The position numbers and the translations under genes are program-made. A DNA stretch of 64,000 bases from Crossiella sp. CA-258035. GTDB taxonomy: Bacteria; Actinomycetota; Actinomycetes; Mycobacteriales; Pseudonocardiaceae. Shown in pieces: positions 1 through 64,000 of this stretch. The DNA lies in NCBI RefSeq assembly GCF_030064675.1, contig NZ_CP116413.1, positions 7,159,501 to 7,223,500 on the forward strand, in the 5' to 3' direction. Below the pieces are notes generated by a model. That model was not told the origin of the DNA, made no database searches, and saw nothing but the letters and a program-made list of their open reading frames with translations. Positions within the stretch are counted from its first letter, which is position 1; the number at the start of each line of letters is the position of its first letter.

Positions 1-719
1 GCACCGAGCTGGGCGTCCAGCAGGTCACCATCGCACCTGCGGACACCTCCATCGGCAGCGCGGGCTCCACCTCGGCCTCCCGGCAGAGCTACGTCACCGG
101 CGGCGCGACCAAGGCCGCCTGCGAGGCGGTCCGGGCGAAACTCCTGGCACTGAGCGGAAACCGGTGGCCGCTGACGCCCGGAGAGATCGCCGAGGTGCTC
201 GGGCAGGCGGTGATCGAGGAGACCGTGGAGTGGCGGCACCGGCCCACCGAGACCCTGGACCCGTTGAGCGGTCAGGGCAACGCGCACGTGCAGTACGCCT
301 TCGCCGCGCACCGCGCCGTGGTCGACGTGGACGTGGAGCTCGGCCTGGTCAAGGTGGTCGAGCTGGCCTGCGCCCAGGACGTGGGCAAGGCGCTCAACCC
401 GGATGCGGTGCTCGGCCAGATCCAGGGCGGCTCCGCGCAGGGCCTCGGCCTGGCGGTGATGGAGGAGATCCAGACCAGGGACGGCCTGATCCGCAACCCC
501 TCCTTCACCGACTACCTCATCCCGACCATCCTGGACATGCCGCCGATGGTGATCGACGTGCTCGAACTGGCCGACCCGCACGCCCCCTACGGCCTGCGCG
601 GCGTCGGCGAGCCACCGACCATCTCGGTCACCCCGGCCATCGCCGCCGCCATCCGCGCCGCCAGCGGCCTGCCCCTGGACCGCGTCCCGGTCCGCCCCGA
701 ACACCTCACCGGCACCTAG
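1..719 (+). CDS. Xanthine dehydrogenase molybdopterin-binding subunit, C-terminal part (5'-truncated by window edge)
   Basis: The reading frame is open from base 3 to the TAG at 717-719 and its start lies before the window. It encodes the C-terminal part (about 238 residues) of a molybdenum hydroxylase large subunit of the xanthine dehydrogenase family, which oxidises hypoxanthine and xanthine to uric acid. Visible family features are the segment GSAGSTSASRQ near the beginning, the QDVGKALNP and QIQGGSAQGLG stretches, and GLRGVGEPP near the end. The last contains the Gly-Glu pair whose glutamate is the catalytic base in this family. Allantoinase follows after 7 bases and then allantoicase, so xanthine dehydrogenase (rather than CO or aldehyde dehydrogenase) is the best assignment. 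The FAD and iron-sulfur subunits are not in the window. Confidence 0.88.
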   Translation, partial: TELGVQQVTIAPADTSIGSAGSTSASRQSYVTGGATKAACEAVRAKLLALSGNRWPLTPGEIAEVLGQAVIEETVEWRHRPTETLDPLSGQGNAHVQYAFAAHRAVVDVDVELGLVKVVELACAQDVGKALNPDAVLGQIQGGSAQGLGLAVMEEIQTRDGLIRNPSFTDYLIPTILDMPPMVIDVLELADPHAPYGLRGVGEPPTISVTPAIAAAIRAASGLPLDRVPVRPEHLTGT

Positions 720-726
720 GAGACCC

Positions 727-2052
727 GTGTACGACCTAGTGCTGCGCTCGCGGCGAACCTGCTTACCCGACGGCGAGCGACCGGCCGCGATCGCGGTCCA
801 CAATGGACGGATCGCGGCGGTCGCACCGCACGAGGCCGACCTGCCCGCGCACACCGACACCGACCTCGGCGAGCTGGCCCTGTTACCCGGCCTGGTGGAC
901 ACGCACGTGCACGTCAACGAGCCCGGCCGGACCGAGTGGGAGGGTTTCGCCACCGCGACCGCCGCCGCCGCGGCCGGTGGCGTCACCACCATCATCGACA
1001 TGCCGCTGAACTCGCTGCCGCCCACCGTGGACGTGGCCGCGCTCAACGTCAAACGCCAAGCGGCGCAAGGCCGATGCTTCGTCGACGTCGGCTTCTGGGG
1101 CGGCGCGATCCCGGGCAAGCTGCACGAGCTGCCCGCACTGCACGCCGAGGGCGTGTTCGGCTTCAAGTGCTTCACCGTCGACTCCGGCGTGCCCGAGTTC
1201 CCACCGCTGTCCTGGCCGGAGATCGACCAGGCCCTGCACCGGCTGGTCGAGCTGGACGCACTGCTGGTGGTGCACGCCGAGGACAGCGAGGAGCTGGCCA
1301 CCGCACCCGCGGCCGAAGGCAAGAGATACCAGGGTTTCCTGGCCTCCCGGCCGACCAGCGCGGAGAACACCGCCATCGCCCGGCTGGCCGCCATCACCGC
1401 CGGCATCGGCGCCAGGGCGCACGTGCTGCACCTGTCCTCGGCCGAGGCACTGTCCATTGTGGCCGAAGCCAAGGCGGCAGGGGTCCGGCTGAGCGCGGAG
1501 ACCTGCCCGCACTACCTGACCCTGACCGCCGAGTCGGTGCCCGACGGCGCCACCGAGTTCAAGTGCTGCCCGCCGATCCGGGACGCGGCCAACCAGGACC
1601 AGCTGTGGGCCGGCCTGGCCGACGGCGTGATCGACTGCGTCGTCTCCGACCACTCCCCCTGCACTCCTGACCTGAAGAGCCGGGGCGGCGGCGACTTCGG
1701 CCAGGCCTGGGGCGGGGTGTCCTCGCTCCAGCTCGGCCTGCCGGTGCTGTGGACCGCAGCCCGCGCCCGCGGCCGCCCGCTGGCCGAGGTGGTGCGCTGG
1801 CTGGCCGAACGCCCCGCCGACCTGGCCGGCCTGTCCCACAAGGGCCGCATCGCGGTGGGCTGCGACGCCGATCTGGTCGCCTTCGCCGCCGACGAGCGGT
1901 TCACCGTGACACCAGGGGAACTGCGCCACCGGCACCCGATCACCCCGTACGCCGGACGGGAGCTGACCGGCGTGGTGCGCCGGACCTGGTTGCGCGGCAA
2001 GGAGATCGGCGCGCGACCCCACGGCGAGCTGCTGCGGCGCGACGGAGGCTGA
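727..2052 (+). CDS. allB: Allantoinase
   Basis: 441-residue cyclic amidohydrolase that opens the hydantoin ring of allantoin to give allantoate in purine/ureide catabolism. It shows the metal-binding DTHVHVNEPG motif near residue 57, a lysine in the GFKCF segment (the likely carboxylated lysine bridging two metals), HAED and HLSSAE histidines, and the late aspartate in SDHSPC. Its length is normal for bacterial AllB. The start is GTG at 727 with GGAG just upstream overlapping the preceding stop region. It sits between the xanthine dehydrogenase subunit and allantoicase, almost certainly in one operon. Dihydropyrimidinase is an alternative by fold, but the neighbours argue for allantoinase. 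Confidence 0.93.
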   Translation: MYDLVLRSRRTCLPDGERPAAIAVHNGRIAAVAPHEADLPAHTDTDLGELALLPGLVDTHVHVNEPGRTEWEGFATATAAAAAGGVTTIIDMPLNSLPPTVDVAALNVKRQAAQGRCFVDVGFWGGAIPGKLHELPALHAEGVFGFKCFTVDSGVPEFPPLSWPEIDQALHRLVELDALLVVHAEDSEELATAPAAEGKRYQGFLASRPTSAENTAIARLAAITAGIGARAHVLHLSSAEALSIVAEAKAAGVRLSAETCPHYLTLTAESVPDGATEFKCCPPIRDAANQDQLWAGLADGVIDCVVSDHSPCTPDLKSRGGGDFGQAWGGVSSLQLGLPVLWTAARARGRPLAEVVRWLAERPADLAGLSHKGRIAVGCDADLVAFAADERFTVTPGELRHRHPITPYAGRELTGVVRRTWLRGKEIGARPHGELLRRDGG

Positions 2053-2053
2053 C

Positions 2054-3184
2054 ATGGACACCGCCCTGCCCGACCTGGCCGCCCGCAACCTGGGCGGCTC
2101 GGTGCTGACCGCCAACGACGAGTTCTTCGCCGAGAAGGAGAACCTGATCAAGCCGGAGCCACCGGTGTTCCGGCCGCACACCTTCACCCCCAAGGGCCAG
2201 GAGTACGACGGCTGGGAGACCAGGCGGCGGCGCGGCGTGCCCGGCGCGGACTGGGTGGTCATCCGCCTCGGCGTGCCCGGCATCCCGCGCTCGGTCACCG
2301 TGGACACCAGCTTCTTCAAGGGCAACTTCCCGGAACAGGCCACCGTGCACGGCGCGGCCCTGGACGGCTACCCCGGCCCCGCCGAGCTGGCCGCGGCCGA
2401 GTGGGTCGAACTGGTGCCGCGCAGCCCGCTGCGGGGCCACACCCAGAACACCTTCGCGGTGGCCACCCCGCTGCGCATCACGCACGTCCGGCTGACCATC
2501 CACCCCGACGGCGGCGTGGCCAGGCTGCGCGTGCACGGCGAGCCGCTGCCCGACCCGCGGGAGCTGATCGGCGTGCCGCTGGACCTGGCCGCGCTGGTCA
2601 ACGGCGGCCGCACGGTCGAGGCCAGCGACGGCTTCTTCTCCCCGCCGGACAACATGCTGCAACCCGGCGAGTCCCGGTTCATGAGCGACGGCTGGGAGAC
2701 CGCCCGCCGCCGCGGCCCCGGCCACGACTGGGCGGTGGTCCGGCTGACCGCCGAGGCGCTGCCCAGGGTGATCGACCTGAGCACCCTGCACTACAAGGGC
2801 AACAGTCCCGGCAGCGCCGCGGTCTGGGGCCGCGTCCCCGGCGGCGAGTGGACCCCACTGCTGCCGGAGACCCCGCTGCTGCCCGACACCGGCCACCGCT
2901 TCCGCCTCGCCGAGCCCCGCCCGGTCACCGAGGTCCGCCTGGACATCCACCCCGACGGCGGCGTGGGCAGACTCCGGATCTGGGGTCCACTGACCACCAC
3001 CGGCCGCCGCGAGCTGGCGCTGCGCTGGTTCAACGCGCTCACCCCCGCCGCGGCCGAGGCCCTGCTCGCCGCGCACGGCCTGCCGGAGAACGATTGCCGA
3101 TCACTGACCGCGGCCCGCCCGGCCACCGAACTGCCCGCTGAGCTGCGCGAACTCGGCGCGGACACCTTCAGCACGCCGTCCTGA
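2054..3184 (+). CDS. alc: Allantoicase
   Basis: 376-residue allantoicase, which hydrolyses allantoate to ureidoglycolate and urea. The protein is an internal duplication: the pattern DGWETxRRR followed by DWxVxRL occurs near residue 55 and again near residue 215, and HPDGGVxRLRxxG also occurs twice. This two-repeat build is the hallmark of the family. The N-terminus carries TANDEFFAEKENLI, a second conserved family segment. It begins one base after the allantoinase stop. The urea it releases could feed the urease encoded at 47.5-52.1 kb. Confidence 0.93.
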   Translation: MDTALPDLAARNLGGSVLTANDEFFAEKENLIKPEPPVFRPHTFTPKGQEYDGWETRRRRGVPGADWVVIRLGVPGIPRSVTVDTSFFKGNFPEQATVHGAALDGYPGPAELAAAEWVELVPRSPLRGHTQNTFAVATPLRITHVRLTIHPDGGVARLRVHGEPLPDPRELIGVPLDLAALVNGGRTVEASDGFFSPPDNMLQPGESRFMSDGWETARRRGPGHDWAVVRLTAEALPRVIDLSTLHYKGNSPGSAAVWGRVPGGEWTPLLPETPLLPDTGHRFRLAEPRPVTEVRLDIHPDGGVGRLRIWGPLTTTGRRELALRWFNALTPAAAEALLAAHGLPENDCRSLTAARPATELPAELRELGADTFSTPS

Positions 3185-3233
3185 CAAATATTCCAGCCCG
3201 GCAAGCAACCCGTCACGGAGTCATCACACGCCG

Positions 3234-3698
3234 TTGACCGGCCCTCCGACCCCGACGATGCTTCCGCGCATGACACCGGGCGACTTGCACTGGGAGTGGC
3301 TACCCGGCGCCCTGATCCTCCTGGTCAGCGTGGTGCTGGCGGTCCTGCTGCTGCGCACGCTGCACTGGCGCACCCAGGGCGTGAACGCCAGCGCCACCGT
3401 GCTGAGCAGCCGCACCCAGCTGTACGAGGACCGCAACCCCGGCGTCGGCCCCGAATGGGTGACCAGGGTCGAGCACTACGCCACGGTCGCCTACCAGGAC
3501 GGGCGCGGCGTCGAACACGTCACCGAGATCCGCGGCGACCACAGCGTCGGCGAGTCGGTCCAGGTGCTCTACCTGCCCGAGGCCCCCGACCGCGCCGTCT
3601 CGGCCCGCTCGGTCTCCCTGGGCGCGCTGCTGGTCGGCGCCACCGTCCTGCTGGCCTGGCTGGCCTTCATGCTCTACCTCGCCGAGCGCACCGCCTGA
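3234..3698 (+). CDS. Small membrane protein, DUF3592-like
   Basis: About 154 residues (TTG start) with a membrane segment near residues 23-41 (LPGALILLVSVVLAVLLL), an extramembrane beta-rich middle (VSARTQ... VAYQDGRGVEHVTEI... VGESVQVLYLPEAPDRA) and a second membrane segment near residues 128-148. The pattern of a short modified SH3-like domain ending in GxxVxVLYxPxxPxxA between two helices is typical of DUF3592 proteins, whose function is unknown. ATG codons at 3258 and 3270 are alternative starts; a GGAG at 3217-3220 is rather distant from all of them. Coding in this frame is supported by the hydrophobic pattern and codon bias. Confidence 0.7.
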   Translation: MTGPPTPTMLPRMTPGDLHWEWLPGALILLVSVVLAVLLLRTLHWRTQGVNASATVLSSRTQLYEDRNPGVGPEWVTRVEHYATVAYQDGRGVEHVTEIRGDHSVGESVQVLYLPEAPDRAVSARSVSLGALLVGATVLLAWLAFMLYLAERTA

Positions 3699-3721
3699 CG
3701 GCCCGGCGGTAGGGTCCGGCC

Positions 3722-4297
3722 ATGGCCGCTCCGCCGCCCAGGGTCGCCGGGCTCGTGCTCGCCGCGGGCGCGGGCCGCCGCTACGGCGGGCCCAAGGCCC
3801 TCGCCGAGCTCGACGGCACGCTGTTCGTCGACCGCGCCACCACTGTGCTCGCCGCAGCGGGCTGCCACCCGGTGCTCGCCGTGCTCGGCGCGGCCGCGGA
3901 GGAGGTGCTGGCCCGGGCCCGCCTCACCGGCGTCACCCCGGTCCACAACCCCGACTGGCCCACCGGCATGGGCTCCTCGCTGCGCGCCGGGTTCGCCGCC
4001 CTGCCCACCGACGTCGACGCCGTGGTGGTGCTCCCGGTCGACCTGCCCGGCATCACCGCCGAGGCCGTCCGCCGGGTGCTCGCGCACGCCTCGCCGGCCG
4101 CGCTGGCCGCCGCCACCTTCCACGGCCGCCGCGGCCACCCGGTCCTGTTCGGCCGCGCGCACTGGGCCGGGGCCGCCGCCTCGGCCACCGGCGACGCCGG
4201 GGCCAGGGCCTACCTCGCCGCGCACCCGCCGCTGCCCATACCATGTGAGGACGTGGCCGAAGGGTCCGATGTGGACACTCGCAACCCGTTGGGCTGA
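3722..4297 (+). CDS. MobA-like NTP transferase (molybdenum cofactor nucleotidyltransferase family)
   Basis: 191-residue nucleotidyltransferase with the N-terminal signature LAAGAGRRYGGPKAL (nucleotide-binding loop with conserved Lys) and LPVDLPGI (metal/nucleotide-binding Asp). This is the MobA/MocA family, which adds CMP or GMP to molybdopterin. Placement close to a xanthine dehydrogenase suggests a role in maturing the cofactor of that enzyme (MocA-type, cytosine form), which is an inference from context. It starts 23 bases after the preceding membrane protein gene. A general sugar-nucleotide or unrelated NTP-transferase role cannot be excluded. Confidence 0.8.
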   Translation: MAAPPPRVAGLVLAAGAGRRYGGPKALAELDGTLFVDRATTVLAAAGCHPVLAVLGAAAEEVLARARLTGVTPVHNPDWPTGMGSSLRAGFAALPTDVDAVVVLPVDLPGITAEAVRRVLAHASPAALAAATFHGRRGHPVLFGRAHWAGAAASATGDAGARAYLAAHPPLPIPCEDVAEGSDVDTRNPLG

Positions 4298-4604
4298 ACG
4301 GGTGTTGCCCCGCACACTGTGTCCAACAGCACTCGGTGGCGGGGCCGCCGCGCACCCAAGATCAGCCTCTCACACGCTGAGAGCGCAGCCCGGCCAGACT
4401 CCGCGCCAGACTGGGAAAGCACTTGCCGATTCCCACTCAGCGGGAATGGTGTGACGATTGCCGAGGTCGCCCGAATGACGTACCCGAGGGCCGTTCGGGC
4501 TACCTGACCGCTGTGTCAGAACCTGCTAGCTTCACCCGCTGTTCTCCCCTGGTTCGCTGCCGCCGCCCCGGCACGCCCTGACTCCCCCGGAAAGAAGAGG
4601 ACCC
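4298..4604 (+). promoter_or_regulatory. Intergenic region with a candidate promoter for the dikinase-like gene
   Basis: This 307-base gap holds two short hairpins (CTCTCA/TGAGAG at 4367-4383 and ATTCCC/GGGAAT at 4429-4447), the first a possible weak terminator for the upstream operon. A plausible promoter is CTGACC at 4504-4509 and TAGCTT at 4527-4532, separated by 17 bases. GAAGAGG lies just before the GTG start at 4605. Nothing else recognisable was seen. Confidence 0.4.
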
Positions 4605-6602
4605 GTGCACGCGGCCCCGACCGACTCGGACCTGGTTCACGCCATCATCGGCGAGAAGCTGTCCCTGGCGGCTTTCGACCAGCTCTCCGGCATGCTCGCC
4701 GGGCAGCCGTTCGTCAAGCTCGTGGTGGACCGGGAACAGGGCGTCATCCACTTCATCAACAACGCGCACCGGGAGTTCCACGTCCAGTACGTCGGCCTGG
4801 ACATCCTGGGCATGGACTTCGACGAGCTGGCGGCCAACGTCAACTCCTTCAACGACAGCGTCTACCACGACCCGGACCGCCGCTTCTACCTCGGCATCCT
4901 GGCCCTGCACAAGCGGTCCGGCCACGACGGCGGCGCCGAGCGCCGGTTCATCTCGCTGGAGACCGTCGAGGTGGACACCATGTCCGCGGAGATGATCCGC
5001 TTCTTCTACGGCTTCGTCCGGGAGTGGGTCGACCCCTCGGTGCCGCTGGTGTTCAAGCCGGCCACGCACCTCCAGGAACGGTTCCTGGACGGCATCCCGC
5101 CCGCCGAGCTGCCCAGGGTGACCGCGCACGAGCTGTTCGCCTCCACCCGTTTTGTGCCGCTGAACCCGGGTTCGGCCACCGGCCGCCTGCGCGCCTTCGC
5201 CACGGACAAGGACTACGCCGCCGCGGCGAACACCCTGGAGTGGTTCGACATCATCGTGATGGACCGGGTGCCCGACGACATCCCGCGGCTGGCCGGGATC
5301 ATCAACGCCCAGCACACCACCCCGTTGTCGCACACCAACGTGCTCGCCTCCGGCTGGAAGATCCCCAACGCCATCCAGCTCGGCGTGCTGGCGCGCATCG
5401 AGGCGGAAGGCCTTGACGGGCACTGGGTCGAGTACCGGGTGGAGTCCGGCGGCGCCGAGATCTCGTTGTCCCGCACCGAGGCCCCGGCCGACCTGGCCGC
5501 GCCGCCGGCCTGGCGCGCGCAGCAGATCACCCTGGAGGAGCCGGAGACCGAGCGCACGCCGATCCTGGACATGCACAAGCTGCGCGCCACCGACCGGCAC
5601 CGCTACGGCACCAAGGCGGCCAACCTCGGCGAGCTGCGGCACGTGCTGGACCACGGCTCGGACCGCCTGCTCGGCTTCTACCAGGTGCCGCGCCCGCCCC
5701 GGCCGAACCTGCTCAGCTACCTGGCCCGCAACCTGGACGTGCCGGCGGACGACAAGCTCGCCACCGCCGCCTGGCAGTTCCTGCGGGAGAACGTGCGCAT
5801 CCCGCGCGGCATCGCCGTCCCGTTCGCCGTGCAGCAGCGGTTCCTGGAGTCCTCCGCGCGCATCCAGCAGGCCATCGGCAAGCTGAAGATGGCCCTGGAG
5901 CTGGACGCGCCCGAGGTCGAACCGCTGAGCCTGGCGCTGCAGAAGCTGATCCGCGGCACCCGCATGCCTAGCGACATCCGGCAGGAGATCGACTCCGCGA
6001 TCGTGGAGCAGCTCGGCGGCGTACGCACCTTCGTGGTCCGCAGTTCCTCCAACGCCGAGGACCTGGACGGCTTCTCCGCCGCGGGCATCTACGAGTCGGT
6101 CAACCACGTCAGCACCGCCGAGGCGATCTTCGACAGCATCAAGCTGGTCTGGGCCTCGCTGGTCTCCCCGCGCAGCGTCCGGTTGCGCCAGCAGGCCGGC
6201 ATCTCGCTGGACGACTGCTACATGGGCGTGATCGTGCAGGAGCAGGTGGACGCCCCGGTCGGCGGCGTGCTGGTCACCACCAACCCGATGGCGCGCAACG
6301 ACTTCCGCAACGTCTACGTCAACGTCTCACCGCAGGTCACCGACGTGGTCTCGGGCACGGTGCTGCCCATGCAGTACCTGTACAGCACGGTCGAGGGCGG
6401 CGGCCGCACGCTGTCGCTGGGCGATGCCGGGCAAGACCTGCCCGAGCCGATCCAGGCCATGCTGCAGAAGCTCGCGCTGGCGGGCAGGCTGCTCCAGTCG
6501 CACTTCTGTCCGGACTACACCTTCGCCGCGCCGGTGGACATCGAGTGGGTCACCAGCGCCGACCGCGTGCACATCCTCCAGCTGCGCCCCTACTCGGTCT
6601 GA
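4605..6602 (+). CDS. PEP/pyruvate-dikinase-like protein with swivelling His domain before the ATP-binding domain
   Basis: 665 residues. Residues about 1-170 match nothing I recognise. A phosphohistidine-type swivel domain follows, with the motif TTPLSHTNVLASG (candidate His near residue 243). A PPDK_N/PEP-synthase ATP-binding domain occupies the C-terminal half, with YGTKAANLGEL near residue 335, FVVRSSSNAEDLDGFSAAG near 475-495 and a C-terminal HILQLRP segment. In PEP synthase and rifampin phosphotransferase the ATP domain comes first; here the His domain precedes it, as in plant-type glucan water dikinase. The reaction is likely ATP-dependent phosphoryl transfer through His, but the acceptor is unknown. 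The next gene is an MFS transporter 14 bases downstream, suggesting a shared small-molecule substrate. Confidence 0.75.
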   Translation: MHAAPTDSDLVHAIIGEKLSLAAFDQLSGMLAGQPFVKLVVDREQGVIHFINNAHREFHVQYVGLDILGMDFDELAANVNSFNDSVYHDPDRRFYLGILALHKRSGHDGGAERRFISLETVEVDTMSAEMIRFFYGFVREWVDPSVPLVFKPATHLQERFLDGIPPAELPRVTAHELFASTRFVPLNPGSATGRLRAFATDKDYAAAANTLEWFDIIVMDRVPDDIPRLAGIINAQHTTPLSHTNVLASGWKIPNAIQLGVLARIEAEGLDGHWVEYRVESGGAEISLSRTEAPADLAAPPAWRAQQITLEEPETERTPILDMHKLRATDRHRYGTKAANLGELRHVLDHGSDRLLGFYQVPRPPRPNLLSYLARNLDVPADDKLATAAWQFLRENVRIPRGIAVPFAVQQRFLESSARIQQAIGKLKMALELDAPEVEPLSLALQKLIRGTRMPSDIRQEIDSAIVEQLGGVRTFVVRSSSNAEDLDGFSAAGIYESVNHVSTAEAIFDSIKLVWASLVSPRSVRLRQQAGISLDDCYMGVIVQEQVDAPVGGVLVTTNPMARNDFRNVYVNVSPQVTDVVSGTVLPMQYLYSTVEGGGRTLSLGDAGQDLPEPIQAMLQKLALAGRLLQSHFCPDYTFAAPVDIEWVTSADRVHILQLRPYSV

Positions 6603-6616
6603 GCGCGGGAAAACCC

Positions 6617-7870
6617 ATGCCACTGCTGCTCTCGCGCGCGCCCAAGACGCCGGTGTCCGCCGCCGCCAAGCGGGTCATCCGGCTGTCCATCGGCTTCCAG
6701 TTCTTCTTCACGCTGCTGCTGTGGACGCCGATCTTCTACGAGTACCAGCGCCGCTTCGGCCTGTCCGCGGCCGAGATCCTGGGCATCCAGAGCATCTACT
6801 ACGTGGCGTTCTGCCTGCTGGCCGTGCCCACCGGGATGATCTCCGACCGCCTCGGCTACCGGAACTCGATGCTGGCCGGCTCGGCGATCCTGGTGGCCGG
6901 CAACCTGTTGGTGGTCGCCGCGCCGTCCTACTGGGGTTTCCTGGCGCACTTCCTGCTGATCGCGGTGGCCCGCTCGCTGACCATCGTGGCCACCAGCGCC
7001 TACCTGTACACCTTCCTGCAGCGCACCGGCGACAGCGCCGCGTACAAGCAGTCCGAGGGCAGCGCCAGGTTCTACAGCCTGATCGGCCGGATCGCCGCCT
7101 GGCCCGCGGTCGGCCTGCTGATGGCCTGGCACCTGCCCTCGCCGTACTGGATCACCGCGATCAGCGCCGCGGTCGCCGTGCTGATCGCCTACCGGCTGCC
7201 CGCCCTGCCACCGTCCACTGTGGACATCGACTCGGTGACGCACTCACCGCTGGCCACCATGCGCGAGGCGCTGTCCGTGCTGCGCGCCGCCCCGGTGCTC
7301 CAGCTGCTGATCGTGCAGGGCGTGGCCATCTTCACCCTGGTCCGCATCTGCCAGGTCAACCTGTTCCAGCCGATCCTGCTGGACAAGCAGCTCCCGGTGA
7401 TCTCCCACGGCGCGGTGCTCGCCGCGATGACCGCCTTCGAGGCGCTGGGCTCGATGCGCCCCGGCGTGCTGCGCCGCTTCCTCAGCGACACCAGGGCCGT
7501 CTTCCTGATCACCATCGTGATGGCCCTGACCCTGGCCGCCACCGTCTTCGCCGGCATCCCCGGCACCATCGCCCTGCTCTGCGTCTTCGCACTGGCCGGC
7601 GGGTTCGCCTTCCCGATCCAGCGCCAGCTCATCAACGACGCCATCCCGGAAACCCCCTACCGCGCCACCCTGCTGTCCATCGAGTCCATCATCGACCGCG
7701 CCGTCTGCGCCGTGGTCGCCCTGGTGCTGGGCAGCTTCCTCAACCGGGGCGCGCTGGGCGAGTTCCTCCTGTACTCCGCGGCGGGTTCACTGGCACTCAT
7801 GGCCGTTCTGGCCGTGCTGGTGCCGGTGACCCGTCGCCGCCTGAACGCGGGAACGGGCAGCATCGGCTGA
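6617..7870 (+). CDS. MFS transporter
   Basis: 417-residue integral membrane protein with about 12 hydrophobic segments. A first-loop motif related to the MFS signature is visible in the region AVPTGMISDRLGYRNSM near residue 75. ATG at 6617 is chosen because it follows the dikinase stop by 14 bases and leads directly into KRVIRLSIGFQFFF, the first helix; an upstream in-frame start at 6545 would lie inside the dikinase gene. The pair looks like one transcriptional unit, so the transporter may import or export the substrate or product of the dikinase-like enzyme. Substrate not predictable from sequence. A strong terminator follows. Confidence 0.85.
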   Translation: MPLLLSRAPKTPVSAAAKRVIRLSIGFQFFFTLLLWTPIFYEYQRRFGLSAAEILGIQSIYYVAFCLLAVPTGMISDRLGYRNSMLAGSAILVAGNLLVVAAPSYWGFLAHFLLIAVARSLTIVATSAYLYTFLQRTGDSAAYKQSEGSARFYSLIGRIAAWPAVGLLMAWHLPSPYWITAISAAVAVLIAYRLPALPPSTVDIDSVTHSPLATMREALSVLRAAPVLQLLIVQGVAIFTLVRICQVNLFQPILLDKQLPVISHGAVLAAMTAFEALGSMRPGVLRRFLSDTRAVFLITIVMALTLAATVFAGIPGTIALLCVFALAGGFAFPIQRQLINDAIPETPYRATLLSIESIIDRAVCAVVALVLGSFLNRGALGEFLLYSAAGSLALMAVLAVLVPVTRRRLNAGTGSIG

Positions 7871-7881
7871 CCGGGCTCGCG

Positions 7882-7932
7882 ACAGGGAAAGCCGCGTTGG
7901 TCGCGCAGGGGCGATCAACGCGGCTTTCCTGT
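7882..7932. terminator. Bidirectional stem-loop terminator
   Basis: An approximately 17-bp stem with one bulged G: left arm 7882-7899 (begins ACAGGGAAAGCC) pairs with right arm 7916-7932 (ends GGCTTTCCTGT), with a 16-base loop. It lies between the convergent MFS gene and the HNH lipoprotein gene and could terminate both. Confidence 0.8.
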
Positions 7933-8069
7933 CTGTGACATTGGCGTGCTCCGCACGCGGGATTTTTCGCTCTTGGGGTCGTGCGTTCGTGTCGCTGGCG
8001 CGCCACGCCTCTCCCGCAACAAGTTGGCCGGTGGGCGGAGGAGCGCGAGCCGTGCCGTGGTCTGTTTCC

Positions 8070-8741
8070 CTACTTCGGGCAGTGGCCGAGCATGTCGGTC
8101 AGCGCGCCGCGCTCGGCCTCGGTCACGCCGAGGGCGTAGACCGCTTTGACCCGGATCCAGTGCACCGCGTAGGTGCACCAGACGCCCTGGACCGGGGGCT
8201 TCCACTGGGAGGGGTCCTGGTCGCCCTTGGAGCGGTTGCTGGTGGCGGAGACCGCGATCAGCTGGGGGTTGCGGGTGTCGTTGGCGAACTCCGAGCGGCG
8301 CTCGTCGGACCAGTCCGCCGCGCCGGTGCGCCAGGCGTTGGCCAGCGGCACGGTGTGGTCGATGTCCAGCTGCTCCGGGCCGGTCATCACCTTGTCGTCG
8401 TAGACGCTGCGCCAGCGGCCGGAGATGACCTTGCACGCCTTGTCCGTCTTGACGTCCTCGCCCTCGCGGCGGAGCACGAACTCCCTGGTGTCACAGGACT
8501 CGCCCTGGGTGGTCCAGTGCTTGAAGCGCTCCCGCGAGTAGCCCTTCATCGGCGCCCAGGCGATCACCTTGAGCGTGCCGAGCTCGGTGCGCGCCCGGGC
8601 CACGTCCGCGGCGGCGGGTTGCGCGCCGCCCGGTTGCGCGGCGGAGGTCGCCGGTGGTGGCGCTCCGGTCGGAGATTTGGCCGTACAACCTGCTGTGAAT
8701 GCCAGTCCCGCCGCCATCGCGACCAGGAACCAACGCCGCAT
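8070..8741 (-). CDS. Secreted lipoprotein with HNH (DUF1524/GmrSD-type) nuclease domain
   Basis: 223 residues from the ATG at 8741 (an ATG at 8753 is an alternative). The N-terminus MRRWFLVAMAAGLAFTAGC is a lipoprotein signal peptide with the lipid-attached Cys at residue 19, so the protein is outside the cell. After a Pro/Ala-rich linker, the HNH domain shows DIDHTVPLANAW and NDTRNPQLIAVS followed by NRSKGDQDPSQWKPP. The catalytic His and metal ligands of the family are therefore present. Such small exported HNH proteins are common in actinomycetes and may act in extracellular DNA degradation or competition. Biological role unproven. Confidence 0.85.
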   Translation of the reverse strand: MRRWFLVAMAAGLAFTAGCTAKSPTGAPPPATSAAQPGGAQPAAADVARARTELGTLKVIAWAPMKGYSRERFKHWTTQGESCDTREFVLRREGEDVKTDKACKVISGRWRSVYDDKVMTGPEQLDIDHTVPLANAWRTGAADWSDERRSEFANDTRNPQLIAVSATSNRSKGDQDPSQWKPPVQGVWCTYAVHWIRVKAVYALGVTEAERGALTDMLGHCPK

Positions 8742-8902
8742 TCCGCACCCCATCCGAACGTGACCTAGCGCACTTTCGAGACTCAAGTACCGACATTCGG
8801 GGTCGACAACTAGCCCAAAGGCACTAAAGTCAACCCGTAAAAGCAACAATGCGACAACGTTTGTTGACGCAACCACAGGGTGATTGAGGAAACGACGGTC
8901 CG

Positions 8903-9280
8903 GTGAACGCAGCGCCACCCCGCCCCAGCGGTCCTGACGAAGGTACCGCTCTGCTCGAGCCGAGCCCGGCACGTGACCGTGTGCGTGTCGAACTCCAGTG
9001 GCGTCCGGCCCGGCGGGCCCGCCGCACCGCGACCATGCCCTTCACCCACCCACCCCGCCCGGCCCTCCGGCCCCGGCGCGCGCACGTCCCCCGCCCCGCG
9101 CCGGTCACCCGGTCCTGGCACCCGCGGCGGCACGCACTCGCGCTGGTCATGGTGCTGGTGGCCGCGCTCGCCGTGCTCGCGGCCAGCGCCGAGGCCTTCG
9201 ACATGGCGATCGTGCTCGCGGTCGGCTTCAGCATGCAGCTGCTCTGCCTGTGGACCTGCGCGAAAGACAGCGCCCGCTAG
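8903..9280 (+). CDS. Hypothetical small membrane protein
   Basis: 125 residues from GTG 8903, or 81 residues from ATG 9035. The N-terminal part is basic and proline-rich with low information content. The C-terminal part contains two hydrophobic segments (LALVMVLVAALAVLAAS and MAIVLAVGFSMQLLCLW) consistent with a membrane hairpin. GAGGA lies at 8886-8890. It is the only plausible gene here and does not match any family I know. The shorter ATG form is equally possible. Confidence 0.45.
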   Translation: MNAAPPRPSGPDEGTALLEPSPARDRVRVELQWRPARRARRTATMPFTHPPRPALRPRRAHVPRPAPVTRSWHPRRHALALVMVLVAALAVLAASAEAFDMAIVLAVGFSMQLLCLWTCAKDSAR

Positions 9281-9281
9281 G

Positions 9282-9902
9282 TCAGGCCGGTAGCCGGGTG
9301 GCGACGTGTGCCGCGCGCAGGGTGCGGGCCAGTTCGATCCGCCAGGGCAGTGCCGCGAAGGAGTCCGGCCCGAGCCGGTGCAGCGTGCTCGGCACCCCGG
9401 CCTTGGTCAGCCGCCGGGCATAGCGTTCCGCGGCGGCGCGACCGGTGTCCGCCTCACCCACCGCGATCAGCGCGGGCGGCAGACCGGCCAGGTCCGCGCC
9501 GGGGTCCGGGGTCCGCGTGGGCAGCTCCAGGACCTGCAAGACGATCGCGGGCCCACCGCGTTCCTTGATCAGCAACGGCAGGGCCGCGGCCAGGTCGGCG
9601 CCTTCGCGCGCGCCGCCGACGGCGAGCCGGGTGGCGTCGAGTTCGAGCAGGGCCGCGTTGTCCAACAGCCACATCAGCGCTGAGTAGCAGTCCTCGAGGG
9701 CGACCGGGAACGGGTGCCCGAAGCCGAGGCGGTGCTCGACCGAGACGATCGCGCAGCCGGCCTCGGTGGCCAGGTCGGAGAGCTCGCCGTGGCTGTCGTA
9801 TCCGCTGGGCAGGTGCAGGTAACAGGGCAGCGGGCCCAGCCAGACCGGCCGGTGAACCACCACCTCGATCGCTCCGCCATCGACAGCGACCTGATACCGC
9901 AT
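9282..9902 (-). CDS. Degenerate alpha/beta hydrolase (HSL-like fold, catalytic triad lost)
   Basis: 206 residues from ATG 9902, chosen because GAGGTGGGGG precedes it at good spacing. The layout matches hormone-sensitive-lipase-type alpha/beta hydrolases: VSVEHRLGFGHPFPVALEDCYSALMWL is the counterpart of the conserved EYRLAPE...DAYAAL segment. However, the nucleophile elbow GDSAGG is replaced by GGAREGAD (Ser replaced by Arg), the oxyanion HGGG motif is absent (LHLPSGYD), and the late acid/His region reads GEADTG and LGPDSFAAL with no catalytic His. The protein is therefore probably not an esterase. It may bind a ligand or another protein. A perfect palindrome sits just upstream of the start. 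Confidence 0.7.
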   Translation of the reverse strand: MRYQVAVDGGAIEVVVHRPVWLGPLPCYLHLPSGYDSHGELSDLATEAGCAIVSVEHRLGFGHPFPVALEDCYSALMWLLDNAALLELDATRLAVGGAREGADLAAALPLLIKERGGPAIVLQVLELPTRTPDPGADLAGLPPALIAVGEADTGRAAAERYARRLTKAGVPSTLHRLGPDSFAALPWRIELARTLRAAHVATRLPA

Positions 9903-9916
9903 CGGTGCCCCCACCT

Positions 9917-9937
9917 CAAACAGAACAGTTCTGTTTG
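9917..9937. promoter_or_regulatory. 21-bp perfect palindrome, candidate operator
   Basis: Arms CAAACAGAAC (9917-9926) and GTTCTGTTTG (9928-9937) are exact inverted copies around A9927. The site lies 14 bases upstream of the ATG of the degenerate hydrolase gene, overlapping where its promoter or leader should be. A dimeric repressor (TetR-like site geometry) is the likely ligand; no adjacent TetR gene is present. Confidence 0.65.
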
Positions 9938-10084
9938 CTTCAACGACACCAGTGTGCCCGAAGTTCCTGCCGAACGGGCAGCCCACCGGCGCGGCCAGAT
10001 GGGTGAGAGTGGCGGCGCCTCACCCGGAGACAGCAGTCAGCGCGACGCACCCGCGCCGCGCTGACCAGAGGCTGGTGGTGCCGG

Positions 10085-10876
10085 TCAGGAACCGCCGACC
10101 GCCTGCTGGCGCAGCGGCATGACCGCGACGTTGTGCGGCCGGAAGGAGTAGACCTGGCCGCCGAAGCCGTCCGGCCCGGCCACCAGGAGCCCGGTGGCCA
10201 GCGCGGTGGCCACGGCCGCGGCGCGGTCGCTGACGTGCAGCTTGGCGAAGATCCGCTGGAGGTGGGTCTTGACCGTGGTCTCGGCGACGAACAGGCGCCT
10301 GCCGATCTCCGCGTTCGTGTGACCTTCGGCGACGAGTCGCAGCACGTCCAGTTCCCGCCCGGACAGCACGGAACGTATCTGGGCCCGGGGCAGCGGCGTG
10401 ACTGTCAGCGGTGACAACTGTGGAGACATCGACGTGACACCGCTGCGCGCCTGCCGGATCGCCGCGATGACCTCGTCCCCCGTCGCGGACTTCAGCACGA
10501 AGCCCATGGCGCCGGCCTGGAGCGCCGCGCCAACGCGGGAACGCTGGTCGGAGAAGACCACGGCGACGATGGGCAGCCGGGTGCGCAGCACCGCCTTGAC
10601 CACCTCGAGCCCGTCCACCTCACCGAGGTCCAGATCGACGAGCACGACGTCGGGACGACGAGCGGTCACCTCGTCCACGATGTGCTCCGCGTCCTGGAGC
10701 GCACCAGCGAACTCGAGGTCGGAGTGCTGGGCGAAACAGGCGCGCAGCCCGTCCGCGACGATCGGGTGCCGGTCGACGACCAGGACCTTGATTGCCTGCG
10801 CGCGCGGTTCTCCCTCACGCGGAGACTGCCCGAAGCTCCCCGGTCGCACCGCGCCTGGACGCTGGCTCAGCGACAT
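10085..10876 (-). CDS. Orphan LuxR/NarL-family response regulator
   Basis: 263 residues. Receiver domain from about residue 28 (IKVLVVDRHPIVADGL) with the phosphoacceptor Asp in VLVDLDLGEVDG, the Ser/Thr switch in VVFSDQ and the conserved Lys in GFVLKSA. The C-terminal LuxR HTH is SGRELDVLRLVAEGHTNAEIGRRLFVAETTVKTHLQRIFAKL. The usual acidic pair near the N-terminus is Asp-Arg here, which may weaken Mg binding. No histidine kinase gene is adjacent, so the partner or activation mode is unknown. A C-terminal tail of about 30 residues follows the HTH. The upstream region is rich in palindromes, suggesting autoregulation. Confidence 0.88.
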   Translation of the reverse strand: MSLSQRPGAVRPGSFGQSPREGEPRAQAIKVLVVDRHPIVADGLRACFAQHSDLEFAGALQDAEHIVDEVTARRPDVVLVDLDLGEVDGLEVVKAVLRTRLPIVAVVFSDQRSRVGAALQAGAMGFVLKSATGDEVIAAIRQARSGVTSMSPQLSPLTVTPLPRAQIRSVLSGRELDVLRLVAEGHTNAEIGRRLFVAETTVKTHLQRIFAKLHVSDRAAAVATALATGLLVAGPDGFGGQVYSFRPHNVAVMPLRQQAVGGS

Positions 10877-10899
10877 GACACACCCCTGCTCAGACGGCC

Positions 10900-10994
10900 C
10901 CAGTCATGACTGGCAAATGCTGATCATCGAGTTGACAACTGATGACAACAGCATGGTACCGACCCCCTGACTGATGGTCAATTAACCAGTCAAC
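10900..10994. promoter_or_regulatory. Palindrome-rich regulatory region upstream of the response regulator
   Basis: Contains a perfect 14-bp palindrome CCAGTCATGACTGG at 10900-10913, an odd palindrome AGTTGACAACT at 10930-10940, a repeated TGACAAC (10933-10939 and 10943-10949, 10-bp period), GGTCAATTAACC at 10976-10987 and GTCAAC at 10989-10994. The clustering on one helical face suggests cooperative binding. The rest of the gap to 11362 holds a CCGTGG/CCACGG hairpin (11197-11215) and no supported gene. Confidence 0.45.
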
Positions 10995-11362
10995 AACCCG
11001 CGACGACCCGACCCGTTCAGATCACCCGTACATGTCACAACCGACATTCGTCGGGACCCCTGACCCCCCGCTGATCGCCACCCACAGTCACCAATCCCCC
11101 CGATCGAAGGATTGCCAACCAGTTGACACACGCTCCAACCCAGCCCTGTCACGTTGACGCAGCACGAACGAGACTCTTACCCTCGCCTCATAAACACCGT
11201 GGGTGAACACCACGGCCGCTACGACACTCACCAGAGGCACAGCATGCAGATCCGCGTCGACACCCGTTTGGGCTAGACATGACTGTGCGTGGAAAGTGCC
11301 GCACCGCCGCGCGCGCAAACGTCCGCACGGCGGCCCCAGCCGTGCCGGTCACGTTGAAGCCG

Positions 11363-12691
11363 TCAGGAGCGCCCGTGGTGGTTGCGCAAAGTCCGCACGG
11401 ACAGCGCAGCCACCTCCTTGAGCAAAGCGGGCCGCACCTCCTCCGGATCCGCGGTGTCCAGGTGCTGGAGCAACTCGTCAAGAGCGGAAAGTCGCCTCTC
11501 CTCCAGCCCCAGGTCGGTGCTCACCTTGACCACGGTCATCAGGGTGCGGATCCGGTCGCCGGTGCCCAGCACTCCGGAGTCCAGCGCGGCCTGAGCACTG
11601 TGAAGCGCGCCGGGCGGGTCGTTGGCACGCAGGGCCAGTTCCGCGCGCAGGATGAGCACCTGGGCGTCGAGCTGGCCACCTGCACTGCGCCGGGTCTCCG
11701 TCACCTGGTTCAGCAGCGCCTCGGCCTGCTCCGCCACTACGTCGTACTCCAGGAAGATGCCGACGTAACCCACCCGCACGCGGCACCACAGCTCCGCGCC
11801 GATGGACTCCTCGTCCGGCTGCAAAGCCAGCTCGAAGTGCTTCGCGGAGGTGTCGAGATCCCCGGTGCGGGTGAGCGCGACGGCGAGCATCCAGTGGCTG
11901 ACCACCAGAAGCTCATCGGCGAGCCGCTTGTCCTCTGCAGCGCACACCTCAGCGAAGGCGGCGGTGATGTGGACGGCCTCCTGGGCAATGTCGACAGCCT
12001 CCATCAGCCTGCCGGACACACCGAACACCGCGGCCAGGGTGGTTCGCGCCTTCACCCGGAGCAGGGCTGCCTGATCAGCGGGGAAGTCATCGGTCCCGAT
12101 CAGCGCGTCGGACTCGGCGACGGCCCGCTGCCCGAACTCCACCGCCTCGCGGTTACGGCCCAGCTCGCGTGCGGCCAGAGTCTGCAGGGTCGAGGTCAGC
12201 GTCCTGGCGGAGGTCGGCAGGCCCCGGTACATCGGCTCGATCGTGGCAAGACGGTCAGCGACGTCCTGGGTGCGGCCGAGCCTGCTGGCGCAGGACGCGG
12301 CAGCGTACTCGCACAGCCACCTCGCCTGCGGCTCACGCACGTCGTGCCGGATGATGTCAAGAACATCCAGCGCCTCGGAGATCCGGCCCGCGAGCAGGTG
12401 GTCGAAGACTCGCGCGGCACCGGCCAGGAACACGCCACCGCTCGGACGGCTGCCGTTGCCGAGCCCGGCGAAGGACTCCGCCGCGACACCGAGCCTGGCC
12501 GCGAGCTGCTCGACGACCTTCGGTGTGGGCATCCGTTGACCGGACTCGAGCCGGGAGAGGTAGCTACTGGACAGGCCCTCACCAGCAAGATCACGCTGGG
12601 TCAGGCCTCGAGCCACGCGAAGCGCACGCAGCCTCTCACCGAACGTCGCCGCAAGCTCACGTTCGGTGCTGACACGCTCGGCAGAACTCAT
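11363..12691 (-). CDS. XRE-family HTH regulator with C-terminal helical-repeat (TPR-like) domain, candidate peptide receptor
   Basis: 442 residues. An N-terminal XRE HTH spans about residues 16-70 (FGERLRALRVARGLTQRDLA... SSSYLSRLESGQRMPTPKVVEQLAARLG). The remaining roughly 350 residues are alpha-helical with repeated amphipathic pairs (for example ARTLTSTLQTLAARELGRNREAVEFGQRA, LLVVSHWMLAVALTRTGDLDTSAKHFELAL), the pattern of TPR-like repeats. HTH plus TPR is the architecture of RRNPP peptide-sensing regulators (Rap, NprR, PlcR, PrgX), although similar proteins without a known peptide are also frequent in actinomycetes. Its ATG lies 27 bases from the ATG of a divergent repeat-peptide gene. 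No Shine-Dalgarno is visible before the ATG; TAGTTA at 12 bases upstream might serve as a -10 for a leaderless message. A peptide-receptor role is inference. Confidence 0.85.
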   Translation of the reverse strand: MSSAERVSTERELAATFGERLRALRVARGLTQRDLAGEGLSSSYLSRLESGQRMPTPKVVEQLAARLGVAAESFAGLGNGSRPSGGVFLAGAARVFDHLLAGRISEALDVLDIIRHDVREPQARWLCEYAAASCASRLGRTQDVADRLATIEPMYRGLPTSARTLTSTLQTLAARELGRNREAVEFGQRAVAESDALIGTDDFPADQAALLRVKARTTLAAVFGVSGRLMEAVDIAQEAVHITAAFAEVCAAEDKRLADELLVVSHWMLAVALTRTGDLDTSAKHFELALQPDEESIGAELWCRVRVGYVGIFLEYDVVAEQAEALLNQVTETRRSAGGQLDAQVLILRAELALRANDPPGALHSAQAALDSGVLGTGDRIRTLMTVVKVSTDLGLEERRLSALDELLQHLDTADPEEVRPALLKEVAALSVRTLRNHHGRS

Positions 12692-12718
12692 GACAGATAA
12701 CTACCCAAGGAGGCAGGC
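12692..12718. promoter_or_regulatory. 27-bp divergent intergenic region between regulator and repeat peptide
   Basis: Only 27 bases separate the two start codons. On the + strand AAGGAGG at 12707-12713 is a near-perfect Shine-Dalgarno for the peptide gene, 5 bases before its ATG. AGATAACTA next to it may hold a -10. Promoters must therefore reach into the opposing coding regions, so regulator binding here would affect both genes. Confidence 0.55.
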
Positions 12719-13000
12719 ATGTTCGTTGCCCTTCTGATGACACTTTACGCGGGAATTGTTCCACTCGCGGACAGCACGACTCAATCCACCGATATCTATT
12801 CGTCGCCTACGGGCTCCGGCCAGACCGTCGTCACCGCTGACTGGCAAGCGTCGACGACAGATCTGACGCACCCCTTCGGACCGGCGCGGGGGATGTTGAC
12901 CGACCTGACACACCCTGTCTCGCCGGGTGCGACGACCAACGATCTCACGCATCCCAACACCCCAGGTTGCGACCAGAAGGACGACCTCACGCACCCGTGA
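12719..13000 (+). CDS. Small repeat peptide precursor with four DLTHP copies (candidate signalling peptide)
   Basis: 93 residues, no family recognised. Residues 2-17 are hydrophobic (FVALLMTLYAGIVPLA) and may direct export, although the usual basic N-region is missing. Residues 18-46 are Ser/Thr-rich. DLTHP then occurs at 48-52, 62-66, 75-79 and 89-93, spaced 14, 13 and 14 residues, preceded by T, T, N or D. Linkers are Pro/Gly-rich and variable, and the last copy is the exact C-terminus. All nucleotide differences among the four DLTHP copies fall in third codon positions, so the peptide, not the DNA, is conserved. It has a very strong ribosome site and a terminator at 13044-13078. No peptide-modifying enzyme is adjacent. 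Multi-copy layout and the divergent HTH/TPR regulator suggest a pheromone precursor processed to a short DLTHP-ending peptide. One Cys (residue 84) lies in the last linker. Confidence 0.8.
   Translation: MFVALLMTLYAGIVPLADSTTQSTDIYSSPTGSGQTVVTADWQASTTDLTHPFGPARGMLTDLTHPVSPGATTNDLTHPNTPGCDQKDDLTHP
12860..12997 (+). repeat. Four coding repeats of DLTHP
   Basis: Repeat cores at 12860-12874, 12902-12916, 12941-12955 and 12983-12997. The codons differ: GAT CTG ACG CAC CCC; GAC CTG ACA CAC CCT; GAT CTC ACG CAT CCC; GAC CTC ACG CAC CCG. Every change is synonymous, indicating old repeats held by selection on the peptide. Confidence 0.9.
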
Positions 13001-13043
13001 CCAGGAGGGCGACGCACGGGGTCTGGCTATCTGACATGTGCGG

Positions 13044-13078
13044 AACGGGTTGTCTCGGCGGCGGCGAGACAACCCGTT
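13044..13078 (+). terminator. Strong stem-loop terminator after the repeat-peptide gene
   Basis: A perfect 14-bp stem: AACGGGTTGTCTCG at 13044-13057 pairs with CGAGACAACCCGTT at 13065-13078 around a 7-base loop, followed by TCTCGTG. It isolates the peptide gene from the nitric oxide synthase gene. Confidence 0.85.
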
Positions 13079-13162
13079 TCTCGTGTCCAGACCCACCCCG
13101 CACCACCCTGCCGGGACCTCAAGCCGCCTCCCGCACCGGTCAAGTACCGCACCCTCCGTAAC

Positions 13163-13190
13163 TAGATTCCTCGTTAGTGTGCACCACTAA
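13163..13190 (+). promoter_or_regulatory. Candidate promoter and operator of nitric oxide synthase
   Basis: TAGATT at 13163-13168 fits a -10 element. About 7 bases later an inverted repeat TTAGTG (13174-13179) / CACTAA (13185-13190) with a 5-base centre would overlap the transcription start, a position typical of a repressor site. The binding protein is unknown. Confidence 0.45.
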
Positions 13191-13254
13191 ACCGCAGCTC
13201 ATGGCCCATCTGGCGGTCACCGGTCACATGTTTGCCGGGTTAAGTTTCCGCGCC

Positions 13255-14541
13255 GTGACTACCCTCAGCGAGCGACCGATGGCCCCCATGGCCTGCCCAG
13301 TCGCGCACGGGGCGATGCCCCTGGAGACGGGGGTGCGGGCGGGTGGTGGCGAGGGTGTCGACGTCGACGAGGCGGAGGACTTCCTCCGGCTCTTCCACGC
13401 CGAGAATCCCCAGGCCGGGCCGGTGGAGCCCCGGCTCTCCGCGGTCCGGGCCGAGATCGCCCTTCGCGGCACCTACCTGCACACTCCCGACGAGCTCGTC
13501 TTCGGCGCGCGGGTCGCCTGGCGCAACAGCGCCCGGTGCATCGGCCGCCTGTACTGGCGCAGCCTGGCCGTGCGCGACCTGCGGCAGGTCACCAACGCCG
13601 CGGACGTCGCCGCCGAGTGCGTCGAGCACCTGCGCCTTGCCACCAACGCCGGCCGCGTCCGGCCCGTGATGACCGTGTTCGCGCCGGACACCCCCGAGCA
13701 GCCCGGCCCGTGCGTCTGGAACGAGCAGCTGGTCCGCTACGCGGGCTACCGGGACGCCTTCGGCAACGTGGTCGGCGATCCGCGCTACGCCGGGTTCACC
13801 GGGGCGGTGACCGAGCTGGGCTGGCGGCCGCCGACCCAGCGCAGCCCGTTCGACCTGCTGCCGCTGGCGGTGGAGACCGCGCACGAGGGGGTGCGGCTGT
13901 TCCCGGTGCCCAGGGACGTGGTCATGGAGGTGCCGCTGGAGCATCCCGACCTGCCCTGGTTCACCGACCTGAGCCTGCGCTGGCACGCGGTCCCGGCGAT
14001 CAGCAACATGCGGCTGTCCATCGGCGGCGTCTCCTACCCGGCCGCCCCGTTCAACGGCTGGTACATGGGCACCGAGATCGGCGCGCGCAACCTCGCCGAC
14101 GCCGACCGCTACGACATGCTGCCGGAGATCGGCGAGCGCCTCGGCCTGGACACCAGCTCGGAGGCAACGCTGTGGCGGGACCGGGCGCTGGTGGAGATCA
14201 ACCGGGCGGTGCTGCACTCCTACGCCTCGGCCGGGGTCACCATCACCGACCACCACACCGAGTCCGAGCGCTTCCTCACCCACCTCAAGAGGGAGGAGAA
14301 GGCGGGGCGGACCTGCCCCGCGGACTGGAGCTGGATCGTTCCCCCGATGTCCGGCTCGCTGACCCCGGTTTTCCACCGCTACTACGAGACCGAGCACCTG
14401 CGCCCGGAGTTCGTGCTCGACCCCGACGCGGCGCACCGGGGCCAGCACGGCGCCCCGCACCGCTTCCCGGCCGCGCCGGATGTGGCGGCCGCGGCCAGGC
14501 GTGGGTTGTTTGCCGCTTTCCGACGACGGTTGAGCGGCTGA
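13255..14541 (+). CDS. nos: Nitric oxide synthase, oxygenase domain only
   Basis: About 428 residues from GTG 13255; the frame is open from 13177 and ATG 13279 is also possible, as no clear ribosome site decides. It makes nitric oxide and citrulline from arginine using heme and a pterin. Visible features: heme-ligating Cys in AWRNSARCIGR (codon 13537-13539), the arginine-binding Glu in FNGWYMGTEIGARN, the pterin-side segment TITDHHTESERF, and CPADWSWIVPPMSGS. No reductase domain is attached, as usual for bacterial NOS, so electrons come from a separate reductase. An N-terminal extension with MACPVAHG precedes the core. The gene has its own candidate promoter/operator. Confidence 0.93.
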   Translation: MTTLSERPMAPMACPVAHGAMPLETGVRAGGGEGVDVDEAEDFLRLFHAENPQAGPVEPRLSAVRAEIALRGTYLHTPDELVFGARVAWRNSARCIGRLYWRSLAVRDLRQVTNAADVAAECVEHLRLATNAGRVRPVMTVFAPDTPEQPGPCVWNEQLVRYAGYRDAFGNVVGDPRYAGFTGAVTELGWRPPTQRSPFDLLPLAVETAHEGVRLFPVPRDVVMEVPLEHPDLPWFTDLSLRWHAVPAISNMRLSIGGVSYPAAPFNGWYMGTEIGARNLADADRYDMLPEIGERLGLDTSSEATLWRDRALVEINRAVLHSYASAGVTITDHHTESERFLTHLKREEKAGRTCPADWSWIVPPMSGSLTPVFHRYYETEHLRPEFVLDPDAAHRGQHGAPHRFPAAPDVAAAARRGLFAAFRRRLSG

Positions 14542-14594
14542 CCAGCTAGTCTGCCTCCGGGGTGTGGTCCGAAAGGACTACAGAGGGGGCAACA

Positions 14595-17500
14595 ATGGCT
14601 GGTCGCGGCGTGGAGTTCCGGCTGCTCGGACCGGTGGAGATCGTCCTGTCCGGACGGTCCGCACCGGTGGAGGCGGCGAAGCATCGAACCCTCTTGGCGT
14701 GCCTGGTGTTGCGGGCCGGGCAACGGGTCGAGGCCACGGAGCTGGTCGGTTACCTGTGGGATGACGAGGACCGTCCCGCACATCCGCGCGGGGCCCTGCA
14801 CACCTATGTGCGCAGGCTGCGACATCTGCTCGGCGCGGGGCTGATCAGCACCGTGGCCGGCGGCTACCGGCTGGCGGCCGAGCCGGAGGCCGCCGACGCG
14901 CACCGCTTCCGGCAGCTGCTGCACACCGCCCGGCAGACCGCGGACCCGGCCGAACGCGCCGCCGTCCTGCACTCCGCGCTGGCCCTGTGGCGCGGCCCGG
15001 CGCTGGCCGACATCACCTCGGCCGCGCTGCGCCGCGACTACGGCGACCCGCTGGACACCGAACGGCTGGACGCCCTGGCGCTGCGCTTCGACACCGAGCT
15101 GGCCATGGGCAGGCACGAGTCACTGGTGCCGGACCTGTGGAAAGCGACCGCCGAGCACCCGCTGCGCGAGGAGTTCTGGCACCAGCTGATGCTCGCCCTT
15201 TACCGCACCCAGCGCCAGGCCGAGGCGCTGGAGACCTACCAGCGGGCCGCGGACGTGCTGCGCCAAGAGCTCGGCGTCGAACCCAGCGCCCGCCTGCGCG
15301 AGCTGCGCCAGTCGGTGCTGACCAACGACCCGGCCCTGGCCGCGCCCGCGCCGATGACAACCGCGGTCGCCGCCTGGCAGCCCGTCTGTCAACTCCCGCC
15401 GGACATCGGTGACTTCGTCGGCAGGGACCGCCTCGGCCACCGCGTCGCCGAACAGCTGCGCCGCGGCCGCCCGGTGCTGGTCTCCGGCCCGCCAGGGGTG
15501 GGCAAGACCGCGCTCGCGGTCCGGGTCGGCCACCGGCTGCGCGCGGACTTCCCGGACGGCCAGCTGCACGTGAACCTGCACGGCTACGCCACCGAGGCCG
15601 CCCTGCGCCCCACCGACGTGCTGGCCCGGTTCCTGCGCGGGCTGGGCGTGCCGCCGGCGCAGATCCCGCTGGAACAGGAGCAGCAGGCGGAGCTGTTCCG
15701 CTCGGTGCTGCGCGGGCGACGGGTGCTGGTGCTGCTGGACAACGCGTCGGCGGCGGAGCAGGTGCTGCCGCTGCTCCCGGCCGAACCGGGCTGCGCGGCC
15801 CTGATCACCAGCCGCAACCAGCTCCCCGGCCTCGGCCTGACGGTCACCCTGGACGCGCTGCGGCACGAGGACGCGCTGGCACTGCTCACCCGCACGCTGG
15901 GTTCGGCGGAGCCGGAAGCGCTGGATGAGCTCGCCGAGCTGTGCGCGCACCTGCCGCTGGCACTGCGGATCGCGGCGGCGAACCTGGCCGAGACGACCGG
16001 AACCTGCCTGGCCAACCGGGTACGGCAGATCAGCGGCGGGAACCGGTTGACCTCGCTGGCGATCGACGGGGATCCGGAGGCCGCCGTCCAGCAGGCGTTC
16101 GGCCGCTCCTACCGGACCCTGTTGCCGGAGCACCAGCGACTGTTCCGGTTCCTGGGGCTGGTGCCCGGACCGGACTTCACCGCGGCGTCCGCGGCGGCGC
16201 TGATCGGTGTGCCCGAGCGGCACGCGGCCTCGCTGCTGGAAGAGCTGGCCACGGCGAACCTGGTGCAGCGACAGGAGGACGGCCGGTTCCAGCTGCACGA
16301 CCTGATCCGCCTCTACGCCGAACACCGTTGCCACGCCGAGGAATCAGCCGAGTCCAGGGACGCGGCGTTCCAGCGCTGGTTCGACTTCTACCTCTACGGC
16401 GCGGACCGGGCCACCGAGCTGCTGTACCGGGAGGTGTCCCGGACCAGGCTGGACGATCCACCGCCCGGCACCGGCCCGAGCGGCTTCCCCGACCACCGCG
16501 CCGCGCGGCACTGGTTCGACCTGGAGCGGCCGAACCTGGTGGCCGCCACGCTGCGCGCGGCGGAGGAGTCCAGGGACGACCGCGCGTGGCGGCTGGCCGA
16601 CACGCTGCGCGGCTACTTCCAGCACGCCAGGCTGCTCAACGACTGGCTGACCACGACCGAAGCCGGGCTGCGCAGCGCGATCCGGCTGGAGGACCCGATC
16701 GCACAGGCGTGCATGCACCACGGGCTCGGCGTGCTGCACTGGTTCCTCGGTCAGCAGGACACCTCGATGGAGCACCTGGACCTGGCGCGGGCCGACCTGG
16801 CGGACAGCCCGGAACAGGTGCGGCTGGCCAACGTGATCGCCAACCAGGGCATCAACCACGTGGACCGGCGGGATCACCGGCAGGCGATCCGCTGCTACCG
16901 GCAGGCGCTGGAGATGTACGTGGCGCTCGGCGACGAGTACCGGCAGGTGCCGCTGCTGAGCAACTTCGGCATCGTGCTGCGCGAGCTCGGTCAGCTGGAC
17001 ACCGCGCGGAACTGCTACCTGCGCGCGCTGGAGATCGCGCGCAGGCGGGGTCTGGCCAACTCCGAGGCGGTGCTGCACAACAACCTCGGCTTCGTCCTGT
17101 GGGATCTGGGCGATCCCGAGGGGGCGCTCGCCAGGCTGCACGAGGCGTTGGCGGTCTTCGACCGGATGGGTGGCAGGTACGGGGAGCTGAACACGCTCAT
17201 CGGCCTGGCCGCGGTGCACACGGAACTGGGCGCGCTTGACCGGGCCGAGGACCTGGTGGCGGAGGCGGTGACCCGAGCGGAGTCGTCAGCGGACCACAAG
17301 GAGCTCGCCCACGGGCACAACGTGTTCGGCGTCGTGACGCGGGAACGGCAGCGGTTCCACCTGGCGGTGGCCCACCATCACCAGGCGCTGGAACTGAGCC
17401 GGGACACCGGGTACGCCCAGTTCGAGACCGACGCGCTGCTCGGCCTGGCCGACACACATCACGCGATGGGGGAACCGCGGCTCGCGCTCGACCACGCGCT

Positions 17501-17720
17501 GGCCGCGCTCACCCTGGCCGCCGAGGTCGGTTACGGCGTCCGGCTCGGCCAGGCGCACACCTCGCTCGCCCGGATCCACCTCGACCTCGGCGAGCTGCCG
17601 ACCGCCCGCGCGCACGCCGCCAAAGCCCTTGCCAGCCACCGGAAAACCGGGCACCGCCCCGGCGAGGAGCGCACCGTGGAGGTGCTGGCCCAGATCGCCG
17701 AGGCGGAGCGGGAGAGCTAG
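14595..17720 (+). CDS. AfsR-like regulator: SARP DNA-binding domain, BTAD, NB-ARC ATPase and TPR repeats
   Basis: 1041 residues from ATG 14595, preceded by GAGGGGG. Order: winged-helix OmpR-type DNA-binding domain about residues 4-90 (EFRLLGPVEIVLSG... LHTYVRRLRHLL), bacterial transcriptional activation domain about 95-240 (DAHRFRQLL... EFWHQLMLALYRTQRQAEALETYQ), NB-ARC domain from about 270 with Walker A VSGPPGVGKTALA and VLLDNA, and TPR repeats from about 640 to the end. This is the AfsR class that activates secondary metabolism or morphological genes in actinomycetes. It starts 53 bases after the NOS gene in the same direction. Target genes cannot be told from sequence. Confidence 0.92.
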   Translation: MAGRGVEFRLLGPVEIVLSGRSAPVEAAKHRTLLACLVLRAGQRVEATELVGYLWDDEDRPAHPRGALHTYVRRLRHLLGAGLISTVAGGYRLAAEPEAADAHRFRQLLHTARQTADPAERAAVLHSALALWRGPALADITSAALRRDYGDPLDTERLDALALRFDTELAMGRHESLVPDLWKATAEHPLREEFWHQLMLALYRTQRQAEALETYQRAADVLRQELGVEPSARLRELRQSVLTNDPALAAPAPMTTAVAAWQPVCQLPPDIGDFVGRDRLGHRVAEQLRRGRPVLVSGPPGVGKTALAVRVGHRLRADFPDGQLHVNLHGYATEAALRPTDVLARFLRGLGVPPAQIPLEQEQQAELFRSVLRGRRVLVLLDNASAAEQVLPLLPAEPGCAALITSRNQLPGLGLTVTLDALRHEDALALLTRTLGSAEPEALDELAELCAHLPLALRIAAANLAETTGTCLANRVRQISGGNRLTSLAIDGDPEAAVQQAFGRSYRTLLPEHQRLFRFLGLVPGPDFTAASAAALIGVPERHAASLLEELATANLVQRQEDGRFQLHDLIRLYAEHRCHAEESAESRDAAFQRWFDFYLYGADRATELLYREVSRTRLDDPPPGTGPSGFPDHRAARHWFDLERPNLVAATLRAAEESRDDRAWRLADTLRGYFQHARLLNDWLTTTEAGLRSAIRLEDPIAQACMHHGLGVLHWFLGQQDTSMEHLDLARADLADSPEQVRLANVIANQGINHVDRRDHRQAIRCYRQALEMYVALGDEYRQVPLLSNFGIVLRELGQLDTARNCYLRALEIARRRGLANSEAVLHNNLGFVLWDLGDPEGALARLHEALAVFDRMGGRYGELNTLIGLAAVHTELGALDRAEDLVAEAVTRAESSADHKELAHGHNVFGVVTRERQRFHLAVAHHHQALELSRDTGYAQFETDALLGLADTHHAMGEPRLALDHALAALTLAAEVGYGVRLGQAHTSLARIHLDLGELPTARAHAAKALASHRKTGHRPGEERTVEVLAQIAEAERES

Positions 17721-17730
17721 CGGGAGGAGG

Positions 17731-18387
17731 TCAGCTCGCGGTTTCCAGCTGGGGTTCGGCCTTCGCGGCGGCCTCGGCCTTGGACTTGGCGCGCTTGCGG
17801 AGCACCACGATGGTGATCACGATCGCCAGGACGGCCAGCAGGACCCAGCTGGCGGTGCCCAGCACGCCCTCGACCCGCTTGGCCGCCTCGCCCAGGCCCG
17901 CGCCGATGCCGATGTGCAGCAGGGACCACAGGGTGGCGCCGATGATGCTGGCGGGGAGGAACTTGCGGTAGGCCAGGCCGGAGGTGCCGGCGGCGGCTGG
18001 GGTGAGAGTTCTGACGACGGGGAGGAAGCGGGCGAAGAAGACGGCCCAGGCGCCGCGGCGGCGGATGAGGTCTGTTGCCTTGTCCCAGTTCTCCGCGCCC
18101 ATCTTGGCGACGAGCTTGGTGTTCCTGAGCTTGACGCCGAACTTGCGGCCCAGCAGGTAGCCGACCGAGTCGCCGGCGGCGGCGCAGATGGTCATGACCA
18201 CCCACATGGTGAGGAAGAACGGGACCGTCTTGACCGTGGTCGCGGCGACCAGCAGGCCGGTGTCGCCGGGGACGATGAAGCCCAGGCCGATGGCGCACTC
18301 GCCGAAGGTCAGCAGGCCGGTCGCGATGAGCACGGCTGGCTTGGGCAGGCCGGCGATCGACTCCAGCGCCTCGGTGATGAACCCCAT
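17731..18387 (-). CDS. DedA-family membrane protein
   Basis: 218 residues from ATG 18387. DedA/SNARE-associated family: GECAIGLGFIVPGDTGLL near the N-terminus, AGDSVGYLLGRKFG, and the conserved FARFLPVVRTLTPAAAG with the functional Arg, followed by a terminal helix and a Lys/Ala-rich tail. Members are membrane scramblase/flippase-type proteins, for example for undecaprenyl phosphate or phospholipids. It converges on the AfsR-like gene, leaving 10 bases between them. The exact lipid substrate cannot be assigned. Confidence 0.88.
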   Translation of the reverse strand: MGFITEALESIAGLPKPAVLIATGLLTFGECAIGLGFIVPGDTGLLVAATTVKTVPFFLTMWVVMTICAAAGDSVGYLLGRKFGVKLRNTKLVAKMGAENWDKATDLIRRRGAWAVFFARFLPVVRTLTPAAAGTSGLAYRKFLPASIIGATLWSLLHIGIGAGLGEAAKRVEGVLGTASWVLLAVLAIVITIVVLRKRAKSKAEAAAKAEPQLETAS

Positions 18388-18553
18388 GACTTCGTGTCCC
18401 CCTCGGGTGTTGTGACTGCCGGGCAAGTCTTTCAGAAACGGACAGTTCGGCGTCCCGGACTTCCGGTTATCGGGTCCCTGACTTTCGTCTAGGGGTGGTG
18501 ACCAGGGGTTCGGGGGTTGTCCCCGAGGGGTGTGAACTTGGCTGCCCGACTGG

Positions 18554-18583
18554 TTGACGGGTCTACAAGAAGATCACTAGGCA
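18554..18583 (+). promoter_or_regulatory. Candidate promoter upstream of the SulP/carbonic anhydrase gene
   Basis: TTGACG at 18554-18559 and TAGGCAT from 18578, separated by 18 bases. The predicted start of transcription falls around 18590-18592, coinciding with an ATG at 18591. Confidence 0.5.
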
Positions 18584-18590
18584 TGTGACG

Positions 18591-18722
18591 ATGACCACAG
18601 CGGCGGAAAAGTGCCACGAGTTCGCCGCGGTGGTCATCAGCAGTCGGAGGTCGCGCATGACAGGGACTCGGTGCGCCGAGCCGTTATCCGCGCCTGCCCG
18701 GCCTTGGCGAACCCGCCGCTGA
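18591..18722 (+). CDS. Possible leaderless upstream ORF (43 residues)
   Basis: An ATG at the predicted transcription start opens a 43-codon ORF ending in TGA at 18720-18722, about 140 bases before the SulP gene. It contains two Cys residues and the stretch ISSRRSRMTGTRC. Leaderless short ORFs controlling sulfur and anion transport genes are known in actinobacteria, often with an SRR motif and Cys codons; the resemblance here is partial. It could simply be non-coding. Confidence 0.3.
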   Translation: MTTAAEKCHEFAAVVISSRRSRMTGTRCAEPLSAPARPWRTRR

Positions 18723-18801
18723 TGTTCCCCGGGCGTGCGCGCTGACGCGCCCGCCGTCCCGTCTCCCCTTCACCGCCGGGCCGCCGAGCCCGGGGCTGAC
18801 G

Positions 18802-18827
18802 CGCGTGCCCGCCGACGGCGGCACGCG
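18802..18827 (+). promoter_or_regulatory. GC-rich hairpin in the leader of the SulP gene
   Basis: CGCGTGCC and GGCACGCG pair across a short inner GCCG/CGGC stem, immediately before the GGAGG at 18844-18848. It may be an attenuator or simply a GC-rich stem; no U-tract follows. Confidence 0.35.
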
Positions 18828-18859
18828 AGACCGCACATCCATCGGAGGTTCACCGCGCC

Positions 18860-21175
18860 ATGATCAGCGCACCCCGTCCCCGGCACCGCAGCAGCGAGCA
18901 CACCACCTCCAGCCGGCCACCCGTGCACTCCCCGCCCGGTGTGACCAGCGGAAACCGACTGCTCAGCCTGCTCCGCCACGACCTGCCCGCCTCCCTGGTC
19001 GTGTTGCTCACCGCCGTTCCGCTCTCCCTCGGCATCGCCGCGGCCTCCGGCGCCCCGCTGATGGCAGGCCTGATCGCCGCCGTCGTCGGCGGTGTGGTCG
19101 CCGGGTCGCTCAGCGGGGCCCCGCTCCAGATCAGCGGGGCCGCCACCGGACTGACCGTCATCGTCGCCGGGCTGGTGCACCAGTACGGGTTCGCCGCCAC
19201 CGCCGGGATCACCGTCGCGGCCGGGCTGCTGCAACTGCTGCTGGGCCTGTCCAGGATCGGCCGGGCCGCCCTGTCCCTCTCCCCCGCCGTGGTGCACGGC
19301 CTGCTCGCCGGGATCGGCGTGGTCATCGCGATCAGCCAGCTGCACGTGGTGCTCGGCGGGCAGCCGCAGACCTCGGTGCTGGCCAACCTGCGCGACCTGC
19401 CAGCCCAGCTCGCCGCGCACCACGACTCGGCCTTCCTGATCGGCCTGATCGCCATCGCCGTGCTGCTGCTGTGGCCGCGCCTGCCCAGGGTGCGCCGGGT
19501 GCCGGCGGCGCTGGTCGCGGTCGCGGTGGCCACCGCGGTGGCCTGGATCTTCCGCCTCGACCTGCCCAGGGTGGACCTGCCCGAGCAGCCGCTGGCCGCC
19601 TTCACCCTGCCCGTGCTGCCCGAGGGCACGCCCAGCGGGATCGCGCTGTCCGTGCTGCTGGTCGCCGCGGTGGCCAGCGTGGAGTCGCTGCTGTCCGCGG
19701 TCGCGGTGGACCGGCTGCACACCGGCCCGCGCGCCGACCTGGACCGCGAGCTGGTCGCCCAGGGCGTGGCCAACATGGCCTCCGGCGCGCTCGGCGGGCT
19801 GCCCATCGCCGGCGGCATCGTGCGCTCCTCCACCAACGTCGCCGCCGGGGCCCGCAGCCGCGCCTCGACCATCCTGCACGGGCTGTGGGTGGCCGCCTTC
19901 GTGCTGGTCCTGGCCGGTCTGCTGGAGCGCATCCCGCTGGCCGCGCTGGCCGCGGTGCTGGTGGTCTCCGGCGTGCAGCTGGTCCGGCTGAGCCACCTGC
20001 GCGAGCTGTGGCGGCACCGCGAGTTCCCGGTGTACGCGGTCACCTTCGCCGGGGTGGTCTTCCTGGACCTGGTCCAGGGCGTCACCCTGGGCATCCTGCT
20101 GGCCCTCGCGCTGGCCCTCTACCGGCTGACGCACGCCACGATCCGGGTGAACCCGCCTGCCGAGGGTGAGGACACCTGGTCGGTGAGCGTGCGCGGCGCG
20201 CTGGTCTTCCTCGGCGTGGCCCGGCTGACCGGCGAGCTGCACCGCGTGCCGGAGGGGGCGAAGGTGCTGCTCACCCTGCACGTGGACTACCTGGACCACG
20301 CCGCCTACGAGGCCATCCACGGCTGGTGCCGCACGCACGAGCGGCTCGGCGGCACGGTGACCGTCAGCGAGGACCACGGCGACACCTGGTTCCACCGCGA
20401 CCGGCACAGCCGCGCCGAGCAGCGCCGCTCGCTGCCCGGACCGCTGCTGCGCTGGTTCGCGCCCTGGTCGGTGTGGCAGCACCGGGACGGCGACTCGGCG
20501 GCCGCGGCGCTGATCCCCCGGCCGCGTGCGGCCTCCGGCGCGCTGGATGACTCGATGCTGCTGGGCGTGCACGAGTTCGAGCGCAGCTGCGCGCCGCTGG
20601 CCCGGCCGTTCTTCGCCGAGCTGGCCAACGGGCAGAGCCCCCGGCAACTCTTCGTGACCTGCGCGGACTCCAGGGTGGTGCCCAACCTGATCACCACCAG
20701 CGGACCGGGTGACCTGTTCACCCTGCGCAACATCGGCAACCTGGTGCCCCGGCAGGACGAGGGACCGGCGGACGCCTCGGTGGGCGCCACCGTGGAGTAC
20801 GCGGTGGACGTGCTGAAGGTGGCGGCCATCGTGGTCTGCGGGCACTCCGACTGCGGCGCGATGAAGGCCGGTCTCTCCGGCGCGGCCCGCACCGGGTCCC
20901 GGCTGGCGGAGTGGCTGCGGCACATCCAGCCCAGCCTGATCCGCTTCCACGCCGTCGAGCAGGACATGGGGCTGGCCGCGCACGACCGGCTCAGCGTGGC
21001 CAACGTGGTGCAGCAGCTGGACAACCTGATGACCTTCCCGGTGGTCAGGGAGGCGGTGCTGGCCGGGCGGCTCAACCTCATCGGCATGTTCTTCGACATC
21101 GCCGGCCCGCGGATGTACCTGGTGGACCAGCAGACCGGCAGGCTGGCCCCGGTCACCTCCGGCGCGACCACCTGA
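18860..21175 (+). CDS. SulP-family bicarbonate/sulfate transporter fused to beta-carbonic anhydrase
   Basis: 771 residues. Residues about 35-420 form a SulP (SLC26) transporter: LPASLVVLLTAVPLSLGIAAASGAPLMAGLIAA, LSPAVVHGLLAGIGVVIAISQ, and the ANMASGALGGLPIAGGIVRSSTNVAAGARSR motif. A small STAS-like linker follows (about 430-500). The C-terminal about 210 residues are a beta-carbonic anhydrase with zinc ligands in TCADSR (Cys) and CGHSDCG (His and Cys) and the Asp-Arg pair next to the first Cys. Linking CO2 hydration to anion transport points to bicarbonate as substrate, which is an inference from the fusion. Confidence 0.93.
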   Translation: MISAPRPRHRSSEHTTSSRPPVHSPPGVTSGNRLLSLLRHDLPASLVVLLTAVPLSLGIAAASGAPLMAGLIAAVVGGVVAGSLSGAPLQISGAATGLTVIVAGLVHQYGFAATAGITVAAGLLQLLLGLSRIGRAALSLSPAVVHGLLAGIGVVIAISQLHVVLGGQPQTSVLANLRDLPAQLAAHHDSAFLIGLIAIAVLLLWPRLPRVRRVPAALVAVAVATAVAWIFRLDLPRVDLPEQPLAAFTLPVLPEGTPSGIALSVLLVAAVASVESLLSAVAVDRLHTGPRADLDRELVAQGVANMASGALGGLPIAGGIVRSSTNVAAGARSRASTILHGLWVAAFVLVLAGLLERIPLAALAAVLVVSGVQLVRLSHLRELWRHREFPVYAVTFAGVVFLDLVQGVTLGILLALALALYRLTHATIRVNPPAEGEDTWSVSVRGALVFLGVARLTGELHRVPEGAKVLLTLHVDYLDHAAYEAIHGWCRTHERLGGTVTVSEDHGDTWFHRDRHSRAEQRRSLPGPLLRWFAPWSVWQHRDGDSAAAALIPRPRAASGALDDSMLLGVHEFERSCAPLARPFFAELANGQSPRQLFVTCADSRVVPNLITTSGPGDLFTLRNIGNLVPRQDEGPADASVGATVEYAVDVLKVAAIVVCGHSDCGAMKAGLSGAARTGSRLAEWLRHIQPSLIRFHAVEQDMGLAAHDRLSVANVVQQLDNLMTFPVVREAVLAGRLNLIGMFFDIAGPRMYLVDQQTGRLAPVTSGATT

Positions 21176-21446
21176 CCCCCGGCTGATCGCGGAGGGTGAC
21201 GTGACTCGCGAAATCCGCGCCCACGGCGCCCTCCGCAGGTCAGCGCGGGGTTCACGCCCCAGACACGCAGGGTCACCGCTCTCGGGTGGTTGTCTCGGGC
21301 CGGGCGCGTCTCTACGGTGGGGGTGGTTACGGCCGAATGGCCGTGTCGGCGCGCGGGCCCAGCCCGGTCGCCGGGTTCCGCACTACAACGCCTTGCCGAT
21401 GCGACTCGACGCAGAGATTCACGCGAGTAGGGCAGGAGGAGGCGCC

Positions 21447-21830
21447 GTGACCGAGCACATCCAGCAGGCTCACCCCATCGACCTGCCAGGGGACGAGGTG
21501 GCCGACACCACCGCCTCGCACCGGCCGGGCGGCATCGTGGTGATCACCGTGGTCGGCGAGCTGGACATGTCCTCCACCCCGGCCTTCCAGGAACTGCTCG
21601 GCGCCGAGGTGGACGAGAGCTGCCGCAGGCTGGTGGTGGACCTCACCGGGGTCAGCTTCCTCGGCTCAAGCGGGCTGGCCGCGCTGGTGGAGGCCCGCCA
21701 GGTGGTGCAGCGGCAGGACGCCGAGCTGCGCCTGGTCTGCGCCACCCACGCGGTGACCCGCCCGCTGCACGCCACCGGCCTCGGCGAGGTCTTCGACATC
21801 CACCAGACCCTCGACGGCGCGCTGTCCTGA
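21447..21830 (+). CDS. STAS-domain anti-sigma factor antagonist (RsbV/SpoIIAA-like)
   Basis: 127 residues from GTG 21447, chosen because AGGAGGAGG precedes it closely. STAS fold with VGELDMSSTPAFQELL and the phosphorylation segment LTGVSFLGSSGLAALVEA, whose Ser is the expected target of an RsbW-type kinase. It probably competes with a sigma factor for an anti-sigma kinase. The RsbW-like gene at 23.1 kb is a plausible partner. The 271-base upstream gap shows no other gene. Confidence 0.88.
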   Translation: MTEHIQQAHPIDLPGDEVADTTASHRPGGIVVITVVGELDMSSTPAFQELLGAEVDESCRRLVVDLTGVSFLGSSGLAALVEARQVVQRQDAELRLVCATHAVTRPLHATGLGEVFDIHQTLDGALS

Positions 21831-22889
21831 TCAGCGGCCCCGCCGCTGCGCTGGCACCACGTCGCCGGCCACCACCCGCTCGTAGACCCGGTCGGTGTCG
21901 GCGACCACCCGGTCCCAGGAGTAGCGGGCGCTGACCCGGTCCCGCCCGGCCACCCCGCAGGACTCGATCATCGCCGGGTCGGCCAGGAAACCGCGCAGCG
22001 CCTTGGCCAGTCCGCGCGGGTCCTCGGGGCGCACGTGCAGCCCGGTGACGCCGTGCACCACGGTGTCGGCCAGCTCGCCCTCGCCGGTGGCGATCACCGC
22101 GGTGCCGCAGGCCATCGCGGCCAGCGGCAGGGATCCGCAGGAACCGTTGCGGGGCAAGCACATCAGCGCGTCCGCCGAGCGCAGCAGCGGGGGCAGCGCG
22201 CGGGCGGTGACCATGCCCAGCAGGTGCACCCGGTCGGCCACGCCCCTGGCCTGCGCCAGCTGCTTGATCCTGCGCAGCTCGTCGCCGTCCACTGTGGACC
22301 TGCTGTTGGGGGTGGCCAGCACCAGCTCGGTGTCCGGCACCGCGGGCAGCACCTCGATGATCCGGTCGAAACCGTGGCCGGGCACCACCGCGCCCAGGCC
22401 CAGCAGCCGGTGCCGGGCCCCCCGGGTGGCCACCTCGCCCTCGGGGTGGAAGCGGTTCAGGTCGATGCCGCAGGGCACCACGCTGATCCGGCCGCGCGGC
22501 ACGCCCATGCGCACCAGGCGGTCCCGTTCGTCGTTGTCCCCGGCCAGCACCAGCTGGGCTTTGCGGCCCAGCATGCGTTCGATCGTGTGCCGGTCGCTCT
22601 GCCCGGCGCCGAGGCCGTGGTAGGTCTGCACCAGCGGGGCGCCCGCGTTGGCGGCGGCCATCAGCGCGGCAAGTCCGGCGGTCCAGCAGTGCGCGTGCAC
22701 CAGGTCCGGCGGCCGCTGCCGGAACCGCCGGGCGAGGAATTCGGTGAACTCCCCCATGGGTAGCGACTCCTTGTCCGACCGGGTGTACACGGTCACCCGG
22801 TGGCCCGCGCCGGTCAGCCCGGCGGCCAGTCTGGTCACCTGTGGGTCCTGGTCGGAGACGGTCGGGTCGGACACCATCGCGATCCTCAT
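21831..22889 (-). CDS. GT4-like glycosyltransferase with a disrupted EX7E motif
   Basis: 352 residues, excellent ribosome site (GGAGGAGGTG). N-terminal GT-B domain MRIAMVSDP... DLVHAHCWTAGLAAL, then ISVVPCGIDLNRF and a C-terminal nucleotide-sugar-binding domain. In retaining GT4 enzymes the donor site reads E-x7-E followed by AMACG; here the segment is RNGSCGSLPLAAMACGT, so both glutamates are missing. The protein may therefore be altered in activity or donor binding. Stop codon abuts the STAS gene stop with no gap. It lies opposite the sigma-factor operon, with no polysaccharide genes nearby. Confidence 0.85.
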   Translation of the reverse strand: MRIAMVSDPTVSDQDPQVTRLAAGLTGAGHRVTVYTRSDKESLPMGEFTEFLARRFRQRPPDLVHAHCWTAGLAALMAAANAGAPLVQTYHGLGAGQSDRHTIERMLGRKAQLVLAGDNDERDRLVRMGVPRGRISVVPCGIDLNRFHPEGEVATRGARHRLLGLGAVVPGHGFDRIIEVLPAVPDTELVLATPNSRSTVDGDELRRIKQLAQARGVADRVHLLGMVTARALPPLLRSADALMCLPRNGSCGSLPLAAMACGTAVIATGEGELADTVVHGVTGLHVRPEDPRGLAKALRGFLADPAMIESCGVAGRDRVSARYSWDRVVADTDRVYERVVAGDVVPAQRRGR

Positions 22890-22965
22890 CGGAGCACCTC
22901 CTCCCTGGGGGTTCTCCGAACCGCCGAAGCGCTAAACCGGGTGGCCCGGCGCCCCGTCGTCCGAG

Positions 22966-22991
22966 GGTTGGCCGCCGAATCGCCGGGGTAT
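22966..22991 (+). promoter_or_regulatory. SigB/SigF-type promoter upstream of rsbW-sigma operon
   Basis: GGTT at 22966-22969 and GGGTAT at 22986-22991 with a 16-base spacer match the stress-sigma consensus (GTTT, 15-16 bases, GGGTAT). It lies about 95 bases before the anti-sigma start, which implies autoregulation of the operon by its own sigma factor. Confidence 0.6.
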
Positions 22992-23085
22992 GTCCATCTT
23001 TGTCCGGCCAGCTGAGGTGATGATGTCCAGGTGTCGTAGCGTGATCGCGCCAGCACACCGCAATTTCCGAGATGTCGAGGTGACC

Positions 23086-23511
23086 GTGTCGCAGCCCGAT
23101 TCGACTTCCGAACCGGCCATTCCCCCGGTGGAGGTGCGCATCGCCGCCACCGCACTGCAGATCTCCTCGGTGCGCGCGGTCGCCGCGGACCTCGCCATGC
23201 GCGAGGACTTCGACCTGGACGCGATCGCCGACCTCAAGCTGGCCGTGGACGAGGTGTGCTCGACCCTGGTCCGGCTGGCCGCGCCGGGAGTCGTGCTCAG
23301 CTGTGAGTTCCGGCCGGCCGCCGGGGAGATCACGGTGCGCGCGGGCGTGCTGTCGGCCGGCGACGCGCTGCCCCGCAAGGACTCCTTCGGCTGGCAGGTG
23401 CTCACCACCCTCACCGACTCGGTGCAGGCCACCGTGGAACCGGCTCAGGACGGTTTCCACCTGGTCCGCATCGAGCTGGCGAAGAGGAGCAACTCGGTGG
23501 TGGGCGGGTGA
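23086..23511 (+). CDS. RsbW-like anti-sigma factor
   Basis: 141 residues from GTG 23086, with GAGG 5 bases before it. GHKL-type ATPase fold of the RsbW/UsfX family: DLKLAVDEVCSTLVRLAAPG is the counterpart of the N-box. The usual N-box Asn is absent (the region reads DEVCST), a pattern I recall from other actinobacterial members. Its last bases overlap the sigma gene start (GTGA), so the two are translated together. It likely binds and inhibits the sigma factor; kinase activity towards the STAS protein is possible but doubtful. Confidence 0.87.
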   Translation: MSQPDSTSEPAIPPVEVRIAATALQISSVRAVAADLAMREDFDLDAIADLKLAVDEVCSTLVRLAAPGVVLSCEFRPAAGEITVRAGVLSAGDALPRKDSFGWQVLTTLTDSVQATVEPAQDGFHLVRIELAKRSNSVVGG

Positions 23512-24314
23512 CCCAGGCCGACCACACGGCCGAGCCGCAGTCCAGCGACTCCGGCCGATACGACCACCTGAAGCCGCTGTTCAGCGAGTTCGCCGCGCTG
23601 GCAGCGGATGACCCTCGCCGGTCCCAGCTGCGCGACGCGCTGGTCACCGGGCACCTGCCGGTGGCCAAGCACATCGCGCGCCGGTTCAGCCAGCGCGGCG
23701 AGCCGCAGGAGGACCTGATCCAGGTCGCCACGCTCGGCCTGATCAACGCGGTGGACCGGTTCGACCCGGAGCGCGGCGTGGACTTCCTGTCCTTCGCAGT
23801 GCCCACCGTGATGGGCGAGGTGCGCAGGCACTTCCGGGACGCCAGCTGGGCGGTCCGGGTGCCCAGGCGGCTCAAGGAGCTGCACCTGTCGATCAGCGCG
23901 GCCACCAGCGAGCTGTCCCAGCGGCTCGGTCGCGCGCCGACGCCCAGCGAGATCGCCACCCACCTCCAGCTCACCCGCGAGGAGGTCTACGAGGGCCTGG
24001 AGGCCACCAACGCCTACCGCAGCGCCTCCCTGGACGACCTGCTCATCGCCGATGACGACTCGGTCTCCCTGGGCGACGCGCTCGGCGAGGAGGACTCCGG
24101 GCTGGCCGAGGTGGAGTACCGCGAGTCGCTGCAACCGCTGCTGGCCCAGCTGCCGGAGCGGGAGCGGACCATCGTGGTGCTGCGGTTCTTCGGCAACATG
24201 ACGCAGACCCAGATCGCGGACCGGGTCGGCATCTCGCAGATGCACGTCTCCCGGCTGCTCGGCCGCACGCTGGCCACGCTGCGGGAGAAGCTGATGGACG
24301 AGGAGTCCGGCTAG
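23508..24314 (+). CDS. SigB/SigF/SigG-family RNA polymerase sigma factor
   Basis: 268 residues, GTG start overlapping the RsbW gene by four bases. Region 2 is KHIARRFSQRGEPQEDLIQVATLGLINAVDRFDPERGVDFLSFAVPTVMGEVRRHFRD; region 3 QRLGRAPTPSEIATHL; region 4 PERERTIVVLRFFGNMTQTQIADRVGISQMHVSRLL. This is the stress or developmental sigma family typical of actinomycetes. Control is by partner switching with the anti-sigma gene upstream and perhaps the STAS protein at 21.4 kb. Its stop codon overlaps that of the convergent methyltransferase gene. Confidence 0.93.
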   Translation: MTQADHTAEPQSSDSGRYDHLKPLFSEFAALAADDPRRSQLRDALVTGHLPVAKHIARRFSQRGEPQEDLIQVATLGLINAVDRFDPERGVDFLSFAVPTVMGEVRRHFRDASWAVRVPRRLKELHLSISAATSELSQRLGRAPTPSEIATHLQLTREEVYEGLEATNAYRSASLDDLLIADDDSVSLGDALGEEDSGLAEVEYRESLQPLLAQLPERERTIVVLRFFGNMTQTQIADRVGISQMHVSRLLGRTLATLREKLMDEESG

Positions 24315-24985
24315 CGGGCCAAGATCAGCGCGCCTCGTTTGGTGACCGTCAGCGGGACCTCCACCCAGCGCGCGCTGATCTCGGCCTCGGCCGGGGGCAT
24401 CAGCCTGGCCACCAGGTAGTTCCGGACCGCGGGCGGGTCGGGCAGGTGGACCATGGGCGCGTCCCACGGCCGCACCTCGACCCGGTCGAACACCGCGCGC
24501 ACCAGGCCGGGCGCGTCCTCGGCGTCGAAGGCGGTGCGCGGCGGCTTCCACACCGGGGCCAGCTCGGGCGAGTCGCTGTGCGCGATGGTGGCGGCCAGGA
24601 AGAGGCCGCCCTCGGCCAGCACCCGGCGGGCCTCGCGCAGCGCGGGGCGCGGATCGGTGAGGTGGCAGAAGGAGTTGGCGGCCACCACCACGTCGAAGGC
24701 GCCGTCGGCGAAGGGCAGCGCGGTCGCGCAGGCGCGCACGGCGGGGCCGGGGTGGGCGCGCAGCATGGTGGCCGAGCGGTCCAGGCCGACCAGCAGCCGC
24801 GGCCGGTGGCTGCCGGCGGCCACCGCGCGGCTGAGCACGCCCTCGGCGCAGCCCACGTCCAGCACCGCGCCGCCGTCCGGCAGCTCGGCGGCGAGCGCCG
24901 CGTACAGGTCCGGCGCGCCCGGCGAGGCGGTCATGCCGCGCCGGTAGCGGTCCGGGTTGTCGTCGTAGTCGCGCGGGATGGCCAT
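24311..24985 (-). CDS. SAM-dependent methyltransferase (class I)
   Basis: 224 residues from ATG 24985. Methyltransferase motif I AVLDVGCAEGVLSRAVA with motifs LVGLDRSA, DGAFDVVVAANSFCHL and RRVLAEGGLF. It belongs to the Methyltransf_11 type and its substrate is unknown. The C-terminal tail resembles a small beta segment common in actinomycete homologues. The stop codon shares CTAG (24311-24314) with the sigma gene stop. Confidence 0.83.
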   Translation of the reverse strand: MAIPRDYDDNPDRYRRGMTASPGAPDLYAALAAELPDGGAVLDVGCAEGVLSRAVAAGSHRPRLLVGLDRSATMLRAHPGPAVRACATALPFADGAFDVVVAANSFCHLTDPRPALREARRVLAEGGLFLAATIAHSDSPELAPVWKPPRTAFDAEDAPGLVRAVFDRVEVRPWDAPMVHLPDPPAVRNYLVARLMPPAEAEISARWVEVPLTVTKRGALILAR

Positions 24986-25014
24986 GCCTCCGAGTGTGGA
25001 CCTCATTGACGCGG

Positions 25015-26562
25015 TCAGCAGGCTTTGCGCCAGGAGCATTCGGTCCACGGGTCCGCCTCGGCCGGTGACTCCGGGGTCGCGGCGCGGGCGGCGGGGCCGG
25101 GGTGGGCGGCCAGGCGCACCGCGATCCGGTCCTCCAGGTCCTTGGTGCCGCTGAGCGTGTTGTTGGTGACCACCGCGAACACCAGGTCCCGGCCGTCGCT
25201 GCCGGTGACGTAGCCGGACAGCGCGCTCACCCCGGTCAGCGACCCGGTCTTGGCCCGCACCTTGCCCTCGGCCGGGGTGCCGCGCAGCCGGTTGCGCAGG
25301 GTGCCGCCCACGAGGCGGTCGGCCTTGCCCGCCACCGGCAGCGAGTGGTGCCAGAGCGGGTACCAGGGGCGGGTGCGGGCGGCGGCCAGCAGCGCGGTGA
25401 GCTGGTCCGCGGTGACCATGTCCATTCTGGACAGTCCGGAGCCGTCGACCAGGCGGTGCGCGGCGGCAGGCACGCCCAGCGCGGCCAGTTCCGGGGCCAT
25501 CGCGCGGATGCCGTCCTCCCAGGTGCCCTTGCCGTGCACGGCCTTGCCCATGGCCTTGACCAGGATCTCGGCGTGACCGTTGTTGGACAGCTTCATGAAC
25601 GGCACCAGCAGCTCCGACAGCGGCATCGAGCGGTGCGCGGCCAGCTCGGCGAAGTGCGGCGGGGTGACGCCGGCGCCGATCCTGGGGTCCAGCACCCGGA
25701 CGCCGTGGCGCAGCAGCGCGGCCCGGAAGACGTCGGCGGCGTAGCGGGCCGGATCGTCCACAGTGGAGAAGTGCGCGCTCGCGGATCCGTTGGCGGGCGC
25801 GGATCCGGTGACCAGCACGGTGTTGGTGCCGTGCTGGCGCTGCACCGCGATGGTGCTCGCCGAGCCGGGCGCGCCGGTGTTGGCCCGGTTGTCGATGGTG
25901 ATCACCGAGGTCGGCGGGGTCAGCTCCACGAGAGGGCGCTGACCCGCGGCGGCCGGGCGGACCCGGACGATCACGGTGCCCGCGTCGTAGTCGGTGTCCG
26001 GGGCCACCGTCAGCGCGCCGACCTGCGCGGAGTAGTAGAACGGCTCGTCGTCCCAGGCCCAGCTCGGGCCGAGCCGGACCGGGTCGAAGGCGGAGTCGTC
26101 GGCCACCACCCGGCCGGTGACCACCTGGACGCCGGTGCCGGCGACCCGCTGGGCCAGCGCGTCGTAGTCGGCGGCCAGGGTGGTCGGGTCGCCGGTGCCG
26201 CGCAGGTAGAGGTCGCCGTTGAGGACCTTGCCGCGCAACGAGCTGTCGGCCAGCACGCTGGTGGTGAAGCGGTGGTCCGGGCCGAGCACCTCCAGCGCGG
26301 CCGCGGAGGTGAGCAGCTTGGCGTTGGAGGCGGGTTGCAGCCGGTCCCCGCCGCCCCTGCGGTAGAGCACCTTGCCGGTGTCCACCTCGCGCACCACCAC
26401 GCCGGTGCCCGCCCCGGCCAGGCGGGGGTCGGCCAGGATCTGGTCCAGGTCCGTGGTCAGCGACAAGGTGCTCGGGTCGTCGCCGGCGGCGGCACTGCCG
26501 GTGACGAGCCCACCGAGCAGCGCGGTGGCGCACAGGACGGCGAGCAGACGTGGTCGTGGCAT
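25015..26562 (-). CDS. dacB: D-alanyl-D-alanine carboxypeptidase/endopeptidase, PBP4 (DacB) type
   Basis: 515 residues from ATG 26562. Signal peptide MPRPRLLAVLCATALLGGLVTGSAAA. Peptidase S13 motifs are complete: SxxK in PASNAKLLTS near residue 85, SxN in KLSNNGHAE near 325, and KTG in RAKTGSLTGVSALSGYV near 430. The long insert between SxxK and SxN is typical of PBP4. It trims or cleaves D-Ala-D-Ala bonds in peptidoglycan outside the cell. It stands alone between the methyltransferase and chitinase genes. Confidence 0.92.
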   Translation of the reverse strand: MPRPRLLAVLCATALLGGLVTGSAAAGDDPSTLSLTTDLDQILADPRLAGAGTGVVVREVDTGKVLYRRGGGDRLQPASNAKLLTSAAALEVLGPDHRFTTSVLADSSLRGKVLNGDLYLRGTGDPTTLAADYDALAQRVAGTGVQVVTGRVVADDSAFDPVRLGPSWAWDDEPFYYSAQVGALTVAPDTDYDAGTVIVRVRPAAAGQRPLVELTPPTSVITIDNRANTGAPGSASTIAVQRQHGTNTVLVTGSAPANGSASAHFSTVDDPARYAADVFRAALLRHGVRVLDPRIGAGVTPPHFAELAAHRSMPLSELLVPFMKLSNNGHAEILVKAMGKAVHGKGTWEDGIRAMAPELAALGVPAAAHRLVDGSGLSRMDMVTADQLTALLAAARTRPWYPLWHHSLPVAGKADRLVGGTLRNRLRGTPAEGKVRAKTGSLTGVSALSGYVTGSDGRDLVFAVVTNNTLSGTKDLEDRIAVRLAAHPGPAARAATPESPAEADPWTECSWRKAC

Positions 26563-26974
26563 GCGGTGAACCTGGCCCGGGACCCCCCGCGCGGGCAATG
26601 GCTCCGGCCGCTTTTCCGCCGAACGGCTGCCGCGGCTGCTACCGGCGGCCGAGCAGCTCGGTCTTCTTCGCGGCGACCACCTCGTCGGTGGTGGCGGCCA
26701 GCGTGGCGCGCGGGACCGCGGCGAGCACGGTCGCGGCGAAGGGCAGCGACGGTCACGCCCGCGCCAAGGCCGAAAGTCATCGCGCAGGGGTCGACCTCGG
26801 GTCTCAGCGCGGAGCGGGGTGAGTCGGCGGTGCGCACCCGCAGGTGGCCACCGCCGGTGGTCCGGCACGGTCCGCTCGCTCAGCTTCTTGAGCAGGCCCG
26901 CTGGCGAGCAGGCCGCTGCGGATGCTGCCCGTCTCGAAGAGCCAGGTGGAGTTGTCCCCGCCAGCTCGAACCCG
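26563..26974 (-). pseudogene. Possible decayed gene remnant
   Basis: About 410 bases without an intact ORF. On the minus strand short protein-like pieces occur in different frames, including DPCAMTFGLGAG and a piece ending AATTDEVVAAKKTELLGRR then stop. This suggests a frame-shifted relic, but I cannot name the family and it may be chance. Confidence 0.25.
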
Positions 26975-27014
26975 GGGTGGGGCGGCCGGAGTGCGAGTTC
27001 CGGCCGCCCCACCC
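26975..27014 (-). terminator. Stem-loop terminator of the chitinase gene
   Basis: A perfect 16-bp stem: 26975-26990 (GGGTGGGGCGGCCGGA) pairs with 26999-27014 around an 8-base loop, starting 12 bases after the chitinase stop codon. Confidence 0.8.
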
Positions 27015-27025
27015 ACTCGGCCGCC

Positions 27026-29404
27026 TCAGCAGGCGCCGAGGTCCTGCCACACCCCCCATTCGCCGGTGGCCCCGGGCTCCTCGCCCTTGGTCCACCACTT
27101 GGCCCGCCACTTCTTGCCCTTGTGCGAGACCTCGTTGCCCTGGGTGTAGGTCGAGGCAGCGCTCCAGGCCGCCACCGAACAGGCCGGGGGCGGAGTGGTG
27201 GTCGTGGTCGTGGTGCTGGTCGTCGTGCTCGTGGTGGTGCCGGTCGTGCTGCTGGTGGTGCTCGTGGGAGTGCTGCCACCGGCGCCGCGGGCGTGGTCCT
27301 GCTTGAGCCCGTAGGTCTTGCCGCCGAAGGTCAGCGTGAGGTTGGACGGAGTGGTGATCGGCAGGTAGTAGACGATCGCCACCTCGGCGCTGGCCCCCGG
27401 CGCCAGGCTCTGCCAGCCGGGCAGCTTCAGCGAGATCCGGTGCAGGTCGCCCTTGAGGCCGCCGATGTTCGGTCCACTGTGGTCGGTTCGGGTCACCGCG
27501 AGCGTCCAGCCGGACTGCTGCTGCATGTTGGCCGGGGCCGAGGTGCCGTAGTCGAACTGGAGGTCCGCGCCGCCGGGGATGGTCACCGTGGAGTGGTTGG
27601 TGATCCTCGCCTTGGGACTGATCGGGTAGTTCGCGTCGCCGACCGGGAACTGGCCCAGTTCCACCGACACGTCAAGGGTTTCCGCCGGGGTGGTGTGCTT
27701 GGCCTTGCGGTTGCCGTAGGCCGAGCCGGTGCGGAACTTGTCGTACATCGTGGTGGTCAGCGTGGACCCCATGAAGTACTCGTTCTTCGCGGTGTCCTTG
27801 GCGTAGTCGCCGGCCAGCTCCCAGATCATGATGCCGCCCAGCCCGCGGTCGAGCACGTACTGCGCCTTGGCCGCGATGGACTGTTCGTCCTCTGTGGACA
27901 GGAACACCTTCTTCTGCTCGTTCCACAGCCAGGGCGCGACCAGGGTGCTGTCGTAGTGGCGGGTGTACGCGCCGGTGATCGCGTGGTCGGGGTTGGCCGC
28001 CGGGTTCAGGCCGTACTGCGCGGCGTAGCTGCCGAGCTTGCCGTCCTGCAGGTTCTTGGCGTGCCACATGGGGTTCGAGCCCGCCGGGACCTCCTTGCCC
28101 GCGGTGTCCAGGTCGTGCCAGAGGTTGTCCACCCCGACCGCCCCGTTGCCGCACGGCGTGGTCGACCCGACCGAGCCCCCGGTGCCTGCCGGACACTTGG
28201 TCTGGTCGGGCAGCGCGGCCTTGCCCCACAAGCCGTTGGTGCCACCGCTGACCCCGCGCCAGCCGCGGGTGTAGTACGGCACACCGAGGTTGATCCGCCC
28301 GGCCTGCATGGCGCCGCGGAAGTAGTGGTAGGACCAGTCACCGTTGAGGTAGCCGATCCCGCCGTACTGCGGGGTGCCGTAGACGTTGGCCGCGGCCAGT
28401 TCGGCGTCCTTGCCGTCGTCGAAGAGCGAGGCGTTCGGGCCGACGAAGTGGTTCCACGCGCCGTGCAGGTCGTAGGACATCACGTTGACGTAGTCCAGGT
28501 ACTGCACCACCTGGTAGGTGTCCATGCCGCGCAGCATGTAGCCGGAGGAGGGCGCGGCCACGGTCAGCAGGTAGTACTTGCCGTCGGCGGCCGAAGCCGC
28601 GTCCAGCTTCTCCCGCAGCGTCTTCATCAGCGCGGTGTACCCGGCCATCAGCTTGGCCCGGCGCGGGTTGGAGAAGGAGAAGTCGAGCGGGTTGCCCGAG
28701 TTCGGCATGGAGGTCGAGTACTCGTAGTCGATGTCCGCGCCGTTGAAACCGTAGCGGCGCACCAGGTCCACCACCGAGTCGGCGAAGGTGTTGATCGTCG
28801 ACTGCGAGTCGGTCATGGTGTAGAAACCGCCGCTGGCAACCCGGTTGCCACTGTCGTCGATGAACCCGCCGGTCTCCGCCCAGCCCCCGATGGAGATCAG
28901 CGACTTCACGTCGGGGTACTGCTTCTTGTACTTGTTGAGCAGGTTGAAGTGCCCCTTGTACGGCAACGACGGATCCATCTCCGCCCCGGCCACTCCTGGC
29001 CACTCCATGCCGATCGAGGCGTTGTTCGAACCGGCGGAGCCCACCGACGCCTTGTTGTCCGCGCCGATGTGCGCGAAGGCGTAGTTGAGGTGGGTGACCT
29101 TGGTCCAGGGAATGTCCTTGGCCAGGTAGGCGGGCTGGCCGTTCTTGCCGGTGCGCCAGCTGGTGAAGTAGCCGATGATCCGGCGCGGGTGGTCCGCGCC
29201 CATCTTCTCCCGGCCCTCGGCGTCGTAGGCCAGGCAGTAGGGGACGTTCACGTTCGGCGTGCGGTAGAGCCCGTCGGGACGGCAGTCCTCGTTGGCCGCG
29301 GTGTCAGGCACCTCGGCCCGCGACTCCGGACTCCGCACCGCGACGAACATCAAACTCGCCAGCAAGGCAACCAGGGCGGCGAAAAGCGGCACCTTCCTGA
29401 TCAC
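27026..29404 (-). CDS. Secreted GH18 chitinase with C-terminal chitin-binding module
   Basis: 792 residues from GTG 29404 with GGAGGTG upstream. Signal peptide about 1-30. GH18 domain: SLISIGGWAETGGF near residue 165 and the catalytic FNGADIDYEY near 215, where the first Asp of the usual DGxDxDxE is Asn but the catalytic Glu and both neighbouring Asp are present; MSYDLHGAW and MIWELAGDY follow. A beta-sandwich domain (about 580-700) with a carbohydrate-binding look, a Thr/Ser/Pro linker of about 30 residues, and a ChiA1-type CBM5/12 module (WSAASTYTQGNEVSHKGKKWRAKWWT) end the protein. It degrades chitin outside the cell. Promoter elements fit DasR control by N-acetylglucosamine. Confidence 0.95.
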   Translation of the reverse strand: MIRKVPLFAALVALLASLMFVAVRSPESRAEVPDTAANEDCRPDGLYRTPNVNVPYCLAYDAEGREKMGADHPRRIIGYFTSWRTGKNGQPAYLAKDIPWTKVTHLNYAFAHIGADNKASVGSAGSNNASIGMEWPGVAGAEMDPSLPYKGHFNLLNKYKKQYPDVKSLISIGGWAETGGFIDDSGNRVASGGFYTMTDSQSTINTFADSVVDLVRRYGFNGADIDYEYSTSMPNSGNPLDFSFSNPRRAKLMAGYTALMKTLREKLDAASAADGKYYLLTVAAPSSGYMLRGMDTYQVVQYLDYVNVMSYDLHGAWNHFVGPNASLFDDGKDAELAAANVYGTPQYGGIGYLNGDWSYHYFRGAMQAGRINLGVPYYTRGWRGVSGGTNGLWGKAALPDQTKCPAGTGGSVGSTTPCGNGAVGVDNLWHDLDTAGKEVPAGSNPMWHAKNLQDGKLGSYAAQYGLNPAANPDHAITGAYTRHYDSTLVAPWLWNEQKKVFLSTEDEQSIAAKAQYVLDRGLGGIMIWELAGDYAKDTAKNEYFMGSTLTTTMYDKFRTGSAYGNRKAKHTTPAETLDVSVELGQFPVGDANYPISPKARITNHSTVTIPGGADLQFDYGTSAPANMQQQSGWTLAVTRTDHSGPNIGGLKGDLHRISLKLPGWQSLAPGASAEVAIVYYLPITTPSNLTLTFGGKTYGLKQDHARGAGGSTPTSTTSSTTGTTTSTTTSTTTTTTTPPPACSVAAWSAASTYTQGNEVSHKGKKWRAKWWTKGEEPGATGEWGVWQDLGAC

Positions 29405-29483
29405 GGTTCACCTCCAGGGGACAGCGGCGGCGGAGGCGGCTGTGTGCGCGTGCGCGCGGTCACAGTGGTGCAGGGTGACCGAA

Positions 29484-29525
29484 AGGTAAGAGGTCCAGAC
29501 CATCATCGTCAATAGGTCTGGACCA
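29484..29525 (-). promoter_or_regulatory. Chitinase promoter with paired DasR-type repeats
   Basis: In the direction of the gene: TGGTCCAGACCT (29514-29525), TTGACG as -35 (29507-29512), TGGTCTGGACCT (29491-29502), then TTACCT as -10 (29484-29489), with a 17-base spacer. The two repeats are 23 bases apart and match the Streptomyces chitinase direct repeats and the DasR consensus. The gene is therefore likely repressed until N-acetylglucosamine signals. Confidence 0.85.
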
Positions 29526-29601
29526 CTGGGATCAGGTGATGATCTGGGCTGATCCGGTTGGCGGTACGGGGTTGGGGCCGGTTGCCGGGATGGGCGCGCT
29601 C

Positions 29602-30192
29602 TCACTTCCCGGTCGGACGGTCAGGCGGGCGGGCACCCGTCACCTCTTCCAGTCGCTTGGCCACTCCCAGCAGTAGACCGAACTTGCGGCGGAACACGCC
29701 CCCGTGCACCGGGTACCCCCAGGTGGTCTCCAGCACGCCGTCGCCGACGTGGACATCGCCCCCGATGACCGGACGGCGGAGCATCCACCACCGCAGTCCC
29801 TCCCCAGCACGCAACCGAGGATCCTCGGCGTACACCCGAACCCGGAACAGGAACCGCTTGTGCTCGATACCGCAGGCCGGCAGGTGCTCGAAGCCGTACA
29901 ACTCCAGCGTGGTGCGGTACGACTCCCCGCCGTCACCGTCGGAGTCGCGCTTCTCCACAACCCGGAACCGGTATCCCCGGTACGTGCCGGAGAAACGAAC
30001 GGTTTCCAGGTCCCGGCCCCACCGCTTTCCCGAGATCTTGTGCCGCCAACCGTGTTTCTTCGCCAGCCAGTCCAGTTGGAACGAGCGAAAAGCCCCCACC
30101 CGGATCTCGTGCAGGACCAGCCACCCCAGGGGGACGACCACCGGAGAACCACCGACCACCACCGCCAGCAGCAAGTACAGTGTGTCGCTCAC
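29602..30192 (-). CDS. Hypothetical protein with N-terminal membrane segment
   Basis: 196 residues: one hydrophobic segment near residues 5-27 (LYLLLAVVVGGSPVVVPLGWLVL), then a basic and aromatic-rich soluble part (DWLAKKHGWRHKISGKRWGRD, FLFRVRVYAEDP, RWWMLRRPVIGGDV). It resembles small actinomycete proteins of unknown function found near WXG-like genes. It starts inside the end of the next upstream gene (four-base overlap), so it is part of that operon. Confidence 0.7.
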   Translation of the reverse strand: MSDTLYLLLAVVVGGSPVVVPLGWLVLHEIRVGAFRSFQLDWLAKKHGWRHKISGKRWGRDLETVRFSGTYRGYRFRVVEKRDSDGDGGESYRTTLELYGFEHLPACGIEHKRFLFRVRVYAEDPRLRAGEGLRWWMLRRPVIGGDVHVGDGVLETTWGYPVHGGVFRRKFGLLLGVAKRLEEVTGARPPDRPTGK

Positions 30193-30896
30193 AGGCCGAG
30201 GTCCCGCCGGGTCTCGTCATCGGCCTGGTCCCGGCCGGTGGCCTGCTCGTTCTCCAGTGACTTCTTGATGTCCTTGGCGTAGCCGGCAGCCTTGCCGATC
30301 CCCTTCGCCGGGTCCGGCTTCTCCTCCCACTTGCCGTTCGCCTCATCCCACTTCCCGGTCTTGACGCCCTCCATTCCGACGAGCTTCTTGCCCTGTTCTG
30401 CAAGCGAATCCTTCAACTTCTGCCCGCTACCGGACTTCACCTGCTCCCAGGTGGATGGGCTGACCCGCTCCAACGTGTCCCGCCATTCGTCCCTGGTGAG
30501 CTCGCGCTGATCCTTCGTCTCTTTGTTCTTGTTGTCCTCCAGTCCCTTCTTGGCCTTTTCCAGGGCCGAGGTCTGGGTCCTGTCCAGGGTCTTGCCGCCC
30601 TTACCGGTCGAGGTGTCCATGAACTTCTGACCGGTCCTGGACTCGCGGAGCCAGCGCTGGAGCTTGGCGATCAGTTCCTTGATCTTGTTGAGCAGCTTGG
30701 TGAGGCGGCTGACCTTCTGGGTCGTCTTCACGGTTGTGCTGGCCACCTTGTAGGTGGTCACCGCACCGGCCACAGCGGTGGACCCGCCCAGGGTGATCTT
30801 CGCGGTGGCCAGGGCGACCAGCCAGGTAATGACCAACCATTCGATCAGGTCGGCCAGCAGGCCCTTGATGAACTCCTCCGCGACCTTCACCAGCAT
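30189..30896 (-). CDS. Hypothetical helical protein of a WXG/YbaB-associated cassette
   Basis: 235 residues. The N-terminus (about 1-75) contains hydrophobic helices (FIKGLLADLIEWLVITWLVALATAKITLGG, STAVAGAVTTYKVA) followed by a long, highly charged and Lys-rich helical region. It reads like the C-terminal part of actinomycete WXG100-related or PE/PPE-like surface proteins separated from its N-terminal half. No toxin domain recognised. It overlaps the next upstream gene by 10 bases. Confidence 0.65.
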   Translation of the reverse strand: MLVKVAEEFIKGLLADLIEWLVITWLVALATAKITLGGSTAVAGAVTTYKVASTTVKTTQKVSRLTKLLNKIKELIAKLQRWLRESRTGQKFMDTSTGKGGKTLDRTQTSALEKAKKGLEDNKNKETKDQRELTRDEWRDTLERVSPSTWEQVKSGSGQKLKDSLAEQGKKLVGMEGVKTGKWDEANGKWEEKPDPAKGIGKAAGYAKDIKKSLENEQATGRDQADDETRRDLGL

Positions 30897-31366
30897 GCTG
30901 GAGATCTGGAGCAGCCCGGCGATGTCACCGGCCTTGTCGGCAGTGCCCGCGGGACGGGGGCGGGGCTGGTGGCCGATCGGAGTTCCTCGACTGGGACGCC
31001 CAGCAGCTCGGCTTGGGTTTCCAGGACCTGGTCCAGGATGTCGAGGTCGTCACCCACGTAGCGTTGGACGGTCTCGGCTTGGCGGCGGGCGCCTTCGGCC
31101 ACGGCCGCCTGCACGGTGGCCATGACCGTGGCGGAGAGGGCTTGTGGGCCTCGGCGGAGGGCTTCCTCGGTGAACTGGATGTCGCGGATCGCGCCGCCTG
31201 GGCCTGCGGTGACGACCACGCCCCGGTCGGGTGAGGTGGCCACGGCTTCGACCGCGGCTATCTCCTCGCGCATGCCGTCGTAGGCCGCCAGGCGGGCCTC
31301 TGCTCTTCTGCCTTGTTCCTGGAAACGCTCGAACTCCGCCACCAGTGAATCGAACTCCGCCGACAC
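30887..31366 (-). CDS. YbaB/EbfC-family DNA-binding protein
   Basis: 159 residues from GTG 31366, after GGAGGGG. N-terminal coiled segment FDSLVAEFERFQEQGRRAEARLAAYDG, then the YbaB core VVVTAGPGGAIRDIQFTEEAL. Such proteins are nucleoid-associated; in actinomycetes a subset precedes WXG100/ESX-like genes. It overlaps the following cassette gene and is the first of three genes. Confidence 0.75.
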   Translation of the reverse strand: MSAEFDSLVAEFERFQEQGRRAEARLAAYDGMREEIAAVEAVATSPDRGVVVTAGPGGAIRDIQFTEEALRRGPQALSATVMATVQAAVAEGARRQAETVQRYVGDDLDILDQVLETQAELLGVPVEELRSATSPAPVPRALPTRPVTSPGCSRSPACW

Positions 31367-31505
31367 GACGGCCCCTCCCCCTCGCGCTCGCCCATTCCCC
31401 AACAGTCGCCCCCCAGCGCGCTGCGAACGTAGCAAGGCCGCGGGAGGCCGTGGTGGGGTTTGGCCGAACTCCGCTCGGAGGTGACCTGGGTGACACTCGA
31501 ACGGC

Positions 31506-32540
31506 TCAGGCCGCCTGGCTGTCCGTGCCCAGCGCGGTCCAGTAGGCCAGGGCGTTGTCCAGTGCGCAGTCCATTGTGGAGTCCGCGGCGAGCCAGGCTG
31601 CGGCGCACAGGGCGCGGGCGCCGTCGGTGTGGTTGGCCGGGTTGGTGGTGGTGAGCACCAGTTCGCCGTGGGCTGGCCCGGCGGTCCACGCTCCACAGTG
31701 GACGGTGGTGCCGGTGGTGGTGAGGTCGTTGTGCGGCAACAGGAGGCCGCGCAGGTCAGCGGCCAGGTAGGTGGGGCGGTGTTGTGGTGGGGCCGTGGCC
31801 AGGGCGCGGACGGTGGTGACGCCGGTGAGGACCAGCAGGCTGTCCAGCCCGCTGGCGTTGGCGCCCTCGATGTCGGTGATCAGGCCGTCGCCGACGACCA
31901 GGTGCGGGGGTTCGCTGCGGCGGATGGACTCGGTGAAGATGGCCCGTTGCGGTTTGCCCGCGACCAGGGGTTCCTTGCCGGTGGCCAGGCGGACCGCGGT
32001 GGCCAGCGCGCCGTTGCCGGGGGCGATGCCGCCCTCGCGCGGGACCGCCAGGTCCATGTTGGACACGATCCACGGGATGCCGCGGGCCACCGCGTAGGAG
32101 GCCTCCGCCAGCTGGCGCCAGTCCACGTCGGGGGCGAAGCCCTGGACCACCGCGGCCGGGTCGTCCCCGGCCGAGCGGACCGGGCGCAGGCCGACCTCGG
32201 CCAGTGCGAGCTCCAGCGAGGGGCCGCCGACGATCAGCACCGGGGAGCCCGGCGGGACCTGCTCGGCGGCCAGCCTGGCCGCGGCCTGGGCGGAGGTGAC
32301 CACCTCTTCCGGTGCGACCGGCAGGCCGAAACCGCTGATCAGGGTGGCCACCTCGACCGGGGTGCGGGAGGCGTTGTTGGTGACGAACAGGGTCCGCAGG
32401 GCGTGCCGGCGCGCTTGTGTCAGGGCCTCGGCAGCGTGCTCGACCGCGACCGAGCCGCGGTAGACCACGCCGTCGAGGTCCAGCAGCGCGGTCCGGTAGC
32501 GCCGCGCCAGTGGCTCGGCGCTGCCGCGCAGGACCCGCAC
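31506..32540 (-). CDS. HAD superfamily IIA hydrolase (NagD-like phosphatase)
   Basis: 344 residues. Motifs: LLDLDGVVYRG (nucleophile Asp) at about residue 20, FVTNNASRTP, AGKPQ, and VVGDGLITDIEGA. Such phosphatases act on sugar or nucleotide monophosphates. It starts 4 bases after the aminotransferase gene, so they form an operon; phosphatase followed by aminotransferase might fit a small metabolic step. A 60-residue C-terminal extension after the HAD core is atypical. Substrate not predictable. Confidence 0.85.
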   Translation of the reverse strand: MRVLRGSAEPLARRYRTALLDLDGVVYRGSVAVEHAAEALTQARRHALRTLFVTNNASRTPVEVATLISGFGLPVAPEEVVTSAQAAARLAAEQVPPGSPVLIVGGPSLELALAEVGLRPVRSAGDDPAAVVQGFAPDVDWRQLAEASYAVARGIPWIVSNMDLAVPREGGIAPGNGALATAVRLATGKEPLVAGKPQRAIFTESIRRSEPPHLVVGDGLITDIEGANASGLDSLLVLTGVTTVRALATAPPQHRPTYLAADLRGLLLPHNDLTTTGTTVHCGAWTAGPAHGELVLTTTNPANHTDGARALCAAAWLAADSTMDCALDNALAYWTALGTDSQAA

Positions 32541-32544
32541 CGGC

Positions 32545-33597
32545 TCAGCCCGGGAAGCTGCGGGCCGCGGCGAGCATCGCCTCGTTCTCCTCCGGGGTGC
32601 CGATGGTGACCCGCACGCCGTCGCCGGCGAAGCAGCGCAGCACCACCTTCTGCTCCACGCAGTGCTCGTTGAACGCGGTCGCGCGCTCGGCCAGCGGCAG
32701 CCAGACGAAGTTGGCCTGGGACTCCGGCACGTCGAAACCGATCTTGATCAGCTCGTCCCTGACCCGGTCCCGCTCCGCCGCGATCAGCCGGCACCGCTCC
32801 ATCAGCTCGTCCTGGACATCCAGCGAGGCGAGCGCGGCCGCGTGCGCGAACCGGTTGACCGAGAACGGGATCGCCACCTTGCGCACCCCGCCGGCGATCT
32901 CCGGCGAGGCCACGCAGAAGCCCACCCTGGACCCGGCCAGCCCGTAGGCCTTGGAGAAGGTGCGCAGCACGGCCACGTTCTGCCTGCCGCGGGCCAGCTC
33001 CAGGCCGTCCGGCACGTCGGGGTCGGTGACGAACTCGCGGTAGGCCTCGTCCAGCACCACCAGCACGTCCTCGGGCACCCGGTCCAGGAAGTCGACCAGC
33101 TCGTCCCGGCGCAGCGCGGTGCCGGTCGGGTTCAGCGGGTTGCTGACGAAGATCAGCCGGGTGCGCTCGTTGATCGCCTCCAGGGTGGCGGCCAGGTCGT
33201 GCCGGTAGCCGGGGGCCAGCGGCACGGTGTGCCGGGTCGCGCCGACCACCTGGGTGACGATCGGGTATGCCTCGAAGGAGCGCCAGGCGAAGAGCACCTC
33301 GTCCTGTGCCGTGCACAGCGCCTGCACCAGCTGCTGGCACAGCGCCACCGAGCCGCAGCCGATCGCGACCTGCGCGGTGTCCACCCCGAAGGACTCGGCC
33401 ACCCGGGTGATCAGGTCCTCGCTGCCCATCGCCGGATAGCGGTGCACCGAGGCGGCCGCCTCGCTGACCGCGGCCACGATCGCGGCTGGCGGCGGGTAGG
33501 ACACCTCGTTGCTGGCCAGGTTGATCGCCCCGGCGATCTTCCGGCCGGGAACGTAGTCGGGCATCGCGGCAAGGTCGGCTCTGACTCGCACGGGCAT
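32545..33597 (-). CDS. HisC-like PLP-dependent aminotransferase (fold type I)
   Basis: 350 residues, class I/II aminotransferase of the histidinol-phosphate type. The PLP Lys is in TFSKAYGLAGSRVGF; LNPTGT and LDEAYREF are conserved anchors. Many actinomycetes carry such a second HisC-like enzyme, acting on phenylalanine/aromatic 2-oxo acids or on histidinol phosphate; no other his gene is nearby. Upstream of the HAD gene in the same operon. Confidence 0.85.
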   Translation of the reverse strand: MPVRVRADLAAMPDYVPGRKIAGAINLASNEVSYPPPAAIVAAVSEAAASVHRYPAMGSEDLITRVAESFGVDTAQVAIGCGSVALCQQLVQALCTAQDEVLFAWRSFEAYPIVTQVVGATRHTVPLAPGYRHDLAATLEAINERTRLIFVSNPLNPTGTALRRDELVDFLDRVPEDVLVVLDEAYREFVTDPDVPDGLELARGRQNVAVLRTFSKAYGLAGSRVGFCVASPEIAGGVRKVAIPFSVNRFAHAAALASLDVQDELMERCRLIAAERDRVRDELIKIGFDVPESQANFVWLPLAERATAFNEHCVEQKVVLRCFAGDGVRVTIGTPEENEAMLAAARSFPG

Positions 33598-33786
33598 GCC
33601 CGCATCCTTACACCGCTGACCTGGCCGGAGGAATAGCGCATGTGACGCCCGGACCGGTGACGGCTGCGTTCCGCGTCACAGTGCGTCGACATGCGGACAC
33701 TTCCCGGTGAACTCGGCGGGAACTGAATCCGGTCGCGGCCCGACTATCACCATCGAGAGCCGATCACGCACGTTCAGGAGTCACCG

Positions 33787-34983
33787 ATGACCCGCACCAC
33801 CCTCGCGCTGGCCGCCGGCCTGCTGCTGTTGAGCGCCTGCGCGGGCGCACCGGCGGCCGAGAGCGGGGACGCCGGGTGCGCGCGCAACCACGAACCGGGC
33901 CGGGACTACTTCCCGGACAAGGTCAGCGCGCAGGTCTCCAAGCAGTGGCAGGTGGGGTACCGGCAGAACTACAAGCTGCTCAAGGTCAACGCCGGGCCCA
34001 AGACCAGCCTGGAGCAGACCGACACCGCGCCGCGCTCCTACGTGCTCTACCAGTGCGGCACCCCCGCGCCCGAGCTGACCGGCGAGCTGGCCGGGGCCAC
34101 CGCGATCCGGGTGCCGGTGCGCAAGGCCATCGACAACCCGGCCACCCTGCTCGGCGCGTTCGAGGTGCTCGCCCCCGAGGTGCTGGCCGGGTACGGCGAG
34201 TTCCCCGGCGCGGAGACCGCGGACAAGCACCTGCCGCAGGTCAGCAAGCGGATCACGGACAAGACCGCGGTCGGCGTCGGGCACGGCGACAAGCTGGACA
34301 CCGAACGGGTGCTCAACCTGGGCCCGCAGGTGATGTTCGCCGCCAGCGGGGACAAGGCGCGCTTCGACAAGCTCGGCCAGGGCGGGGTGGGCGTGGTCTT
34401 CTACGACCCGTTCAACGAGACCCCGCTGGGCAGCGCGGAAGCGGTGAAGTTCCTGTCCCTGTTCACCAACGGCGAGGCCAAGGCCACCGCGCACTACACC
34501 GCGGTCGAGTTCCGCTACCGCGAGCTGACCGCGAAAGCCGCCGCGGCACCGGCGAAACCGGCCGTGCTGGTCGGCATCAACGGGCACGGCCGGGACTTCC
34601 TGGCCCCGCAGAACGACTACCTGGAACCGACCCTGGTCCGCGACGCCGGCGGCCGCACCGTGTTCGACCTGCCCGGCAAGGCCCTGCAGCGGCTGCCGAT
34701 GGAGATCATGATCGAGCGCGGCGCGAGCGCGGAGTTCTGGTTCCGGCCGGACTTCGTCGGCAAGGGCGCCACCGTGAAGAAGATCCTCGAAGGCGAGCCA
34801 CGGCTGAGCCGGATCACCGCGCTGACCAGTGGAAAGGGCATCGACCGGGCCGACCCGAGGGTGTACGCGGCCGCCGGCCTGGTCAACCCGGACAAGCTGC
34901 TGGCCGACCTGGTCAGCGTGCTGCACCCGGACCTGCTGCCCGGTCACCAGCTGAGCTTCCTGCGCCGGATCGAGGCCGGCTGA
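33787..34983 (+). CDS. ABC-transporter substrate-binding lipoprotein (metal-chelate/Fe-B12 type)
   Basis: 398 residues from ATG with CAGGAG before it. Lipoprotein signal MTRTTLALAAGLLLLSAC with lipid Cys at residue 18. A helical-backbone periplasmic-binding (FepB/BtuF) class protein, with regions such as GAFEVLAPEVLAG, NLGPQVMFAASGDKARFDKL and GVGVVFYDPF. First gene of a three-gene importer operon overlapping by one base each. The substrate is likely a metal chelate or corrinoid; the convergent isocyanide synthase makes an isonitrile chelate an attractive guess, not shown. Confidence 0.85.
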   Translation: MTRTTLALAAGLLLLSACAGAPAAESGDAGCARNHEPGRDYFPDKVSAQVSKQWQVGYRQNYKLLKVNAGPKTSLEQTDTAPRSYVLYQCGTPAPELTGELAGATAIRVPVRKAIDNPATLLGAFEVLAPEVLAGYGEFPGAETADKHLPQVSKRITDKTAVGVGHGDKLDTERVLNLGPQVMFAASGDKARFDKLGQGGVGVVFYDPFNETPLGSAEAVKFLSLFTNGEAKATAHYTAVEFRYRELTAKAAAAPAKPAVLVGINGHGRDFLAPQNDYLEPTLVRDAGGRTVFDLPGKALQRLPMEIMIERGASAEFWFRPDFVGKGATVKKILEGEPRLSRITALTSGKGIDRADPRVYAAAGLVNPDKLLADLVSVLHPDLLPGHQLSFLRRIEAG

Positions 34984-36092
34984 TGACCCAGGCGACGCTG
35001 CCGGGCACCGACACCCCACCCACGGCACCGCACCGGCCAGCCCGCATTCCCGTTCGGGCTGGGTGGCGAGTGGCGCTGCTGGGCGGTCTCGGCGGCGTCG
35101 CCCTCCTGCTCGCCGTGCTCGCGGTCAGCCTCGGCTCGGTGCGCATCCCGGTGTCCGACGTGGTGCGCGCGATCCTCGGCCAGCCAACGGAAAGCCCGTC
35201 CTGGGCGTTCATCGTCACCGAGATCCGCATCCCGCGCGCGATCACCGCGCTGCTGGCCGGGGCCGCGCTCGGGGTGGCCGGGCTGAAGATGCAGACCCTG
35301 TTCCGCAACCCCCTCGCGGACCCGCACCTGCTGGGCGTCAACGCCGGGGCCAGCTTCGGTGTCAGCCTGGTGCTGCTCGGCGGCGGCAGCGCGCTCACCG
35401 GCGGCGTCGCACTGTCCACAGTGGAGGGAATCGGCACGGTGGCCGCGGCCGCACTGGGCGCGGCCGCGGTGATGGCGGTGATGCTGCTGGTCGCCGCGCT
35501 GATCCGGAGCACGGTGATCGTGATCGTGATCGGCGTGATGGTGAACGCCTTCGTGCTGGCCATGGTCGACATGCTGGTCTACTACGCCCAGCCCGAGGCG
35601 GTGAAGACCTTCACCGACTGGAGCGCGGGCAGCTTCCAGAGCGTCACCTGGCAGGCGCTGCCGGTGCTGGCCGGGATGGTGCTGGCCGGACTGGCACTCG
35701 CGGTGCTCTCGGTCAAGCGGCTCAACCTGTTCCTGCTCGGCGAGAGCTACGCCGCCTCGCTCGGGGTCTCCGTGCGGGCCTTCCGCTGGACGCTGATGGC
35801 CGGGGCCGCACTGCTGGCCGGGGCGGTCACCGCGCACGCCGGGCCGATCGCCTTCCTCGGCATCGCCGCCCCGCACCTGGCCCGCGGCCTGCTGCGCACC
35901 GCCGACCACCGCTACCTGATCCCCGGCGCGGCCGTGCTCGGCGCCACCATCGCGGTGGCCGCGAGCATCCTCACCCAGCTGCCCGGCAGCGAGGCGGTGC
36001 TGCCGCTGAACACCACCCTCGCACTGCTGGGCGCGCCGGTGGTCACCTGGGTGCTGGTGCGCCTGGGCCGTGGTCGAGGGCTGGAGGTGTGA
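34983..36092 (+). CDS. FecCD-type ABC-transporter permease
   Basis: 369 residues, ATG overlapping the lipoprotein stop (TGATG). About 9-10 membrane helices with the family motifs RIPRAITALLAGAALGVAG, QTLFRNPLADPHLLGVNAGA, and GPIAFLGIAAPHLARGL (EAA-like loop contacting the ATPase). Iron-siderophore/B12 permease class. The N-terminal 20 residues are a Pro-rich cytosolic tail. Confidence 0.93.
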   Translation: MTQATLPGTDTPPTAPHRPARIPVRAGWRVALLGGLGGVALLLAVLAVSLGSVRIPVSDVVRAILGQPTESPSWAFIVTEIRIPRAITALLAGAALGVAGLKMQTLFRNPLADPHLLGVNAGASFGVSLVLLGGGSALTGGVALSTVEGIGTVAAAALGAAAVMAVMLLVAALIRSTVIVIVIGVMVNAFVLAMVDMLVYYAQPEAVKTFTDWSAGSFQSVTWQALPVLAGMVLAGLALAVLSVKRLNLFLLGESYAASLGVSVRAFRWTLMAGAALLAGAVTAHAGPIAFLGIAAPHLARGLLRTADHRYLIPGAAVLGATIAVAASILTQLPGSEAVLPLNTTLALLGAPVVTWVLVRLGRGRGLEV

Positions 36093-37135
36093 TGGGCGCG
36101 GAAGTGTTGCGCGCCAACGACCTCGCCGTCGGCTACCGGGCCAGGCGGCGGAGCCGGACCGTGCTCTCCGGGGTCGACCTCGGCCTGCGCGCGGGCGAGC
36201 TGGTCTGCCTGCTCGGGGTCAACGGCACCGGCAAGTCCACCCTGATGCGCACCCTGGCCGGGATGCAGCCGCCACTGGCCGGATCGGTCGAGCTGACCGG
36301 GGTTCCGCTCACCGCACTGTCCAGAGTGGAGCGTGCGCGGCGGCTGGCCGTGGTGCTCACCACCCGGGTCCAGGTCGGCAACCTGCGCGGGATCGACCTG
36401 GTCGAGCTGGGCCGCGCGCCCTACACCGGCTGGTCCGGCAAGCTCAGCGCCGAGGACGAAACCGTGGTGCGGGAAGCACTTCGGCTCACCGGCGCGGAGT
36501 CGCTGGCCGAGCGGCTGCTGGACGAGCTCAGCGACGGCGAGCGGCAGCGGCTGATGGTCGCCCGGGCGCTCGCCCAACAGCCCGCCGTGCTGCTGCTGGA
36601 CGAGCCCACCGCGTTCCTGGACGCGCCGAGGCGGGCCGAGCTGACCGCGATGCTGCGCGGCCTCGGCCGGGCCACCGACCTGGCGGTCCTGCTCTCCACC
36701 CACGACGTGGAACTGGCCCTGCGCAACGCCGACGTCATCTGGCTGGTGCTGCCCGGCGGCGGGGTGGTCGCGGGCGCGCCGGAGGACCTGGTCCTGGACG
36801 GTGTCCTGGAACGGGCCTTCGGCGGCCGCGACCACACCTTCGACCCGCTGGCCGGCGGTTTCCAGGTGCGCGCCGAGGTGCACGGCACGGCGCGGATCAC
36901 CGGCGCGGGTGCGGAGCTGGCCGAGGTGTGGACCCGGCGGGCGCTACAACGCTGTGGCTACCGCATCGACGACTCGGCCGGGGTGGTGGACGTCGAGGTG
37001 GGCTGCCACCGCACCGCGGACGGCCACCGGTGGAAGGTGGCGACCGACGCCGGGAACAGCGAGCACGACCGCCTGGCCGGCGTGGCCGGGGAGATCAGGC
37101 GGACACCGCGACGTAGTGCGACGGACGGCCGTTGA
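36092..37135 (+). CDS. ABC-transporter ATPase with C-terminal extension
   Basis: 347 residues. Walker A GVNGTGKST, signature LSDGERQR, Walker B AVLLLDEPTAFLD, H-loop STHDVELAL. After residue about 250 there is an extra domain of roughly 100 residues (RITGAGAELAEVWTRRALQRCGYRIDD... GHRWKVATDAGNSEH) not found in standard FecE/BtuD proteins. Similar ATPase extensions can sense ligands. The last 41 bases of the gene overlap the end of the convergent isocyanide synthase gene. Confidence 0.9.
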   Translation: MGAEVLRANDLAVGYRARRRSRTVLSGVDLGLRAGELVCLLGVNGTGKSTLMRTLAGMQPPLAGSVELTGVPLTALSRVERARRLAVVLTTRVQVGNLRGIDLVELGRAPYTGWSGKLSAEDETVVREALRLTGAESLAERLLDELSDGERQRLMVARALAQQPAVLLLDEPTAFLDAPRRAELTAMLRGLGRATDLAVLLSTHDVELALRNADVIWLVLPGGGVVAGAPEDLVLDGVLERAFGGRDHTFDPLAGGFQVRAEVHGTARITGAGAELAEVWTRRALQRCGYRIDDSAGVVDVEVGCHRTADGHRWKVATDAGNSEHDRLAGVAGEIRRTPRRSATDGR

Positions 37136-38072
37136 GCCACACCGGCTCGCCGATCTTGGCCGCGTCGATCCGCTTCATCAGGGTGTAGTTGCGCTCCCCT
37201 CGGTGCTGCACGGCCACCGAGTGCCACGGGGTCAGCCAGCAGTCCGGCGAGCCGAGCAGCATGATGCCGAACTTGGGCCCGCCCACCGGCTGCGGGTGGA
37301 TGGACAGCCGGACCTGCTTGGCGTGGTACTTGGCGATCAGGTCGCCCCAGGCCCGGCTGCGCTGGATCACCCCGTAGGCGCGCTGACGGCACTCCCGCTG
37401 CAACGCCGACTTGGTGCCCTCGAAGTCACCGGCGTCCTCCACCAGGAACCGGGTGATCCCCCGGTACAGCCGCAACGCCTTGCCACCGGCGCGGACCTCC
37501 TCGCGCAGCGACTCCTCCGGTTCGGCGAACTCCTCGGTCAGGATCCGCCGCTTCTCCTCGAAGCTGGCCTGTCCGTAGACGTTCTCCAGGCTGAAGGTGT
37601 CGATCGAGTCGAAGCCGCCCCAGGTGATCATCTGGCGCAGCGTCTCGGCGTACTCGTCGATGTGGTGGTCCGGCACCTTGATCAGGTCGCCGAAGACGTG
37701 CCCGTCGGAGCAGATCAGCATCCGCGCGCCGGGCGGGTAGACCTCGCGGACCCGCTCGGTCAGCCCGTGCAGGAACCGCAGCGAGAGCAGCTCGCCCAGG
37801 TCCGGCAGGTGGCCGAACACCTTGTCGTTGTTGGGCGACTTGCACGGGAACGCGGGCAGGGTGAACACGATCGGCTCCCCCGCGCTGACGAACTCGCGCA
37901 ACTGGCAGAGCTGGTCGGCGAAGGCGGTGCGGACCTCGCCGTCGGCATAGGTGTCGTCGGCCTCCGCGCGCCGGTACGGCAACAGGATCCGCAGGATCGA
38001 CTCGCAGGTCTCCGCCACGGCTAAGGCGTGGTCGGAGCCTGCCGCGGAGAGGGTTGTTGTGGTGGGACTCAT
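37095..38072 (-). CDS. Isocyanide synthase (PvcA/DIT1 family)
   Basis: 325 residues from ATG 38072 with TGGAGG upstream. The family signature LPAFPCKSPNNDKVFGHLPDLGE (split here as CKSPNNDKV and FGHLPDLGE) near residue 75 and SDGHVFGDLIKVPD near 125 identify PvcA/IsnA-type enzymes, which turn the amino group of an aromatic amino acid (Tyr or Trp) into an isonitrile using ribulose 5-phosphate. The adjacent upstream gene is a cytochrome P450 instead of the Fe/2-oxoglutarate PvcB partner, as in some other isocyanide pathways. Product likely an aryl or vinyl isonitrile. Confidence 0.9.
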   Translation of the reverse strand: MSPTTTTLSAAGSDHALAVAETCESILRILLPYRRAEADDTYADGEVRTAFADQLCQLREFVSAGEPIVFTLPAFPCKSPNNDKVFGHLPDLGELLSLRFLHGLTERVREVYPPGARMLICSDGHVFGDLIKVPDHHIDEYAETLRQMITWGGFDSIDTFSLENVYGQASFEEKRRILTEEFAEPEESLREEVRAGGKALRLYRGITRFLVEDAGDFEGTKSALQRECRQRAYGVIQRSRAWGDLIAKYHAKQVRLSIHPQPVGGPKFGIMLLGSPDCWLTPWHSVAVQHRGERNYTLMKRIDAAKIGEPVWLNGRPSHYVAVSA

Positions 38073-38190
38073 GGCGTGCCTCCAGTGCAGCGTGCAGCGC
38101 CCATCGCGCCGGGTGCGCGCCCGGCGGGGACGGGAATGTGGTTCTCGGACGGGACAACCGGGGGTCACGGCCCCGGCGGGTTCACTCAGT

Positions 38191-39468
38191 TCAGGCGAGT
38201 GCGGGCTGGGCCCGCGCGTGCTCGAAGGTCACCGGCAGCCGGGCCACCCCTCGGCCCAGCACCGCCTGGATCCATTCCAGGTCCGCCGCGGGCACCGCGA
38301 GGCGCAGCCCCGGCAGGCGGCGGACCAGCGCGGAGATCGCGGTCTGGCCCTGGATCCTGGCCAGTGCCGCGCCGGGACAGAAGTGGATGCCGTGCCCGAA
38401 GGCCAGGTGCGGGTTGGGCGAGCGGGTGAAGTCCAGCCGGTCCGGGTCGGCGAAGCGCCGCCCGTCCCGGTTGGCCGCGCCCAGGGAGACGATCACCGAC
38501 TCGCCCGCCGGGATCGGCACCCCGTGCAGCTCGCTGTCCTCGCGGAAGAAGCGCCAGGTGGTGATCTCGAACGAGCCGTCGTAGCGGAACAGCTCCTCCA
38601 CCGCGCCCGGCAGCAGCTCCGGGCGCCGGGCCAGCTCCGCGAACTCCGCGGGGTGGTCCAGCAGGGCCACCGTCATGGTGGTGATCTGGTTGGTCACCGG
38701 CTCCTGCCCGGCGGCGAACAACTGGAAGATCATCGAGCTGAGCTCGTGGTCGGCCAGGTCACCGGCCTCGTTGGCCCGCACCAGCGCGGAGAGCAGGTCG
38801 TCGGCCGGGTGTTTCCGCTTGTGCGCCACCAGTTCGGCGATGTAGTCCTGGCACCCCTCCAGTAGTGCCAGGTACGCCGGCCTGCCGGGCTCGTTCGGTC
38901 CCACCGGGGCGACCACCTTGCGCCACTCCGGGCGGAACCGGGCCCGGAAGTCCGCGTCGATGCCCAGCACCTCGCTCAGCGCCAGGAACGGGAACTCCGC
39001 GGCGAAGTGCTCGACCAGGTCCGCGCTGCCGCCCCTGCGCACCTGCGCCACCACGTCGTCCAGCAGCGACTCGGCGATCTCCTCGACCTTCGCCCGCAGT
39101 GCGGCCATCCGGCGCGGGGAGAAGGAGTCGGTGACGTGCCTGCGCATCCTGGTGTGCGCGGGCGGGTCCTGGTGCAGCAGGTGCGCCTGCAACCGGCCGT
39201 GGTACGGCTCCGGCATGCTGGCCGAGAGCCTGCGCCACTGCTCGCCACCGTGCCGGTGGTCCTTGGACAGGCGCGGGTCGGCCAGTGCGGACACGGCCGC
39301 GTCGTAGCCGGTCACCAGCCAGCCCACCACACCGCTGGGGAAGGCGACCCGGTGCACCGGGCCCTGCTCGCGCAGCCGCGCGTAGACCGGGTACGGGTCG
39401 CGTTTGAAGTCCCTCGTGTGCAGGAAGACCGGTTCCCTGGGGCGCGGCGAGTGATCTGAAAACGGCAC
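38191..39468 (-). CDS. Cytochrome P450, partner of isocyanide synthase
   Basis: 425 residues from GTG 39468, preceded by GAGGAGG. Heme-binding loop FGHGIHFCPGAALAR (Cys ligand) and the K-helix segment VEELFRYDG are present. The I-helix reads FAAGQEPVTNQ: the usual acid-Thr pair for oxygen activation (AGxET) has the Glu but Pro in place of Thr, as in some P450s with unusual chemistry. It lies 118 bases upstream of the isocyanide synthase in the same direction, so likely oxidises the isonitrile product. Confidence 0.92.
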   Translation of the reverse strand: MPFSDHSPRPREPVFLHTRDFKRDPYPVYARLREQGPVHRVAFPSGVVGWLVTGYDAAVSALADPRLSKDHRHGGEQWRRLSASMPEPYHGRLQAHLLHQDPPAHTRMRRHVTDSFSPRRMAALRAKVEEIAESLLDDVVAQVRRGGSADLVEHFAAEFPFLALSEVLGIDADFRARFRPEWRKVVAPVGPNEPGRPAYLALLEGCQDYIAELVAHKRKHPADDLLSALVRANEAGDLADHELSSMIFQLFAAGQEPVTNQITTMTVALLDHPAEFAELARRPELLPGAVEELFRYDGSFEITTWRFFREDSELHGVPIPAGESVIVSLGAANRDGRRFADPDRLDFTRSPNPHLAFGHGIHFCPGAALARIQGQTAISALVRRLPGLRLAVPAADLEWIQAVLGRGVARLPVTFEHARAQPALA

Positions 39469-39961
39469 AGCTCCTCCTCATGTCCTTAACCAGGGTCGGT
39501 GGCGACCCCGGGCGAGTTCCGCGGCTCTGTTGTGCCGGTACTCACGGTCCGGCCTGCGCCATTCGGCGGCAGGTGCCCTTGGAGGAGGAGGGCACATACC
39601 GCGTAGTGGTCGAACGGAGCAGGCGTGGCTCTTTGGTAGCACGAAAACTTTGCCCGGGAATCCGTTACTGGAACCTAGCAGCGGCCAGAACTGCCGGGTG
39701 CCTGCTTCAAAATCTCGTATCGCTGCTTGAAAACTTGCCCCTCGTTGGTTTGACGGCTCAACAAACCAGGCCAGGAGCAGCCTTTTGGATAGGTACTTTC
39801 GGGCATCCGGGCTGTTCAGGGGAACGCGTCAGCCACAACCCGTCAAAGGGCCTGGATCGGCAGATGTCAAACAGGTCTCAGCTTGAACGGGTCACGGAAT
39901 TACCCGGCCAGCAGGAAGAACCGGACAAACCCCAGACTCACGCCCGGCTTCGGCCAGCCCG
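39469..39961. other. Intergenic region upstream of P450, no gene seen
   Basis: 493 bases with lower GC than its surroundings. A repeated motif, GAAAACTTTGCCC at 39642-39654 and GAAAACTTGCCC at 39729-39740, is the only clear structure besides a TGGTTTG/CAAACCA hairpin near 39744-39768. It probably holds the promoter of the P450-isocyanide genes on the minus strand. Confidence 0.3.
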
Positions 39962-40522
39962 TCACTCGCTGGCGGCGGAGCGGCGCGGGCCCTCGCCCAG
40001 CGCCTGCACCAGCTCCTGGCGGGCCCTGGCCACCCTCGACCGGATGGTGCCCACCGGGCAGCCGCACACCTCGGCCGCCTCGGCGTAGCCAAGGCCGATG
40101 ACCTGCGTCAGCACGAACGCGGCCCGCTGGTCCTCGCCCAGCTCACGCACGGCCAGCTGCAAAGCCACCGCCTCGTCCACCCCCGGCGTGACCGGGGTGG
40201 CGCGCTCGGCGCTGTCCTGCCAGTCGACCCCGCCGGAGATCCGCGGCCGGGCCATCGCCGAGCGGATCTGGTCCACCGCGACCCGGCGGGCGATGGAGAG
40301 CAGCCAGGTGCGGGCGTGGCTGCGGCCGGCGAAGCGGTGCACGCTGCGCAGCGCCCTGACAAAGGTCTCCTGGGTCAGGTCCTCGGCCTCCTCGCGGCCG
40401 GCCAGGTGCACCAGGAACCGCCAGACCTCGCGCTGGGTGGCCCGGATGAAGGATGCGGCCGCGACCTGGTCGCCCCGGCCGGCGGCCAGCGCCCACTCGG
40501 TGATCTGGGTGTCATCGGCCAT
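39962..40522 (-). CDS. ECF-type RNA polymerase sigma factor
   Basis: 186 residues from ATG 40522. Region 2: REVWRFLVHLAGREEAEDLTQETFVRALRSVHRFAGRSHARTWLLSIARRVAVDQIR; region 4: ELGEDQRAAFVLTQVIGLGYAEAAEVCGCPVGTIRSRVARARQEL. An anti-sigma gene diverges 70 bases away, so the pair forms a signal-responsive unit. Function of the regulon unknown. Confidence 0.92.
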   Translation of the reverse strand: MADDTQITEWALAAGRGDQVAAASFIRATQREVWRFLVHLAGREEAEDLTQETFVRALRSVHRFAGRSHARTWLLSIARRVAVDQIRSAMARPRISGGVDWQDSAERATPVTPGVDEAVALQLAVRELGEDQRAAFVLTQVIGLGYAEAAEVCGCPVGTIRSRVARARQELVQALGEGPRRSAASE

Positions 40523-40592
40523 GGCCGGAACTCTAACCACGATCAGGGGAACGGAGGGAACTGGACGAGGGTTCAGTCCGACCTTGAAAGAC

Positions 40593-41333
40593 GTGGACTG
40601 CACGAAGTACCAGGAGCTGCTCTCCGCGCGGCTGGACGGCGAGGAGCCGCCGCCGACGGCGCGGCTGGACGCGCACCTGGACACCTGTGAGGACTGTTCT
40701 GCCTGGTACGAGCGGGCGGCGCGGATCACCAGGCTGGCCAGGACCGGGGTGGCCGAGGCCGGACCGGACCTGGTCGCCGCCGTGCTCGCCGAGGCCGCGC
40801 CGCGGCGCAGGGTGAGCCTGGTCGCGGTGCTGCGCTGGGCGCTGGGCCTGCTCGGCATCACCCAGGTCACGCTGGCCATGTCGGTCTTCCTCAGCCCCGG
40901 CGGCGGCGACCACCACGGCGCGGGACTGCTGGCCGCGGGCGCCACCCACCTCTCGCACGAGAGCGCGGCCTGGAACCTGGCGCTCGGGGTGGCCTTCGGC
41001 TGGGCGGCGCTGCGCACCCGGCAGGTGGCCGGGCTGGTCCCGGTGCTGGCCACGTTCGTGGTGGTGCTGTTCGGGGTGAGCCTGCTGGACCTGCTGCGCG
41101 GCGGGGTGGCGCCGACCAGGGTGGCCGCGCACCTGGTGGCGCTGGCCGGGCTGGTGCTGATCGTGCTGCTGGCCCGCTTCGGCGACTCCCGGCACCGGCC
41201 CGCGCCCGCGGACCTGGTCGAGGACGAGGACTACGACATTCCGCCTGGTTTGTTTCCGGTTACTGATATTCCCCAGCTGAAACGGGGACGGCCCGGCACC
41301 GCGAGCGCGGCAGACCGCAGGCACGTGGCCTGA
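40593..41333 (+). CDS. Membrane anti-sigma factor with zinc finger (DUF2275-like)
   Basis: 246 residues from GTG 40593 (TTG 40584 is possible), which gives the typical DCxxYQELLSARLDGE N-terminus. The zinc-binding anti-sigma motif HLDTCEDC (His-x3-Cys-x2-Cys) lies near residue 31. About five hydrophobic segments follow from residue 85 (LRWALGLLGITQVTLAMSVF, LALGVAFGWAALR, VVLFGVSLLDLLRG, LVALAGLVLIVLLARF), then an acidic tail. It likely holds the divergent ECF sigma at the membrane. Confidence 0.85.
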   Translation: MDCTKYQELLSARLDGEEPPPTARLDAHLDTCEDCSAWYERAARITRLARTGVAEAGPDLVAAVLAEAAPRRRVSLVAVLRWALGLLGITQVTLAMSVFLSPGGGDHHGAGLLAAGATHLSHESAAWNLALGVAFGWAALRTRQVAGLVPVLATFVVVLFGVSLLDLLRGGVAPTRVAAHLVALAGLVLIVLLARFGDSRHRPAPADLVEDEDYDIPPGLFPVTDIPQLKRGRPGTASAADRRHVA

Positions 41334-41336
41334 TTG

Positions 41337-42692
41337 ATGTCGGAAATTCGCCAGCGCAATCAATGGTCGTTGGTGTTCGCCGCCGGAATGGTCGCGTTCA
41401 CCTCGCTGTTGACGATGAACAGTGTGAACATCGCGTTACCGACGATGCAACACGAATTTGGCGTGCCGCCCAGCGCGGCGCAATGGATCGTGCTCGCCTA
41501 TCAGCTGCCGTTGATCGCGCTGGTGCTGCCCAGCGGCCGCTGGCTGGACCTGGTCGGCCCCCGGCCCGCGCTGGCGCTGGCGGTCGGCGGGTTCGCGCTG
41601 ACCAGCGTGGCCGCCGCGGCCGCCGGTGAGTTCGCGGTGCTGGTGCCGGTGCGCGTCTTGCAGGGCTGCTTCGGCGCGCTGATGCTCGCGCTGACCCCGG
41701 CGCTGGCCAGCCGCGCGGTCCGGCCGGAGGCCAGGGCGCGGGCGATGAGCGTGCTGGCCACGCTGGGCCCGCTGGGCGCGCTGACCGGTCCGGCGCTCGG
41801 CGGCCTGCTGCTGGAGTCCTCCGGCTGGCCCGCGGTGTTCCTGCTGAACGTGCCCATTTGCTTGTTGGTGCTGGGAATCGGCCTGCGCGCCATCCCGGCC
41901 GGGCGCCCGCTGTGCTGGCCGGACCGGAGCTGGCTGACCGAGGCCGCGCTGGTCGCGGGCGCGGTGAGCGCGGTGCTGCTCGGGGTGAGCTTCGCGGCCA
42001 CCGACGGCCTGCCCTGGCTCGGCCTGCTGCTGCTCGCGGTGCCGCTGTTCCTGTTGTGGCGCAGGCGGTCCACCAGTGCCGAGGTGCTGGAGCTGGTGCG
42101 CCGCCCCGGCATGGCCGGTCCGCACCTGACCTTGCTGGGCATCGGCCTGGCCTTCGCCGCGATGAACCTGGTCCTGCCCTTCTACCTGCAACGGGTGCTG
42201 CACGTCGACGCCGCCACCACCGGGCTGACCGTGCTGGCCTTCCCGGTGGGCATGGTGCTGGCCGGACCGCTGGGCGGACTGCTCGGCGACCGCTGGGGCG
42301 CCCGCCGCACCGGCCTGCTCGGCGTGGCCGTGGTGGCCGCCGGACTGCTGCTGGTGCTGCCGCTTTCCGAGTCCTGGCAACCGGTCGACCTGGCCTGGCG
42401 GCTGTTCGCGGCCGGGCTGGGCATGGGCCTCTACGGCGGTCCGGTGCAGTCCCTGGCGATGGGGGCCGCGCCGCGCAGCCGGATCGCGACCACCGCGGCG
42501 ACCATCCAGCTGGCCCGCAGCATCGGGTTCGCGCTCGGTCCGGCGCTGGCCACCACGCTGTGGGCGGCCAGCGGCTACGCGCTCGCCGGCATGCGGCTGG
42601 GCCTGGGTCTCGCGGTGCTGGCGGCCGCGGCGACGCTGCCCGCACTGGCGTTGTCCCGGCCGAAGGTCGCGATGGTGGCTAGCCCGCGGTGA
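41337..42692 (+). CDS. MFS drug/metabolite exporter (DHA2-like)
   Basis: 451 residues from ATG 41337, 3 bases after the anti-sigma stop. About 12-14 membrane helices. Motifs MNSVNIALPTMQHEFG and LPSGRWLDLVGPRPAL (loop A) and VLQGCFGALMLALTPAL are typical of EmrB/QacA-type exporters. It overlaps the end of the convergent TetR gene by 14 bases. It may export a toxin or the isonitrile product, but this is guesswork. Confidence 0.88.
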   Translation: MSEIRQRNQWSLVFAAGMVAFTSLLTMNSVNIALPTMQHEFGVPPSAAQWIVLAYQLPLIALVLPSGRWLDLVGPRPALALAVGGFALTSVAAAAAGEFAVLVPVRVLQGCFGALMLALTPALASRAVRPEARARAMSVLATLGPLGALTGPALGGLLLESSGWPAVFLLNVPICLLVLGIGLRAIPAGRPLCWPDRSWLTEAALVAGAVSAVLLGVSFAATDGLPWLGLLLLAVPLFLLWRRRSTSAEVLELVRRPGMAGPHLTLLGIGLAFAAMNLVLPFYLQRVLHVDAATTGLTVLAFPVGMVLAGPLGGLLGDRWGARRTGLLGVAVVAAGLLLVLPLSESWQPVDLAWRLFAAGLGMGLYGGPVQSLAMGAAPRSRIATTAATIQLARSIGFALGPALATTLWAASGYALAGMRLGLGLAVLAAAATLPALALSRPKVAMVASPR

Positions 42693-43299
42693 GGTAGCGG
42701 GTGAGCATGGCCACCAGCTCGCGCTCCAGGCGGTCCAGGTCGATCGGGCTGGGCGCGCCGATCTGCTGGTGCACCACCAGTTCCACCGTGGAGACCACCA
42801 GCCTGGCCGCGGTCCCGGTGTCGGCGACCGTGACCTCGGGGTGCCGGTCGAGCAGGTCGCGGGCGAAGGCGACCAGGTCCCGCTCCTGCCGCTCGATCTT
42901 GGCCAGCAGCTCCGGCGAGCGGGGCGCCTGCTCGAACATCACCCTGAGCAACTGCGGGTCCTCGCGGTGGTTCTCGATCGCGGTGCGCACGAACAGCCGG
43001 AGGATCTCCTCGATCGACTCCGGCAGCTCGGCCTGCTTGCTCAGCCGGGTGGCGGTGATCCCGGCGTCCAGGTGCCTGCTCACCAGCTCCAGCAGGATCG
43101 CGTCCTTGTTCGGGTAGTACTGGTACAGCGAGCCGATGGAGATCCGGGCGCGCTCGGCGATCCGGTTCGTGGTGCCCGCGGCGTAGCCGTGTTCGGCGAA
43201 AACCTGAGCAGCCGCGGTGAGGATCCGCTGCCGGGTCATTTCGGCCCTGGCCTGGCGGGGCTGTTTGCGCGGGTGGAGACGGCGCCGCTCCGACGTCAT
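42679..43299 (-). CDS. TetR-family regulator
   Basis: 206 residues from ATG 43299 with CAGGAGG. HTH: RQRILTAAAQVFAEHGYAAGTTNRIAERARISIGSLYQYYPNKDAIL; the long C-terminal part binds ligand (VFEQAPRSPELLAKIE). It likely controls the convergent MFS exporter or the divergent SIP gene. The 95-base gap to the SIP gene is AT-rich relative to the genome (TTATTG... CATAAT) and probably holds both promoters. Confidence 0.9.
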   Translation of the reverse strand: MTSERRRLHPRKQPRQARAEMTRQRILTAAAQVFAEHGYAAGTTNRIAERARISIGSLYQYYPNKDAILLELVSRHLDAGITATRLSKQAELPESIEEILRLFVRTAIENHREDPQLLRVMFEQAPRSPELLAKIERQERDLVAFARDLLDRHPEVTVADTGTAARLVVSTVELVVHQQIGAPSPIDLDRLERELVAMLTRYLTAG

Positions 43300-43397
43300 G
43301 GCACCTCCTGGTCGACGGGGCGAAAGCGAGTAGACCACGAACTGAGTTATTGCTCATAATAGCGCCCTGAACTGCGAATACCCCGATTGGTGCGGTG

Positions 43398-44201
43398 ATG
43401 TTGCCCAAAGTCCAGAAGCCGGACACCCGCAAGATGATCACCCTGGAGGTGCTGGGCCGGACCACGCTGAGCCCGCACTTCGTCTCCGTCACCCTCGGCG
43501 GCCCCGAGCTGGCCCACCTGGAGCCGTCCGGGTTCGACCAGGGTGTGCGCCTGTTCTTCCCGCGCGAAGGGCAGCCCGGCCTGCGGATGCCCACGCTGTC
43601 CAGCGAGGCCTGGCTGGCCGAGTTCATGCTGCTGCCCAAGACCCGCAGGCCGTGGGTGCGCAACCTGACCATCCGCCGCTTCCGGCCCGAGCGCGACGAG
43701 ATCGACATCGAGTTCGCGGTGCACGGCGACTCGCCGATGTCGCGATGGGTGCGGCGGGTCCGGCCCGGCGACCCGGCCGGGATCTTCGACATCGGCCGCA
43801 CCTACCTGCCCGCCGCGCACGCGCGGTGGCAGCTCCTGGTCGCCGACGAGAGCGCGCTGCCCGCCACCCTGTCGATCCTGGAACAGGCCCCGGAAACCCT
43901 GACCGCGCAAGTGTTCCTGGAGGTGCCCGAGGCCGCGGACATCCGCGCGGACCTCGCCGCGCCGCCCGGCGTTCGAGTGCACTGGCTGGCGCGCACGGAC
44001 CCGCACCAGCGGCCGGGTGTGCTCGCGCTGGACACCGTCCGGGCGGCCGAGCTGCCGCCGGGCCCCTGCTACGCCTGGGTCGCCGGGGAGTCGAAGCTGG
44101 CCACCGGGCTGCGCCGGCACCTGGTCAACGACCGCGGCCTGGCCAAGCCGGACATCGGCTTCGTCGGGTACTGGCGGCACGGCCGGTCCAGCCCCGGCTG
44201 A
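43398..44201 (+). CDS. Siderophore-interacting protein (SIP), FAD-dependent ferric reductase
   Basis: 267 residues from ATG 43398 (GTG 43395 also possible). SIP/ViuB-type: FAD-binding SIP_N domain with TIRRFRPERDEIDIEFAVHGDSPMSRWVRRVRPGD and the NAD-binding C-terminal SIP domain ending in YAWVAGESKLATGLRRHLVNDRGL and GYWRHG. These cytosolic proteins release iron from imported siderophores by reduction. DUF2218 follows after 43 bases with an iron box between. Confidence 0.93.
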   Translation: MLPKVQKPDTRKMITLEVLGRTTLSPHFVSVTLGGPELAHLEPSGFDQGVRLFFPREGQPGLRMPTLSSEAWLAEFMLLPKTRRPWVRNLTIRRFRPERDEIDIEFAVHGDSPMSRWVRRVRPGDPAGIFDIGRTYLPAAHARWQLLVADESALPATLSILEQAPETLTAQVFLEVPEAADIRADLAAPPGVRVHWLARTDPHQRPGVLALDTVRAAELPPGPCYAWVAGESKLATGLRRHLVNDRGLAKPDIGFVGYWRHGRSSPG

Positions 44202-44206
44202 ACAAC

Positions 44207-44220
44207 TAAGGTGAACCTAA
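44207..44220 (+). promoter_or_regulatory. Iron-box-like site (IdeR/DmdR1)
   Basis: TAAGGTGAACCTAA matches 11 of 14 positions of the right part of the actinobacterial iron box (TTAGGCTAACCTAA). It lies just upstream of a possible -10 (TATGCT 44233-44238) of the DUF2218 gene, so iron-bound IdeR could repress it. Confidence 0.55.
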
Positions 44221-44244
44221 CAAGTCTTTAGCTATGCTCAGGAC

Positions 44245-44544
44245 ATGACAACTCCACTGCTCAGCGCCGAGGCCGCGGTCAGCACCGACCGCCCCTCTCG
44301 CTACCTCACCCAGCTGTGCAAGCACTTCGCGCACAAGATCGAGGCCGCCGAGTTCTCCGAGGAACGCGGCGACCTCACCTTCGGCGCGGGCAAAGCCGAG
44401 CTGACCGCCGAGACCGGGGTCCTGCGCCTGCGCGTGCACGCCGACTCCGAGGAGAACCTGGAGCGGATGCAGCACGTGGTGGGCAGCCACCTGGTGCGCT
44501 TCGGCCAGCGCGACGAGCTCGCGGTGGACTGGTCCCGGATCTAG
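44245..44544 (+). CDS. DUF2218 protein, iron-regulated
   Basis: 99 residues. DUF2218 pattern: RPSRYLTQLCKHFAHKIEAA (with the conserved CKHFAHK) and LRLRVHADSEENLERMQHVVGSHLVRFGQRDEL. Family members occur next to siderophore and iron-uptake genes in actinobacteria; function unknown. It sits behind SIP and an iron box. Its stop shares CTAG with the convergent TesB gene. Confidence 0.9.
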   Translation: MTTPLLSAEAAVSTDRPSRYLTQLCKHFAHKIEAAEFSEERGDLTFGAGKAELTAETGVLRLRVHADSEENLERMQHVVGSHLVRFGQRDELAVDWSRI

Positions 44545-45500
44545 AGCGGCGACTCGGTCGCCAGCCGCATGAGGCCCTCCTGCACGACCGTGGCGACGAG
44601 CTGGCCGTCGGCCGAGAAGAACCGGCCGGTGGCGAGCCCGCGCCCGCCCGAGGCGCTCGGCGAGACGCAGTCGTAGAGCAGCCACTCGTCGGCGCGGAAC
44701 GGCCGGTGGAACCACATCGCGTGGTCCAGGCTGGCGCCGATCACGCCGTCGGAGCCCCAGTTCAGGCCGTGCCTGGCCAGCACCCCGTCGAGCAGGGTCA
44801 TGTCCGAGCAGTAGGCCAGCAGGCACACGTGCAGCAGGTCGTCGTCGGGCAGCTTGCCGTCGGCGCGCATCCACACCTGGTTGTTGGCCTGCTCGCGCGG
44901 GCCGGAGTCCTTGGACACCCACGGCGGGTCGGTCACGTAGCGGACGTCGATCGGCCTGGGCATGGTCGCCCACGCCTTGAGCTGCTCGCGGTAGGGCGCG
45001 GTGCGCTCGGCATAGGTCGGCAGGGTCTCCGGCGCGGCCACCTTCGGCATCTCGGTGGCGTGCTCCAGACCCTCCTCGACCACCTGGAAGGAGGCGGACA
45101 GCGAGAAGATCGCCTTGCCGTGCTGCACGGCCACCACGCGGCGGGTGGTGAAGGAGCGGCCGTCCCGGATCCGGTCCACCTCGTAGACGATCGGCACCCT
45201 GGGGTCGCCGCCGCGGATGAAGTAGGCGTGCAACGAGTGCACCTTGCGCTCCGAGGGCACCGTGCGGCCCGCGGCGACCAGCGCCTGACCGGCGACCTGG
45301 CCACCGAACACCCTGGTCGGCGAGATCGAGGGACTGACCCCGCGGAAGATGTTCTCCTCGATCTTCTCCAGGTCGAGCAGCGCGACCAGGCGGTCGAGGA
45401 TCGGCTGGCCGTGCGGCACTCCGTCCAGGGCCAGGGGCGCGGGCTGCGCTCCCTGGGCCCCGGTCGGATCGGCGGCTGCGGCGCGGGCTGCCTCAGTCAC
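44541..45500 (-). CDS. tesB: Acyl-CoA thioesterase II
   Basis: 319 residues. Double-hotdog thioesterase with RVFGGQVAGQALVAAGRTV near residue 65, HSLHAYFIRGGDP, and the second hotdog with SLDHAMWFHRPFRADEWLLYD. Hydrolyses acyl-CoA esters. Located between DUF2218 and pyruvate kinase, presumably by itself. Confidence 0.93.
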   Translation of the reverse strand: MTEAARAAAADPTGAQGAQPAPLALDGVPHGQPILDRLVALLDLEKIEENIFRGVSPSISPTRVFGGQVAGQALVAAGRTVPSERKVHSLHAYFIRGGDPRVPIVYEVDRIRDGRSFTTRRVVAVQHGKAIFSLSASFQVVEEGLEHATEMPKVAAPETLPTYAERTAPYREQLKAWATMPRPIDVRYVTDPPWVSKDSGPREQANNQVWMRADGKLPDDDLLHVCLLAYCSDMTLLDGVLARHGLNWGSDGVIGASLDHAMWFHRPFRADEWLLYDCVSPSASGGRGLATGRFFSADGQLVATVVQEGLMRLATESPL

Positions 45501-45542
45501 GTCTAGACACTCCCCATCGGGCGCTAGGCCCAGGTGAGTGAC

Positions 45543-46973
45543 TCAGGCATGGTCCTCTTCACCCAGGCGGTGTACGCGGATGAGGTTAGTCGAGCCCACG
45601 GTCCCGGGCGGGGAACCTGCGACGATGACCACAAGGTCACCCTCCTGGTACCGGCCGATGGACAGCATCGCCTGGTCGCACTGGCGGACCATGGCGTCGG
45701 TGGAGTCCACCTCGGGCACCAGGAAGGTCTCCACGCCCCAGCTCAGCGACAGCTGGCTGCGCACCTCGGCCTCCGGGGTGAAGGCCAGCAGCGGCAGCGT
45801 GGTGTGCAGGCGGGACAGCCGCCGCACCGTGTCACCGGACTGGGTGAAGGCGACCAGGGCCTTGGCGTTGAGGCGCTCGCCGATGTCGCGGGCGGCGTAG
45901 GAGATCACGCCGCGCTTGGTCCTGGGCACGTGCGTCAGCGGCGGAACCGTGTCCGTGGTGGTCTCGGTCTCCACGTACCGGACGATCCGCGCCATGGTCT
46001 GCACGGTCTCGATCGGGTAGCGGCCGACGCTGGTCTCGCCGGAGAGCATGACCGCGTCCGCGCCGTCGAGCACCGCGTTGGCCACGTCGGAGGCCTCCGC
46101 CCTGGTGGGGCGGGAGTTCTGGATCATCGAGTCGAGCATCTGGGTGGCCACGATGACCGGCTTGGCGTTCTCGCGCGCGATCTGCACCGCCCGCTTCTGC
46201 ACCACCGGCACGTGCTCCAGCGGCAACTCCACGCCCAGGTCGCCGCGGGCCACCATGATGCCGTCGAAGGCCAGCACGACGGCTTCGAGGTTGTCGACCG
46301 CCTCCGGCTTCTCCAGCTTGGCGATCACCGGCAGTCGGCCGTTGCCGACCCGGTCCATCACCTGGTGCACCAGGTCGATGTCGGCGGGCGAGCGCACGAA
46401 GGACAGGGCGATGAAGTCCACGCGCAGGCTGAGCGCGAACTCCAGGTCCTCGATGTCCTTCTCGCTCAGCGCGGGCACGGAGACGTCCATGCCGGGCAGG
46501 GAGATGCCCTTGTTGTCACTGACCGTGCCGCCCTCGGTCACGTCGCAGACCACGTCCTGGCCCTCGACGCCGACCACGATCAGCCCGACCTTGCCGTCGT
46601 CGACCAGCATGCGGTCGCCCGGCTTGGCGTCCTCGGCCAGCCCCTTGTAGGTGGTGGAGACGCGGTCGTGGGTGCCCGCGATGTCCTCGACCGTGATGCG
46701 CACCCGGTCACCGGTGCGCCATTCGACCGGCCCGTTGGCGAAACGCCCGAGCCTGATCTTGGGTCCCTGCAGGTCGGCCATGATGCCGACCGCCTTGCCG
46801 GCCTCGTCACTGGCCTGGCGCACGATGTCGTAGATCTGCTTGTGGTCGGCATGGGTGCCGTGACTGAAGTTCAGCCGGGCGACGTCCATGCCAGCGGCAA
46901 CCAGGTCGCGCACCTTCTCAGGGGTCCCCGTAGCGGGCCCCATCGTACAGACGATCTTCGCTCGTCGGCTCAC
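45543..46973 (-). CDS. pyk: Pyruvate kinase
   Basis: 476 residues. Converts PEP and ADP to pyruvate and ATP. N-terminal RRAKIVCTMGPATGTPEKVRDLVAAGMDVARLNFSHG, the catalytic signature VIAKLEKPEAVDN and MVARGDLGVELPLEHVP, and a C-terminal regulatory domain. Length normal. 42 bases separate it from TesB. Single gene. Confidence 0.96.
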   Translation of the reverse strand: MSRRAKIVCTMGPATGTPEKVRDLVAAGMDVARLNFSHGTHADHKQIYDIVRQASDEAGKAVGIMADLQGPKIRLGRFANGPVEWRTGDRVRITVEDIAGTHDRVSTTYKGLAEDAKPGDRMLVDDGKVGLIVVGVEGQDVVCDVTEGGTVSDNKGISLPGMDVSVPALSEKDIEDLEFALSLRVDFIALSFVRSPADIDLVHQVMDRVGNGRLPVIAKLEKPEAVDNLEAVVLAFDGIMVARGDLGVELPLEHVPVVQKRAVQIARENAKPVIVATQMLDSMIQNSRPTRAEASDVANAVLDGADAVMLSGETSVGRYPIETVQTMARIVRYVETETTTDTVPPLTHVPRTKRGVISYAARDIGERLNAKALVAFTQSGDTVRRLSRLHTTLPLLAFTPEAEVRSQLSLSWGVETFLVPEVDSTDAMVRQCDQAMLSIGRYQEGDLVVIVAGSPPGTVGSTNLIRVHRLGEEDHA

Positions 46974-47057
46974 GGTCTAGGAGCTTAGCTCGCGGCTGCA
47001 TCGATCACGGTACCGATACGGGAACTTGTCCCCCTTGTTCCGGCAAGATGAAGAACT

Positions 47058-47447
47058 GTGCGTCAAGCGAACGTTCGGGTGTTCCCTTTTGTCGCCGCCT
47101 CGCTACTGAGCGTTGTGGTTCTGTTCACTCCCGCGTCAGGTGTGCCATCGGCGCCGCCGGGCACGGACAAGGTGATCCACTTCAGCCTGTTCGCGCTACT
47201 GGCGGTGACCGGGCTGCTCGCCAGGTTCCCACCGCGGCCGCTGGTCTTCGGACTCATCGGCTGGGCCGGGCTCTCCGAGTGGCTCCAGGCGGTGCTGCCG
47301 ATCGGCCGGACCGGCGGTGTGCCGGACGCGGTCGCCGACCTGCTCGGGGTCGCGGTGGCCGTGACGCTGTGGTTCTGGGTGCGGCGGCTGCGGAGTTCCC
47401 GGCGCCGTTCGGGTTCAGCCGATCGAGGGAATGTTTCGGGCGAGTGA
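47058..47447 (+). CDS. VanZ-like membrane protein
   Basis: 129 residues from GTG 47058. Four hydrophobic segments with the VanZ-like signature GTDKVIHFSLFALLAVTGLLAR and GLSEWLQAVLPIGRTGGVPDAVADLLGVAVAV. VanZ-like proteins may affect glycopeptide sensitivity or be unrelated small membrane proteins. Followed after 63 bases by the urease operon. Confidence 0.82.
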   Translation: MRQANVRVFPFVAASLLSVVVLFTPASGVPSAPPGTDKVIHFSLFALLAVTGLLARFPPRPLVFGLIGWAGLSEWLQAVLPIGRTGGVPDAVADLLGVAVAVTLWFWVRRLRSSRRRSGSADRGNVSGE

Positions 47448-47510
47448 ACTCCGCGCCGGGCGGCACCGGGTTCGTTGGCCGGGAGCCGATCACCGCCTAG
47501 GTTCTGAAGG

Positions 47511-47813
47511 ATGCGTCTGTCGCCCCGCGAGCAGGAGAAGCTGCTCGTCCACGTGGCCGCCGACCTGGCGGCCCGGCGCCGCGCCAGAGGGCTGCGGCTC
47601 AACCACCCCGAGGCGGTCGCCCTGCTCAGCTCGCACGTCCTGGAGGGCGCGCGGGACGGCCGCACGGTCGCCGAGCTGATGGAGTCCGGCCGTTCCGTGC
47701 TGACCAGGGCGGACGTGCTGGAGGGGGTGCCGGAGATGCTGCACTCGGTGCAGGTCGAGGCGACCTTCCCGGACGGCACCAAGCTGGTCACCATCCACGA
47801 GCCGATCCCGTGA
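47511..47813 (+). CDS. ureA: Urease gamma subunit
   Basis: 100 residues. Family pattern: [39 protein letters not shown] and [21 protein letters not shown]. First gene of ureABCFGD, overlapping ureB by four bases (GTGA). Confidence 0.97.
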
Positions 47814-48109
47814 TCCCCGGCGAGGTCTTCCCGGCACCGGGCCGGATCGAGCTGAACGAGGGCGCGCCCCGGCTGCGGCTGCGGGTGGCCAACACCGGCG
47901 ACCGGCCGGCCCAGGTCGGCTCGCACTACCACTTCGCCGAGGTCAACTCCGCGCTGGAGTTCGACCGGGCCGCCGCGCAGGGTCACCGGCTGGACATCCC
48001 GGCGGGCACCTCGGTGCGGTTCGAGCCGGGCGTGGTGCGCGAGGTGGACCTGGTGCCGCTGGCCGGTCGGCGCGTGGTGCCCGGCCTGAGCCTGAGGAGG
48101 CCGGAGTGA
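47810..48109 (+). CDS. ureB: Urease beta subunit
   Basis: 99 residues, GTG start within the ureA end. Pattern [56 protein letters not shown]. Binds with alpha and gamma to form urease, which splits urea to ammonia and CO2. Confidence 0.97.
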
Positions 48110-49827
48110 GCTCGATGGACCGGGCCGGGTACGCGGCCAGGTACGGCCCGACCGTGGGCGACCGGGTGCGGCTGGCCGACACCAACCTGCTGATCGAGGT
48201 GACCGAGGACCGCTGCGGCGGACCGGGCCGGGCGGGTGAGGAGGTGGTCTTCGGCGGCGGCAAGGTGATCCGCGAGTCGATGGGCCAGTCCGCGGCCACC
48301 CGCGCCGAGGGCGCGCCGGACCTGGTGATCACCGGCGCGGTGGTGCTGGACCACTGGGGCGTCATCAAGGCCGACGTCGGGGTGCGGGACGGGCGGATCG
48401 TCGCGCTGGGCAAGGCGGGCAACCCGGACACCATGGACGGGGTGCACCCGCAGCTGGTGATCGGTCCGTCGACAGAAGTGCTGGCGGGCAACGGAATGAT
48501 CCTGACCGCGGGCGCGGTGGACGCGCACGTGCACCTGATCTGCCCGCAGCAGCTGCCCGAGGCGCTGGCCGCGGGAGTCACCACCATCGTCGGCGGCGGC
48601 ACCGGCCCGGCCGACGGGACCAGGGCCACCACGGTCACCCCCGGGGCCTGGCACCTGGAACGGATGCTGGTCGCGCTGGACGGCTATCCGGTCAACGTGG
48701 CCTTGCTGGGCAAGGGGAACACGGTCCGGGCGGAGGCGCTGTGGGAGCAGCTGCGCGCCGGGGCCAGCGGGTTCAAGCTGCACGAGGACTGGGGCACCAC
48801 GCCCGCGGCCATCGACGCCTGCCTGCGGGTGTGTGAGGAGTCCGGGGTGCAGGTGGCCATCCACACCGACACGCTGAACGAGGCCGGGTTCCTGGAGTCC
48901 ACTGTGGACGCCATCGCCGGTCGTTCCATCCACGCCTACCACACCGAGGGCGCCGGCGGCGGGCACGCGCCGGATGTGATCAAGATGGCCGGGGAGTCCT
49001 TCGTGCTGCCCTCCTCGACCAACCCGACCCGGCCGTTCACGGTGAACACCCTGGACGAGCACCTGGACATGCTGATGGTCTGCCACCACCTGGACCCGAC
49101 GCTGCCGGAGGACCTGGCCTTCGCCGAGTCCCGGATGCGCCCGAGCACCATGGCCGCCGAGGACGTGCTGCACGACCTGGGCGCGATCTCCATCATCAGC
49201 TCGGACTCCCAGGCGATGGGCCGGATCGGCGAGACCGTCGTGCGCACCTGGCAGACCGCGCACGTGAACAAGGCCCGCCGCGGCGCGCTGCCCGGCGACG
49301 GCGGCGCGGACAACCTGCGCGCCCAGCGCTACGTGGCCAAGTACACGATCTGCCCGGCCGTGGCGCACGGCCTGGACCGGGAGGTGGGCTCGGTGGAACC
49401 GGGCAAGCTGGCCGACCTGGTGCTGTGGGAGCCCGCGTTCTTCGGCGTCCGCCCGCACGTGGTGGTCAAGGGCGGCCTGATCGCCTGGGCCGCGATGGGC
49501 GACCCCGGCGCGTCCATCCCCACCCCGCAACCGGTGTTCGTCCGACCGATGTGGGGCGCGGAACCCGTTGCCGCGGCCCATTCCTCCCTCCACTTCGTCG
49601 CCCCCGCGGCGCTGGAAGCCGGTCTGGCCGACCGCCTGGACGTGCGCCGCAAACTGGTGCCGGTGGCCGGCACCCGCTCGCTGGGCAAGGCGGACCTGCC
49701 GAACAACACCGCGCTGCCCCGGATCGAGGTGGACCCGGACACCTTCACCGTGCGCATCGACGGGGACGTGGTGGAACCCGAACCGGCCGACTCGCTGCCC
49801 ATGGCGCAGCGGTACTTCCTGTTCTGA
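48106..49827 (+). CDS. ureC: Urease alpha (catalytic) subunit
   Basis: 573 residues from GTG 48106 overlapping ureB. Nickel ligands and active site: [12 protein letters not shown] (HxH), the carbamylated Lys in [33 protein letters not shown], and the flap Cys-His-His in MVCHHLDP. All are intact. Part of the nitrogen-salvage set with allantoicase and glutamate synthase. Confidence 0.97.
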
Positions 49828-50654
49828 TGGTCGCGGCCGGACTACTGCTGCTCGCCGACGCCCGGCTACCGGCGGGCGGCCACGTACACTCGGGCAGCCT
49901 GGAGGCGGCGGTGCGGGCCGGGGTGGTGACGGATGTGCCGTCGCTGCACGGGTTCCTGCGCGGACGACTGGTCTCGGCCGGGCTGGTGGCGGCGGCGTTC
50001 GCGGCGGCGGCGACCCGGCTGGCGGAGTCCCTGGACGGCGGGGACGCGGCGTGCTGGGCGGAGCTGGACGCGGAACTGGACGCGCGGACGCCGGCGGCGG
50101 GGCAGCGGCTGGCTTCGCGGCAGCAGGGGCGCGGGTTGCTGCGCACGCTGCCGGGGCGGGCGGTGCGGCGCGGGGCGGAAAGCGTTGCGGGGGCGGCTGA
50201 TGCGGCGGCGCGGGGCGCGGCGGGACTCGGCGCGGCAGGGCTCGGCGGGGCGGATCTCAGCGCGGCGGATCTCGGCGCCGCGGGAGTCAGCGATGCGGAG
50301 GTCGATGCCGGGGCGGTGCTGGCCGCGTTGCGTGCCGGGTGCCCGGCCGGGGCGCACCACAGCCTCGCTTTCGGCGCGGGCGCGGCGATCCTAGGCGGCA
50401 GCGCCGAGGACGCGGCGGTGGCCATCGCGCTGGCCTCGGTCACCGGACCGGCCTCGGCCGCGGTCCGGCTGCTCGCCCTCGACCCGTTCGCCGTGCAGTC
50501 CACGCTGACCAGTCTCGCGTCCACAGTGGACAGTGTGGCGGCCACCGCGGCCACTCCCCTGCCCTGGGCCGAGCTGCCGGACGAGGGCGCGCCCGCGCTG
50601 GACCTGCTCGCCGACACCCACGCCACGCTGTCCGACACGCTTTTCGTGTCCTGA
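49827..50654 (+). CDS. ureF: Urease accessory protein UreF with a repeat insertion
   Basis: 275 residues, ATG overlapping the ureC stop. Recognisable UreF segments: [26 protein letters not shown] and [18 protein letters not shown]; it helps UreG insert nickel. Between them, near residues 130-160, a run of about 30 residues built from [20 protein letters not shown] resembles pentapeptide repeats and is not part of normal UreF. It may be an expanded linker. Confidence 0.9.
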
Positions 50655-50664
50655 AAGGAGATCC

Positions 50665-51354
50665 ATGGGCGCCTACCACGGTGACGGCCCGCACGACGAC
50701 GGTCCGGACCCGCACGCGCACCTGCACCGGCTCGGCGCGAGCCCGCGGATCGGCATCGGCGGACCGGTCGGCTCCGGCAAGACCGCGCTGGTCGCCGCGC
50801 TGTGCCGGACGCTGCGCGCGGAGCTGCGGCTCGGCGTGGTGACCAACGACATCTACACCACCGAGGACGCAGAGTTCTTGCGCCGCAACGCGATCCTGCC
50901 GGATGACCGGATCAGCGCGGTCAAGACCGGCTGTTGCCCGCACACCGCGATCCGGGACGACATCACCGCGAACCTGGACGCCATCGAGGACCTGGAGGCC
51001 CGGCACGGCGCCTTCGACCTGGTGCTGGTGGAAAGCGGCGGGGACAACCTGACCGCCACCTTCAGCAAGGGCCTGGTGGACCGGCAGATCTTCGTGGTGG
51101 ACGTGGCCGGTGGCGACAAGGTGCCGAGCAAGGGCGGCCCCGGGGTCACCCTGGCCGACCTGCTGGTGGTCAACAAGACCGACCTGGCCCCGCTGGTGGG
51201 CGCGGACCTCGGCGTGATGGCCAGGGACGCGGCCGCGGTCCGGGGCGAGCTGCCGGTGCTGTTCAACTCCCTCGCCGAGGACCCGACGGCGGCCGGCGTC
51301 GCGACCTGGGTGCGCGAGGTGCTGGCCGAGCTGGCCCCCGCGCACCAGCACTGA
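50665..51354 (+). CDS. ureG: Urease accessory GTPase UreG
   Basis: 229 residues from ATG 50665, after AAAGGAG. P-loop [18 protein letters not shown], metal-binding [14 protein letters not shown] (CPH), [15 protein letters not shown] and [15 protein letters not shown]. The GTPase that delivers nickel to urease. Overlaps ureD by one base (TGATG). The N-terminal His-rich segment ([18 protein letters not shown]) may store nickel, perhaps compensating for the missing ureE. Confidence 0.96.
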
Positions 51355-52100
51355 TGCGCGCCGAGGCGGCGCTCACCATCCGGCGCGCCCCGGACGGCCG
51401 GTCCACGGTGGCCACCGCGCGGTCCCGGCCGCCACTGACCCTGCGCCGCACCAGGTCCAGCGGACCGGGCGTGGAGGTGTGCCTGGTCGGCACGGCGGCC
51501 GGTCCGCTGGGCGGTGACGAGCTGGGCCTGACCGTGGCGGTGGAGGCCGGGGCGAGCCTGCGGCTGCGCTCGACCAGCGCGCAGCTGGTGCTGCCGGACC
51601 GCGCGCACCGGCCGGCGAACCTGCGGGTGCGCGCGTCGGTGGGTGCTGGCGCGGTGCTCGACGTCGAGTTGGAGCCGACCGTGCTCGCCGAGGGCTGCCT
51701 GCTGGCGGCGACCACCGAGGTGGATCTGGCCCCGGACGCGGTGCTCCGCTGGCGGGAGGTCACCGTGCTGGGCCGCCACGCGGAGCAGGCCGGACGGGCG
51801 GTGCAGCGGTGGCGGGTGCGCCGGGACGGCAGGCCGGTGCTGCGCACCACGACCTCGCTGCTGGACCCGGCCAGCTACCGGTCACCCGCGCTGGCCGGCC
51901 GGGCCCGGGTGCTGGCCACCGTGCTGGTGGCCGCGCCGGGACTCACCGCGCCGCAACGGGTCCTGGGCCCCGGCGCGGTCTGGGGCGCGGTGCACGTGCT
52001 GCCGGAGGCGGCGCTGGTCAGCGTGCTCGCCGCGGACACGGTGGCGGCGCAGGCGGCGCTGGCCGAGCTCACCGAGGGCTGGCTGGACCAGGCCGCCTGA
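51354..52100 (+). CDS. ureD: Urease accessory protein UreD
   Basis: 248 residues. UreD/UreH pattern: TAAGPLGGDELGLTVAVEAGASLRLRSTSAQLVLP, and RWREVTVLGRHAEQAGRAVQRWRVRRDGRPVLR. Scaffold for the UreFG complex on apo-urease. Last gene of ureABCFGD; no ureE was found. Confidence 0.92.
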   Translation: MRAEAALTIRRAPDGRSTVATARSRPPLTLRRTRSSGPGVEVCLVGTAAGPLGGDELGLTVAVEAGASLRLRSTSAQLVLPDRAHRPANLRVRASVGAGAVLDVELEPTVLAEGCLLAATTEVDLAPDAVLRWREVTVLGRHAEQAGRAVQRWRVRRDGRPVLRTTTSLLDPASYRSPALAGRARVLATVLVAAPGLTAPQRVLGPGAVWGAVHVLPEAALVSVLAADTVAAQAALAELTEGWLDQAA

Positions 52101-52110
52101 CCGGTTCGCC

Positions 52111-52758
52111 TCAGGCGCTGGGCGGACCGACGTGGTCGGCGAGCCAGGCGGTGAACGGGGCCAGGGCCCGCCAGTGCTTGCGCACCAGGGTCAGGCACTC
52201 CCGTTCGTGCAAGTAGTCGCCAGGTTCCCAGGACCGGCCGACGTAGAGCGAGCGGTGCCGGAGCAGGTCCAGCCGCGGGTGGTCCGGCTCGACCCCGCGC
52301 GGGCGGCTCTTCATCACGTCCCCGTGCACACCCCAGCCCGCCTTGGTCAACTTCGCCAGGATCTTGGCCAGCTCACCGCCACGGCGGTCCTCGGCGACCG
52401 CGGTCCGGTACCGGGCGAGCTGGTCGGCGGCCAGCCGGTAGCACCCCGCGCCGAGCATCAGCCCGTCCGCCGAGAGCTGCACGTAGTAGCTGGACTCCCC
52501 CAGCTTGCCGCCGGCCAGCGCGCCACAGGCGGTCTTGTACGGCGTCTTGTCCTTGCTGAACCGCACATCCCGGTACGGCCGGAACACCTTGCCCGCGCCG
52601 AACTCGTCCTCGAGATCGGCCAGCAGCGCGACCATCGGCGCCCGCACGTCCTGCTCGTAGGTGGCCTTGTGGTCGGTCCAGTAGGCCTTGGAGTTGTCCG
52701 CCTCCAGCCCGTCGTAGAAGTCCACGGCGTGCTCGCCGAACCCGGTGAAACCCATCAT
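52111..52758 (-). CDS. DUF2461 protein (copy 1)
   Basis: 215 residues from ATG 52758 (or 52755). Pattern FGEHAVDFYDGLEADNSKAYWTDHK and FRPYRDVRFSKDKTPYKTACG identifies DUF2461 (unknown function). About half identical to its upstream neighbour, with which it overlaps (ATGATGA), so a tandem duplication. Confidence 0.88.
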   Translation of the reverse strand: MMGFTGFGEHAVDFYDGLEADNSKAYWTDHKATYEQDVRAPMVALLADLEDEFGAGKVFRPYRDVRFSKDKTPYKTACGALAGGKLGESSYYVQLSADGLMLGAGCYRLAADQLARYRTAVAEDRRGGELAKILAKLTKAGWGVHGDVMKSRPRGVEPDHPRLDLLRHRSLYVGRSWEPGDYLHERECLTLVRKHWRALAPFTAWLADHVGPPSA

Positions 52759-53408
52759 CGCCGCCACTGGTCGCTGAGGCCGACGTGGTCGGCGCACCAT
52801 TCGTTGATCGCGTTCAGCTCCCGCCAGCCCAGCCGCACCCGCTCCAGGCACTCCGGCCCGTGCAGGTCGTCGTCAGGGGGCCAGCGCCGGGCCACGTAGA
52901 GCGAGCGGTGCCGCAGCAGGTCCAGCCGCGGATGGTCCGGGTCCACGCCGCGCGGCTTGGTCTTCATCACGTCCCCGCACACCTCCCAGCCCGCCTTGAC
53001 CAGCCTCGCCAGCACCCGCACCAGCTTCCCGCCGCGCCGCTCGTCGTCCACCGCCGTGCGGTACCGGGCCAGCTGGTCGGGGGCCATCGCGAAGGACCCA
53101 CCGCCGATCATCAACCCCTCCGCACCGACCTCGACGTACCAGGCCCCGCCGCCACGCCCCTGCTCGACCACGCCGCCGCAGTGGTCCTTGTACGGCCGCT
53201 TGTCCTTGCTGAACCGCACATCCCGGTAGGGCCGGAACACCTTCCCCGCCCCGAACTCCGGCTCCAGCTCCGCCAGCAGCCGTTCCATGGGGGCGCGCAC
53301 GTCGCGGTCGTAGACCGGCTTGTGGTCGGTCCAGTAGGACTTGGAGTTGTCCGCCGCCAGCCCGTCGAAGAAGTCGACCGCGTACTCGCCGAAACCCGAG
53401 AACTCCAT
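52755..53408 (-). CDS. DUF2461 protein (copy 2)
   Basis: 217 residues from ATG 53408. Pattern EYAVDFFDGLAADNSKSYWTDHK and FRPYRDVRFSKDKRPYKDHCG as in copy 1. First gene of the two; overlaps copy 1. Upstream lies the repeat array. Confidence 0.88.
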   Translation of the reverse strand: MEFSGFGEYAVDFFDGLAADNSKSYWTDHKPVYDRDVRAPMERLLAELEPEFGAGKVFRPYRDVRFSKDKRPYKDHCGGVVEQGRGGGAWYVEVGAEGLMIGGGSFAMAPDQLARYRTAVDDERRGGKLVRVLARLVKAGWEVCGDVMKTKPRGVDPDHPRLDLLRHRSLYVARRWPPDDDLHGPECLERVRLGWRELNAINEWCADHVGLSDQWRR

Positions 53409-53466
53409 GCGAGCCAGCCTACGACTCAACCCCGACAGTCACCCTTCGGGTGAACCCCACCCCGAG

Positions 53467-53597
53467 TGTTGGCCGTTCTCGTACGCCGTGTTGGCCGTTC
53501 TCGTACAGGCGGTGGCACCGAGGTGCTCACCGTGCCGTCCGCAACGGCCAACCTGACGTACGACAACGGCCAACACTGGGTACCGGAACGGCCAACA
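53467..53597. repeat. 22-nt-periodic inverted repeat array
   Basis: Units carry the core TGTTGGCCGTT. Two forward copies begin at 53467 and 53489; three reverse copies (core AACGGCCAAC) begin at 53536, 53558 and 53580. Spacing within each set is exactly 22. Forward copies 1-2 can pair with reverse copies 4-5 to give an imperfect stem of about 40 bp with a 51-base loop that holds copy 3. It lies after gltD and before the DUF2461 genes. Confidence 0.85.
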
Positions 53598-53605
53598 CGG
53601 CGGGG

Positions 53606-55111
53606 TCAGCGGACCGCCAGTGGCACCAGGTTCGGGCGCACCGGCGAGGGCAGGTTGGACACACCGGTCAGGTACGTGTCCACCGCATGCGCCGCGGACC
53701 GGCCCTCCGCGATCGCCCACACCACCAGCGAGGCCCCCCGGTGCGCGTCCCCGCACACGAAGACCCCCGGCGCGTCGGTCTGCCAGTCCGAGCCGCAGGA
53801 GATCGAGCCGCGCTTGTTCAGCTCGATGCCCAGGCCGGGCAGCAGGGGCATGTGTTCCACGCCCACGAAGCCGATGGCGAGCAGGGCCAGGTCGCAGGGG
53901 ACCTCCTCGACCTCGGCGGAGACCGGGATGACCGAGCGGCGGCCGTCGGCGTCCTTCTCCACCCTGACCTTGCGCAGGCGGACCGCGCGGACCTGGCCTT
54001 CGCCGTTGTCCACGAACTCCTCGACGGCGACCGCGAACTTGCGCTCGCCGCCCTCGTCGTGCGCCGGATAGGTGTGCAGGACGACCGGCCAGACCGGCCA
54101 CGGGGAGCGGTCCTCGTCGCGGACCGCGGGCGGCATCGGGTACTGGTCGAGCTGGACCACGCCGGCCGCGCCCTGGCGGTGGGCGGTGCCAAGGCAGTCG
54201 GCCGCGGTGTCGCCGCCGCCGATGATGATCACGTGCTTGCCCTTGGCGTCGATGCTCGTGGGACCGTCGCCCTCGCAGAACTTGTTGGCAGGCACCAGGT
54301 GTTCCATCGCCAGGTGCACGCCCTTGAGGTGGCGGCCGGGGATGTCCGGGGCGTCGCGGCCGCGCAGCGCGCCCACCGCGAGCACCACCGCGTCGAACTC
54401 CGCGCGCAGCTGTTCCACCGTGAGGTCGACGCCGACCTCGCAGTTGGTGATGAACCGGGTGCCCTCGGCGCGCAGCTGGGCCAGCCTGCGGTCCAGGACC
54501 TTCTTCTCCATCTTGAACTCGGGGATGCCGTAGCGCAGCAGCCCGCCGAGCCGGTCGTCCCGCTCGAACACGGTGACCTCGTGGCCCGCCCTGGTCAGCT
54601 GCTGGGCGGCGGCCAGGCCGGCGGGGCCGGAGCCGACCACGGCGACCTTCTTGCCGGACTGCACGGTGGCCGGGTTCGGGCTGACCGTGCCCGCCTCCCA
54701 CACCTGGTCCGCGATGGCCTGCTCCACCCGCTTGATCGCCACCGCGCCGCCGGAGAGCGGGGAGATGGCCAGCACGCAGGCCGTCTCGCACGGGGCGGGG
54801 CAGAGCCTGCCGGTGAACTCGGGGAAGTTGTTGGTGGCGTGCAACCGGTCCCCGGCCTGGGCCCAGTCGCCGCGGCGCACCAGGTCGTTCCACTCCGGGA
54901 TCAGGTTGCCCAGCGGGCAGCCCGCGGAACCGCTGTGGCAGAAGGGGATACCGCAGTCCATGCAGCGGGTCGCCTGGGTGCGCACCTGGTCCTCGCGGAC
55001 CTGGGGCTCCAGTGCGGCGTACACCTCGTGCCAGTCGTCGATCCGCTCGCCCGCCGGCCGCTTGGCCGGTTCGGTGCGGGCGTGCTTCAGGAATCCGTTC
55101 GCATCAGCCAC
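53606..55111 (-). CDS. gltD: Glutamate synthase small subunit
   Basis: 501 residues from GTG 55111. N-terminal iron-sulfur Cys clusters ([19 protein letters not shown] and CPAPCETAC), FAD site [15 protein letters not shown] and NADPH site [13 protein letters not shown]. Passes electrons from NADPH to GltB. Overlaps gltB by 8 bases; together they make glutamate from glutamine and 2-oxoglutarate. Confidence 0.96.
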
Positions 55112-58100
55112 GGGAGGCCTCCATGATCGCCTCGTCCACATCGCGGCCCTCGGCGCGTGCGATCCGCACCGCCTCCAGGACCCGCTGGTAGTCCCTGGGC
55201 ATGACCTTGGTGAACGCCGCCGAGCGGCGCGGCCAGTCCCCGAGCAGCGACGCCGCCACCGTGGATCCGGTGAGCAGGTGGTGCTTCTCGACAATCTCGC
55301 GCAGCCAGCGGAGGTCTTCCGCGTTGGGCCGCTGGAGCTCCACCATCGCGGTGTTGACCTTCACCGGATCCAGGTCCAGCACGAAGGCGATGCCACCGGA
55401 CATGCCGGCGGCCACGTTCCGGCCGGTCGGCCCGAGCACCACGGCCCGGCCACCGGTCATGTACTCGAAGGCGTGGTCGCCCGCGCCCTCGGCGACCGCG
55501 GTCGCGCCGGAGTTGCGCACGCAGAACCGCTCGCCCACCTGGCCGCGCAGGAAGATCTCGCCCGCGGTGGCGCCGTAGCCGATCACGTTGCCCGCGATCA
55601 CCTGCAGCTCGGCCCGGAACGGCGCGTCCTCGTGCGGGCGCACGATGATCCGGCCGCCGGAGAGGCCCTTGCCCACGTAGTCGTTGGTGTCGCCGACCAT
55701 CTCGATGGTGATCCCGGCGGGCAGGAACGCGCCGAGGGACTGCCCGGCCGAACCCGCCAGCTTGACCTGGATGGTGCCATCCGGCAGGCCCGCGCCGCCG
55801 AAGCGGCGGGTGACCTCGGAGCCGAGCAGGGTGCCCACGGTGCGGTTGACGTTGCGCACCGGCAGTTCCAGCCGCACCGGGTGCGCGTCCTCCAGCGCCG
55901 CCTCGGCCAGCTGGATCAGCGTGCGGTCCAGGGCCTTGTCCAGGCCGTGGTCCTGGTCGCGGACCCGGCGCTTGGCGCTGCCCTGCGGTCCCTCGACCAC
56001 CTCGAACACCGGGGACAGGTCCAGGCCGACGGCCTTCCAGTGGTCGATGGCCTGGTCCGCGCCGAGCAGCTCGGCGTGCCCGATGGCCTCGTCCAGGCTG
56101 CGGAAGCCCAGCGCGGCAAGGTGTTCGCGGACCTCCTCGGCGACGAAGTAGAAGAAGTTCTCCACGAACTCGGCCTTGCCGGTGTACCGCTTGCGCAGCT
56201 CCGGGTTCTGCGTGGCCACGCCGACCGGACAGGTGTCCAGGTGGCAGACCCGCATCATCACGCAGCCGGCCACGATCAGCGGCGCGGTGGCGAAGCCGAA
56301 CTCCTCCGCGCCGAGCAGCGCGGCGATCAGCACGTCCCGCCCGGTCTTCATCGCGCCGTCCACCTGCAGGGTGATCCGGTCGCGCAAACCGTTGAGCACC
56401 AACGTCTGCTGCGCCTCGGCCAGCCCGATCTCCCAGGGCGTGCCGCAGTGCTTGAGCGAGGTGAGCGGGGAGGCGCCGGTGCCGCCGTCGTGGCCGGAGA
56501 CCAAGATGACGTCGGCGTGCGCCTTGGCCACCCCCGCGGCCACGGTGCCGATACCGACCTCGCTGACCAGCTTGACGTGCACCCGCGCCTGCTCGTTGGC
56601 GTTCTTCAGGTCGTGGATGAGCTGGGCCAGGTCCTCGATGGAGTAGATGTCGTGGTGCGGCGGCGGCGAGATCAGCGAGACGCCCGGCGTGGAGTGCCGG
56701 GTGCGCGCGATCCACGGGTACACCTTGTAACCGGGCAGCTGGCCGCCCTCGCCGGGCTTGGCGCCCTGGGCCATCTTGATCTGGATGTCGCTGCTGTTGA
56801 CCAGGTACTCGCTGGTGACGCCGAAGCGGCCGCTGGCGACCTGCTTGACCGCCGAGCGCCGCGCCGGGTCGTACAGGCGCTCCGGGTCCTCGCCGCCCTC
56901 ACCGCTGTTGGACCGGCCACCGAGCCGGTTCATCGCCACGGCAAGGGTCTCGTGCGCCTCGGCGGAGATCGAGCCGTAGGACATCGCGCCGGTGTTGAAC
57001 CGCTTGACGATCGCGCTGGCCGGTTCGACCTCCTCGATCGGCACCGGCTTGCGGCCGTCGGCCTTGAGCTCGAACAGCCCGCGCAGCGCGCCGCCTTCCT
57101 TGGCCAGCCGGTCGCATTCGGCGGTGTAGCGCCGGTAGACGTCGTACTGCCGGGTCTTGGTGGCGTGCTGGAGCAGGAACACCGTCTCCGGGTTGAACAG
57201 GTGCAGCTCGCCCTCGCGGCGGTAGAAGTACTCGCCGCCCACCGGCAGGCCGCGGTGCGCGCGGTCGGTCGGGTTGTCCGGGTAGGCCAGCCGATGTCGT
57301 TGCGCCACCTCGGCGGCCAGCACGTCCATGCCGACGCCGCCGAGCTTGGAGGCGGTGCCCACGAAGTACTCGGCGACCACGTCGGTGGCCAGGCCGACCG
57401 CCTCGAAGACCTGCGCGGCGGTGTAGGCGCCCACGGTGGAGATGCCCATCTTGGACATCACCTTCAGCACGCCCTTGACCAGCGCGCCCACGTAGTTGCG
57501 CACCGCCTTGCGGGCCTCGATGCCGGTGACCGCACCGCGGTTGACCATGTCCTCGATGGTCTCGAAGGCCAGGTACGGGTTGACCGCGGCCGCGCCGTAG
57601 CCCAGCAGCAGCGCGATGTGGTGCACCTCGCGGGCGTCCCCGGACTCCACCACCAGCGCGACCCGCAGGCGCTCCTTGGTGCGCACCAGGTGGTGGTGCA
57701 CCGCGGAGACCAGCAGCAGCGAGGGGATCGGCGCCATCCGGTGGTCGGAGTCCCGGTCCGACAGCACCAGGATCCGGGCACCAGCGGCGATGGCCTCGGA
57801 GGCTTCCCGGCGGACCCGTTCCACCGCCGCGGTCAGCGCCTCCGCACCACCGTCCACTTCGTACAGTCCAGAAAGGACAGCGCAGGCGAAGCCGGGCAGG
57901 TCGCCGTCGTCGTTGACGTGGATGAGCTTGGCCAGCTCGTCGTTGTCGATGACCGGGTAGGGCAGCTGGATGTGGCGACAGGAGGACGGTCCCGGGTCGA
58001 GCAGGTTGCGCTCGGGGCCCATGACACGCGCGACGGAGGTGACGATCTCCTCGCGGATGGCGTCCAGCGGCGGGTTGGTCACCTGCGCGAAGTGCTGGAC

Positions 58101-59672
58101 GAAGTAGTCGTAGAGCATCCGGGAACGCTGCGAGAGCGCCGCGATCGGGGTGTCGGAACCCATGGAGCCCAACGGTTCCAGCCCGCTGACCGCCATCGGG
58201 GTGAGCAGCACGCGCAGCTCTTCCTCGGTGTAGCCGAAGGTGAGCTGGCGGCGCACCACGGACTCGTGGCTCTGCACCACGTGCTCGCGGTCGGGCAGGT
58301 CGGCCAGGTTGAGCAGGCCGGCGTGCAGCCACTCGTCGTAGGGCAGCCCGGCGGCGAGCTCGGACTTGACCTCGTTGTCGTCCACGATCCGCCCGGCGGC
58401 GGTGTCCACCAGGAACATCCGGCCCGGCCGCAGGCGGCCCTTGGCCACCACCTGGCTGGGGGCCACGTCGAGCACGCCGGTCTCCGAGGCCAGCACCACG
58501 CGGCCGTCGGCGGTCTGCCACCAGCGGGCCGGGCGCAGGCCGTTGCGGTCGAGCACCGCGCCGACCAGGGTGCCGTCGGTGAAGGTGACGCAGGCGGGGC
58601 CGTCCCACGGCTCCATCAGACTGGCGTGGAACTGGTAGAAGGCGCGGCGGGAGGCGTCCATGGTGGCGTGGTTCTCCCACGCCTCCGGGACCATCATCAG
58701 CACCGCGTGCGGCAGGGTGCGGCCGCCCAGGTGCAGCAGTTCCAGGACCTCGTCGAAGGAGGCGGAGTCCGAGGCGTCGCTCGCGCAGATCGGGTACAGG
58801 CGGGACAGGTCGCCGGGGATGAGGTCGCTTTCCAGCAGGGCCTCGCGGGCGCGCATGCGGTTGCGGTTGCCGCGGATGGTGTTGATCTCACCGTTGTGCG
58901 CGACGAACCGGAACGGGTGCGCCAGCGGCCACGAGGGGAAGGTGTTGGTGGAGAACCTGCTGTGCACCAACGCGATCGCGCTGGCCAGCCGGTGGTCGGT
59001 CAGGTCGAGGAAGAACGCGGGCAGCTGCGCGGTGGTCAGCATGCCCTTGTACACCAGGGTGCGCGCGGACAGCGAGGGGAAGTACACCCCGTAGCCGGCC
59101 TGCTCGCTCTCGTGCTCGGCGCGCTTGCGCAGCGCGAAGGCCAGGCGGTCCAGGTCGATGCCCGCCCGACATCGCCCGTCCGGGCCCGGTTCGGTCGCGG
59201 TCACCAGCAGCATGGAGAAGTGCGGCATCACCGACAGCGCGGTCGGCCCGACGCCGGCGGCCTCCGGGCTGACCGGCACCTCGCGCCAGCCGAGCACCCG
59301 CAGGCCCTCTTCCCCGGCGATCCGCTCGATCAGCGCGACCGCCTTGACCCGCAGGTCGTCCTCGGCGGGCAGGAAGGCGATGCCCGCGGCGTAGGTGTGG
59401 TTCCCGGCGGCGTCCGGCTCCGGCAGGTCGCCGAGCTCCGCGCGCAGCAGCTCATCGGGTAGCTGCAGCAGGATTCCGGCCCCGTCCCCGCTCGTGGGCT
59501 CGGCGCCGGCGGCGCCGCGGTGTTCGAGGTTCGCCAGTGCCGTCAGGGCGTCGACCACGATCCCGTGGGAACGGCGGCCCTGGATGTCGGCGACCATGGC
59601 GACACCGCAGGCGTCTCGTTCCTCGGCCGGGTCGTACAGTCCCTGCTGGGCGGGGATGGCGGAGAAGATCAC
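55104..59672 (-). CDS. gltB: Glutamate synthase large subunit
   Basis: 1522 residues from GTG 59672 with GAGGGAGG. Class II amidotransferase N-terminus [15 protein letters not shown] (Cys nucleophile after processing of a short propeptide), central domain, FMN-binding synthase domain with [13 protein letters not shown] and [18 protein letters not shown], iron-sulfur [15 protein letters not shown], and GXGXG beta-helix at the end. Complete and in the common GltB order. Confidence 0.97.
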
Positions 59673-59980
59673 GCGGAGACCTCCCTCGTCGTGTTCCGTG
59701 CTCAGGTGGTGGAAAGCTGGGCACGGGACGACGGTGGCCCGCGAGGTCACACCGGCGTACGCGCCGGTAGCGACAGGTATGACCGGACTGTAACAGGCAG
59801 GAAACCCGGAAACACCCCTCGAAGGGTGATGTCGGTCATTGCGCCGTAACGATTTTGCTGCTTCGTTCGACATAGCGGCGAGACCAACAGTACGCGTGTC
59901 CTGCTGATTCTCTGGGCAGGGCGTGGAACACGCCGGTAACGTCCCTGGGAGCTTTCACCCGATCGACCCCAGAGGATTCG
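59673..59980. promoter_or_regulatory. Divergent intergenic region gltB / BtuF-like gene
   Basis: 308 bases. Contains a 16-bp near-palindrome CACCCCTCGAAGGGTG at 59813-59828 and a GGCGTG/CACGCC hairpin at 59920-59934. No riboswitch or tRNA recognised. Confidence 0.35.
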
Positions 59981-60925
59981 ATGCGTCTTCCCCGGAGTAC
60001 CCGCGCAGCACTCATCGCCGTCAGCGCCATCGCCCTCGTTGGCGGGTGCGCGAGCCGGGTTCCCGATCCGGCGCCGAGCCAAACCTCGGTGGAGTCGGCG
60101 TTCCCGGTCGAGGTGGGCGCGCCGGGCGGCAAGCCGCTCACCATCACCAAGAAGCCGGAGCGGATCGTCTCGCTGAACCCGACCGCCACGGAGAGCCTGT
60201 TCGCGATCGGCGCGGGCAAGCAGGTGGTGGCCGTGGACGACCAGTCCAACTTCCCGGCCGAGGCGCCCAAGACCACACTGTCGGGCTTCAAGCCGAACGT
60301 GGAGGCCATCGCCGGGCACCAGCCGGACCTGGTGGTCGCCTCCAACGACGTCGAGGGCGTGGTGGCGGGCCTGGAGAAGCTGAAGATCCCGGTGCTGCTG
60401 CTGCCCGCGGCCAAGACCCTGGACGACGCCTACGGTCAGATCAGCATCCTGGGGCAGGCCACCGGGCAGGGCACCCCGGCCAACGACGTGGTGAACCGGA
60501 TGAAGGGCCAGATCAGCAAGCTGGTCCGGGAGACCCCTCGGCCGGCTGAGGCGCTGAAGTACTACCACGAGCTGGACCCGACCTTCTACACCGTGACCTC
60601 CAAGACCTTCATCGGCTCCATCTACGGCCTGTTCGGCCTGGTCAACATCGCCGACGCGGCCGACCCGTCCGGCGGCGGCTACCCGCAGCTCTCCGCCGAG
60701 CAGGTGGTCAACGCCGCGCCGCGGCTGATCTTCCTGGCCGATGTGAAGTGCTGCGGCCAGACCGCGGCCTCGGTCGGCACCCGGCCGGGCTGGGCGAGCG
60801 TGCCCGCGGTGCGCGACGGCGGCGTGGTGGCCCTGGACGACGACATCGCCTCCCGCTGGGGACCGAGGGTGGTCGACCTGGTGCGCACCGTGTCCGAGGC
60901 CGTGACCGCAGCCGGGAAGAAGTGA
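59981..60925 (+). CDS. ABC-transporter substrate-binding lipoprotein (BtuF/FepB-like)
   Basis: 314 residues. Lipoprotein signal ending LVGGC (Cys 23). Family segments PERIVSLNPTATESLFAIGAGKQVVAVDDQSNFP and EAIAGHQPDLVVAS are typical of cobalamin/ferric-chelate binding proteins. Start of an importer operon; overlaps the permease by four bases. B12 is the likeliest substrate but no riboswitch was found. Confidence 0.9.
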   Translation: MRLPRSTRAALIAVSAIALVGGCASRVPDPAPSQTSVESAFPVEVGAPGGKPLTITKKPERIVSLNPTATESLFAIGAGKQVVAVDDQSNFPAEAPKTTLSGFKPNVEAIAGHQPDLVVASNDVEGVVAGLEKLKIPVLLLPAAKTLDDAYGQISILGQATGQGTPANDVVNRMKGQISKLVRETPRPAEALKYYHELDPTFYTVTSKTFIGSIYGLFGLVNIADAADPSGGGYPQLSAEQVVNAAPRLIFLADVKCCGQTAASVGTRPGWASVPAVRDGGVVALDDDIASRWGPRVVDLVRTVSEAVTAAGKK

Positions 60926-61953
60926 CCGCCGCCGTCCCCACCCGGCTCCGGTTCCGCCACCTGGCCCTCACCCTGCTGCTGTTGCTCGCCGTGGTGACCG
61001 CCGCGGTGCTGCTCGGCGCGATCGACCTGGGCACCGGACGCGTGCTCGGCGAGGTCTTCGCCCAGCTCACCGGCGGGGTCTCGCCGCTGTCGGCGCGCGA
61101 GGCGGCCATCCTGTGGGAGCTGCGCGTGCCCCGGGTGGTGCTGGCCTGCCTGGTCGGCGCCGCGCTGGCCTCCTCGGGCGCCGCGTTCCAGGGCGTGTTC
61201 CGCAACCCCCTGGCCGACCCGTACCTGCTGGGCGCGGCCGCGGGGGCCGGGCTGGGCGCGACGCTGGCCGTGTTCGCGGTGCCCACCTTCAGCACCGGCG
61301 AGTTCTTCGGCCCGCTGCCCATCGCCGCCTTCGCCGGGGCGGTGCTCGGCGTCGGCCTGACCTGGGCGCTGGGCCGCTCGGCCGGTCCGGGCACCGCCAC
61401 CCTGGTGCTGGCCGGGGTGGCGGTGGCCGCGTTCCTGACCGCGGTGCAGACCTTCGTGCAGACCCTGGACGTGGACAGCCTGCGCACCATCTACACCTGG
61501 ATGCTCGGCGGCCTCGGCGGCGCGGGCTGGTCCCAGGTGCTGGTGGTGCTGCCCTACATCGCGCTGTCCTCGTTCGTGCTGTGCGCCAGCGGCCGGCTGC
61601 TCGACGTGCTCGGCGTGGGCGATGAGGAGGCCGCGGCGCTGGGCCTGCACCCGCGCCGGGTGCGGCTGATCATCCTGGGCGCGGCCTCGCTGGCCACCGC
61701 GGCCGCGGTGTCGGTCAGCGGCCTGATCGGGTTCGTCGGCATCGTGGTGCCGCACGTGGTCCGGCTGCTGGTCGCGGGCAGCTACCGGGTGCTGGTGCCG
61801 CTGTCGCTGCTGGGCGGCGCGGCCTTCGTGGTGCTGGCCGACATGGTGGCGCGCACCGTGATCGCCCCCGGCGAACTGCCCATCGGCGTGATCACCGCGT
61901 TCACCGGGGCGCCGTTCTTCGCGGTCGTGCTGCGCCGCTCCAGGAGGGGCTGA
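60922..61953 (+). CDS. FecCD/BtuC-type permease
   Basis: 343 residues from GTG 60922. Motifs LWELRVPRVVLACLVGAALASSGAAFQGVFRNPLADPYLLGAAAGA and GLIGFVGIVVPHVVRLLVAG. About 9-10 helices. Overlaps both neighbours. Confidence 0.93.
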   Translation: MTAAVPTRLRFRHLALTLLLLLAVVTAAVLLGAIDLGTGRVLGEVFAQLTGGVSPLSAREAAILWELRVPRVVLACLVGAALASSGAAFQGVFRNPLADPYLLGAAAGAGLGATLAVFAVPTFSTGEFFGPLPIAAFAGAVLGVGLTWALGRSAGPGTATLVLAGVAVAAFLTAVQTFVQTLDVDSLRTIYTWMLGGLGGAGWSQVLVVLPYIALSSFVLCASGRLLDVLGVGDEEAAALGLHPRRVRLIILGAASLATAAAVSVSGLIGFVGIVVPHVVRLLVAGSYRVLVPLSLLGGAAFVVLADMVARTVIAPGELPIGVITAFTGAPFFAVVLRRSRRG

Positions 61954-62723
61954 TGCTGGCCATCGAGGGAGTCTCCGCGGGCTACCACGGCCGGATCGCG
62001 GTCGCCGGGGTCACCGTCACCGTGCCGCCGGGCAGCTGGCTGGCCGTCATCGGCCCCAACGGCGCGGGCAAGTCCACCCTGCTCAAGGCCGTCGCCAACG
62101 CCGTCCCGCACACCGGGACCATCACCGTGGACGGCACCCCGGTCGCCGCACTGACCAACCGCGCCCGCGCCCGCCGCATCGGCTACGCCCCGCAGACCCC
62201 CACCCTGCCCGAGGGCCTCACCGTCACCGACTACGCCCTGCTCGGCCGCACCCCGCACCTGGGTTTCCTGGCCCGCGAAGGCCCGGCCGACCTGGACCTG
62301 GTGGCCGACATCCTGGCCCGCCTCGACCTCTCCGACCTGGCCGACCGTCCACTCCCGACCCTCTCCGGCGGCGAGCGGCAACGCGCCGTGCTGGCCAGGG
62401 TGCTCGCCCAGCAGGCCGGGCTGCTGCTGCTGGACGAGCCGACCACCGGGCTGGACATCGGGCACGCGCAGTCGCTGCTGGACCTGGTGGACCGGCTGCG
62501 GCTGGCCGACGGCACCACGGTGGTGAGCACGCTGCACGACCTGACCCTGGCCGGTCAGTACGCCGACCAGCTGCTGATGCTGGACGGCGGGCGGGTGGTG
62601 GCGGTGGGGCCGCCGGCGGAAGTGCTGACGGCGGAACGGGTTTCGCGGCACTACGCGGCGCGGGCGGAGGTGCTGACCGCGCCGGACGGGACACGCGTGG
62701 TGACGCCGGTGCGGTCGGGGTGA
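61953..62723 (+). CDS. ABC-transporter ATPase (BtuD/FecE-like)
   Basis: 256 residues, ATG overlapping the permease stop. Walker A GPNGAGKST, signature LSGGERQR, Walker B LLLLDEPTTGLDI, H-loop STLHDLTLA. Last gene of the importer operon; standard length, unlike the 36.1 kb paralogue. Confidence 0.94.
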   Translation: MLAIEGVSAGYHGRIAVAGVTVTVPPGSWLAVIGPNGAGKSTLLKAVANAVPHTGTITVDGTPVAALTNRARARRIGYAPQTPTLPEGLTVTDYALLGRTPHLGFLAREGPADLDLVADILARLDLSDLADRPLPTLSGGERQRAVLARVLAQQAGLLLLDEPTTGLDIGHAQSLLDLVDRLRLADGTTVVSTLHDLTLAGQYADQLLMLDGGRVVAVGPPAEVLTAERVSRHYAARAEVLTAPDGTRVVTPVRSG

Positions 62724-62724
62724 G

Positions 62725-63237
62725 TCAGAGGTTGGGGCGGGGGTAGAGCCGCCGCCCGACGAAGAACGCCACGCTCTGCAACACGACCGGCAGGTAGGCG
62801 ACCACCACGAACAGCCAGTCCCAGCCGTCCATTCGGCCACCTCGCCTGAGTTCGGTCTGCAGGAGGCCGAGCAGGAAGAAGGTCAGGAAGAACGCGAACA
62901 GGAACATCATCCCCCAGATCAACCCCAGCAGCTGACGGCTCCGCCGCACCAGGAGCAGTTCGATCTGCTCACCCCGCAGGTGCCGCCACGGGTTCAGCAC
63001 CAGAAACCCAGTCATGGCCAGGAACACGTCCATCGTGAGCGCGAAGATGTAGACGAACGGGACCAGCACGTCATACCTGGTCGCCAACTGCCCACCGAGC
63101 AGGACCACCAGCACCGCCAGCACCGCCGCCGCGGAACCGGTGAGCATCGCGAACCAGCCACCAGCGGTGCGGAGCCGCCGCGCCTGCTCGGCGGGGATCG
63201 GCACCCACACCGGCGGCCGACCGATGTAGACGGCCAC
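62725..63237 (-). CDS. Hypothetical membrane protein
   Basis: 170 residues with four hydrophobic segments (WFAMLTGSAAAVLAVLVVLLGG, VPFVYIFALTMDVFLAMTGFLVL, LIWGMMFLFAFFLTFFLLGLL, WLFVVVAYLPVVLQSVAFFVG). No family recognised. Stop codon next to the importer operon; start adjoins the WXG-like gene upstream, so co-transcribed with it. Confidence 0.75.
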   Translation of the reverse strand: MAVYIGRPPVWVPIPAEQARRLRTAGGWFAMLTGSAAAVLAVLVVLLGGQLATRYDVLVPFVYIFALTMDVFLAMTGFLVLNPWRHLRGEQIELLLVRRSRQLLGLIWGMMFLFAFFLTFFLLGLLQTELRRGGRMDGWDWLFVVVAYLPVVLQSVAFFVGRRLYPRPNL

Positions 63238-63998
63238 TAGCGCGGCTTCCAGTCCGAACCGTCACCGTCCAGCACGCTGGCATCGCCCATCTGCTCAATC
63301 CGGCCCTGCGACCAGGTTTCGCCGACCATCCGCAGCTTCTCCTGGAGAGCGGACTGCTCCGCCTTGCAGGTGTTCACGTGGGCCAGTAGGCCGGTGATGA
63401 GACTGCCGATCAGTCCCGCGACCGACGGCAGCACGGCGACGAGGATCAGCAGTGCCAACGGGATACCGGCCACCGAGACGGTCAGGGCCACCGCGGAGGC
63501 GATGCCGATGAGGGCCACGATCAACGCGACGGTGATGCCCACCCAGAAGCTCTCGATGGAGTTGCCCAGGTTGACCAGCGAGCCACGCATCTGGGTCGCC
63601 AGGTCCTTCAGCCCGGTCAGCCCGCTGACCTGGGTCGGGATGGTCAGTCGATAGGCCTCAGCGGCCCTGCCTTCCCACTCCAGGGTGGTGTCCATCTTGC
63701 CCGGGTCGATCGCGCCCGCCACGTCGTTCAGCTTGCCCGCGATGTCCTTCGACCACTGCTCAGCGGCCTCTCTCACCCGGTCGGCATCGCCCCGGTCACC
63801 GAGCAGGTCCTCGAGCTGCTTTCCCAGTTCCAGGCTGTTCCGGGTCACTGCCTCCACCAGGAGGTCGATGCGCGGGATGACCCAGCGCAGCGGCTCCGGC
63901 ACCGAGTTGACCGCCTGGTTCACCTGGTCGAAGAACTTCCGCATGCGTTCGTCAACCTCGCGCAGGCGCTCATTGGCCCGCTGCACGGCTTCGCTCAC
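63237..63998 (-). CDS. WXG100-like protein with membrane segments
   Basis: 253 residues from GTG 63998, almost at the window edge; the start could be further upstream. N-terminal helical half with a WEG turn (TTLEWEGRAAEAYRLTIPTQ) near residue 108, the pattern of WXG100/ESX secretion substrates, then two hydrophobic segments (VGITVALIVALIGIASAVAL, ALLILVAVLPSVAGLIGSLITGLL) and a helical tail. Likely associated with a type VII-like system or cell surface. Confidence 0.7.
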   Translation of the reverse strand: MSEAVQRANERLREVDERMRKFFDQVNQAVNSVPEPLRWVIPRIDLLVEAVTRNSLELGKQLEDLLGDRGDADRVREAAEQWSKDIAGKLNDVAGAIDPGKMDTTLEWEGRAAEAYRLTIPTQVSGLTGLKDLATQMRGSLVNLGNSIESFWVGITVALIVALIGIASAVALTVSVAGIPLALLILVAVLPSVAGLIGSLITGLLAHVNTCKAEQSALQEKLRMVGETWSQGRIEQMGDASVLDGDGSDWKPR

Positions 63999-64000
63999 AG

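Follow-up and report, generated by a model that had tools for sequence, protein, structure and literature searches.

We hypothesize that two divergent genes within a 64,000-nucleotide stretch of Crossiella sp. CA-258035 DNA (the window), one encoding an HTH-TPR regulator and the other a small repeat-bearing precursor, form a two-gene peptide-pheromone cassette. This reading, which an earlier note had proposed from the DNA letters alone, is in our view quite likely; it is supported by comparison, with PlcR bound to its peptide ranking first among fold matches of the regulator, in the absence of any binding, expression or peptide data. It also appears reasonably probable that the pair belongs to a broad undescribed pheromone family of Actinobacteria, in which precursors with one to six xΦx(W/H/N/Y)P motifs accompany PlcR-like HTH-TPR receptors in Crossiella, several other Pseudonocardiaceae, Streptomyces and Kitasatospora, partly on linear plasmids, and that close relatives in Crossiella have exchanged entire pherotype cassettes at one fixed locus, with natural kin-recognition types as the result.

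Table 1. Features of the putative cassette, in window coordinates.
Feature	Position	Strand	Basis
HTH-TPR regulator ORF (putative cytoplasmic peptide receptor), 442 aa	11363..12691	-	ORF call, Pfam, AlphaFold2 model, fold comparison
HTH DNA-binding domain of regulator, residues 17-72	12476..12643	-	Pfam
Precursor ORF (putative peptide precursor), 93 aa	12719..13000	+	ORF call; open in relatives
Conserved hydrophobic leader of precursor, residues 1-25, without K/R	12719..12793	+	
DLTHP copy 1, residue 48	12860..12874	+	
DLTHP copy 2, residue 62	12902..12916	+	
DLTHP copy 3, residue 75	12941..12955	+	
DLTHP copy 4, residue 89, exact C-terminus	12983..12997	+	
Precursor Shine-Dalgarno AAGGAGG	12707..12713	+	Read from sequence
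Inverted repeat CACCGAACGT-N12-ACGTTCGGTG, candidate operator (no binding data)	12637..12668	.	
Strong hairpin 3' of precursor, probable terminator, without full T-run	13042..13080	+	
Divergence island, G055 vs G108, inferred exchanged pherotype cassette	11540..13040	.	

The layout is as the earlier note had read it, with a 93-residue ORF behind a good ribosome-binding site and divergent from an XRE regulator, the two start codons lying 27 bp apart (Table 1). The GGAGG of the Shine-Dalgarno sequence is retained in all eight aligned rows (Crossiella and genus g34). The strong terminator that had also been claimed corresponds to a stable hairpin after the precursor (-31.1 kcal/mol over 51 nt, z -5.2), a probable terminator; it was not among the matches of a consensus terminator scan, in our reading because it has no full T-run. 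The inverted-repeat pattern (inner 8-bp arms, at most one mismatch) occurs once in each of the five Crossiella genomes and therefore yielded no further targets, and its use as a regulon key was dropped. Among 13 window neighbours compared with Pfam, one, about 6 kb off, is a PPDK ATP-binding domain.

The four DLTHP copies, reported before as lying 13-14 residues apart and differing only synonymously, start at spacings of 14, 13 and 14 residues, and over all pairs every nucleotide difference is indeed synonymous (pN 0.0, pS 0.83), which shows constraint at the protein level and not recent slippage. Copies of DITNP give pN 0 and pS 0.28, while constraint is weaker than for DLTHP in G055 (pN/pS 0.034/0.588), G016 (0.12/0.369) and g34 (pN 0.14-0.21 vs pS 0.26-0.38). 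When the protein was shuffled 100,000 times, no 5-mer containing four or more different letters appeared more than twice, against four times in the observed sequence; a cruder shuffle, with any 5-mer allowed, reached four copies in 2 of 20,000 trials. The N-terminal hydrophobic stretch described earlier is equally evident, and in the DNA of this leader the synonymous sites too are largely conserved, across two genera. Since no K or R precedes the hydrophobic stretch in Crossiella, the leader is no textbook Sec signal.

The same divergent pair is present in 5/5 Crossiella genomes and 3/3 genomes of g34, and the precursor profile and the close regulator orthologues (E < 1e-100) mark an identical set, eight of 297 family genomes. 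In these eight, the window's own included, the precursor ORF is open, not frame-broken, and each close regulator has a repeat peptide nearby, and two of the conditions under which the earlier note would have given up its reading are thereby not fulfilled; six of the relatives have precursors of 101-133 aa. The pentapeptide changes with lineage (DLTHP x4, D[IL]GHP x5, DITNP x6, D[VA]xYP x6, [DGN][IV][EA]WP x3-4) and is repeated within each lineage, with three to six copies in all eight genomes; in each of the four Crossiella types the precursor ends precisely with the last copy. By eye, spacers vary while motifs stay. On the sequences compared, DLTHP is one putative pherotype among those of a wider xΦx(W/H/N/Y)P family. 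The pair is retained while neighbouring genes differ between the two genera. The nitric oxide synthase and SARP genes of Crossiella had no match in the g34 stretches, and the synthase, which adjoins the pair in Crossiella stretches, was for this reason dropped as a partner.

Divergence between the close relatives G055 and G108 is cassette-like, in that both flanks are 98% identical, the TPR part of the regulator is only 64% identical, and the peptides differ. Informative sites in the flanks favoured grouping G055 with G108 (41 vs 2 and 0; 36 vs 4 and 2), whereas those in the TPR part (63 vs 36 and 24) and the HTH (13 vs 4 and 3) favoured G000 with G055. The repeat part sided with the flanks and not with the TPR part (10 vs 6 and 1), on few sites and a poor alignment. 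The TPR and HTH grouping is hence discordant with the flanks, as if cassettes had been exchanged. Regulator residues W125, R175, W267, R275, R304, R306 and R382 are candidates for constant peptide contacts, and residues 174 and 221 for sites at which receptors of W and non-W motifs would differ in specificity. The recognition helix (residues 42-49) is identical across the five pherotypes compared, and in g34, where one motif class is kept, the regulator has no divergence island. Such islands are not unique to the cassette; a second one lies in the neighbouring SARP gene, and the region therefore recombines.

The regulator had been described as an XRE protein with a long helical-repeat domain, and Pfam (HTH_31, HTH_3 and HTH_19 pass the cut-off, TPR models match only beneath it) and an AlphaFold2 model (mean pLDDT 82.9), in which a long solenoid of helical repeats comes after the HTH, agree with this description. 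In the PDB fold comparison PlcR-PapR7-DNA ranks first (E 2.1e-6), and NprR, ComR and one Rap also match below 1e-3. Many eukaryotic TPR proteins match the model as well, some with TM-scores exceeding that of PlcR. A sequence profile searched against PDB matched PlcR over regulator residues 12-125, extending past the HTH, in a search in which scores at least as high are reached by designed PPR proteins and by other proteins with an HTH. No RRNPP-specific family model in Pfam or NCBIfam was matched, only generic HTH or sub-threshold models, and matches to an anti-phage library were confined to the HTH range in the regulator and absent for the precursor.

We judge the system to be a new, actinobacterial form of RRNPP-like signalling. 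The RRNPP/RRNPPA systems of Firmicutes (PlcR-PapR, NprR-NprX, Rap-Phr, Rgg-SHP, ComR-ComS, AimR) likewise join an HTH and TPR-like receptor of 250-500 aa (442 here), Rap being without an HTH, to an adjacent small gene whose propeptide starts with a hydrophobic stretch; the likeness extends to the fold, and Phr is likewise pentapeptide-sized. They differ in that the hosts here are actinobacterial, the window regulator matches no more in Pfam than generic HTH models and, below threshold, TPR models, the precursor is divergent, upstream or convergent instead of just downstream, and the motif is xΦx(W/H/N/Y)P, with two to six copies common and peptide binding only inferred. The receptor range, and a propeptide range of 10-100 aa for RRNPP_detector, are given in the accessible part of PMC10075063. 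As far as the available text of Even-Tov et al. (2016, PMC5199041) goes, Rap-Phr of Bacillus is similar in having intragenic repeats, with several identical or near-identical autoinducers per precursor, and diverged alleles gained by horizontal transfer. However, the previously analysed Phr are described there as single-peptide and the repeats are reported as multiple cases, whereas in Crossiella and g34 every genome is multi-copy.

In the mechanism that we propose, the precursor would be synthesised, exported via its hydrophobic N-terminus and cleaved so as to release, in several copies, a short peptide running from Asp to Pro (here DLTHP), which would re-enter the cytoplasm, probably through an oligopeptide permease, and dock in the groove that the regulator's TPR part is taken to form; the bound regulator might then act differently at the shared promoter region, resulting in self-control of the receptor and signal genes. 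Export, cleavage, import, binding, the direction of regulation, control of both genes and targets beyond the locus are all inferred. Candidates for such import would be the 12 matches in the window's genome to SBP_bac_5, the class that binds oligopeptides.

One alternative is an XRE-DUF397-like or antitoxin-like pair, in which the small protein would stay intact in the cell and serve the XRE protein as an anti-regulator, with the repeats as epitopes for binding and not as releasable peptides. The XRE-DUF397 pairs of Streptomyces do combine an XRE regulator with a small protein in actinobacteria, tight divergent pairing, and the way in which regulator and repeats diverge together, might be expected of any direct partner, and the Crossiella leader without K/R would suit a protein that is not exported. 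However, the precursor matched neither DUF397 (Pfam, E up to 1) nor toxin families, and repeats, a hydrophobic leader and a TPR domain are not named in the accessible part of the source on those pairs. Further, judged by eye, motifs are kept while spacers differ, and Streptomyces relatives have K/R plus hydrophobic N-termini typical of export (itself inferred), several of them ending exactly in their only motif copy, an arrangement also seen in pheromone precursors that are exported. An intact intracellular partner is, on balance, unlikely.

It is also conceivable, but quite improbable, that the repeats are the cores of a modified product or antimicrobial, with the precursor a multi-core RiPP and the XRE protein a pathway or immunity regulator. 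Repeated cores with spacers and fast-changing sequence do occur in RiPPs, and the ATP-grasp class includes RiPP-modifying ligases; on two plasmids, of Streptomyces sp. NBC_00158 and NBC_01006, ATP-grasp genes lie close to the precursor and leave room for this idea, and other homologues adjoin NRPS or condensation-domain genes. Against it, none of the 13 window neighbours received a recognised RiPP enzyme family name in Pfam, the pair persists while its neighbours change between genera, and the TPR receptor diverges in company with the peptide. A third idea, that the repeats arose by slippage within a proline-rich secreted protein without signalling function and that a recombination hot spot accounts for the joint divergence, gains something from the SARP island but is very unlikely in view of the lack of nonsynonymous differences between the DLTHP copies and of the clustering of motif-bearing ORFs beside the same regulator family in other genera.

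For the pheromone reading, the nearest counterpart in the same bacteria is the gamma-butyrolactone signalling of Streptomyces, likewise between cells, with the difference that its signals are enzyme-made small molecules and its receptors TetR-type. The earlier note knew of no described actinobacterial example with this peptide, and we too found none in the open-access PMC literature, where no mention of DLTHP was found, six W-type motifs returned only papers with unrelated titles, and queries on actinobacterial RRNPP, peptide pheromones and quorum sensing yielded no account of the system. In the parts of the reviews available, Actinobacteria typically use enzyme-made small molecules, oligopeptide signals being the way of Firmicutes (PMC10075063); a 2016 review lists mostly butyrolactone-type autoregulators, one sentence adding cyclic or modified peptides (PMC4748050), and a 2026 review names only butyrolactones for Streptomyces (PMC13220807). 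Our reading suggests that bacteria noted mainly for small-molecule signalling also communicate through peptides. If it is confirmed, Streptomyces and relatives would possess a gene-encoded language of peptides roughly five residues long, in which signal and receptor form clear pairs that are cheap to synthesise and test. Because some regulator homologues are situated among biosynthetic genes, the peptides might awaken silent clusters, and the Crossiella cassettes would offer a natural experiment in the joint specificity change of signal and receptor.

The regulator family is patchily distributed (two of 394 class genomes with the window regulator as query, one being the window's own; 4/193, all of one genus, with a Streptomyces profile), and the system is seen to extend into Streptomyces. 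Homologues there and in other Pseudonocardiaceae are accompanied by small ORFs that encode between one and six motifs of xΦxWP type and are placed divergent, upstream or convergent to the regulator. For distant homologues, the expectation of a nearby motif peptide was met at 38 of 98 loci (38/76 without the Amycolatopsis-like group) and failed at all 22 Amycolatopsis-like loci, within 1.5 kb each side. Two of 40 near matches to the scan rule, both in L109, were overlaps outside the family; four further ORFs meeting the rule lie farther from the regulator and are judged to be chance. Other chance-like matches occur in L002, L160 and L185. No precursor was found in the scanned stretch at 17/36 Streptomyces genome loci and 16/23 plasmid loci (23 of 37 records scanned), a plasmid search with the Crossiella precursor as query gave no match, and g29 lacked a precursor even in wider scans, by which GIEWP-type precursors were found downstream in g2 and g11. 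The 98 loci exclude L097 (no repeat found), the truncated-regulator loci of G105 and G252, one second copy in G876 and a partial match in G688; a second copy in G870 falls within L183 and was counted once.

The Amycolatopsis-like loci have an FTPPY peptide instead. Fourteen further FTPPY-type loci comprise 11 without a regulator match within 6 kb, two with pieces only and one with a weak edge match; since FTPPY peptides occur without the regulator, their membership in the same peptide family is unproven and was dropped. With one hand-assigned motif label per locus, the motif fits the tree of the regulator: over 41 tips it needs 13 changes, whereas shuffling gives an average of 24.6 and a minimum of 19. 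This is no proof of recognition, because a trait inherited with a gene tracks its tree anyway. Five plasmid records agree exactly in length with genome contigs that are likewise counted, and the loci are consequently not all independent; those ten are all negative. L100, which has the leader of L099 with NIGWP and NIGWS, was scored negative under the rule, and in S. finlayi, one of the ten, a DVEWP-type precursor lies about 25 kb off on the same plasmid.

The earlier note had described a small ORF with four copies of DLTHP, differing only synonymously, next to a divergent HTH-TPR regulator and followed by its own terminator-like structure, and this observation holds. The start codons of the two genes (hereafter the regulator, a putative peptide receptor, and the precursor; together, the cassette) are separated by 27 bp, all four copies are present with a pN of 0.0 and a pS of 0.83 between them, and a strong hairpin lies 3' of the precursor. 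When the precursor was shuffled 100,000 times, three copies were never reached by any 5-mer with at least four different letters. The genome carrying the window is a single contig of 9.17 Mb, and against a named collection its regulator matched Crossiella sp. SN42 at 99% and Crossiella sp. S99.2 at 67%.

Features of the cassette and of neighboring genes (window positions)
Feature	Position	Strand	Remark
HTH-TPR regulator	11363-12691	minus	442 aa
Precursor ORF	12719-13000	plus	93 aa
Perfect 10-bp inverted repeat	12637-12668		12-bp gap; inside regulator 5' coding sequence
Nitric oxide synthase oxygenase gene	13216-14538		directly after precursor
SARP-like BTAD/AAA/TPR gene, TPR half	15900-17600		second divergence island

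A regulator search at E ≤ 1e-20 matched 36 of 297 genomes of the family, eight of them with E below 1e-100, and precursor profile matches came from exactly the same eight, i.e., all five Crossiella genomes in the set (the window's own, G000, included) and all three genomes of a second Pseudonocardiaceae genus, g34. The check proposed in the earlier note, whether regulator homologues have a small repeat ORF nearby, comes out positive in every genome with a regulator below 1e-100. The precursor starts at the identical distance of 27 bp in all eight, and its leader, M[FLY]VA[LF]LMTLYAGI, is common to them all. The repeated motif occurs as lineage-specific versions, or pherotypes: DLTHP four times in G000 and G086, D[IL]GHP five times in G055, DITNP six times in G108, D[VA][VTI]YP six times in G016 (all Crossiella), and [DGN][IV][EA]WP three to four times in g34. 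As judged from sequence, the pair is conserved while its message varies between lineages. The last copy forms the exact C-terminus in all four Crossiella types and is followed by two residues in g34. Constraint between copies is strict in the DLTHP and DITNP types (pN 0) and looser in G055 (pN/pS 0.034/0.588), G016 (0.12/0.369) and g34 (pN 0.14–0.21 vs. pS 0.26–0.38). Two of the three g34 precursors (L073 and L075) carry GIGHP or GIGNP alongside GVEWP or GIEWP copies, and these look like possible intermediates in a shift of specificity between the W and H/N types, although this is an inference.

Comparison among the Crossiella genomes suggests that the cassette can be exchanged as a whole. In 150-bp steps, the identity of the window to G055 and G108 is 0.85–0.97 over 10200–11400 and 13050–14850, 0.54–0.77 over 11550–12300, and 0.28–0.56 over 12750–12900 with gaps counted as mismatches. 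G055 and G108 are themselves close relatives, with identities of 0.92–0.99 in most 300-bp windows over 19 kb, except for the cassette island, the SARP gene and several smaller segments; both flanks of the cassette are 98% identical and the C-terminal end of the regulator 96%, vs. 64% for its TPR part, with change-points of divergence near 11540 and 13040. Informative sites group G055 with G108 in the left flank (41, alternatives 2 and 0), the right flank (36, alternatives 4 and 2) and the regulator C-terminal end (7 vs. 1 and 1), and G000 with G055 in the TPR part (63, alternatives 36 and 24) and the HTH (13 vs. 4 and 3); the poorly alignable repeat part gives 10 for G055 with G108, with alternatives of 6 and 1. 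Most of this pattern is what would be expected if one pherotype cassette had taken the place of another; the repeat part adds nothing to it. Regulator dS against G055, G108 and G016 is about 0.8, compared with 0.16–0.56 for ten neighboring genes in the same genomes, suggesting old, exchanged alleles, and the lower GC3 of the regulator (0.84 vs. 0.87–0.97 in nine neighbors) may contribute to this elevation. The regulator shows no divergence island in g34, whose precursors retain one motif class; identity drops in the repeat region.

The second divergence island lies in the SARP-like gene, where identity between G055 and G108 falls to 0.45–0.64 over 16000–17400 and the window is nearer to G108 than to G055; this regulator might be a second sensor varying with the peptide. 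The nitric oxide synthase gene adjoins the precursor in the examined Crossiella stretches, and the g34 stretches contain no nitric oxide synthase match.

The intergenic region and leader codons 3–13 are near-invariant in Crossiella and g34, synonymous sites mostly included, which would fit overlapping promoters. The inner 8-bp arm pattern of the inverted repeat occurs once per genome in the five Crossiella genomes with at most one mismatch, making the repeat a candidate operator, although constraint on the coding sequence remains possible. The recognition helix of the regulator (residues 42–49) does not differ among the five pherotypes compared.

Related regulators occur beyond the family. Using tblastn, the window regulator matched 49 plasmid records, 43 of them from Streptomyces, and on a plasmid of Streptomyces sp. 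NBC_00158 the divergent ORF encodes 75 aa, begins with a signal-like stretch and contains three IDWP copies, the last C-terminal. Starting from NBC_00158, regulators were found in 37 plasmid records and in 34 of 204 genomes of a genus taken to be Streptomyces (g71); a DVEWP-type precursor is present in eight plasmid records, all among these 37. Regulators are rare in class-wide draws, i.e., 2 of 394 genomes with the window regulator as query (one being the window's own) and 4 of 193, all of one genus, with the Streptomyces profile.

The scan for precursors applied one rule to all loci: an ORF of 30–170 aa, hydrophobic at its N-terminus, that either contained two or more x[ILVA]x[WHNY]P motifs with the last two letters in common or ended in [ILV][DEGAT]WP, followed by no more than two residues. 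It reached 3.5 kb from the regulator, or less where the available stretch was shorter (1.5 kb for many loci). A precursor was found at 38 of 98 loci: Crossiella 5/5, g34 3/3, other Pseudonocardiaceae genera 4/6, Streptomyces genomes 19/36, plasmids 7/23, remote homologues 0/3, and 0/22 in genus g8, where all stretches were 1.5 kb. Rule-matching ORFs numbered 40 in 570 kb near regulators, two of them spurious, and four in 445 kb farther off (KALNP/LIRNP, PVRHP/AVLHP, CVSWP/VARWP and AAAHP/AVAHP), which we judged to be chance; this contrast is only descriptive, because the rule was set after examples had been seen. Placement relative to the regulator varies among divergent, upstream in the same direction, and convergent downstream, the last seen for GIEWP x5 (L012:3160-3459, minus strand) downstream of a regulator of genus g11. 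Motif classes follow the regulator tree, with 13 parsimony changes over 41 tips (shuffled mean 24.6, 0 of 5,000 as low), and 12 over the 31 tips left after removal of near-duplicates and FTPPY types (shuffled mean 16.7, 1 of 5,000 as low).

The FTPPY types are treated here as a separate branch. All 22 loci of g8, which we take to be Amycolatopsis-like, and one g22 locus (L037–L058 and L016) have a divergent ORF of 43–53 aa whose N-terminus resembles a signal sequence and which carries F[TLMHN]PP[YF] close to its C-terminus. Such peptides occur in several Pseudonocardiaceae genera, whether or not an HTH-TPR regulator lies next to them. Among 14 further loci, 11 lack a regulator match within 6 kb, two from g8 have regulator pieces, and one has a weak match at the edge. 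Since the peptide is not tied to the regulator, this branch was not counted as support for the cassette family.

An AlphaFold2 model of the regulator (19 sequences, mean pLDDT 82.9, pTM 0.69) supports a TPR solenoid of the peptide-binding type, as Foldseek ranks the PlcR-PapR7-DNA complex first among PDB entries (E 2.1e-6), with NprR, ComR and a Rap likewise under 1e-3. However, many eukaryotic TPR proteins (e.g., LGN) are below 1e-3 too, some with TM-scores above that of PlcR, and the fold by itself therefore assigns no family. The sequence profile matches PlcR over residues 12–125, with designed PPR and small HTH proteins ranking higher. Across 37 regulators with an x-Φ-x-(W/H/N/Y)-P-type peptide, W125, R175, W267, R304 and R382 never vary, whereas 36 retain R275 and 34 retain R306; by our reading all seven sit in the A helices of TPR pairs. 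The four FTPPY-type regulators compared have these residues as well, which are therefore not specific to this peptide type. At residues 174 (L to A) and 221 (S to A), all four Crossiella types can be told apart from g34, and from 24/30 and 29/30, respectively, of the types with motifs ending in WP; descent alone may explain this split, the Crossiella types being four related sequences.

By analogy with PlcR-PapR, the precursor would be exported and cleaved to yield the pentapeptide or a peptide a little longer, which an oligopeptide permease would import (the window genome has 12 SBP_bac_5 matches). The regulator would then bind the peptide in its TPR groove and act at the shared promoter; every one of these steps is inferred. 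It is not excluded that the peptide is modified, i.e., a RiPP, and ATP-grasp genes lie near precursors on two plasmids. The portions of the sources available to us describe signals as typically small-molecule in Actinobacteria and peptide in Firmicutes (PMC10075063), treat RRNPPA in Firmicutes (PMC9765709), and give cyclic or modified peptides in actinobacteria a single sentence, with no HTH-TPR/repeat-peptide system described (PMC4748050); nor was a description of such a system in actinobacteria found elsewhere in the literature searched. Bacillus Rap-Phr, with its intragenic autoinducer repeats, resembles the putative peptide signaling pair in having a repeated signal in one precursor (PMC5199041). 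The mechanism class and the repeated-signal arrangement are already known, while that literature appears to contain no description of the actinobacterial family, of its motif or of the cassette exchange.

Nine regulators on Streptomyces/Kitasatospora plasmids (L095, L098–L103, L109 and L111) have neighbors with biosynthetic or regulatory roles (ATP-grasp, NRPS, condensation domain, aminotransferase V, AfsR/SARP), a hint that they may control secondary metabolism. The regulator of L096 is 86% identical to that of L095, but upstream of position 2489 the only divergent ORF is a short one that resembles the leader and lacks the motif; it may be a precursor that has decayed. In genome G876, an 8.66 Mb contig (C1) carries equal-score regulator copies at 141491-142705 and 8517390-8518604, equidistant from the two contig ends, as in terminal inverted repeats.
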